Assembly: GCA_023717605.1 (NCBI GenBank)
Contig: JAMQPH010000730.1
Location: 1-33,336 of the forward strand
DNA length: 33,336 bases
Source: Pyrinomonadaceae bacterium
GTDB taxonomy: Bacteria; Acidobacteriota; Blastocatellia; Pyrinomonadales; Pyrinomonadaceae
Direction of reading: 5' to 3'
Shown: piece by piece, positions 1 to 33,336 of the stretch
Layout of the letters: each line of letters starts with the position of its first letter
How positions within the stretch are numbered: position 1 is the stretch's first letter
Notes under the pieces: model-generated
Databases searched by the model: none
Told to the model about the DNA's origin: nothing
Seen by the model: the letters and a program-made list of their open reading frames with translations, nothing else
Program-made: the position numbers and the translations under genes

Positions 1-55
1 TTCTCCCCTCCCCCGTCCCCTTTTCACTTGTCGAGTTTTCACTTAAGCTGTAGCC

Positions 56-412
56 ATGCCAAACGCAAATCGCGTGTTTCAGCTGATGGCCATTCGCAAT
101 CAGGTGAGGCCATCCGGACGACTTTGGAATCCTGCCGCTGACGTTTATCAAGCAGCCGACGGTTGGGTGGTGAAGATAGATCTGGCGGGCATCTGTGACG
201 ATGATCTTGAGATAGTCCTCTCCGACTCTCATCTGATAGTGCGAGGCTGCCGCCGCGATACCTTCCATCGGGAAGGCTACACTTACCAGCAAATGGAGAT
301 TACCTACAGCCGCTTTGAAAAGCAGATTGATTTCCCCTGTTCGATTGATGCCGCTTCCCTCTCACACGACTATCGAGACGGTTTTTTACTAATTAACATG
401 CGTTGTAAGTAA
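56..412 (+). CDS. Hsp20/alpha-crystallin family small heat-shock protein
   Basis: A 118-residue protein whose alpha-crystallin domain starts near residue 24 (WNPAADVYQAADGWVVKIDLAG) and runs to the C-terminus. Small heat-shock proteins hold unfolding proteins in the cytoplasm in a refoldable state without using ATP. The typical second half is visible (EGYTYQQMEITYSRFEKQIDFP, then DGFLLINM). The frame stops right after this last strand, so the usual C-terminal extension with an I-x-I motif, which links dimers into large oligomers in the family, is missing. The start has no clear Shine-Dalgarno sequence; the ATG at 56 gives a short N-terminal arm before the domain. It lies 29 bases upstream of lon on the same strand, so the two are probably co-transcribed as a holdase-protease pair. 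Family assignment is firm; the in vivo oligomeric state is open. Confidence 0.9.
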   Translation: MPNANRVFQLMAIRNQVRPSGRLWNPAADVYQAADGWVVKIDLAGICDDDLEIVLSDSHLIVRGCRRDTFHREGYTYQQMEITYSRFEKQIDFPCSIDAASLSHDYRDGFLLINMRCK

Positions 413-441
413 GGGTCTATAAATCGAGGTCGATTAGGAAG

Positions 442-2958
442 ATGTCCGAGAGTGAGGAAAAACCTGTTACCAGTCCGCAAACTCCACCTACCGGGACGGA
501 AGGTGAGTCGAAAGAAGCTACCGAGCAACCCACGTCTAACGAGAAGCCCGGCCAGCCATTCGAGCTAGCCGTCCTGGCTCTCCAGAACACAACTCTTTTT
601 CCTGAAACAGTGGTTCCGCTCGCTGTGGGTCGACCGCATTCGGTTGCCGCGGTCGAGGCCGCTCTCTCGACTCCGGAGAAGTTGATTGCTTGTATCACTG
701 TTCGCCCGGAGAGCACCGCCGGAGCTGACGCGAGACCCAACGAACTCTACGAGGTCGGCACCCTCGTTATGATTAAGCGGATGGAGCGTCTGGATGAAAC
801 GATGCACATCATCGCGCAAGGTACTGAGCGGATAAAGGTGCTCGAATGGAAAGAGCAGGACCCTTACTTGCATGCGGTCGTTCAGATCCTGCCGGAACCG
901 CAAACCGTGGATCCAGAAGAGGTCGAAGCTACCAAGCGCAATGTGCAGGCAATGATTCAACAGGCTCTCGCATTGCTCCCCGGCGTTCCCCCCGAAGTGA
1001 GAGTTGCAATCCTGGGCTCGGTTGAACCCGTACGCCTGGCCTACTTCCTGGGATCGATACTCAACCTGGGCGTAGAGCAAGAGCAAAAGATGCTCGAAGC
1101 CGAAACTGCCGATGAGCTGCTCCACCTGGCGCATGTGTACCTTGCCCGCGAGCTGGAGATCATTCAGTTGCGTTCGAAGATTACCTCCGAAGCTCAATCG
1201 GAGATGGACAAAGCCCAGAGGGATTACGTTCTGCGGCAGCAGATGAAGGCGATCCAGAAAGAGCTCGGTGAGGATGAGGGTGGCGAGCGCGCCGAAGCCG
1301 AAATGCTGCGGGAGCGGCTGGTTGCAGCCGACTTGCCGGAGGACGTTAGAAAGGAAGCTGAGCGCGAGCTAGCGCGGCTGGAAAGACTGCCCGCGGCGGC
1401 GCCGGACTATCACGTTATCCGTACCTACCTCGAGTACGTTCTGGAATTACCGTGGCGGAAGTCGTCTGTTGACAAACTCGATCTGAATGAAGCACGCAAG
1501 ATTCTCGACGAGGACCACTATGGCCTGGAAGACGTGAAGGAACGCATCCTCGAGTTTCTGGCTGTGATCAAACTGCGACCCGACACCAAGAGTCCTATTC
1601 TATGTTTCGTGGGACCGCCCGGGGTGGGTAAGACATCGTTGGGCCGCTCGATCGCGCGGGCGCTGGGACGGCAATTTGAACGACTATCGCTCGGTGGCAT
1701 GCGCGACGAAGCAGAACTACGCGGGCATCGTCGCACCTACATCGGCTCAATGCCGGGACGGATTATTCAATCTATCCGCCGCGCAGGCGTGAACAACCCC
1801 GTCCTGATGCTGGATGAGATTGACAAGCTAGGCAGCGACTTCCGCGGCGATCCGGCCTCGGCGTTGCTGGAGATTCTCGATCCGCAACAGAACAACACAT
1901 TCCGCGACCACTATCTCGATCTGCCGTTCGATTTGTCAAAAGTCTTCTTCATCGCGACCGCCAATCAGATGGGTCCGATTCCGCCACCTTTGAGAGATCG
2001 TATGGAAGTGATCAATCTGGCCGGCTATAGCGATCCGGAAAAGTTGCAGATTGCGCGCCGGTACCTGGTTCCCCGCCAGATTAGAGAGAATGGACTCAAC
2101 GAGACTCAGTTGAAGATTGAGGACGCGGCGATTGAGTTGATCGCTGCTCGCTACACGCGCGAAGCCGGTGTACGTCAGCTCGAAAGGAATATCGGCAGCG
2201 TCGCGCGCAAGGTCGCCTTGAAGGTTGCCCAGGGACAGGTCGAATCAGTTACCGTCACCGCCGCCGACATCAAAGACTATCTGGGCGCACCGAGATTCTA
2301 TCCCGAGCAGGCCCGCAAAGAATTGCCCGCCGGCGTAGCGACCGGGATGGCCTGGACTGAGATGGGCGGTGAAGTGCTCTTCATTGAAGCCCCGTTGCTG
2401 CCCGGAGGCAAAGGCTTAACGATTACCGGGCAGCTTGGTGAAGTGATGCAGGAGTCGGCGCGGGCGGCACAGTCGTACCTGTGGTCACACGCCGCAGAGT
2501 TTGGCATCAGTCCTGAGATGTTTAGGGACTATGGAGTTCACTTGCATGTGCCGGCCGGCGCCATTCCCAAGGATGGACCGAGTGCGGGAGTTTCGATAAC
2601 GGCCGCGCTGGCATCGCTCTACACAGGCCGTCGCGTACGTCCTGATACAGCGATGACTGGAGAAATCACTCTGTCAGGTCTGGTGTTTCCGGTGGGAGGG
2701 ATCAAGGAGAAGGTGCTGGCAGCTCATCGTGCCGGCATTCGCCGCATCATTCTTCCTTTGCGTAATGAAGCTGATGTCGAAGACATACCCGAAGATGTAC
2801 GCAAGGAACTGCAGATCGTTTTTATTTCAAGAATCAATGAAGTAGTTGAAGCGGCGCTGGAAATGCTGGTCTCAAACCCGCCTCCGCCGTGCCCGCCCGG
2901 ACGGGACATGGTTGCTAGCCAGCCGGATTCCGAAGCCGTGGTCGTGCGCCAAGCCTGA
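442..2958 (+). CDS. lon: ATP-dependent Lon protease (LonA type)
   Basis: An 838-residue cytoplasmic AAA+ protease that unfolds and degrades damaged and regulatory proteins. Order of domains: a charged low-complexity leader (about 1-38), the LON substrate-binding domain (about 40-235), a helical linker, the AAA+ module, and the S16 protease domain. Walker A is GPPGVGKT at 391-398 and Walker B is VLMLDEIDK at 454-462. The catalytic dyad is Ser714 in KDGPSAG and Lys757 in [14 protein letters not shown], 43 residues apart as in E. coli Lon (S679/K722). The C-terminus carries an unusual tail of about 30 residues rich in Pro and Val. The start at 442 is preceded by GAGGT and AGGAAG. It follows the Hsp20 gene closely and faces the giant secreted-protein gene convergently, with a shared hairpin between them. 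Assignment is certain; the heat-shock operon is inferred. Confidence 0.97.
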
Positions 2959-3053
2959 AGAGAAGCGGCAAAACGATCCACGAAGTAACACGAATTAGGG
3001 ATCCGTTTCGTGCAGTTTCGTGTGTTTTCGTGGATCGTTTTGTTTTCTCTTCG
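2957..3053. repeat. Imperfect inverted repeat, family A (ACGATCCACGAA type)
   Basis: The left arm (2969-2994, core AAAACGATCCACGAA) and the right arm (3017-3042) match as reverse complements at about 23 of 26 positions. The pairing extends outward through GAAGAG/CTCTTC. The same core recurs in the opposite arrangement at 15892-15955, so it is a dispersed repeat family rather than only a local terminator. It overlaps the last codon of lon. Confidence 0.75.
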
Positions 3054-3074
3054 CGGACCGTCATCCGATAAACC

Positions 3075-3112
3075 AACTGGCCGCCTGTCACCGAAATGAC
3101 AGGCGGCCAGTT
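3075..3112. terminator. Bidirectional hairpin between lon and the giant surface gene
   Basis: A perfect 16-bp stem (AACTGGCCGCCTGTCA at 3075-3090 with its complement at 3097-3112) and a six-base CCGAAA loop. It lies between two converging genes (lon ending at 2958, the giant gene ending at 3143). The T-tracts are weak on both sides (TTTCATT on the plus strand), so termination is likely but not proven. Confidence 0.75.
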
Positions 3113-3142
3113 TCATTAAGGCGGTTCTTCAACCGCTCGGGT

Positions 3143-6100
3143 CTAAGGTACTGCCTCGACGAAGACGAAGACGCGGAAGCTCCCGCTTTGTTGCACTCCG
3201 AAGAGGAAATTCAGGTGGATTGACGCGCCGGCAGCCAGCGGTGTCCCCAGCGTCACCGTCCCGGCCGCCAGACTTGAGTTAAGACCGCCGCTGTTGGGTT
3301 GCGCCGGCGGCGCCTCCAACGTGGTTGCCAACGCCGTCAACATGGTGCCGCCGGTTACCGTGACGACCACGTTACTTGACGTGCGCGCCCGCAGGTCGGC
3401 CGTACCCACTGGTGACGGGAACGTCGTGATGTCGTAGATGCGGAACCGCAAGCGGGTGATCGCGCCGGCGGTGTTGTTGATGAACGTTCGCCGACTGGCG
3501 AGGGTCCCTAAAGTCGAATTGTTCGCCGGGTCCGGCGTAGTGTCGCGTGCTCGGTTCGGTGCTGCCGACTGCGGAACCAATGGGTCGATCAGTTGCGACC
3601 CGACCTGCGAGAACTTCTTCAGGTTCGGGCCAGCCAGATTCTCCGGACCGGGCGCACCCAACCTGGGAGCGGCAGTCCCTCCGACCGGCGTCAATGGCGT
3701 GGTCGAGATCACCGTGAAGTCAGCCGCGTTGTCGTTGCCATCGGTCGGCGTTGGAACATCGTTACTGACCAGGGTGAACTCGCGCACGAAACTGTACTCC
3801 GAAGTGCTGCCTGAGGCCGGCGCCAAGGTCGTGCCCTCCAGCAACAAGGCGCAAACGCCGCTCGTGTTAGCTCCAAACCCGACGGCGTCGAGTCTGTTAG
3901 CCGAGGAGACCTGGAGTGGATCGACCGTCATGAAGAGTCCGACGTTGAAGTCGCCCTCGATGTCGGTCGTCAGCGTAGCGTTGCCGGCTGCGGCTCCAGT
4001 GCCGCCGTAGTTGGCTAAGCTGTAGGTGCTGCCCACGAACAGGTAATGACCGCGCTGTGGAATCACAGTCGTGGCCGGAATGGTTCCGATGAGCACCGGT
4101 ACCGCGTTGCAGTCCGCGCCCATCTTGAAGAGACCATAACCACCGGCCGGAACCGTGTGTGGTGTGTCGGTGTTGTTGTAGATCTCCACGAAGTCATCAC
4201 CCGCGCCGGCTGGGCCGCTGGTGCGCATCTCGGAAATCAGAATAGTACCCGGCTGATTTAGAGTGATGGTGCCGGTGCCCGTGCCGTCGACAATCACCGC
4301 TCCCGGTGCACTGTTGACGTTCAGGGTGAAGGTTTCGTCCCCTTCGGCAGTTGCATCTGAACAGACCGTAACCGGGAAGGTCTTGATCTGCTCGCCGGCA
4401 GCGAAGGTGGTGGTGCCACCAGTAACCGACTCGTAGTCTGCACCTCCCGCGCAAGTACCGCCGGTGGCCGTTCCGTTAGCCGTGCTTAGGTTGACGACAA
4501 TGCCGCCAGTCGGCGCCGGTGTTGACAGTGCCAGGGTGAAGATCATCGGCGTAGAGCCTGCAGCAGGTTCGGCCACGCTCGCATCTCTGACGAAGAGATC
4601 GGGCGGAACCGTGACCAGAGTTACAGTCGGATCATTCATGCCGCCTACAGATGGATCATCAGTCAGAACCGAGATGCCGCCGTCGGCTGTGACCGTGCCC
4701 TGGTTAGAAACCTGAGGCATGGCTCCCATGAATGGATCGTCAACAACCACCTGGAAGGTGATCGTGACTGATTGGCCCGCCGGCAAGGTGCCGACATTCC
4801 AGGTCAGATTGTCACCCACGATGACAGGTGGAGTCGGCAGGCCATCGCCCGCCGGTGGAGCGACCGGTCTCGGTTTCGGCCTGTAGCGCACGCCAGGATC
4901 CACTACGACGGTGTTAACGGCCGGTGATTGGACCACTGGTTTCTTTGCGACCGCCACGGCTTGCGTTCGCGGCGAAGAAATAAATGGACGGCTGGTGATG
5001 CTGTCCGTGCTCGAAGGAGCGGTGGTTTGTACCGCCGGGGCGGGGCTGACCAGGTCATCGCCGGATCCAGGTTTCTCTTCGCTGCCCTTCTCAGGAGCGG
5101 TGGGGATGGTCGGCTGTGTGCACGGCGAATTAGCGGGGCTGGAGTTCAAGAAGCCGCCGCCGCCGGTTGCGACGGTGTTGCTTGACACCACAGAAGTGAC
5201 GGTGTTTCGGCCGGAGAGGTAGGTTGCCACAGCCGCGTTGTCGTTGTTGGCGCCGGTGTAGCCCGGCAACCTCACGGTCGTTAACTGGCGCTGACGCGGT
5301 CGAATGTCAGCGCCGCCCGCTGCCTCGTTGCCGGAGTTCGGAGCGTTGTTCCTCAGCGCAGGCGTGCTGCCGCCAATGTCCACGCAGGCGACGCTCGTGT
5401 TGCCCACGTCAATGCCCCAGTTGAGCTGGATGCCGTGGAGCGATAGACCCGCCGCGCCGGGACTGCCCGGCTCGTCGATCGTGTTGCCCGTGATGGTGGC
5501 GTTAAACGTCGTCGTGCCAGCTTCCGCGCCCTCGATGTTAATGCCAATGTCGCGGTACTGGCGGATGGTGTTGTTCGTGACGAGCGTAGTGTGTGAGCCG
5601 CCGCCGCGCGACTCAACGCTGATGCCGTTGGACTCCGAGGCGCCCGAAAGGGTCACGCCGGCGAGGCCAATAGTGTTGCCTGAGATCCTGCCGCTAAACG
5701 TTCCGGTTCCGCTGCCCTTGTTGACCATGATGGCATGCCCTTGCCTCGATCCGTTGACCGTGTTGGTCGATACGTCGTAGGTGAACGTGCCGCCGAAGCT
5801 CGCGCCCAGGACACGAAAGTTCTGCCCGAGTCCGATGGGGTGAACGGGCGAGCCCGGACTGCCGGCGTTGCCAGTGAAGACCAGGCTGGCCGTGGGCGAT
5901 CCGAAGAGCGAAAGATCGAAGTGGTCGCCGCCGTGGGCAGAGAATGTATTGTTCGTAACGTGGAGTGTCCCCACCGCTGCTGGCGCCGCGGGATCGCCGA
6001 GCTCGATGAAAAGGCCGTCATCGCCCGCAGCATTGCCGGTGTTATGGATGTTGCAGCTGCTGACAGTCAGATCGAGGGTGCCCGTAGTGTTGTCAATGCC

Positions 6101-9100
6101 GATGTTTTTCGCGAAACCGCCGCTAACCTCGGAGGTGGTGATTAAACACGTGCCGGTGAGCTCGAGGAAACTGATACTGCTTTCAGTGAAGGGGCCGTTC
6201 TGGTTCGTGCCGTTTGTGGCCACCAGACTGTTTGAGAGCGTGAAAGCGCTGACGAGTGTGCCGCGAATACCGTAGTTCGGATGGGTATCGATCCGCATTG
6301 AGGTGAGCACCACCGTGGCCGCGTTGTCGAGCGAGACTCCCGTTCCAGCTGGGGCTGCCCCGCTGTTATCGGCGCCCGCTGTATTAGTAATGCGCCCACC
6401 GGTGCAGGTTGGGGTCGCGGCGTTGCAGGTACCGCCTGTACCCAGAACGCGGAAGCCACCAGGGGCGCCTGTAACCGAGGTGTTGACAAGCCGGATGCCG
6501 TTGGCGGCAGCCCCGCCGCCAGTGGTGTTGACGGTTGTCCATTGAGTGTTGAGGGGTGTGCGACTGGCACTGCTGGTACCGACGATCTCGATGGCGGTGT
6601 TGTTCGTGGTAGTGATCGTCCCGCTGGTGGTGGTGATTGCTCCGGTATTCTGGATTGCGTGCAGAGCTCGCTGGCCTGAATCGGGTGTGATGTCAAGGTC
6701 GGTGAAGGTAAGCGCGCCGGTGTTGCCGTTAGCGGCAGTGCCGAGCACGACGCCCGTGCCGCCGGAGGCGTTGACAACTGTGTCGCCGAAGTTCAGCGTC
6801 CCTGCGCCCGAATTCAGCACCTGGATACCGATGCCCGTTGGGTTCTGAATGTCTGTATCCGTGCCGGCGCCGGTGACCGTGAGATTGCCGCTAACGAAGT
6901 TCAGGACGACGCCAAGAGTCGTGCTGTTGGTCGAAACTATGTCGTCGAGAGTCATCGATAGTGGCGTTCTCGCGGCAGCGCTAGCGCCTGTGATCTCCAT
7001 GTTGACGGCGTTGGTGGCATTGATAGCACCGTTGGTTGAGCTGATGGTTCCGGTGTTGTTCTGCGCGAGCAATCCCCGCTGGCCGCTGTCGGGGGTGACT
7101 TGCAGCGTGACGAAGGTGATGGCGCCAGCATTACCGGCGAGGAGGACGCCCGTGCCGCCTGCCTGATTGTTGGTGGTATTGCCGAAGTTCATCGTCCCGC
7201 CTACGGACGTGTTTTGGACCTGAATTCCAGCGCCAGTCGGGTTTGTTATGGAGGTCGACGCGGTTGTCATATTGCCGCTGACGCGGTCGATGTTTATGCC
7301 CTGCGCGGCGCTGTTGGTCGACGAGGCAGCGGTAAAGTTCAGAGTGATGGGCGACGCCGGGGCGGCCGCCTTGGTGATGTTGATTGCCGGACCACCTGTG
7401 GCTGCGATGCTGCCCGCGCTGGTCGTGACGTTGGTTTGGCCGGTGTTACCGGCGCCCACGAGCCCCGCTCCGTTTGAAGTAGTAATGGCAAGGCTGTTGA
7501 AGGTCACGTTTCCGACGTTGGCGGTTGCCGCACTTCCTAGGTTAACGCCTATTCCGGCGTTTCCTTTGTTGACGGTTGTCGCAGCAAAAGTCACGGTCGT
7601 GCCGGTCGCCAGGCTCTGAATATCGATTCCGGTGCCAACTGGCGCTGTCTGCGCCGCCGCGGGGATCAAGGTCGCACCTGTGACGTTTACGTTGCCGCCA
7701 CCGACCGCGTGTAGGAAGCCAATGCCACTATTGTTTGAGACCGAGAGCGAACCGAACGTCCGGGTACCGCTGGCGTTGTTCTGCAGGGAAACACCGTCGG
7801 TGCCGCCCGAAACAGAAGTGTTGCCGAAATTGATGTCAGCGGTTGTCGTTCCGACGAGGATGCCCTGCGTGGTCGAGCCGGCAATGTTTGTGCTGCCGAA
7901 AGAAACGGTGCCGGCAACACCCGAAAAACTAATACCCTGCGTGCCGCTCGATGCCGTCGCCACGCTTAAGAAGGCTGAGGTGGCGGCGAAGGTGCCGGTT
8001 GTCAGGTTAAGCGCCTGGCCCGTGCCGTTGAGCACGAGGTCGGGCGACGCATTGTTGCCCGCAGTGAGCGTGCCGAAGCTGCTGCCCAGGATTTTCGCGC
8101 CCGTAGTGTTGCCGATCGTGAAGCCGCGCAGAATGATGCCACCCGCGTTGACGGTCAGCGCGTTTGTTGCCGCGATCGCGGTCGTGATCGTGACGTTGGC
8201 CGGATTGCCGTTGGTCACGGGCAGCGGATCGCTGTAGGGCTGCACTGCGCCGACGCCCGCGATGTTCGCCAAAGTGTCGGTCGCGCCCTGGCCAATGAGC
8301 TTTTGGTTGGCGAGGAAGGTCAACCCACCGGTATATGCACCGTTGAGGAGAAAGATGTTGTCGCCCGCCTCGTCCGCGGTCGAGGCGCTGAAGCAGCCTG
8401 CGCCTACGAGGCAGTTGAATGGGTTTGTCAGACGCCCGTCGCCACCCGCCACCGGGTCGTCGTCGTTGACGAAAAAGATCATGCCCGCGACCGTCAGCGT
8501 GACAGTCCGTGTGTCGACTCCGTTGGCGCTCGTCGCCGTGTAGGTGAAGGTGTCCGAGCCCGTGAAGCCCACCGGCGGGTCGTAGCTGAAGCTGCCGTCG
8601 GAGTTGATAGCGACGTTGCCGCCCTGCGTCGATGTTGTTCCGCCGCTGGCCGTTAGCCCCGTGTTGTTTCCGGTGTTGGGATTGATGTCGTTGGCGAGCA
8701 GCCCCTGGGCGGCATTGGGTTGAATGCGAACGTTACCGATGACGTTGTAAGCATCGTTGAAGGCTATGGGAGTGGCAACTGCGGAGCCGGGAACGAGCGT
8801 GGTGTTCGGATCAACAGTGTCGTTGAGCGTTAGATTCAAGGCCGGATCCGGTCCGGTGTTGGTAAGAGTCACCGTGTAGGTGATGTTCTGGCCCGGGCTT
8901 ACTTTTCCGTCGCCATCAACATCGGGAAAAGAATCCACTTTCGTCGCGCTGATGATCGGCGCGAGCCCTGTGGCGGTCACACGGAGTGGCACCGGCACCG
9001 GAGCGAAAGAACTGGCTATGCCCTCTTGCGGTGACGCCTCGCCCTTCTCGACCTCAACGTTAGCTGATTTAGCTGAAGCCCTACGATTCGCGGAACCATT

Positions 9101-9208
9101 GAAGGCCATCGCCATTGGCGCTAGCTGGCTTGTCAGCAACACGTATGCGAGCAGAGTGGCGACAAACGTTCTGCCATTGCGATTGGAGGACGGGATCTGC
9201 TGGGTCAT
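3143..9208 (-). CDS. Giant secreted beta-helix / Calx-beta / lamin-tail domain surface protein
   Basis: A 2021-residue predicted exported protein. Residues 1-35 form a Sec signal ending in PMAMA. A DVDGDGKV calcium-loop-like motif (96-103) leads into a DUF11/Ig-like segment (about 105-145). A cadherin/VCBS-like Ig domain follows (about 147-242). Residues about 285-1330 are Gly/Thr/Asn-rich, beta-helix-like repeats. After a Pro-rich linker (about 1360-1460) come another DUF11-like stretch, a Calx-beta domain (about 1536-1645, EGDETFTLNV) and a lamin-tail domain (about 1655-1800, ISEMRTSG and DDFVEIYNNT). No autotransporter barrel, LPXTG or obvious sorting tag is seen at the C-terminus (FRVFVFVEAVP), so the anchoring route is unknown. 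The start is supported by AAGGAG four bases upstream. The gene lies downstream of three tail-collar genes on the same strand, suggesting a joint role at the cell surface. Adhesion is inferred, not shown. Confidence 0.85.
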   Translation of the reverse strand: MTQQIPSSNRNGRTFVATLLAYVLLTSQLAPMAMAFNGSANRRASAKSANVEVEKGEASPQEGIASSFAPVPVPLRVTATGLAPIISATKVDSFPDVDGDGKVSPGQNITYTVTLTNTGPDPALNLTLNDTVDPNTTLVPGSAVATPIAFNDAYNVIGNVRIQPNAAQGLLANDINPNTGNNTGLTASGGTTSTQGGNVAINSDGSFSYDPPVGFTGSDTFTYTATSANGVDTRTVTLTVAGMIFFVNDDDPVAGGDGRLTNPFNCLVGAGCFSASTADEAGDNIFLLNGAYTGGLTFLANQKLIGQGATDTLANIAGVGAVQPYSDPLPVTNGNPANVTITTAIAATNALTVNAGGIILRGFTIGNTTGAKILGSSFGTLTAGNNASPDLVLNGTGQALNLTTGTFAATSAFLSVATASSGTQGISFSGVAGTVSFGSTNIAGSTTQGILVGTTTADINFGNTSVSGGTDGVSLQNNASGTRTFGSLSVSNNSGIGFLHAVGGGNVNVTGATLIPAAAQTAPVGTGIDIQSLATGTTVTFAATTVNKGNAGIGVNLGSAATANVGNVTFNSLAITTSNGAGLVGAGNTGQTNVTTSAGSIAATGGPAINITKAAAPASPITLNFTAASSTNSAAQGINIDRVSGNMTTASTSITNPTGAGIQVQNTSVGGTMNFGNTTNNQAGGTGVLLAGNAGAITFVTLQVTPDSGQRGLLAQNNTGTISSTNGAINATNAVNMEITGASAAARTPLSMTLDDIVSTNSTTLGVVLNFVSGNLTVTGAGTDTDIQNPTGIGIQVLNSGAGTLNFGDTVVNASGGTGVVLGTAANGNTGALTFTDLDITPDSGQRALHAIQNTGAITTTSGTITTTNNTAIEIVGTSSASRTPLNTQWTTVNTTGGGAAANGIRLVNTSVTGAPGGFRVLGTGGTCNAATPTCTGGRITNTAGADNSGAAPAGTGVSLDNAATVVLTSMRIDTHPNYGIRGTLVSAFTLSNSLVATNGTNQNGPFTESSISFLELTGTCLITTSEVSGGFAKNIGIDNTTGTLDLTVSSCNIHNTGNAAGDDGLFIELGDPAAPAAVGTLHVTNNTFSAHGGDHFDLSLFGSPTASLVFTGNAGSPGSPVHPIGLGQNFRVLGASFGGTFTYDVSTNTVNGSRQGHAIMVNKGSGTGTFSGRISGNTIGLAGVTLSGASESNGISVESRGGGSHTTLVTNNTIRQYRDIGINIEGAEAGTTTFNATITGNTIDEPGSPGAAGLSLHGIQLNWGIDVGNTSVACVDIGGSTPALRNNAPNSGNEAAGGADIRPRQRQLTTVRLPGYTGANNDNAAVATYLSGRNTVTSVVSSNTVATGGGGFLNSSPANSPCTQPTIPTAPEKGSEEKPGSGDDLVSPAPAVQTTAPSSTDSITSRPFISSPRTQAVAVAKKPVVQSPAVNTVVVDPGVRYRPKPRPVAPPAGDGLPTPPVIVGDNLTWNVGTLPAGQSVTITFQVVVDDPFMGAMPQVSNQGTVTADGGISVLTDDPSVGGMNDPTVTLVTVPPDLFVRDASVAEPAAGSTPMIFTLALSTPAPTGGIVVNLSTANGTATGGTCAGGADYESVTGGTTTFAAGEQIKTFPVTVCSDATAEGDETFTLNVNSAPGAVIVDGTGTGTITLNQPGTILISEMRTSGPAGAGDDFVEIYNNTDTPHTVPAGGYGLFKMGADCNAVPVLIGTIPATTVIPQRGHYLFVGSTYSLANYGGTGAAAGNATLTTDIEGDFNVGLFMTVDPLQVSSANRLDAVGFGANTSGVCALLLEGTTLAPASGSTSEYSFVREFTLVSNDVPTPTDGNDNAADFTVISTTPLTPVGGTAAPRLGAPGPENLAGPNLKKFSQVGSQLIDPLVPQSAAPNRARDTTPDPANNSTLGTLASRRTFINNTAGAITRLRFRIYDITTFPSPVGTADLRARTSSNVVVTVTGGTMLTALATTLEAPPAQPNSGGLNSSLAAGTVTLGTPLAAGASIHLNFLFGVQQSGSFRVFVFVEAVP
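6539..7342 (-). repeat. Internal repeats in the giant protein gene, about 408-bp period
   Basis: The encoded protein repeats a block of about 136 residues. Landmarks are TPDSGQR, followed by NTG.I, a second block ending RTPL, then NPTG.GIQV.N and NFG, and GGTGV. Two copies are complete or nearly so, and a third is partial on the N-terminal side, starting at LNFTAASSTN. The copies have diverged, so duplication is not recent. Confidence 0.75.
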
Positions 9209-9382
9209 AAGGCTCCTTAAAATATTTCTATGTGTGGAAGGTAATTATTAATGTGCGTAGCTTGGGACAGGTTGTCGTTGGCAACCAGAACAGTGAGAGA
9301 ACCACTCAATCGGTCCGTAAAGCTCGAACCAACAAGCTGACCGGCTATGGACTTTCCTCACGCGACTCTTCTATCGCCTTGA

Positions 9383-9407
9383 CACACGCAGTCGGTACCT
9401 GCGTGTG
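9383..9407. terminator. Hairpin between tail-collar gene 3 and the giant gene
   Basis: A perfect 9-bp stem, CACACGCAG/CTGCGTGTG, with a 7-base loop, in the 207-bp gap between the third tail-collar gene and the giant gene. No T-tract follows on the minus strand. It could be a weak terminator, an attenuator or an RNA-processing site that uncouples the two genes. Confidence 0.45.
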
Positions 9408-9415
9408 GCAGCAAC

Positions 9416-9940
9416 CTACGGTCGCTGCGGAAAGATGCCCTGAAGGGCGATGCAAAAATTCAAAGTCAGGTACGGCTGCAGGTTGTTGTGCGGAAGGCTC
9501 CCGCCTGCGGGCGCGAGTGCCTGCGGAGCCATTTGCACTAGCCCCGAAAAAGTAGTCGAGTAAGCGTTGCCGCCCGACGAACGCGCCAGCGTGGCGTTGG
9601 GGGTTGGGATCTGCGCGTCGGCGGGGTCAACCGAAGCCATCATATTGTGTGTGTGCAGCGGAATTTCGGATTCGAGCAGAGTGACAAACTCAGTCCCGCT
9701 CATTTCGCCGAGGTCGCGCAGCGAAAGTCCCTGTCCCTGGCCTGGCTGCATGGGTGCGTTTCCCTCAAGATTAGGCAGCGCGAAAGTGGACTTGCCGTCG
9801 CCACCGTAAACCGTCCCGAGCAGCGAGAAGAGGGCCGTATTCTGCGAGATAGGCATCAACTGCCCGTTGCATTGGGCCCAGCCCGTCGGCGCGAAGTTAA
9901 ATCCGAAGATGCGAATTTCTGCGACAAATGGGTCAGACAT
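9416..9940 (-). CDS. Phage tail-collar domain protein, copy 3 (MdpB-like)
   Basis: A 174-residue member of the tail-collar (Phage_Collar, PF07484) family, also called microcystin-dependent protein-like in bacteria. The N-terminal collar module is plain: FVAEIRIFGFNFAPTGWAQC, NGQLMPISQNTALFSLLGT, YGGDGKSTFALPNL. An HTH sequence at about residue 96 (IPLHTHNMM) gives an HxH motif, which in T4 short and long tail fibres binds a metal ion in the trimer. The protein ends with PHNNLQPYLTLNF and GIFPQRP, the conserved C-terminal strands. There is no signal peptide, so export would need another route. AAGGAG lies six bases before the ATG. It is the last of three tandem paralogues, 12 bases after copy 2. 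Its target and whether it forms trimers here are inferred. Confidence 0.9.
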   Translation of the reverse strand: MSDPFVAEIRIFGFNFAPTGWAQCNGQLMPISQNTALFSLLGTVYGGDGKSTFALPNLEGNAPMQPGQGQGLSLRDLGEMSGTEFVTLLESEIPLHTHNMMASVDPADAQIPTPNATLARSSGGNAYSTTFSGLVQMAPQALAPAGGSLPHNNLQPYLTLNFCIALQGIFPQRP

Positions 9941-9952
9941 GGGCTTCTCCTT

Positions 9953-10471
9953 CTAGGTTTGGGTGGGAAACACGCCGAATAGCGAGATGATGAAATTGAT
10001 ACAAAGAAACGGCTGGCAGTTCTCGTGTGGCTGGCTGCCTCCAACGGGAGTGACGGCATTGGCGTTCAACGCACCCGTAGGTGCGTCGTTGATAAGCACC
10101 TTGACACTGGCCGATTCACCGATCACGTTGCCTCCAGGGGCGTTAGAATTGCCGGGGCCCGTCGAGGCCAGCAGCGGATGGGAGTGGATCGGAATCTGCT
10201 GGACCGTGAGTGTCACCTGTTCGGTGCCCGCAGACTCGCCTAACTGATATGTCGTGCCGTCAGGGCCGGTGCCCGTGTGTATTGGTACGCGGCTAGCGAG
10301 GTTCGGCAAATTGAACGTCTCCTGACCGTCGCCGCCGTAGGTCGTGCCGATCAGCGTGAAGAGCGCATCGTTCTCCGAAATGGGGAGAGTCTGGCCCTCG
10401 CAAAACATCCAGCCGTTCGGGGGGAAGTTACCCGCGAACATCCTGATTTCTCCGATATATGGTTCTGGCAT
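9953..10471 (-). CDS. Phage tail-collar domain protein, copy 2 (MdpB-like)
   Basis: A 172-residue paralogue of its two neighbours. The same order is seen: YIGEIRMFAGNFPPNGWMFC, EGQTLPISENDALFTLIGT, YGGDGQETFNLPNL, then IPIHSHPLL (the HxH motif) and PHENCQPFLCINF...GVFPTQT. It differs from copies 1 and 3 in having CEGQ rather than CNGQ and a distinct middle section (about residues 100-145), the part that in tail fibres tends to vary with the ligand. A strong AAAGGAGAG sits about nine bases before the ATG. It is 13 bases after copy 1 and 12 before copy 3, so the three form one transcript. Divergence of the three copies argues for an old duplication with separate roles, possibly subunits of one fibre. 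Confidence 0.9.
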   Translation of the reverse strand: MPEPYIGEIRMFAGNFPPNGWMFCEGQTLPISENDALFTLIGTTYGGDGQETFNLPNLASRVPIHTGTGPDGTTYQLGESAGTEQVTLTVQQIPIHSHPLLASTGPGNSNAPGGNVIGESASVKVLINDAPTGALNANAVTPVGGSQPHENCQPFLCINFIISLFGVFPTQT

Positions 10472-10484
10472 GTGCGTCTCTCCT

Positions 10485-10982
10485 TTAGTTCCGCGATGGG
10501 AAGATGCCCTGAAGTGCGATGATGAAGTTCAGAACGAGGTACGGCATCATGTTGTTGTGCGGCTGACTGCCACCGACGTTCGACACGGTTGGGGGTGACA
10601 GCGTGGTCGGGCTGTCAGGTGTGCGATAGACGTTTGCCGCCGAGGCAAGCACACTTCCGACTGCCAGCGGCGTCGTACCCACGCTCGGTGATGCCTGCGC
10701 GAAGTGGATGTGCAGCGGCATGGTCGACTGGTTGAGTGTGACGCTGGTGCTACCGGCCTGCTCGCCCTGTAAGTGGCCCTGGCCCACGTGGATAGGAACT
10801 TGTCCTCGCAGATTAGGCAATGCAAAGTTTGTTTGTCCGTTGCCGCCGTACATCGTGCCAAGCAGCGAGAAGAGTGCCTGATTCTGGTTAATAGGCAACA
10901 ATTGACCATTGCACAGCGCCCAGCCCTTCGGCGCGAAGTTGAAGCTAACGATTTTGATTTCTGCCAAGAACGGTGTGGACAT
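10485..10982 (-). CDS. Phage tail-collar domain protein, copy 1 (MdpB-like)
   Basis: A 165-residue first gene of the tail-collar triplet. The collar module reads FLAEIKIVSFNFAPKGWALC, NGQLLPINQNQALFSLLGT, YGGNGQTNFALPNLRG. An HxH motif occurs in MPLHIHFAQ, and the C-terminus is PHNNMMPYLVLNF...GIFPSRN. AAGGAG precedes the ATG by about six bases. Upstream, on the same strand, are a 288-bp gap with a candidate sigma70-type promoter and then a methyltransferase gene. It is closer to copy 3 than to copy 2 in the collar module (CNGQL, FALPNL, ALQGIFP). No baseplate, tube, sheath or lysis gene is near, so this is not a prophage tail module. A fibre-like or cell-surface function is the reasonable inference. 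Confidence 0.9.
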   Translation of the reverse strand: MSTPFLAEIKIVSFNFAPKGWALCNGQLLPINQNQALFSLLGTMYGGNGQTNFALPNLRGQVPIHVGQGHLQGEQAGSTSVTLNQSTMPLHIHFAQASPSVGTTPLAVGSVLASAANVYRTPDSPTTLSPPTVSNVGGSQPHNNMMPYLVLNFIIALQGIFPSRN

Positions 10983-11200
10983 AGCGCGACTCCTTGGTAA
11001 AGAATTCGAGCAGTTCTTTCAATCAGCTGGCAAGGGGTCTCAACGTGCTGGTAAGCCGTATGAGACAGAACTTGGGCATGTTGGAGGTTTCAAACGCCAG
11101 TGTGCGCCTGTAAGCGTTGGGGCAGTAATTCCCTCTAGTCTGGTTGAGGCGATCGTAATCGAAATCTTAGTGAGCGTATTTCCGGAAACTAAGCGCGCAG

Positions 11201-11229
11201 ATTGTAAACCGGAAGGTAAGGAATTACAA
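11201..11229 (-). promoter_or_regulatory. Candidate sigma70-type promoter for the tail-collar operon
   Basis: On the minus strand TTGTAA (11224-11229) is separated by exactly 17 bases from TACAAT (11201-11206). These match 4/6 and 5/6 of the consensus boxes. Transcription would start near 11194, giving a leader of about 210 bases before tail-collar copy 1. A perfect 10-bp palindrome, TTTCCGGAAA (11179-11188), sits just downstream of the predicted start and could be an operator. Pattern match only. Confidence 0.4.
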
Positions 11230-11270
11230 GAAGTTAGGTAGAAGCAATGTTTGAATGTGGCTCATCGCAA

Positions 11271-11768
11271 CTAGGTATTGCCCGCAATCCAAAGATGCAA
11301 CGTGCGTGGGTTGCCACCTTCATCCGTAAATCTTTCCGTTGTGATCGGGGTCCAGTCGCCCATGCCAAAATTATGTGAGATTATCCGCGTTCCCGCTCTT
11401 GCGGTTTTCGCAATTAACGGCCGCAGCTTCTCAGTCGACCAGTGCACCAGGTAAACCATCACCACAGTCGCATCGGAAAGGTCCACTGTCATTGCGTCCT
11501 GGTGTTTGAATGTCACCAGTTGCTCAACCCCAGCTGCTTGCGCGTTTGACTGAGACTCCGTAACACGATAGGGCTCTATATCGAACCCGATGCCCCGGGC
11601 GCCATACTTCTTGGCGGCGGCGATAATAACGCGGCCATCACCACAGCCGAGGTCATAAACAATATCCTGGCTCGTTACCGCTCCAAGCTGAAGCATGCGC
11701 TCCACCACATCCGCAGGTGTGGGGACAAAGGGGGCGAGTATGTACATAGGCGTTCCACTGTAGTTCAT
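11271..11768 (-). CDS. Class I SAM-dependent methyltransferase
   Basis: A 165-residue soluble Rossmann-fold methyltransferase. Motif I is YDLGCGDGR (about residues 38-46), which binds S-adenosylmethionine. The acidic end of strand beta-2 is GIGFDIEP, and HQDAMTVDLSDA gives the adenine-side motif. The lead sequence APFVPTPADVVERML is typical of a family of small methyltransferases of unknown substrate. It resembles the core domain only, without a target-recognition extension, so protein or small-molecule substrates are both possible. The start at 11768 has AAAAGG five bases upstream. It sits upstream of the tail-collar operon on the same strand, but a 288-bp gap with its own candidate promoter suggests separate transcription. 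A link to modification of the surface proteins is speculative. Confidence 0.85.
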   Translation of the reverse strand: MNYSGTPMYILAPFVPTPADVVERMLQLGAVTSQDIVYDLGCGDGRVIIAAAKKYGARGIGFDIEPYRVTESQSNAQAAGVEQLVTFKHQDAMTVDLSDATVVMVYLVHWSTEKLRPLIAKTARAGTRIISHNFGMGDWTPITTERFTDEGGNPRTLHLWIAGNT

Positions 11769-11888
11769 TTCAACCTTTTCGTCCGTTTCTGAACTGATTC
11801 AAGTTGTTATCCAGGTTTATGTGAACGACCGGTAGATTCCTCGTCAACGGGCGTCGCTCCAGTTGGCCCAACCCATCCAAGCCTCAGA

Positions 11889-11917
11889 TTGACCGACTCT
11901 GAGTCCAAGTTGGTCAA
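11889..11917. promoter_or_regulatory. Nested palindrome in a divergent intergenic region
   Basis: GACTC-T-GAGTC (11895-11905) lies inside a wider inverted pair TTGACC.../TTGGTCAA (11889-11917). It sits in the 367-bp region between the methyltransferase (minus) and the Tat protein (plus), where both genes must have promoters. It could be an operator for either gene. Apart from this I see no gene in 11769-12135. Confidence 0.35.
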
Positions 11918-12135
11918 TAAGACAAGGGCTCGTCAATCATGCGGAACACGAAGCGCTTTAGCAGTTTCCATGATCATGGAGCCACTGCGCTCAACAGAGA
12001 TTGGATACCAATCTGAACTCTTACCGGATTTGATTTTAGGTTGTCAGTTCCCAGGTAAGCACTTTACACTGTGGTCCAAGGCAGACGGCCTGCCACCCAC
12101 CTCAGAACAATTAGGATTAAGGAGAAATAGCCCAG

Positions 12136-12615
12136 ATGTCCGTATCAAGACGAAAGTTTATAAAATCCGGGACGCTTACTGCTCTGTCAGCGAGCCTGGT
12201 CTTTAAAGCGGCCGAATCCGCCTTCGGACAGAAGAGCAAGCCAGACCGTCCCATTTCCAAATTTGAGGTCCCCTACGAAGCGCGGCAGAATCCGATCATA
12301 TACTACGACCGCGTTACCTTTGAGCCTTACGTTGGCGGCACGTTTATTGGCCGCGACGCGCGCGGCCGGACGATCGAGCTGAGGCTCCTCAGGGTCACCG
12401 AGTACAAACCCAATCCAAGTACGAGGATTACCACCGGCGGAACTCGAGATACTGATTCGTTCAGCTTAACCTTCAATGCTTCAAGATCGCTGCCCCCATT
12501 TACCAGCATCCATGCGATTGAACATCCTGTGCTCGGAAAGTTTGACCTGTTCCTGCAGCGCTCCGACGACAGCGGTCAAATAATCTACCAGGCGGTCATC
12601 AACCACCTTCGCTAG
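12136..12615 (+). CDS. Tat-exported DUF6916-like protein
   Basis: A 159-residue protein with a clear twin-arginine signal at its N-terminus: SRRKFIKSG (residues 4-12), a short hydrophobic stretch and an AFGQ cleavage region near residue 31. After a spacer comes a small beta-rich domain (about 58-159): VTFEPYVGGTF, RTIELRLLRVTEY, FSLTFNASRSLPP, IEHPVLGKFDLFLQ, IIYQAVINHLR. The same pattern is found in the protein at 13437-13745. From memory the domain resembles DUF6916, whose function is unknown; I could not check this. Tat export implies folding before transport, often with a cofactor, though no cofactor motif is visible. AAGGAG lies 11 bases upstream. The gene lies near the tail-collar operon on the opposite strand, and I recall DUF6916 genes beside tail-collar genes elsewhere. 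Confidence 0.75.
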   Translation: MSVSRRKFIKSGTLTALSASLVFKAAESAFGQKSKPDRPISKFEVPYEARQNPIIYYDRVTFEPYVGGTFIGRDARGRTIELRLLRVTEYKPNPSTRITTGGTRDTDSFSLTFNASRSLPPFTSIHAIEHPVLGKFDLFLQRSDDSGQIIYQAVINHLR

Positions 12616-12622
12616 CTGCCGA

Positions 12623-12838
12623 ATTATTAGCCGCGGATGAACGCGGATACACGCGGATCAGAAAAAGGACAGGATAGGCGACGTGGAGACACGGAGACGG
12701 CGAACACGGAGACACGGAGAAAAACACCTCGAAGCTTGGTACTGCTTTCTTGGCCCCTGCTTCTGGCTCCTGCTCCTGCCTCCTCGTGTCCTGCCTTACT
12801 CTGATCAGTGTCATCCGCGTTTATCCGCGGCTGATTTA
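12623..12838. repeat. Composite intergenic repeat, family B (CCGCGGAT ends)
   Basis: The left end has three spaced GCGGAT units (CCGCGGATGAACGCGGATA...). The right end has the inverted form (ATCCGCGTTTATCCGCGG at about 12813-12830). The same pair of ends flanks 20749-20868. Between them is filler with GGAGACACGGAG repeats (12683-12720) and a pyrimidine-rich run (12755-12800). No gene is seen in this gap. Confidence 0.75.
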
Positions 12839-12846
12839 TTCCGTTG

Positions 12847-13377
12847 ATGAAGAGTATGTCGAGGGAGAACGCTGAGGCTCCGATTCCGTTGCCGGGAGGA
12901 GGTAACGTTGTTCTCCGTCCCGTCACGGCTGAAGATGACGGATTTCTGCTCTCGGTTTACGCCGGTAGCCGAGAGGAAGAACTAGCCCAAGTGCAATGGG
13001 CTGAGGGTCAGAAGGAAGCTTTCGTTCGCTGGCAGTTTGAAATGCAGCGCCGCGAATACGATGCACGCTTCCCGGATGCGCGCTACGACGTGATTGTCGT
13101 CGACGGTCAGCCGGCGGGAAGAATCTGGGTTGGCAGCGACGATGAACAACTTCACCTGCTGGACATCGCGCTGCTCAAAGAGTTTCAGAATCGCGGAGTG
13201 GGCACGCAACTTTTTCGAAGGTTGATCGATGAAGCCGCTAAGGCCAACAAGCATCTCCGACACATGGTCTTCGCACTCAATGAAGACGCCTTGCGTTTCT
13301 ACGAGCGTCTGGGCTTCGTGATTATCGAAGACCTGGGGGCGTATAAGCACATGGAATGGCGGAGGAAGGAGCAGTAG
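12847..13377 (+). CDS. GNAT family N-acetyltransferase
   Basis: A protein of about 176 residues that should transfer an acetyl group from acetyl-CoA to an amine on an unidentified substrate. The GNAT core is clear: the N-terminal strand VVLRPVTAEDDGFLLSVYAG, the V/A motif ...LHLLDIALLKEFQNRGVGTQLF (acetyl-CoA pyrophosphate loop Q-N-R-G-V-G), and the C-terminal NEDALRFYERLGFVIIED. A TTG at 12844 is followed directly by ATG at 12847, and another ATG lies at 12856; no good Shine-Dalgarno helps to choose, so the start is uncertain by a few residues. From memory, this subtype (EELA.V.W....K..F...QF, then YPDAR.DV) is often next to tail-collar triplets, which fits the neighbours here. It lies between two DUF6916-like genes. 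Confidence 0.88.
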   Translation: MKSMSRENAEAPIPLPGGGNVVLRPVTAEDDGFLLSVYAGSREEELAQVQWAEGQKEAFVRWQFEMQRREYDARFPDARYDVIVVDGQPAGRIWVGSDDEQLHLLDIALLKEFQNRGVGTQLFRRLIDEAAKANKHLRHMVFALNEDALRFYERLGFVIIEDLGAYKHMEWRRKEQ

Positions 13378-13390
13378 CAGCAGCGGGACA

Positions 13391-13418
13391 TTTTTCATTT
13401 CTCATTTTTCATTTCTCA
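13391..13418. repeat. Two exact tandem 14-bp units
   Basis: TTTTTCATTTCTCA occurs twice back to back between the convergent GNAT and DUF6916-like genes. A related purine-rich tract in reverse orientation is at about 15985-16018 (GAGAAATGGAAATTGAGAGA). Probably a remnant of a dispersed low-complexity repeat. Confidence 0.6.
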
Positions 13419-13436
13419 GTTTCTGTAGTCTGCGGA

Positions 13437-13745
13437 CTACTTGAAGTAATTGAAGACTGCTTCGTAAACGAAGCCCTGTTCGTCTCGCGCGATAGTAACC
13501 AGGAAGATGTCAAGCGCGCCAAGTTGCTCGTGCTCCAGCTGGTAAGTACGCTGCGGAAGATGCAGGTCGCCGGGGCCGCTGAAGAAAAAAGAGAAACGCT
13601 CCATCCCACTCTGCTCGTTCGAGCCGTTCCCATAGCCTTTGACTTCAACCAGTTTCAGCTCAACCGGCCGAGGTTCGTTGACCTTAACCCGAAACACTGT
13701 GTTCAAGTGTTTAGCAAAATTGACTTCCGTCAGTCGTTCGTCCAT
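13437..13745 (-). CDS. DUF6916-like small protein, cytoplasmic form
   Basis: A 102-residue protein starting MDERLTEVNFAKH. The longer frame reaches back to 13880, but the stretch before 13745 is low-information and overlaps the upstream gene. GGAGGGAG at 13755-13762 sits nine bases before this ATG, which decides the start. It aligns with the mature part of the Tat protein at 12136-12615: VNFAKHLNTVF, VELKLVEVKGY, FSFFFSGPGDLHLP, LEHEQLGALDIFL, VYEAVFNYFK. It has no signal peptide, so the two homologues would sit in different compartments. It follows the phosphoribosyltransferase gene by 22 bases and is probably co-transcribed with it. Function is unknown; the DUF6916 name is from memory. Confidence 0.78.
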   Translation of the reverse strand: MDERLTEVNFAKHLNTVFRVKVNEPRPVELKLVEVKGYGNGSNEQSGMERFSFFFSGPGDLHLPQRTYQLEHEQLGALDIFLVTIARDEQGFVYEAVFNYFK

Positions 13746-13767
13746 AGCCAACAACTCCCTCCAGAAT

Positions 13768-14502
13768 CTAGCCAGATGAAAATCTCGACTCAGCGTGCGG
13801 CGACATCTCATCGAGCATTTTGCGGATCTGTTTTTCGTCAGGAACGTTGAAATTAGCGTACCAGAGACCGACATGGCCAAACGGCTCCGGCCAGGCGAGG
13901 CATACCAGATCGTCCGCTGCCTCCTCTACGACCACGCGGCTCGAGAGCGCCGCTATCGGGACGGCGACAACCAGCCGAGACGGTTTCATTGTACGCAACG
14001 CTCGTATTGCCGCGAGCAATGTCGAGCCTGTGTGAATCCCGTTGTCAACAAGAATCACGTTCTTGCGCGCGACTTCAAGCGGAGGTCGCCCACCACGGCA
14101 CGTCCGCTCCCTGAGGGTGAGTTCTTCTAGCGCGTCGGCGACGAAGTATTCCAGAGGAGTCTTCGGAACAGCCGACGGAAGAGCCAGATCCTGATCTACA
14201 ACCAGAGTGCCACACACATTCACGGCGCAGATTTGCGAACCTGGGCCGCGCGGCGCTAGCAGTCTCCGGATGAGAATAGTGTCGAGTGGCGCGCCAAGCC
14301 GATTTGCCACTTCCAGCGCCACCGGCACGCCGCCGCGCGCAATAGCCAGGACGATCGTCTCCTCGCTTCCTAGATAACTAAGGAGCTGTTCCGCAAGATT
14401 ACGGCCAGCACTGCGAAGATCGGCAAACTCCGCCGCGTGCTTAGTCGAAACAATGCCAGTTTGCAAGGATAGACCCTCAGGCTTATCGGTGATTGTGTCC
14501 AC
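13768..14502 (-). CDS. Predicted phosphoribosyltransferase (COG1926-like)
   Basis: A protein of about 244 residues with a type I phosphoribosyltransferase fold. It begins with FADLRSAGRNLAEQLLSYLG and VLAIARGGVPVALEVANRLGAPLDTILIRRL, typical of the stand-alone COG1926 group whose substrate is unknown. The PRPP loop is VILVDNGIHTGST (about residues 147-160); the usual second acidic residue (VDDG) is Asn here, which may change activity. The longest frame runs back to 14754, but that part is built from intergenic repeats and has no family similarity. A GTG at 14502 with GGAGCT eight bases upstream is the better start. The DUF6916-like gene follows 22 bases downstream. Upstream is a nested repeat insertion (14523-14644). 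Confidence 0.82.
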   Translation of the reverse strand: MDTITDKPEGLSLQTGIVSTKHAAEFADLRSAGRNLAEQLLSYLGSEETIVLAIARGGVPVALEVANRLGAPLDTILIRRLLAPRGPGSQICAVNVCGTLVVDQDLALPSAVPKTPLEYFVADALEELTLRERTCRGGRPPLEVARKNVILVDNGIHTGSTLLAAIRALRTMKPSRLVVAVPIAALSSRVVVEEAADDLVCLAWPEPFGHVGLWYANFNVPDEKQIRKMLDEMSPHAESRFSSG

Positions 14503-14522
14503 AGTTATGAAGCTCCAACAGA

Positions 14523-14644
14523 TTTCACCACAAAGGCAGCAAGACGCAAAGTCGTGTAATGGGTCAGTTTGATGTCCGATAAGCTTTAAAGTTGATCGGA
14601 CACTCTCAGCCAAAACTGACCCACCACCCAAAGTCGTGGTGAAA
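14523..14644. repeat. Palindromic host repeat interrupted by an insertion
   Basis: The outer ends TTTCACCAC (14523-14531) and GTGGTGAAA (14636-14644) are perfect inverted repeats. Without the insert at 14557-14629 and one copy of the AAAGTCGTG duplication, the two halves rejoin into one continuous short palindromic repeat containing AAAGGCAGCAAGACGCAAAG. Confidence 0.7.
14557..14629. mobile_element. 73-bp MITE-like hairpin element with 9-bp duplication
   Basis: An imperfect hairpin with near-terminal inverted repeats TGGGTCAGTTT (14560-14570) and AAACTGACCCA (14613-14623), and inner arms TGTCCGAT (14573-14580) and ATCGGACA (14595-14602) around a 14-base loop. It is flanked by identical AAAGTCGTG copies at 14548-14556 and 14630-14638, the pattern of a target-site duplication. 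It has no coding capacity, so any movement would need a transposase supplied from elsewhere. Confidence 0.6.
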
Positions 14645-14692
14645 GCTGACGAGTGATCTTGTGATCGTGTTTGTTGAGAGTCCCGCAAGTTA

Positions 14693-14722
14693 GACCAGGT
14701 CGCTACCGCTCCCGGTTCTGAC
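14693..14722 (-). repeat. Dispersed 30-bp repeat, family C (GAGCGGTAGCGACC), intergenic copy
   Basis: The reverse strand reads GTCAGAACCGGGAGCGGTAG followed by CGACCTGGTC. It matches the segment at 32587-32616, inside a coding gene, at 28 of 30 positions. Confidence 0.8.
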
Positions 14723-14765
14723 TGGGCGGCGGGCATGCCGCTTGCCGGGTGCAACGCGGAGATGC

Positions 14766-15881
14766 ATGATACGAACGCTAATGTCCAAAAACTCTAACCG
14801 CAACAGCAGAACGAAAAGATTTGCTCCTGTCGGAATAATATTCGCCATACTCGGGCTCCTGCTCTTCGCCTACACAGTTAGGAAAGCCGGTGTGGGCCAT
14901 ATCATCGACGGAATTGAGCGACTGGGCACAGGTTTCGTGCTCATCCTCTTGCTTTCCGGAATCCGCCACTGCGTCCGTTCAATCGCCTGGACCAAGTGCT
15001 TTGAACCGCCCTATGCGCTTCGCTTTCGAGATGCCCTGGAGGCGCGGCTAATGGGCGACGCCCTGGGCAACGTTATTCCACTCGCCAGCGTGGCTGTGAG
15101 CGAGCCATCAAAAGCCGCATTTGTAAGACACCGTGTGCCACTGATGGCGGGGCTCTCCGCTCTGGCGATTGAAAATATTTTTTACAGCCTTTCAGTCGTA
15201 CTTTTTATTTTCTCCGGCATGTCGGCCCTGCTGCTGATTTTCCCACTGCCTAAGCCTTTGCGTTATGCGGCAATTGCCTCCCTACTAACGATCCTCGTAG
15301 TCGTTCCGCTTGGCTATCTGGTTATTCGCAGGCAGTGGAAGTTCTTAAGCGGCGCCTTCACGTGGTTGGGTAATCGCACCGGGGGACGCGGGTGGATCGA
15401 AGTGGCAAATGCGCGAGCTCAAACTTTGGAAGAACGCATCTATGGCTTCTACGAAAGAAACAGCGCGCGCTTTCTTCCCATACTCGGACTCGAAGTATGT
15501 TTTCACCTGGCGGGCATTGCGGAGATCTACACCACACTCTCATTCATTAGCGAAACCGTCGCACCCACGCTGCTAACAGCGTTCATTCTGGAATCCGTCA
15601 ATCGAGTAATCAACGTGGCATTCAAGTTCGTCCCGTTCCGAACGGGTGTGGATGAGTATGGGTCCGGAGCCCTCGCGAAGGTGTTGGGTTTTGCCAGAGC
15701 CACGGGTGTAACGCTGGCGATTATTCGCAAGGCCCGAGACATTTTCTGGACGACAATTGGGGTGTTGCTGATGGTTCGGAGAGGACTATCGCTGCGTGCG
15801 GCGGCTAATCAAAGCCAAGACATTGCCGAAGACCTTGCGTTACCAGCTTCCCAAGCACCGACGTTGCCCGGTGGATCGTGA
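14766..15881 (+). CDS. LPG_synthase_TM / UPF0104-like membrane protein
   Basis: A protein of about 371 residues with seven or more hydrophobic segments spread over its length. The first is APVGIIFAILGLLLFAYTV; others include FVLILLLSGIRH, NIFYSLSVVLFIFSGMSALLL, AAIASLLTILVVVPLGYLVI and FLPILGLEVCFHLAGIAEI. The motif-like GDALGNVIPLASVAVSEPSKAAFV fits the LPG_synthase_TM (PF03706) group, which includes the flippase half of MprF and the GtrA-free UPF0104 proteins. It has no cytosolic aminoacyl-transferase domain, so it may move or modify a lipid-linked molecule but is not a full lysyl-PG synthase. The longest frame starts at a TTG (14742); ATG 14766 has CGGAG close upstream, and ATG 14781 is a further option. 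The Pro/Ala-rich C-terminus is cytoplasmic-looking. It stands alone, not in an operon. Confidence 0.75.
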   Translation: MIRTLMSKNSNRNSRTKRFAPVGIIFAILGLLLFAYTVRKAGVGHIIDGIERLGTGFVLILLLSGIRHCVRSIAWTKCFEPPYALRFRDALEARLMGDALGNVIPLASVAVSEPSKAAFVRHRVPLMAGLSALAIENIFYSLSVVLFIFSGMSALLLIFPLPKPLRYAAIASLLTILVVVPLGYLVIRRQWKFLSGAFTWLGNRTGGRGWIEVANARAQTLEERIYGFYERNSARFLPILGLEVCFHLAGIAEIYTTLSFISETVAPTLLTAFILESVNRVINVAFKFVPFRTGVDEYGSGALAKVLGFARATGVTLAIIRKARDIFWTTIGVLLMVRRGLSLRAAANQSQDIAEDLALPASQAPTLPGGS

Positions 15882-15891
15882 GCGCTCTTTG

Positions 15892-15955
15892 TTCGTGTGA
15901 TTTCGTGGATCGTTCTAATCTCTCGACCAGCAAACGATTCACGACGTAACACGAA
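15892..15955. repeat. Inverted repeat family A, second copy
   Basis: TTCGTGTGATTTCGTGGATCGTT (split at 15892-15900 and 15901-15914) faces AAACGATTCACGACGTAACA (from 15932). The half-units are the same as at 2969-3042 but in the opposite order. The rest of 15882-16078 is purine-rich low-complexity sequence (GAGAAATGGAAATTGAGAGA type) with no gene. Confidence 0.7.
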
Positions 15956-16078
15956 GCATCCCGAATGCTCAGCAAAATGACCAAATGAGAAATGGAAATT
16001 GAGAGATGGAAAATGGAAACCTTAGACCTCAGGCTTGAACTTATCCCAGCCAGTAACCACAGACTGAAGTCTATGCCA

Positions 16079-17176
16079 CTACTCGTAGGCAAGCGCGCTT
16101 ACGGCGTCGAGATTCGAAGCGCGAACTGCCGGATAAAGCGCTCCCAGCCCGCCTCCCAGAATCCCAATCGCCGCCGCAGTCAAAGCCCACGACCAGCTAA
16201 ACTCGAAGAGCAAACCATAGAACTGGTGGATGAGATATCCGGCAACAAACGAGAGCAGAAAGCCGGCGACCAACCCAATCACACTAATCAGTAGCGCTTC
16301 CTTCTCAATGAGTCCAATTATGTAACCACGCGACGCGCCCAGTGCTTTCAGAATGCCAATCTCGCGCGTTCTTTCGGTGATCGTCGTATACATAGCCAGC
16401 ATCACGACCAGCGCGCTCACCACCGCCGCCAGCCCAACGAGTACTCGCAAGAACACCGGGAGATACGGGATGTTCTGCTCGATGCTGGTGAAAACGTCTT
16501 CCGTAAACTGGATCTTGTTACCGGGCAAATGGTCGGCGATGCGTTTCGCGACCTCGCCCTTGTCACTCGAACTGCGGACTTTGACCATCACGTAGGTGCA
16601 CTTGTCCTGCGCCTCGAATGCTTCCTGCATGGCTGCCAGCGGCATCTTTACGCGAGCAGTTGATTCGGGAGAATAGATGCCTACCACTCGATATGGCTTG
16701 TCGCCAAACAGCTTCAATTCACTGCCGACGGAAAGTTTGTTGTTGCGCGCCTTTGATTCATCAATTACGACCTCATCATTCCCCTGCGGCGCCCGGCCGG
16801 CAACCAGTTGAATACCGTTCATTTTGGAAAACGGTTCCCAATCGACACCTTCTATCCGCTCCAGACCAAAGCCCCGATTGCTCTGAAGCACATTTACAAT
16901 CACGGGCAAAGCATCTTCGACGCCCTCAATCCCCTTCAATAGTTCGGCATACTTCGTGCTGAGATTTGCTGTCGATGAGGTCAGCTGCATCGCTCCGGGT
17001 CGCGTGAAGATTATCTGCGCGCGCAGGTTTGACCCGCGACGCTGGAGATCGTTAGACATGCCGCGTGCTAATCCGGTAAAGAGCATGACGAGGCTTACCC
17101 CGAGAGCGATGCCGGCCACACTAACCAAGGTGCGCACAGGGCGCTGACGAATGTTTGAACGAATCAGATTGTCCAT
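16079..17176 (-). CDS. MacB/FtsX-type ABC transporter permease, orphan
   Basis: A 365-residue inner-membrane protein. The N-terminus RPVRTLVSVAGIALGVSLVMLFTGLARGM is the first transmembrane segment of the MacB_PCD/FtsX permease family. Residues about 40-240 form the periplasmic domain. The last 120 residues hold three segments (about 243-265, 295-318, 330-350), with the characteristic ERTREIGILKALGASRGYIIGLI loop between the first and second and GALYPAVRASNLDAVSALAYE at the end. These proteins do mechanical work on lipoproteins or envelope substrates rather than classical transport, powered by a partner ATPase. No ATPase or periplasmic partner is adjacent here: the gene stands alone between a flippase-like gene and a divergent glycosyltransferase. 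The partner is presumably elsewhere. Confidence 0.88.
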   Translation of the reverse strand: MDNLIRSNIRQRPVRTLVSVAGIALGVSLVMLFTGLARGMSNDLQRRGSNLRAQIIFTRPGAMQLTSSTANLSTKYAELLKGIEGVEDALPVIVNVLQSNRGFGLERIEGVDWEPFSKMNGIQLVAGRAPQGNDEVVIDESKARNNKLSVGSELKLFGDKPYRVVGIYSPESTARVKMPLAAMQEAFEAQDKCTYVMVKVRSSSDKGEVAKRIADHLPGNKIQFTEDVFTSIEQNIPYLPVFLRVLVGLAAVVSALVVMLAMYTTITERTREIGILKALGASRGYIIGLIEKEALLISVIGLVAGFLLSFVAGYLIHQFYGLLFEFSWSWALTAAAIGILGGGLGALYPAVRASNLDAVSALAYE

Positions 17177-17332
17177 ATTTCTTCGATGTCAGAAGCAGAC
17201 AACTGTCACACACTTCTGACATTCATTTGGGTACGGGTATACATTAAAGCATTTGGATGAAACCCAACAACCGCCGCGATGTTTGGTCGTGTCCTAAATT
17301 TGTAAGCGCAAGCAATCCACTATGGTTTCAGC

Positions 17333-17338
17333 TATAAT
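17333..17338 (+). promoter_or_regulatory. Candidate -10 box (TATAAT) before the glycosyltransferase gene
   Basis: A perfect TATAAT about 30 bases before the TTG start at 17370. I cannot find a convincing -35 box 16-18 bases further upstream, so it is weak evidence. Confidence 0.25.
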
Positions 17339-17369
17339 TGGCCCATCCGATCACAAAGGGATTTAGATC

Positions 17370-19052
17370 TTGGCAAGCGATATCAAGTTTAGTTCCTCCG
17401 CTCCGGCAGTTGAGATTCACCCCCGGAAAGGTTCGTGGCCCGCGGTGGCGCTTGATCGTCGTGGCGGCCTGCTCGCCAGTCTGGACTGGACCATCTTCGG
17501 CACGCTGGCGATCTGTGTCGTGCTCGGGCTGGGTTTGCGAGTAAGCAACCTCGGCGGGATCGGATTCGCAGAAGACGAAATGAACAAGCTCGATGCTGTA
17601 CGCGCTTACGAGCGAGGCGACATCAGCGCCAACGCAGAACATCCGATGGTGATGAAGTCGCTAATGTTTGCTTCAGTGAAAGCCGCCAGTGCCTGGCACA
17701 ACCTGACGGGCCGCTCAGTTAGCGATGAATTTGCCTTGCGTCTCCCGAATGCCATTGTGGGAGCGCTTACTGTGATTCCGCTTTTCTTACTAACAGCCGC
17801 CTACTTCGATCGGTGGACAGGACTATTAGCTGCCGGCTTTTGGGCCTTTGGAATCAATGTAATCGCTCTCAATCGCGTGGGGAAGGAAGACACGCTGTTG
17901 GTGTTCTTCATGCTCTTCGCTTTCTATTTCTATGTACGGGCGAAACAGACGTCTCCCAGGGAAGAGTCGACGAGGCGACGCAACTATATTCTCAGCGCGA
18001 TTTCGTTTGGCTTCATGCTCGCCTCGAAATACTTTCCTCATTATTTCGGGCTCAACGCTCTGTTTCATCATGTGTTCCACGTCCGTAAACGCAAGCCAGG
18101 CGAACCGAGCGGGAAGACACCAACCATTTTCTACGTTCTAATACTGGTCGCCTTCCTGCTCGCGAATCACGCGGTATTGCTGCCGCAGGTCTGGGACTAT
18201 CTGAATGCCTACACAGGCGAGCGCTTACTGGTCCATACAGGCTATCTCTTCGGTGACCAACTCTACAAGAACAACATGTCGAGCACGCCCTTCTGGGGCA
18301 CACCCATTTACTTCTACCTTCTTTTCATGGCAATCAAGATCCCTTTGTTGGTTCTAACGAGCTTCGTTGTGGGCTTCCTGGTTTCGCTGAAACGCTGGCG
18401 GCATCCGGGACACGCATTTGTAGTATTCATGTTTCTCTTCTGGATAGTGCCGTACTCGCTGATTGGCGGAAAGTGGTTACGTTACTCGCTCTCCCTCATG
18501 CCGTTTGTCTACATGATCGCCGCGGTGGGCGGAATTGCCCTGATCGGGTTTTTGTCGAAGTTCTTGAAGGCCTCAGGAGAGACGTCCGCGATTGTTTCCG
18601 CAGCTGCAATTTTCGTGTTTATAATGCTCCCCGGCTGGACGGCCTATGCGCATGGGCCGCACTACGCGCTCTACACTAATGCTTTGGCTGCCGGGCGAGA
18701 GGGTTACTACTTTCCGCACGATGAGTTTTACGATGATGGTCTGCGCGAAGCGATTAAGTTTGTGAGCGACAGCGCTCCTCAGCAGGCAATCATCGCCCAC
18801 GAAACTCCCGCGGTGACCCGATACTATCTGGAAAAATTCTCCCGCTCGGATTTGAACTCCCAGGTTATCTCCAGCGCTGGTTTCGATCCGGCCAATCTCA
18901 CTCAGCCAGCTTACATTATCGTCCAACGTGGTCGGACTTACTTTGAGAATCGCGAGAAGATCGCCTTCATCCGGTCGAATTTCAAGAAGGTCTACGAAGT
19001 TAAGATCAGTGAGGCCACGGCCGCAGAAGTATTTGTGAATCTACCAAAGTAG
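17370..19052 (+). CDS. PMT/ArnT-like GT-C glycosyltransferase
   Basis: A 560-residue polytopic membrane protein of the dolichol-/undecaprenyl-phosphate-dependent GT39/GT83 type (PMT_2). Such enzymes take a sugar from a lipid carrier and add it to protein or lipid on the outer side of the cytoplasmic membrane. The first transmembrane helix (about 40-60) is followed by the acidic motif FAEDEMNK (Glu68, Asp69, Glu70), the likely catalytic site in the first outer loop. About ten more hydrophobic segments follow, then a C-terminal soluble domain (about 440-560). The longest frame starts at TTG 17370 with AAAGGGAT eight bases upstream; no ATG lies before the first helix, so TTG is accepted. A CpdB-like gene follows after 35 bases. 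Substrate cannot be read from the sequence; surface glycosylation, perhaps of the giant protein, is only a suggestion. Confidence 0.85.
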   Translation: MASDIKFSSSAPAVEIHPRKGSWPAVALDRRGGLLASLDWTIFGTLAICVVLGLGLRVSNLGGIGFAEDEMNKLDAVRAYERGDISANAEHPMVMKSLMFASVKAASAWHNLTGRSVSDEFALRLPNAIVGALTVIPLFLLTAAYFDRWTGLLAAGFWAFGINVIALNRVGKEDTLLVFFMLFAFYFYVRAKQTSPREESTRRRNYILSAISFGFMLASKYFPHYFGLNALFHHVFHVRKRKPGEPSGKTPTIFYVLILVAFLLANHAVLLPQVWDYLNAYTGERLLVHTGYLFGDQLYKNNMSSTPFWGTPIYFYLLFMAIKIPLLVLTSFVVGFLVSLKRWRHPGHAFVVFMFLFWIVPYSLIGGKWLRYSLSLMPFVYMIAAVGGIALIGFLSKFLKASGETSAIVSAAAIFVFIMLPGWTAYAHGPHYALYTNALAAGREGYYFPHDEFYDDGLREAIKFVSDSAPQQAIIAHETPAVTRYYLEKFSRSDLNSQVISSAGFDPANLTQPAYIIVQRGRTYFENREKIAFIRSNFKKVYEVKISEATAAEVFVNLPK

Positions 19053-19087
19053 CGCAGCGGGTAGTTAACTCTAACTGAATTGCCATC

Positions 19088-20740
19088 ATGAAACTAAATC
19101 GCAGGTTGCTTCTATTGCCATGCTTGTCTGCACTATTGCTGGCTCTTGCGTTCCTCTCGCCGGCCCCACCAAGCGGAGCCGCAAACCGGGTTCAAATCAC
19201 AGTCTTAGGGACCACAGATCTTCACGGCAACATCTACCCGGTCGACTACTACACGAACAACCCAGACAACCGTGGTCTCGCAAAAGTCGCCACGCTCATA
19301 AAAAGAGCCCGCAACGAGAATCCGGACGCGCTCCTGCTGGATTCCGGCGATACGATTCAAGGCACGCCGCTCGAGTACTATCACAACAAGAAAAACAACA
19401 CGCCTCCTGACCCTATGATGCTCGTAATGAACGCCCTCGGATATGACGCCCTGGCGGTAGGCAATCATGAATACAACTTCGGGTTGAAGGTACTCGAGAA
19501 GGCTCGCAGCGAAGCCAAGTTTCCCTGGCTCTCGAGTAACACCTACGAAAAAGGAACTGACAAGACCCACTACCAGCCATACCTCATCAAAGAGGTTTCA
19601 GGTGTTCGCGTCGGTATCCTCGGTCTAACGACGCCCGGAGTTCCGGTCTGGGAGAATACCCAAAACTACGCAGGCCTGGATTTTCGTGAACCAGTTAGTG
19701 AGGCCAGAAAATGGGTCTCGGTCTTGCGCGAGAAAGAGCGAGTGGACGTAGTCGTGATCGCCATGCATATGGGACTGGAGGAAGACTTACGCACCGGAGA
19801 AATCAATCCCGGGCAAGTGCCTAACGAAAACCGGGCACTCGCTATCGCGAAACAGGTTCCCGGAGTTGACGTTATTTTCATGGGCCATACTCACCGAGAT
19901 GTGTCCGCGCTTTCCGTGAATGGCGTGCTCCTGACCCAAGCCAACCACTGGGGCCGGCATCTGGCACGCGCCGACTTGTATCTTGGAAAAGAAGGCGACC
20001 GCTGGCAGGTTTACGCCAAATCCGCGCGCACGATTCAAGTTGATGACAAGGTCGAGGCTGATCCGGAGATTCTGAAACTGACTGAACCCTACGACAGGGA
20101 GACACAAGGGTGGCTAGCGCGTGTCATCGGCGAGTCCGGAGCGGACCTCAGTGCGCGCGACGCGCGCTTCCGTGATACCGCCATTCTCGATCTGATTCAA
20201 CGGGTGCAGTTAGAAACGGGAAACGCGGACGTTTCAATGGTGGCGAGTTTCAATCCTGACGCCCGCATCAATAAAGGCCCGGTTACGGTGCGAGACATCG
20301 CCGGACTTTACGTCTACGAAAATACACTTGTGGTTTTGGAGGTTACCGGCCAGCAACTGAAAGATGCGCTCGAACACTCAGTGAAGTACTTCCGTGCCTA
20401 CCAACCAGGAAAGACCGCTGCTGAGTTAGTCGACGAAAAAATCCCGGCGTACAACTTCGATATCGCCGAGGGCGTTACTTACGTTCTTGACATCTCCAAG
20501 CCCTTGGGCCAACGAATTCAAGACCTTAGTTTCCGCGGCAAGCCTTTGAATTCCGATCAAAAACTGAAGCTGGCTACCAATAGCTATCGGGTCAACGGCG
20601 GCGGTGGTTACGCGATGTACAAGAACGCACCCGTGGTTTATCGATCAAGTGAAGAGATACGTGAATTGATCATCGATTGGGTTGAGCGTCACAAGGCGAT
20701 TCCCACCGAGCCGACCAACAACTGGAAGATTGTGCCTTAA
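19088..20740 (+). CDS. Secreted 5'-nucleotidase / 2',3'-cyclic-nucleotide phosphodiesterase (UshA/CpdB-like)
   Basis: A 550-residue calcineurin-like metallophosphoesterase with a Sec signal peptide (about residues 1-32). Metal-binding motifs appear in order: TTDLHGN (Asp44, His46), DSGDTIQGTP (Asp88), GNHEYNFG (125-132) and MGHTHRD (His267, His269). The C-terminal 5_nucleotid_C domain (about 330-550) shows the substrate-stacking pattern, with NSYRVNGGGGYAMY near residue 507. The opening TTDLHGNIYPVDYY is closer to CpdB-type proteins than to UshA; nucleotide versus cyclic-nucleotide specificity cannot be settled by eye. It would act outside the cytoplasmic membrane, scavenging phosphate or nucleosides. 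It is 35 bases downstream of the glycosyltransferase gene, but its own Shine-Dalgarno is poor. A hairpin follows at 20885-20923. Confidence 0.9.
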   Translation: MKLNRRLLLLPCLSALLLALAFLSPAPPSGAANRVQITVLGTTDLHGNIYPVDYYTNNPDNRGLAKVATLIKRARNENPDALLLDSGDTIQGTPLEYYHNKKNNTPPDPMMLVMNALGYDALAVGNHEYNFGLKVLEKARSEAKFPWLSSNTYEKGTDKTHYQPYLIKEVSGVRVGILGLTTPGVPVWENTQNYAGLDFREPVSEARKWVSVLREKERVDVVVIAMHMGLEEDLRTGEINPGQVPNENRALAIAKQVPGVDVIFMGHTHRDVSALSVNGVLLTQANHWGRHLARADLYLGKEGDRWQVYAKSARTIQVDDKVEADPEILKLTEPYDRETQGWLARVIGESGADLSARDARFRDTAILDLIQRVQLETGNADVSMVASFNPDARINKGPVTVRDIAGLYVYENTLVVLEVTGQQLKDALEHSVKYFRAYQPGKTAAELVDEKIPAYNFDIAEGVTYVLDISKPLGQRIQDLSFRGKPLNSDQKLKLATNSYRVNGGGGYAMYKNAPVVYRSSEEIRELIIDWVERHKAIPTEPTNNWKIVP

Positions 20741-20748
20741 AATGCAAT

Positions 20749-20868
20749 TAGCCGCGGATTTGCGCGGATATCGCGGATCAGAACCAAAGATGATTAGAGT
20801 CCGACACGTCAGGTTCGGTTAATCAGTTCCTTATTAGATCCGCGTTATCCGCGTAAATCCGCGGCCGG
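20749..20868. repeat. Intergenic repeat, family B, second copy
   Basis: The left arm has CCGCGGATTTGCGCGGATATC from 20751 and the right arm the inverted GATCCGCGTTATCCGCGTAA from 20837. The unit plan is the same as at 12623-12838, with a different and shorter filler between the arms. Confidence 0.75.
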
Positions 20869-20884
20869 TTTTCCTTTATAAAAA

Positions 20885-20923
20885 CCAAAACGGCAACCGG
20901 AGGGGTTTCGGCTGCCGTTTTGG
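20885..20923. terminator. Hairpin downstream of the phosphoesterase gene
   Basis: An 11-bp perfect stem CCAAAACGGCA/TGCCGTTTTGG with a 17-base loop, between convergent genes (ending at 20740 plus and 21000 minus). The A-rich bases before the stem and the TTTT inside its right arm resemble an intrinsic terminator working in both directions. Confidence 0.65.
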
Positions 20924-20999
20924 TACTACAGTCAGGGGTGGGCGAGTCTGGTGAGACGTCTTCTCGCCGCCTGACGCTCGGGAGAGTTTAATCGGGGCC

Positions 21000-21473
21000 T
21001 CAGCGGACCATGGCTAAGATCTCGACCCTTTCATAGCTGCTTCGGGCAAGCTCGCTCTTCGAAGGAAGCGCGGCGAGTTGGTTTTCGAGGGCCCGCTCTT
21101 CAGCCGACTTCAGCAGTTGTCGACCGGTTTGTTCGCCCGGGGTCCAGATCTCAGAGAGAAAGTACCGTTGACCGTAGCGATGAAATACCAGCTTGGCCCG
21201 CTCCGGGACGATGCGTGCCTGGATTGGTCGCGTCAATCGGATCACGCCGTCATGGGAGTCCTTATTGCTGATCAATACTGCGTCACCACTGTTTGTGAAC
21301 GCTCGCACCGAGTACTCACCAGCCGTTAGCGACTTGTTACCGACGGCGAACTCGAACGGGACATCGGCAACGACCATGCGGGATTGAGCGTGGGCAGAAA
21401 CTAGCGCCGCCATCAACGCAACCGCGGCTACAATCAATAACATCGTGACGCCTTTTAGAATTTGGTTTTGCAT
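21000..21473 (-). CDS. Small secreted hypothetical protein
   Basis: A 157-residue protein with a clear signal peptide (about 1-30: a long hydrophobic stretch, then SAHAQ). The mature part begins VVADVPFEFAVGNKSLTAGEYSVR and continues with KLVFHRYGQRYFLSEIWTPG and a charged C-terminal tail. I recognise the pattern (VPF.F.VG...L.AGEY.V, KLVFH.YG..YFL..IW) as recurring in small exported proteins of Acidobacteriota, but I know of no function. The fold looks mostly beta-stranded up to residue 110, then helical. GAGGAG lies seven bases upstream of the ATG. It is a monocistronic gene facing the phosphoesterase gene. Function unknown. Confidence 0.8.
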   Translation of the reverse strand: MQNQILKGVTMLLIVAAVALMAALVSAHAQSRMVVADVPFEFAVGNKSLTAGEYSVRAFTNSGDAVLISNKDSHDGVIRLTRPIQARIVPERAKLVFHRYGQRYFLSEIWTPGEQTGRQLLKSAEERALENQLAALPSKSELARSSYERVEILAMVR

Positions 21474-21730
21474 ATTTACTCCTCTTGCCTGCCTTTCCAG
21501 GCGATGGTCGAAAGCGGCTCGACCTCTATCTAATTAGTAAGTGAGTGATCGCTTGATCGACTTCTTACCGGGGGCTCAATCTGCTTTCAATTTCGTGAGC
21601 CGCGCTCTTCATAGCCAATCACGTGCCACTCAGATTGACGAAAGGTTATTCAAAGAAGCGGATTCGTAAACCGGAGAGCCAGCAATAGTTAGCAGGGTGA
21701 ATCCGAAATTCCGTTTTTCGTGCAGACCCT

Positions 21731-21784
21731 ATTCCCGACATAGGGAATCTATCTCATCGGATAGGCGACGTATCCCTTAGGATA
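21731..21784. promoter_or_regulatory. Interleaved short palindromes upstream of the sigma54 activator gene
   Basis: Three adjoining dyads: ATTCCC/GGGAAT (21731-21748), GGATA...TATCC (21759-21775) and TATCC-CTTA-GGATA (21771-21784), with the TATCC half-site shared between the last two. The arrangement suggests cooperative regulator binding. I found no -24/-12 sigma54 promoter (GG-N10-GC) in the same stretch. The rest of 21474-21978 shows no gene that I can support. Confidence 0.4.
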
Positions 21785-21978
21785 GAATTGCGCCGGCTTT
21801 GGCGGATGAAGCATGCATTTAGTCAAATTTGCAGCTTAGGAAGTCAAAATTCGCAGGTTACGAAGGACCTGCGAGCCTCTCCCGCTCGAGAGATTGCCTT
21901 TCCGAGAGACAACACTGTTGCCCGCGACATATTGAGGCGCGTACACTTGCGGCACGTAGTCTCAGGGACATCTCGAAA

Positions 21979-23850
21979 ATGAACCCACGACTCGCAGCTA
22001 TCGCCGGAAAACTAAAAGGCGACGTTTTCCCGATCACCGATGCCCCGGTCTTGATTGGTCGGGAAACCGCTGCCAGCCTCTGCATCGCAGATCCGTCCGT
22101 GTCGCGACGCCATTCTCAGATCGAGAAAGAGGATGGGCAGTTTGTAATAATCGACCTTGACAGCCTCAACGGCACGTTTGTCAACGACGTGCCCGTGAAG
22201 CGACGTCCGCTTGCGCATGGAGATCGCGTTCGCATCGGCGACTCGCAGTTCCTCTTTCTGCTGCATGACGGGGAAGCGTCACCGCCATCGAAATCGAGTG
22301 CGGTCCGGTTTGAGGATCGTCAATTCAGCGGTTCAACAATCCAGGTCAAATACAACGACGCGGTTTACTTGATGGCCCGGGATCTGAGTGCGTTGATGAA
22401 GGCCAGCACCACTGTCAACGCCATCCGTGGTCTCGAAGAGTTGCAGAAGACCTTGATCGAACTCCTCTTCGAAGTCGTTCCTGCGGAGCGCGGAGCCATT
22501 CTGCTCAGTTATGCAAACGGGTTAGAGGATGCAGCTGTGTTTGGTCTGGATCGTGCCCGCGGGCCCGATGAAGCAATTAGGGTTAGCCGCAAGATCGCTC
22601 AACAGGTACTGCGGGAGAAGACCTCTCTTCTCATGAGCGATTCTCCAGCGAAGGGATTTGGCTCCGAGAGTCTCAACCAATCCCGGCCCAGTTCGCTCAT
22701 GTGCGTGCCGATTATCATGCTCGATCGACCGCTGGGCGTCATCTACCTCGATACGAATGCGCCGGACGTTCATTTCGACAAGGATCACTTGCAACTGGTC
22801 TCGGCCATTGCCGCCATTACGGCAGTGGCCATTGAAAATGCGCGCCACTTCGAATGGCTTCAGAGTGAAAACGAGCGACTACTCGCCGACGTCAATATTG
22901 AGCACAACATGGTGGGCGAGAGTCCCTCTATGAAACAGGTTTACCAGTTTATCTCGAAAGTTGCGCCAACCGATGCTACGGTGTTGATCTCCGGTGAAAG
23001 CGGAACTGGAAAAGAACTGGCGGCGCGAGCCATTCATCAAAACAGTAAGCGGGCGAAACTGCCGTTCATGGCTGTAAACTGTGCGGCGCTGGCAGAGACT
23101 CTGCTTGAAAGCGAACTCTTTGGGCACGAGAAGGGTGCATTCACCGGCGCCACGGCCACGAAGAAGGGTCGTTTGGAAGTTGCGGACGGCGGCACGGTGT
23201 TTCTCGATGAGATTGGCGAACTCTCACCTGCGCTCCAGGTGAAGCTCCTGCGGGTGCTGCAGGAACGCGAATTCGAACGCGTCGGCGGCACCCGGACGAT
23301 CAAGGTTGATATCCGACTCCTGGCGGCCACAAACAAGGATCTGGAACAAGCCATTGCCGAAGGAACTTTTCGTCAGGACCTCTTCTACCGTCTAAATGTA
23401 GTTGAACTGACAATGCCGCAGCTCAGAGAAAGGCCGGAGGATATTTCGCTTTTGGCAAACTACTTCGCCTCGAAGCACGGAGAAAAATGTAACCGCAGGA
23501 TCTTGGGGGTCTCTCCCGAAGCACAAGCCCGGTTACTCAATTACGAATGGCCCGGGAATGTTCGTGAGCTGGAAAACGCAATTGAGCGAGCGGTAGTGCT
23601 GGGCGTAACTGACCATATCCTCCCGGAAGACCTGCCCGAAGCCATTTTGGAAAGCGAAGCTGCGGCAACCGCCATCCCAGCGCCCAGGTACCATGAAGCC
23701 GTTACCCAGACAAAGAAAAAGATCATCTTGAGTGCTATGGATCAGGCAAAAGGCAGCTACACCGAAGCTGCCAAACTTCTGGGTGTTCATCCCAACTATC
23801 TTCATCGACTGATCCGGAACTTGAACTTGCGCGAACAGGTGAAGCAGTAA
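21979..23850 (+). CDS. FHA-GAF-AAA+-Fis sigma54-dependent transcriptional activator
   Basis: A 623-residue regulator. The N-terminal FHA domain (about 18-95) binds phosphothreonine peptides: GRE with Arg28, SVSRRH ending His45, and NGT at 64-66. A GAF-like sensor region follows (about 125-290: [28 protein letters not shown]). The sigma54-interaction AAA+ module has Walker A GESGTGKE (339-346), the GAFTGA loop (386-391) that touches sigma54, and Walker [12 protein letters not shown] (404-414). A Fis-type HTH ends the protein ([18 protein letters not shown]). An upstream in-frame extension to 21829 lacks family similarity; ATG 21979, with AGGGA 11 bases upstream, starts just before the FHA domain. 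FHA in place of a receiver domain points to control by Ser/Thr kinases. Likely targets are not visible; the acyl-CoA dehydrogenase downstream is a candidate. Confidence 0.93.
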
Positions 23851-23993
23851 TCTGCGGATTGGGCTTCCCGGCTTTTGCCTTTAACTTTTTCGTTGACTAT
23901 GATGCTGGACGTTCAAAGTACAGAATTGTCATTGCGGAACGATTTCAAGTAACCGTGCTGCCGATCTTCGGGGCTCGAGTGCCAGAGGTGAAG

Positions 23994-25178
23994 ATGAGTC
24001 AAAGTCAACCAGCAGCTGAGCAGCAGTCCAGGTTTCCTCTGACCACGCTGTCGGAAGACGAACAAATGTTTCGCGCCAGTGTGCGCGAGTTTGCCGAAGG
24101 TGAGCTGCGTCCGCGCGTCGAAGAGATGGACGAGCACGGGAAATTTGATCCCAAGCTGATCCAACAATGTTTCGACCTCGGATTAATGAGCATTGAAACG
24201 CCGGAAGAGTTTGGTGGTGCCGGAGCTTCCTTCTTCACAGCTATCCTGGCTGTCGAAGAGCTTTCTAGAGTTGATGCCTCGGTGGGAGTTCTTGTAGACG
24301 TCCAGAACACCCTGGTCAATAACGCCTTAATTCGCTGGGGCGACGCAGAACAACAGAAGAAGTATTTGCCGCAGCTTGCAAGTGAACGCGTAGGAGCCTA
24401 CGCGCTAAGCGAGGCCGGCTCAGGCTCAGATGCTTTTGCGATGCAAACGCGCGCCGTAGAAAATGGCGACCACTACCTGATCAATGGTCAGAAGCTCTGG
24501 ATCACAAACGGGAACGAGGCCGAAATTTTTATTCTGTTCGCCAACGCCAATCCCGAAGCCGGTTATCGAGGAATCACAGCTTTTATTGTCGAGAAGAGCT
24601 TCGACGGGTTTTCAGTGGGCAAGAAAGAAAACAAGTTGGGGATTCGCGCCTCTTCAACGACCGAACTGATTCTCGAGGATTGTCGGGTGCCCAGGGAGAA
24701 CGTGCTTGGCGAATTTGGCAAAGGCTATAAAGTCTCCATTGAAACGTTGAACGAAGGCCGCATAGGAATAGGTGCCCAAATGATAGGTCTTGCGCGTGGC
24801 GCGCTGGAGGCAGCCCTCGCGTACACCGGGGAGAGGCAACAATTTGGAAAGCCGATCAATCAATTTCAAGGCGTTCAATTTCAACTCGCCGAAATGGCCA
24901 CGCAACTGGAGGCTGCGCGTTTGCTGGTCTATAACGCGGCGCGGATGAAGGATGCTGGAATGAACTTCGTCAAGGAAGCTGCGATGGCCAAGCTCTACTC
25001 CTCCCGAGCGGCGGAGAAGATTAGTTCACTCGCCATCGAGCTGTATGGAGGATATGGTTTTGTGAAGGATTATCCGGTGGAGAAGTTCTGGCGGGATTCC
25101 AAGATTGGCGCGATTTACGAAGGCACTTCTAACATGCAGTTGCAAACGATCGCCAAGTTGATTATAGGAAGCAAGTAA
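23994..25178 (+). CDS. Acyl-CoA dehydrogenase
   Basis: A 394-residue flavoprotein that oxidises acyl-CoA to trans-2-enoyl-CoA and passes electrons to ETF. Signature 1 is YALSEAGSGSDAFAM. The FAD/substrate region includes QKLWITNG and the second signature includes RQQFGKPINQFQGVQFQLAEM and GGYGFVKDYPVEKFWRDSKI. The catalytic base is Glu376 in IYEGTSNMQ, the position used by short- and medium-chain enzymes. The longest frame begins at 23859, but ATG 23994, with AGAGG five bases upstream, yields the normal family length. It lies between a sigma54 activator and a thiamine-dependent E1 gene, which fits a branched-chain acyl-CoA or general beta-oxidation role; substrate length cannot be set by eye. 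A small TPR protein follows after 18 bases. Confidence 0.95.
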   Translation: MSQSQPAAEQQSRFPLTTLSEDEQMFRASVREFAEGELRPRVEEMDEHGKFDPKLIQQCFDLGLMSIETPEEFGGAGASFFTAILAVEELSRVDASVGVLVDVQNTLVNNALIRWGDAEQQKKYLPQLASERVGAYALSEAGSGSDAFAMQTRAVENGDHYLINGQKLWITNGNEAEIFILFANANPEAGYRGITAFIVEKSFDGFSVGKKENKLGIRASSTTELILEDCRVPRENVLGEFGKGYKVSIETLNEGRIGIGAQMIGLARGALEAALAYTGERQQFGKPINQFQGVQFQLAEMATQLEAARLLVYNAARMKDAGMNFVKEAAMAKLYSSRAAEKISSLAIELYGGYGFVKDYPVEKFWRDSKIGAIYEGTSNMQLQTIAKLIIGSK

Positions 25179-25196
25179 GAAGGATCATCTTCTAAA

Positions 25197-25520
25197 ATGT
25201 CGTCATCGAGAATCGAAATCTTCAAACAGATCCTGGAAACTGATCCCGGCAATGGCAATGTGCTTTTCGGTCTGGCGAAGGAGTATGAGAAGGCCGGACT
25301 TAACGACGATTTGATCGAAACGCTGACCCGATATCTTGCTAACACCGACGATGAAGGCAACGCCTACGGAATGCTGGCATCCGCATACGAAAAATCGGGA
25401 AATCGAATCAAAGCACGGGAAGTTTACCAACAAGGCATCGAAGCAGCTGTCGCACACGGGCATCCATCGATGGCCGAGGAGTATCGACAGACACTAGCGA
25501 GTGAGTATGATACGAAGTGA
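25197..25520 (+). CDS. Small TPR-like protein
   Basis: A 107-residue, all-helical soluble protein with about two and a half tetratricopeptide-like helix pairs: IFKQILETDPGNGNVLFGLAKEYEKAG (about 8-34), LIETLTRYLANTDDEGNAYGMLASAYEKSGN (39-69) and KAREVYQQGIEAA (72-84). Such repeats bind peptides or other proteins. It lies 18 bases after the acyl-CoA dehydrogenase and 25 bases before the E1 gene, so it belongs to the same transcript and may serve as an adaptor. AAGGA sits 12 bases upstream. No catalytic residues are recognised. It may be a small relative of proteins of this type often found next to dehydrogenase genes, but the function is not known. Confidence 0.8.
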   Translation: MSSSRIEIFKQILETDPGNGNVLFGLAKEYEKAGLNDDLIETLTRYLANTDDEGNAYGMLASAYEKSGNRIKAREVYQQGIEAAVAHGHPSMAEEYRQTLASEYDTK

Positions 25521-25545
25521 GTAGATAGACCACACGAAGTGAAGT

Positions 25546-27906
25546 ATGAAGACCGATACGAAAGTTTTGAAGCTCGTGAAAAAAACGGAGTCAGCTTCCG
25601 AGGCTGAGTCCGCGTCGGCTGAGGCCAAGGCTGCAACAGCGGATTTTGAGGGAGCGGCGCTCGCCAAGGAGCCCCCGCCCGCGCCGAAAGTTGTGGCGAA
25701 CGAAGGAACAAAATCTCCAGTAGTGACAAAGATGGTGCCCCAATCCAAAGCTCCGCGAACCCAGGCAGCGACACAACCTGCGCGTCTGGTTCCGGCAGCA
25801 AAAGGTCAAAGCAATTACCATGGACTTAGTCGCGAACAGATGGTCGCGATCTATCGCACGATGTATCTGTCACGCAAAATTGACGACAAAGAGATTCAGC
25901 TCAAGAGCCAGAACAAGGTCTTTTTCCAGATTAGCGGGGCGGGACACGAAGCCGTCCAGGTAGCCGCGGGAATGCTCCTCAAACCCGGTTATGATTGGTT
26001 CTATCCCTACTACCGGGATCGCGCTCTTTGTTTGCAGCTCGGGATGACTCCTCTGGAACAACTGCTTGCAGCTGTCGGCGCCGAGGCAGATCCAAACTCA
26101 CATGGTCGCCAGATGCCATCACACTGGGGCCATAAAAAGCTCAACATCGTCTCGCAGTCATCGCCTACGGGCACTCAATTGTTACAAGCGGTCGGCGCCG
26201 CGGAAGCCGGTTATCGCGTGAAGCTGATCAAGGAACTAAAGAACCGTGTCCAGAACTTTCATGCGGACGAAGTGGCGTACGTGTCACTCGGCGACGGCAC
26301 GACAAGCGAAGGCGAGTGCTGGGAAGCTCTGAACACCGCTTGCAATCTGAAACTGCCGGTTCTGTTTTTGCTGGAAGACAACGGTTACGCAATCAGTGTC
26401 CCGGTTGAAGTCCAAACGCCGGGTGGTGACTTTTCCAAGCTCCTGGAAAACTTCCCCAATCTCCATATCGAGAGATGCGACGGGACTGAAGTACTTGAGT
26501 CGTATGCTGCTTTGCAACGTGCCGTGCAGTACTGCCGCCAAGGCAAGGGACCGGCGCTGGTCCATGCAAAAGTAATCCGTCCCTATTCTCACTCACTTTC
26601 CGATGACGAACGGTTATATCGCCCCGACGAAGAACGCACGGCTGATTCCGAGCGCGATCCGGTCAAACGTTTTGGCGCGTTCCTGATAGAAGATGGCGTT
26701 ATCAGCCAGGATGAGTTACAGCGGATCAAAGATGCAGTAGATCGGGAGGTGAATGAAGCTGCGGACCAGGCTTTGGCGAGTCCGCAACCCGCTCCCGAAA
26801 CGGTGAAGCTTTACGTCTATTCACCCGATGTCGATCCTTGCGGCAGGGAGTTTGACACAGAAGAAGGCGCCGAGCTCTCCGGAAACCCTGGGACTATGGT
26901 TGACCTCATCAACCGCTGCCTGCATACGGAGATGGCGCGAGATCCTCGGATCGTCGTCTTTGGCGAAGACGTTGCCGACTGTTCGCGTGACACTTATCTC
27001 GAAAAGGTCAAAGGGAAGGGCGGGGTCTTCAAGGTAACGGCTAACCTGCAGAAAAAGTTTGGCAGCGCGCGAGTGTTCAATTCTCCTCTCGCCGAGGCCA
27101 ACATCGTCGGACGTGCTATTGGCATGGCTACCCGTGGACTGAAACCGGTGGTGGAGATCCAATTCTTTGATTACATCTGGCCGGCCATGCACCAGATTCG
27201 CAATGAACTGGCGCTGTTACGTTGGCGCTCGGGCAACGAATGGAAAGCGCCTCTGGTGATTCGTGTGCCTATCGGTGGGTATCTTAAAGGCGGGGCAGTT
27301 TATCACTCGCAGTCCGGGGTCTCTACCTTTACTCAGATTCCAGGTTTGCGTGTGGTCTATCCTTCAAATGCGTTGGACGCTAATGGTCTCCTGCGTACCG
27401 CGATTCGCTCGGACGATCCCGTTCTGTTTCTCGAGCACAAACATCTTTACCGGCAGGCGTACAACAAATCGCAATACCCGCCCGACGATTTCATGATTCC
27501 TTTCGGCAAAGCGAAAACGGTGCGTGAGGGAAACGATATGTCGATCATCACCTATGGGGCCCTTGTGCAACGCTCCGTGGTGGCGTCTAAGCAGGCCGAG
27601 CAGCAGGGAATCAGCGTGGAAGTCATTGATCTCCGTTCACTCTCTCCCTACGACTGGAATGCGATTGTGGCTTCCGTGAAGAAGACGAATAAGGTAATTG
27701 TTGCTCACGAAGACTCGCTATCTTTCGGCTACGGCGCTGAGATCGCCGCGCGGATTTCCAGCGAGCTTTTTGAATATCTCGATGCCCCCGTACGGCGCGT
27801 CGCTGCACTCGATACCTTCGTCGCTTACGCACCTCAGCTTGAAGATGTAATCCTCCCACAAGCGACTGACGTAGCGAAGGCAATTGACGAACTACATAAC
27901 TACTGA
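25546..27906 (+). CDS. Fused alpha/beta thiamine-dependent 2-oxoacid dehydrogenase E1 (2-oxoisovalerate type)
   Basis: A 786-residue protein joining the E1 alpha and beta subunits. Residues 1-88 are Ala/Pro/Lys-rich and disordered-looking. Residues about 95-430 are alpha: [19 protein letters not shown], then the thiamine pyrophosphate motif with [15 protein letters not shown] (GDG at 249-251) and DNGYAIS (Asp278-Asn279). Residues about 470-786 are beta: [56 protein letters not shown]. In many bacteria alpha and beta are separate genes. Branched-chain 2-oxoacids are the best guess because the acyl-CoA dehydrogenase is close by; pyruvate is not excluded. No lipoyl-carrying E2 or E3 gene is in the window, so those must come from elsewhere. 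The Shine-Dalgarno is weak (GTGAAGT). Confidence 0.92.
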
Positions 27907-28128
27907 CCTTCCTGGAACCTTCCTAAATCCCACCGCCGCCAAGATGTAGTACCTGTATGGTTGTATGTTGGGTTTCTTTGCAGATTGACCGGACGCTGGT
28001 TCCGCTTTTTGCAGGTTGTTACTTTGTGATAATCCAAGCAATAGTTTGGCATTGATATTGCCAACTTGCTGTGTGATTTACCCCGTAGTATCTGCCTGTT
28101 ACCCCTGCAAACAGGGACCTCTAATTAG

Positions 28129-28344
28129 GTCAAACTAAAGATCTTTACGGTTTGGGCCGTATCGCCAGACAATAAGTTCTCGAAACTAGGCCAGATCGTG
28201 AATACCGGCAAACGTAACGAAGCCGAAATCACATCCGAAGTCGCGCTGCCGGATTTCGGTTTGCTGGTGACAATGGAGGACGCGACTGGAACCGTTGCAA
28301 ATCCGCTGGGACCGGCCATCGGGGTAGTTGAAATCGTGCCATAA
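28129..28344 (+). pseudogene. 71-codon remnant of a longer protein gene
   Basis: The frame runs from a TAG (28126-28128) to a TAA (28342-28344). It has no start codon ahead of the conserved part and reads naturally as the C-terminal part of a larger beta-rich protein: LKIFTVWAVSPDNKFSKLGQ, IVNTGKRNEAEITSEVALPDFG, LLVTMEDATGTVANPLGPAI, GVVEIVP. The region just upstream (27907-28128) shows no matching coding sequence in any frame, so the 5' part is deleted or rearranged. I recall similar endings (VTPDG..L.L.N.GNR.EA...T...DFGLFVT.E) in long Acidobacteriota proteins, without a known function. Two hairpins close behind it would be its old terminator. Confidence 0.6.
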
Positions 28345-28361
28345 CGCTGTATTCGCAAGCA

Positions 28362-28385
28362 AAGACAGCCAGGATTGGCTGTCTT
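28362..28385 (+). terminator. Hairpin 1 after the pseudogene
   Basis: A perfect 10-bp stem (AAGACAGCCA/TGGCTGTCTT) around a GGAT loop, immediately 3' of the pseudogene fragment. Confidence 0.6.
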
Positions 28386-28387
28386 AG

Positions 28388-28416
28388 ACAAGGCCGCCGC
28401 TTGAGGGCGGCCTTGT
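28388..28416 (+). terminator. Hairpin 2 after the pseudogene
   Basis: A perfect 11-bp GC-rich stem (ACAAGGCCGCC/GGCGGCCTTGT) with a 7-base loop, followed by TCCATTT. Two terminator-like hairpins lie in a row, separated by two bases. Confidence 0.65.
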
Positions 28417-28482
28417 TCCATTTGGGGTAGAACATAAAAACTCTGGCGCTTCTCTTTTTCAATGGGTTAAGATACTGGCATT

Positions 28483-28545
28483 GGGGAGGCCCGGCCGGCC
28501 AACCGCCTACTCCCCGAAACTCCGAACGGCACGAATCAATCGTGC
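28483..28545 (+). other. Possible structured leader of the protease gene
   Basis: GGGGAG (28483-28488) can pair with CTCCCC (28510-28515) across a CCGGCCGG-containing loop. GCACGA (28529-28534) pairs with TCGTGC (28540-28545). The stems lie 100-160 bases before the protease ATG, in a stretch with no coding frame I can support. It matches no riboswitch class that I know; it could be a leader RNA structure or chance GC-rich folding. Confidence 0.25.
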
Positions 28546-28645
28546 GGCTCCGCAAGCTCCAAAAGGCGTTACCCCTCCCGGTGCTTGCTAAACAATCAAA
28601 TTATCGCCGTTTCCCCCGGTTTTACCCCCATGGTGATTAACGATC

Positions 28646-29803
28646 ATGCTCAAACGAATTTCCCCCCTTCCATTTATCGCCGCCTTCGTCTTGACTGCTT
28701 ACCTACCCCAGTCGACGCCGGCTCAGGAATCTCTTCCGGAACTGGTCAGACGTGTTAAGCCCGCAATTGTTGCTATCATTACCTACGACGCAAAGGGCGA
28801 CACCCTGACGACCGGAAGCGGCTTTTTCATCCGTCCTGGAGAAGTCGTTACAAACTTGCACGTCATTCGTGGAGCGCATCGCACCGACGTCAAGACTCTG
28901 GATGGCAAGGGTCGTGTTTATGAAGTTGCCGGACTCCTTGCGGTCGATGAGGAAGGTGACCTCGCCCTGATGCGCGTGAACATGTCGCCTGACCGACCTC
29001 GTTCCAGCGAACTCTCTGCTAGCTTGCCGGAGGAGGGCGAGACAGTTTTCGTGATCGGCAACCCACTAAAGTTGGAAGGTTCGGTCAGCAACGGTATCGT
29101 CTCCGCGGTTCGCGAAGTGCCTGGGGTAGGCAAGATAATCCAAACGACCGCACCGATATCGCATGGAAACAGCGGCAGTCCGATCTTCAATCTGAAGGGT
29201 CAAATTGTCGGAGTGGTCACCGTCAAGGTTACTAACGGGCAAAACATTAGTCTGGCGATCGGCTCAGACCGAGTGCGGGAGCTGAAGCCGGGTGCGCTGC
29301 GCAGCCTGGCTGAGATACCGTCGAAAGACAAGACACTCGACGTGGGTGAAGCGCTGTATCGAACGGGACTCGATTCCTTGTGGCTGGGAAACTACGACCA
29401 TGCGGTGAGTTATTTCGAAAATGCCGTCAACAGAAATCCGAAACGCGGGGACGCCTGGATTCAAGTAGGTTACTGCAAAGTGAAGCAGGGCAAGAACGAG
29501 GAAGCAATCAAAGCCTACCAGAACGCTTTGCAACTCAAACCCAGCTCCGAAGAAGTGCTAAACAAGTTGGGTGATGCTTTTTATTATGCCGGTCGAATGC
29601 CTGAAGCTATCCAGTCATACAAAGAAGCCGCTCGGCTGCACCCGGAGAGGGCCGAGGCCTTTTACAACCTCGCGCTCGTCTACTTTGAGAGTGGTAACCA
29701 GCAACTCGCTCAGTCTCATGCTCGCGCGCTCCAACAGCTGGATGAGAAGCTCTACGAGAGGTTCTTGAGTGAGACGAAAGGCGGAGTTGGTGGTCAGCAG
29801 TAA
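28646..29803 (+). CDS. Secreted trypsin-like serine protease with C-terminal TPRs
   Basis: A 385-residue exported protein: signal peptide (about 1-27), a Deg/HtrA-like trypsin domain (about 29-215), then four TPR-like helix pairs (about 230-370). The catalytic triad is His72 in VTNLHVI, Asp105 in EGDLALM and Ser176 in HGNSGSP. HtrA proteases normally carry PDZ domains after the protease; here TPRs take their place (ALYRTGLDSLWLGNYDHAVSYFENAVNRNP, then three further copies). It probably acts in the periplasm or outside on misfolded or specific partner proteins recruited by the TPRs. The start is set by the signal peptide; the Shine-Dalgarno is weak. The final GGVGGQQ tail is flexible. Family assignment of the protease is firm; the partner is unknown. 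Confidence 0.9.
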   Translation: MLKRISPLPFIAAFVLTAYLPQSTPAQESLPELVRRVKPAIVAIITYDAKGDTLTTGSGFFIRPGEVVTNLHVIRGAHRTDVKTLDGKGRVYEVAGLLAVDEEGDLALMRVNMSPDRPRSSELSASLPEEGETVFVIGNPLKLEGSVSNGIVSAVREVPGVGKIIQTTAPISHGNSGSPIFNLKGQIVGVVTVKVTNGQNISLAIGSDRVRELKPGALRSLAEIPSKDKTLDVGEALYRTGLDSLWLGNYDHAVSYFENAVNRNPKRGDAWIQVGYCKVKQGKNEEAIKAYQNALQLKPSSEEVLNKLGDAFYYAGRMPEAIQSYKEAARLHPERAEAFYNLALVYFESGNQQLAQSHARALQQLDEKLYERFLSETKGGVGGQQ

Positions 29804-29839
29804 CACCTTCTGCGTAACAGCACCAACTCTAAACGCTTC

Positions 29840-30844
29840 TTAGGCTTTCATCTTTTGAATGATCGCATCCGCAAACTCGACCGTTCTGGCGGTACCGCCG
29901 ATGTCTCGCGTCAGCACTTTGCCTTCCTCGAAGACTTTCAACATGGCACTTTCAGTCTTGTCTGCCGCTTCGCGTTCGCCAAGATAGCGCAGCATGAGGA
30001 TGCCTGATTGAAGCAGTGCCGTCGGGTTCGCGATCCCCTGTCCGGCGATATCCGGCGCCGACCCGTGTACGGCCTCAAATACTGCTCCGAGTTCGCCAAT
30101 GTTTGCGCCCGGAACCAGGCCCAAACCGCCAATTAGTCCCGCACACAAATCCGAAACGATGTCACCGTAAAGATTCTCCAGCAGCATCACGTCAAACTGT
30201 TCGGGACGCATCACAAGTTGCATGCATGCGTTGTCGATGATCTTGTCGTCAGCCTCGATTTCGGGATATTCCGTCGCGACTTTCCTGAAGCAATCCAGAA
30301 ACAACCCGTCAGACAATTTCATGATGTTGGCTTTATGTCCGCAGGTTATTCTCTTTCGACCCTCACGCCGCGAATACTCGAAAGCATAACGCGCTATCCG
30401 AGTCGACGCTTTTTCCGTAATGATCTTCAGGCTTTCCACCACTCCGGGAACTACGACGTGCTCCAGGCCCGCATACAGGCTTTCCGTATTCTCTCGAACG
30501 ATCACGAGGTTAAGCTCGGGATAGCGACAGGGAACGTTTGGAAGCGCGCGAATGGGGCGCAGGTTGGCATAAAGATCGAGCGCTTTACGCAGGCCTACAT
30601 TGACCGACGTGAAGCCTTTTCCAATGGGCGTGGTGACCGGACCCTTGAGCGCGACCTTGTTACGCTTGATTGACTCAAGCAACTCTGGTGGTAGCGTAGT
30701 GCCAAACTTTTCCAGTGCCTGGGCGCCCGCATAGTGAGTTTCCCAGCCGACATCTACGCCCACTGCCTCGATGATTCGGACCACAGTTGACGCGACTTCG
30801 GGGCCGATGCCGTCGCCCGGAATCAGTGTGATAGTATGTTTCAT
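29840..30844 (-). CDS. NAD-dependent isocitrate dehydrogenase (isocitrate/isopropylmalate family)
   Basis: A 334-residue cytoplasmic oxidoreductase of the IDH/IPMDH family, which converts isocitrate to 2-oxoglutarate with CO2 release in the citrate cycle. Substrate residues are visible in [21 protein letters not shown] (Ser80, Asn82) and [13 protein letters not shown] (Tyr124). Lys171 lies in [13 protein letters not shown], and metal-binding Asp228 and Asp232 lie in [13 protein letters not shown]. The cofactor loop reads [13 protein letters not shown]: Asp265-Ile266 stand where NADP enzymes have Lys-Tyr, which points to NAD. Length suits the short NAD-type bacterial IDH; 3-isopropylmalate or homoisocitrate dehydrogenase are the alternatives, less likely given the SVN motif. 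It faces the protease gene with a 36-bp gap. Confidence 0.88.
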
Positions 30845-30848
30845 AAGG

Positions 30849-31012
30849 TTAGTCAGTCAGTTGTCCGTGGTCAGTTGTTATTTGTCGGCCTCCCCCAGAG
30901 AAGTCTGCTATTCCCCCAGCCTTCATCGAGTGAAATCAAAACACAGGATAAAGCCACAACTGACAACTGACAACTGACTACGAACCACTGACAACTGACT
31001 ACGGACCACTGA
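30849..31012. repeat. ACTGACAACTGACTACG tandem repeat with an inverted partner
   Basis: Two tandem 21-bp units (30966-30986 and 30987-31007) differ at one base (CGAACC versus CGGACC), and the start of a third follows. An inverted copy of the same sequence is at 30858-30878 (19 of 21 matching). It lies between the IDH start and the glycine oxidase start, so it is part of the divergent leader region. Confidence 0.8.
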
Positions 31013-31019
31013 GCAGAAG

Positions 31020-32174
31020 ATGAATCAATTACCACCCACAGCAGATGTAGTCGTCATAGGCGGCGGCGTGATTGGACTCACCATCGCGCGTTCCCTTGCT
31101 CTGCGAGGGGTCAGGGACGTCCTGTTAGTCGAGCGCGCAAGACTCGGGGCAGAAGCTTCCTCCGCCGCTGCGGGAATGCTGGCGCCGCAAGCCGAGGCGG
31201 ACGAGGCGGACGACCTTTTCAGTCTTTGCTGCCAGAGCCGCGATATGTACCCTACTTTTGCAGCGGCCTTGCGCGAAGAGACAGGAATAGACAGCGAACT
31301 CGATCGGACCGGAACGCTTTACCTGGCTTTCACTGATCGCGATCAGACGGAGATCGAGCACCGCTACGACTGGCAAGTCCGCGCTGGACTGAACGTCCAA
31401 AAGCTGGAACCCACCGAAGCGCGAACTCTGGAGCCATGCATTTCTGAAGGCATTCGCGGCGCTTTGAAGTTTCCCAACGATATTCAGGTAGAGAACCGCC
31501 GCCTGCTGAGCGCGTTAATCGCGTCGAACGAAAAGCTGGGTGTGCGGCTCATGACGGGCACGACTGTGGAGTCAATCAGAATCCACCGGGGAGGAACCGA
31601 AGGTGCCGAGACTTCGCGTGGCTTCGTTAGTACCGGCAAAATCGTAGTCTCCGGGGGCGCGTGGAGTTCATTTATCCGGGTCCCGGATGCAGCCTTTCCG
31701 AAAATACACATCGAGCCAGTGCGAGGGCAGATGGTTTGCTTTGACTCAACTGGATCCCCGCCCATTGCACGCCACGTCATCTACAACCCGCGTGGGTACC
31801 TTGTGCCACGGCGCGATGGTCGAGTCCTTTCAGGCTCTACTACCGAACATGCTGGCTTTGATAAAGTGGTGACTGCCACCGGAGTTCACTCAATCTTGTC
31901 TAACGCTCTGCAAATTTCGACGCGGATTTCAGATCTACCGCTAGTTGGTGTCTGGGCGGGTTTGCGTCCCCGTGCCGAGGACAGTTTGCCGGTGCTTGGT
32001 CCATGTGAGGAAATCCGAGGGTTGGTGTTTGCGACCGGACACTATCGCAATGGCATTCTGCTGGCACCGATCACCGGAGAGTTGATTGCCGGCGCGATTG
32101 TGGATAATGTCGTTTCTCTGGACCTTAGTGCTTTTAGTCCCGATCGTTTTACCGGTGTAGGCTTGAACTCGTGA
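31020..32174 (+). CDS. thiO: FAD-dependent glycine oxidase (ThiO-like)
   Basis: A 384-residue DAO-family flavoprotein. The FAD-binding dinucleotide motif is VVVIGGGVIGLTIARSLALRG (from residue 10). The second adenine-binding acidic residue is in LLVERARLGAEASSAAAGMLAP, a signature of the glycine oxidase/ThiO group. RPRAEDSLPVLGP and FATGHYRNGILLAPITGELIAGAI near the C-terminus form the substrate and FAD closing region, typical of ThiO. The enzyme makes the dehydroglycine used for the thiazole half of thiamine. No other thiamine genes are in the window; a role in amino-acid oxidation remains possible. The start at 31020 has only AGAAG upstream. A strong imperfect hairpin follows at 32195-32263. 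Confidence 0.88.
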   Translation: MNQLPPTADVVVIGGGVIGLTIARSLALRGVRDVLLVERARLGAEASSAAAGMLAPQAEADEADDLFSLCCQSRDMYPTFAAALREETGIDSELDRTGTLYLAFTDRDQTEIEHRYDWQVRAGLNVQKLEPTEARTLEPCISEGIRGALKFPNDIQVENRRLLSALIASNEKLGVRLMTGTTVESIRIHRGGTEGAETSRGFVSTGKIVVSGGAWSSFIRVPDAAFPKIHIEPVRGQMVCFDSTGSPPIARHVIYNPRGYLVPRRDGRVLSGSTTEHAGFDKVVTATGVHSILSNALQISTRISDLPLVGVWAGLRPRAEDSLPVLGPCEEIRGLVFATGHYRNGILLAPITGELIAGAIVDNVVSLDLSAFSPDRFTGVGLNS

Positions 32175-32194
32175 ACCCCGCACGAAGGAAGCAG

Positions 32195-32263
32195 GTAGTT
32201 CAGAGTTCAACCTTTAGGTTGCGCGTTGCAATGACGCAAGCTAAAGCTTGAACTCTAAACTAC
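32195..32263. repeat. Long imperfect hairpin with 29-bp arms
   Basis: The arms at 32195-32223 and 32235-32263 pair at 26 of 29 positions (for example GTAGTT...AACTAC and AGAGTTCAA...TTGAACTCT) around an 11-base loop. It is too long and too evenly imperfect for a simple terminator, so it is probably another dispersed palindromic repeat, though it may also end thiO transcription. Confidence 0.7.
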
Positions 32264-32283
32264 TTGATCAACCTCGTGAACAA

Positions 32284-33336
32284 ATGGACCGATTTCTGAT
32301 GAATCCGTACTGCCTAAGATTTCTGATTCTGGTCTTTGCTTGCATCCTACTGGCACCTCCGTCTGGCTTTGCCCAGAACGGTCAACTCCGGGGATTGCCG
32401 GAGGTAACGCCAGACACGCGAACGGCCCAGGCCTTGTACGAAGAAGTGAATAACTATCTCGATAAGAGATTCGCCGAATTCAACAAACAGAATCTAGCCT
32501 ACGATCCAAAACTGGAGGCCACGACCAAACAGCAGCAGAAAGACCTCGCCGCGCGCAACGCCGCTGTCCTTGAAGCTCGACTCCACGTCAGAACCGCGAG
32601 CGGTAGCGACCGGGTCTCTGGTGAGCGCAACGCCGCTGAAGTACGAAGCGACGCCAGAACCGTGAGCGGTAGCGACCGCGCGGGTGCGCGCAACACCAGT
32701 GTGCTTGAATCACAAACAGATCTTTATTACCTGGGCATGCTCCATCATCTATCCGGCAACTCGGACGCCGCGCTCAAGGCGATGCGCCGTTTCATTGCCG
32801 AGAGTCCTGCCGGAGAGAAGCCCCAGGTAGCGCGGGCTGTGCTGGTTCTACATGCGATCAAGAGGAACCTGCTTCCCGAAGCAGAGAGAACGGTTGATGC
32901 TTATGTAAACACCCAACCACAAGACCTCGATGAGCTCTATGGAATGGAAACATTGCTGACCGATGCTTTTCACACTAAGAAAGACTATGAACGCATGGCC
33001 GAGCACGCTAAGGGAATGGTAAAGGCGGCGACGCTCGCGATGGAGTCGAAGAAACTTACCGGGTACAAACGAGACGAGAGGTTATTCAAGTCGGCATCGT
33101 TTCTTGCTGATGCCCTGGAGAAACTAAATAGGCAAGCGGCGGCGCTGGTGGTCTTGCATGACCTGTTTAAGCTTTCAGTCTCATTGCCGTCCGCCAATCT
33201 AAATCGGATGGCCCGGATAAGGCTTGCCAGTCTGGATCCGTCGGCAAATCCGTTCAGCCTGCTGGAGAAAACCGCAGGCAGCAGTGGAGTTATCAACCCG
33301 CCGGAGATCATCGGCACCGAGTGGATAGACCAGAAA
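32284..33336 (+). CDS. Secreted protein with possible TlpA-like C-terminus (partial, cut by window end)
   Basis: An open frame of 351 codons that runs off the window. Residues 1-36 are a signal peptide (FLILVFACILLAPPSGFAQ). The middle holds helical repeats (YYLGMLHHLSGNSDAALKAMRRFI, then further TPR-like pairs). The last visible residues, VINPPEIIGTEWIDQK, resemble the start of a TlpA/AhpC-TSA thioredoxin domain (a P.I....W....P..L pattern), so a secreted disulfide-handling protein is likely; this is inference, since no CxxC motif is in the window. ATG 32284 or ATG 32299 could be the start, and neither has a clear Shine-Dalgarno. Codons from 32587 to 32685 are two copies of a dispersed DNA repeat, translated in frame. 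Confidence 0.75.
   Translation, partial: MDRFLMNPYCLRFLILVFACILLAPPSGFAQNGQLRGLPEVTPDTRTAQALYEEVNNYLDKRFAEFNKQNLAYDPKLEATTKQQQKDLAARNAAVLEARLHVRTASGSDRVSGERNAAEVRSDARTVSGSDRAGARNTSVLESQTDLYYLGMLHHLSGNSDAALKAMRRFIAESPAGEKPQVARAVLVLHAIKRNLLPEAERTVDAYVNTQPQDLDELYGMETLLTDAFHTKKDYERMAEHAKGMVKAATLAMESKKLTGYKRDERLFKSASFLADALEKLNRQAAALVVLHDLFKLSVSLPSANLNRMARIRLASLDPSANPFSLLEKTAGSSGVINPPEIIGTEWIDQK
32553..32709 (+). repeat. In-frame dispersed repeat (family C) inside the last gene
   Basis: Two copies of AGAACCGnGAGCGGTAGC followed by GACCGnG lie at 32587-32615 and 32653-32685. They are separated and flanked by three GCGCAAC-type units (32553, 32625, 32688). The first and third flanks share GCGCAAC, then CTTGAA (32553-32574 and 32688-32709), as if an original site had been duplicated. 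The insert is a multiple of three, so the frame stays open. The translated repeat (RTASGSDR, RTVSGSDR) is unlike the helical sequence around it. Confidence 0.75.

Follow-up and report, generated by a model that had tools for sequence, protein, structure and literature searches.

A recurring bacterial cassette of three tail-collar proteins with a dedicated acetyltransferase, possibly a host-owned surface-binding device

Three classes of short tail-collar proteins, here called A, B and C, are kept together in bacterial genomes, one of each, with a cassette-specific GNAT acetyltransferase, usually with DUF6916 proteins and often with a giant protein. We have found this cassette in ten bacterial phyla, where its genes are usually annotated as 'phage tail' or 'tail fiber' proteins. 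The explanation that we favor, to which we would give about an even chance, is a host-owned surface-binding device made of phage tail-fiber-tip parts, probably with a heterotrimeric head, a giant surface protein and a dedicated acetyltransferase; the heterotrimer, the export route, the ligand and the substrate of the enzyme are what we infer here. We found no published description of the cassette in the text of PubMed Central (preprints elsewhere and most subscription papers lie outside it), and no mention of the name DUF6916 in the PubMed Central literature.

The cassette was recognized in a stretch of 33,336 nt (the window, that is, the whole DNA analyzed) covering positions 1 to 33,336, forward strand, of contig JAMQPH010000730.1 (assembly GCA_023717605.1) of a Pyrinomonadaceae bacterium. 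The host is described as a soil bacterium. The gene calls and coordinates of an earlier, sequence-only reading of the window were re-checked and hold. The features are:

3143-9208, minus strand: giant secreted repeat protein, 2021 aa, downstream of the collars, with DUF11, Big_9 and Calx-beta domains and a signal-like N-terminus (by eye)
5123-5416, minus strand: conserved module of ~97 aa within the giant, common to giants beside collars of other phyla
9416-9940, minus strand: collar protein C, 174 aa (PF07484, E 2.6e-26), in the class C clade
9953-10471, minus strand: collar protein B, 172 aa (PF07484, E 2.8e-28), in the class B clade
10485-10982, minus strand: collar protein A, 165 aa (PF07484, E 1.4e-27), in the class A clade, with HxH at H91/H93 and PHxN at H142
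11271-11768, minus strand: methyltransferase, upstream of the collars, outside the recurring set
12136-12615, plus strand (opposite to the collars): Tat-type DUF6916 protein, 159 aa (PF21880, E 8.5e-12), with N-terminal SRRKFIK
12844-13377, plus strand: GNAT acetyltransferase, 177 aa (PF00583, E 4.2e-15), from a subfamily specific to the cassette
13437-13745, minus strand: short DUF6916 protein, no visible signal, 102 aa from the ATG at 13745 (PF21880, E 3.2e-27), repeatedly adjoining the GNAT

The sequence-only reading had described three tandem collar genes on one strand, each with an HxH motif, and this was borne out. All three carry the motif, the gaps between them are of 12 and 13 nt, and they score 92-98 bits with PF07484 against a cut-off of 24 (E 3e-26 to 3e-28). 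A genome-wide profile search found PF07484 in these three genes only. Both DUF6916 proteins exceed the PF21880 gathering score (45 and 95 bits vs 27). A scan for promoters and terminators was uninformative (3 and 5 sites vs 2.6 and 5.4 in shuffles).

We have compared the window with two sets of loci. The first was the window plus 40 fetched relative loci (41 in total), mapped with profiles seeded from the window proteins. Its commonest gene set consisted of one or two GNATs, a short DUF6916, a Tat-type DUF6916 transcribed in the direction opposite to that of the collars, the three collars and the giant. The second came from a scan with one genome per species, from which the best 80 of at least 576 loci were taken by likeness to collar A. 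Without 5 duplicates, these best 80 gave 75 loci from 8 phyla by record title, and 71 of the arrays were triplets. Two more phyla, Deinococcota and Bacillota, come from plasmid records in which, by annotation, three tail-fiber genes share a neighborhood with a GNAT and a large repeat protein. The GNAT and the two DUF6916 genes, pointed out from the sequence alone as bordering the collars, turned out to be recurring members. The methyltransferase is present, but it is not one of them: its profile matched the window alone among the 41 loci (none of the 40 relatives), and the proposal that it is a modifying enzyme of the system was dropped. A neighboring phosphoribosyltransferase, matched in 3 of the 41 loci, was taken as local synteny and rejected as well.

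The partners stay close to the collars. Seventy triplets were flanked by 4 kb or more on each side (22 belonging to the window and relatives, 48 to others), and within 4 kb a GNAT was found in 62, a DUF6916 in 62 and both in 60, in agreement with the statement of the first reading that collar triplets recur with these genes in other bacteria. The partner-poor triplets (8/70 without GNAT, 8/70 without DUF6916, 10/70 without at least one of them within 4 kb) count against our reading. The partner matches were located almost entirely at less than 4 kb from the triplets rather than at more than 6 kb (94 vs 1 for GNAT, 107 vs 0 for DUF6916; 713 and 485 kb).

At the level of whole genomes (the relatives and that of the window, 59 in total), PF07484 was present in 28 and DUF6916 in 29. 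Collar-positive genomes carried exactly three copies in 19 cases, six in 4, four in 3 and one in 2. Both families were found in 26 genomes, the collar only in 2, DUF6916 only in 3 and neither in 28 (Fisher 3e-11). Two of the three DUF6916-only matches sit at contig ends (G007, G051). The third genome, G006 (locus L066), has a GNAT-DUF6916-GNAT cluster and no collar in the genome, and was counted against our explanation. Among 14 named control genomes PF07484 was found in 4 and DUF6916 in one of those 4. We also analyzed 99 genomes spread evenly over the phylum, where the GNAT profile (E <= 1e-30) and the collar profile (E <= 1e-15), trained on cassette members as were those for the locus mapping and the wider scan, matched the same 11 genomes and neither matched in the other 88 (Fisher 8e-15). 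Collar and GNAT shared one contig in 11/11, ~14 kb apart in G037 and within ~5 kb in the other ten. The co-occurrence beside collar triplets proposed as a check of the first reading is thus above chance. More broadly, its suggestion of a cassette owned by the host is supported, with collar triplet, GNAT, DUF6916 and giant recurring together far above controls in many phyla.

Smaller versions were also detected. In two of the 11 GNAT-positive genomes there was one collar and one GNAT ~110 bp apart, with no DUF6916 match in the 16-kb loci, so that the smallest form observed consists of a collar and a GNAT. Cassettes with a single collar (L036, L037, L063, L161 and L162) indicate that three chains are not always needed, a point against our explanation.

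Most triplets combine three distinct collar classes. The tree of the relatives' collars has three clades of 26 rows each (supports 98, 98 and 99), and each of the 26 triplets has one row per clade. In 6 of them the gene order is swapped and the class set is kept. In a wider tree (303 collars), clades A, B and C contain 97, 99 and 83 tips with supports of 95, 83 and 99, the support of clade B being just 83 and many inner branches being weak; no locus appears twice in a clade. The non-redundant triplets (n=100) had A, B and a third collar in 97 cases, the third being in clade C in 83 and outside it in 14. The order among the 83 A/B/C triplets was ABC in 71 and BAC in 9, with three others found once each. 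Only L056, L062 and L064 (3/100) depart from the pattern. L056 and L064, both divergent, lack the partners in their loci and count against our reading. The three collars of L062 form a group of their own (support 88), as if they had arisen by a separate triplication; its GNAT, DUF6916 and large neighbor are nonetheless present. One of each class kept through changes of order and across phyla is the outcome expected of a three-chain complex, not its proof, and makes an A:B:C head plausible.

Among the closest known systems are the tips of phage fibers. The T4 protein gp12 has a trimeric metal-binding head with the HxH motif, in which a single chain occurs in three copies, preceded by a shaft. 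When compared with PDB, the collar profile matched a phage long tail fiber (8kec, E 1.7e-9) and T4 gp12 (1ocy, E 3e-4; 1pdi, E 5e-4). In each of the classes A, B and C, conservation is 95% or more at HxH and at the histidine of the later PHxN. The least conserved blocks come just after HxH, where the share of the top residue is 0.30-0.50 vs mostly 0.64-0.94 elsewhere (gaps counted as differences), and class B has two further blocks of low conservation (0.39 and 0.54, counted in the same way). This pattern fits a metal-tied tip with variable binding loops. The cassette differs from gp12 in that its three short chains are distinct and lack a shaft, no phage genes were seen nearby and a cassette-specific acetyltransferase is present. 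In the window the collar domain begins at residue 7-8 of 165-174 aa. The N-terminus follows M-[AS]-x-P-[FY], with Ala or Ser at position 2 in 267/309 collars vs 26/130 background ORFs; collar starts were assigned by rule (7/316 had no start and 26/309 were implausibly near the domain), and the background used longest-ORF starts from the relatives only. An AlphaFold2 model of a lone collar A chain was uninterpretable (pLDDT 46).

There is some prior evidence about where collar proteins are found. The exoproteome of Ruegeria pomeroyi contained a collar protein that may or may not come from a triplet (PMC4949626); in another Ruegeria exoproteome paper (PMC2953401) the words 'collar' and 'tail' are absent from the main text. 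Positive selection on collar paralogues of Solibacter (PMC3174227) and the detection of COG4675 in soil metaproteomes (PMC5579227), as described there, fit a binding role and do not identify the cassette.

The sequence-only reading had also noticed a secreted beta-helix protein of 2021 residues on the same strand. The protein is present and has the signal-like start given above; the beta-helix part did not hold in the same way. Pfam gave no beta-helix match for it even at E 1, and the term rests on its repeats and on the giant of relative L131, which matches the beta-helix model PF13229. A lamin-tail element, part of the same proposal, gave a weak match in the window giant (E 0.053) and a better one in L053 (E 7.7e-5), still below the curated cut-off. 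Nine giants were scanned with Pfam, and a surface or secretion domain was recognized in 3: an autotransporter domain in Ruegeria sp. TM1040, SLH domains in Paenibacillus and a T9SS sorting tail in Dyadobacter. Those of L131 and L109 have RTX repeats. The window giant, like three more, has repeats of Ig-like, PKD or similar type without a recognized anchor, and the giant of Delftia ends in what we take to be an IPTL-CTERM-like stretch. The lack of a recognized anchor domain in 6/9, the window giant included, and the great variation in domains go against our reading.

These data leave room for a different view of the collars, as a soluble lectin-like complex, secreted or cytosolic, with the giant as a frequent but separate neighbor. 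The collars themselves carry neither signal nor anchor, and the giants are highly variable. In genome G044 collars and giant share one contig and GNAT-DUF6916-GNAT is on another. Seven rhizobial or roseobacter-type loci have, after the collars, a repeat protein of ~430 aa with no visible signal, propeller-like by eye. However, a co-directional gene of at least 800 aa was found within 3.5 kb downstream in 21/24 triplets of the window and relatives vs 17/92 control genes (5 of 29 triplets, with too little room, were left out). Moreover, a conserved module of ~97 aa is common to giants of several phyla. It was found in 35/121 loci, 34 after dropping duplicates (the second-set part being the best 80 of at least 576), and in 11/59 genomes, 10 of which have collars, and gave no sequence match in PDB up to E 1. 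The limited share of loci that carry it, and the several copies that sit on contigs other than that of the collars, count against our reading. We consider a complex separate from the giant clearly less than an even bet.

The GNAT belongs to a subfamily that is specific to the cassette. In the genome of the window its profile gave 251 bits for the cassette member vs 44 for the next match, and the best NCBIfam match is RimI, below its cut-off (41.3 vs 86.4 bits), a shortfall that counts against our explanation. Proteins that start with Met followed by Ala or Ser are commonly handled by methionine aminopeptidase and N-terminal acetyltransferases. The M-[AS] starts of the collars and RimI as best match suggest that the GNAT may acetylate collar N-termini. 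The DUF6916 model is mainly beta (pLDDT 81); the family had no sequence relative in PDB and no fold match at E <= 0.001 in PDB or viral models, which also weighs against our explanation. One DUF6916 copy has a Tat-type start (by motif) in 26/35 first-set loci having DUF6916. It is rarer in the second set (12/58 loci having DUF6916, within the best 80 of at least 576), and this speaks against our reading. In five loci the collars are accompanied by a binding-protein-like family of ~400 aa, some members of which start with a Tat-type motif; the two scanned (L135 and L157) match Peripla_BP_6. Tat could therefore serve to escort the collars in some lineages, though not in general.

No signal peptide was seen on the collars, the GNAT or the short DUF6916. 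For the collars this goes against our explanation, and for all three it would suit an intracellular system, for example of stress or defense, in which GNAT and DUF6916 regulate or modify a collar complex away from the surface. GNATs are known in toxin-antitoxin pairs, with a ribbon-helix-helix antitoxin as partner. No such antitoxin was matched by Pfam among the window proteins scanned (small ORFs being outside the scan). The export-type N-termini of the giants and of one DUF6916 copy, together with the collar protein of the exoproteome already mentioned, make this intracellular role improbable.

None of the other window proteins scanned looks viral. Ten of them were compared with Pfam (E <= 1e-6) and comprise Lon, a permease, a mannosyltransferase-like protein, a nucleotidase, a sigma-54 regulator, dehydrogenases and similar, and one without family, and no capsid, tail tube, sheath, baseplate or lysis gene was found among these ten at that threshold (a 786-aa protein at 25546-27906 and small ORFs lie outside the scan). 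It had been proposed from the beginning that this is neither a prophage nor a contractile injection system, and both this inventory and the recurrence of the partners across phyla agree. A decayed prophage or tailocin remnant, with the collars as leftover tail-fiber tips and the neighbors as chance cargo, is very unlikely indeed: the collar fold is common to phage tail fibers (412/50,697 phage records match collar A, all below 60% identity) and a collar triplet of Caulobacter K31 has been read as a phage region in passages of PMC4221894, but the match inspected in one of these records covers the C-terminal portion of a tail protein of 567 aa, the short DUF6916 protein of the window matched none of the 50,697 records (tblastn), the ten other window proteins scanned include no phage structural gene, and the three collar classes remain intact across phyla with the same partners.

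If the favored explanation of a host-owned surface-binding device is right, the cassette could work as follows. Collars A, B and C would knit into one heterotrimeric head, in which the nine HxH and PHxN histidines would bind metal ions and the hypervariable loops between the two motifs would bind the ligand, probably a glycan. The head would be shown on the giant protein, or work with it, and the giant would hold it at the surface. The GNAT would acetylate the collars, which lack a fiber shaft in front, at their processed N-terminal Ala or Ser. The signal-less DUF6916 may be a cytosolic factor for folding or assembly, and the Tat-type one, where present, may take over the collars or escort them across the inner membrane. 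We put forward tentatively, and regard as rather doubtful, the stronger version: a very widespread surface machine with an obligate, metal-locked A:B:C head that descends from phage tail-fiber tips and is acetylated at its N-termini by the GNAT, a cytosolic DUF6916 chaperone joined in certain lineages by a second one exported by Tat, and a lineage-specific giant as anchor.

By analogy, the cassette would work most like the phage-fiber adhesins owned by bacteria such as the MAT proteins of Bdellovibrio, although it is not a member of that group. Both would be bacterium-owned, phage-fiber-like proteins displayed for surface recognition (PMC10769870). However, MAT proteins are described there as long trimeric fibers, each from a single gene, with varied tips, and the cassette has three short shaftless chains with fixed enzyme partners. 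In the main text of that paper the word 'collar' is absent, and, as far as its description of MAT goes, it mentions no GNAT, DUF6916 or three-paralogue rule. RhiB, from the rhiABC operon of Rhizobium leguminosarum, is another host-encoded collar-domain protein, possibly involved in plant interaction (PMC13133039, PMC6969944). As far as these descriptions go, it is the product of a lone collar gene whose operon has quorum-sensing genes on its flanks, and they mention neither a triplet nor a GNAT or DUF6916. PMC2275737 gives a cytoplasmic location for RhiA, which lends no support to an export of RhiB. A further similarity, by description, is found in Acaryochloris marina, where three collar genes and a putative acetyltransferase have adjacent locus tags (AM1_3684-AM1_3690) and are listed together as higher under low far-red light than under high white light (PMC11633204). 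The passages that list them do not treat them as a system.

Many of the genes that now carry the label 'tail fiber protein', 'phage tail collar' or 'microcystin-dependent protein' may be parts of a single host system and not of phages. A fiber-tip protein with its own acetyltransferase, and a tip made of three non-interchangeable chains, would both be new to our knowledge. The cassette defines the parts, and this makes the subunit composition, the location and the substrate of the acetyltransferase directly testable.

In genome G044 the cassette is split, with the collars and the giant secreted protein on one contig and a GNAT-DUF6916-GNAT group on another (L041, L069). The three collars of L062, a locus of genome G041, cluster with one another in the tree (support 88). 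This grouping suggests that the collar gene was triplicated separately in L062, next to the usual partner genes. Loci L056 and L064 carry divergent collar triplets with neither GNAT nor DUF6916 within their limits, and these triplets possibly belong to a different system. Single-collar forms were also found, in two genomes, in which a long open frame precedes one collar and a GNAT:

L162, 4964-6868: long open frame, then single collar and GNAT
L161, 4935-7031: long open frame, then single collar and GNAT

The long frame of L162 starts with collagen-like GxT/GxP repeats, and in this it resembles a split-up tail fibre.

Additional genes accompany some triplets. Directly after the collars, seven loci (L101, L103, L112, L133, L137, L146 and L155) encode a protein of ~430 aa in which W-S-x-W-like motifs recur. 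By eye it looks like a propeller, and it has no visible signal; the two members scanned matched no Pfam family above cut-off. Binding-protein-like genes, some with a Tat-type start by motif, lie near the triplets of L086, L122, L125, L135 and L157, and both members scanned (L135, L157) matched Peripla_BP_6 in Pfam. Three of these triplets, those of L122, L125 and L135, lack DUF6916.

Two further genes belong to the window itself:

11271-11768: methyltransferase similar to the protein-lysine methyltransferases of archaea (NF041081, E 2e-34, under cut-off)
21829-23850: sigma-54 regulator in which Pfam recognises FHA and GAF domains

By profile search, the methyltransferase was present in the window alone among the 41 loci of the first set. 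The regulator family was found in 8 of these 41, immediately adjoining the cassette in several, and its proximity may reflect local synteny or a regulatory role.
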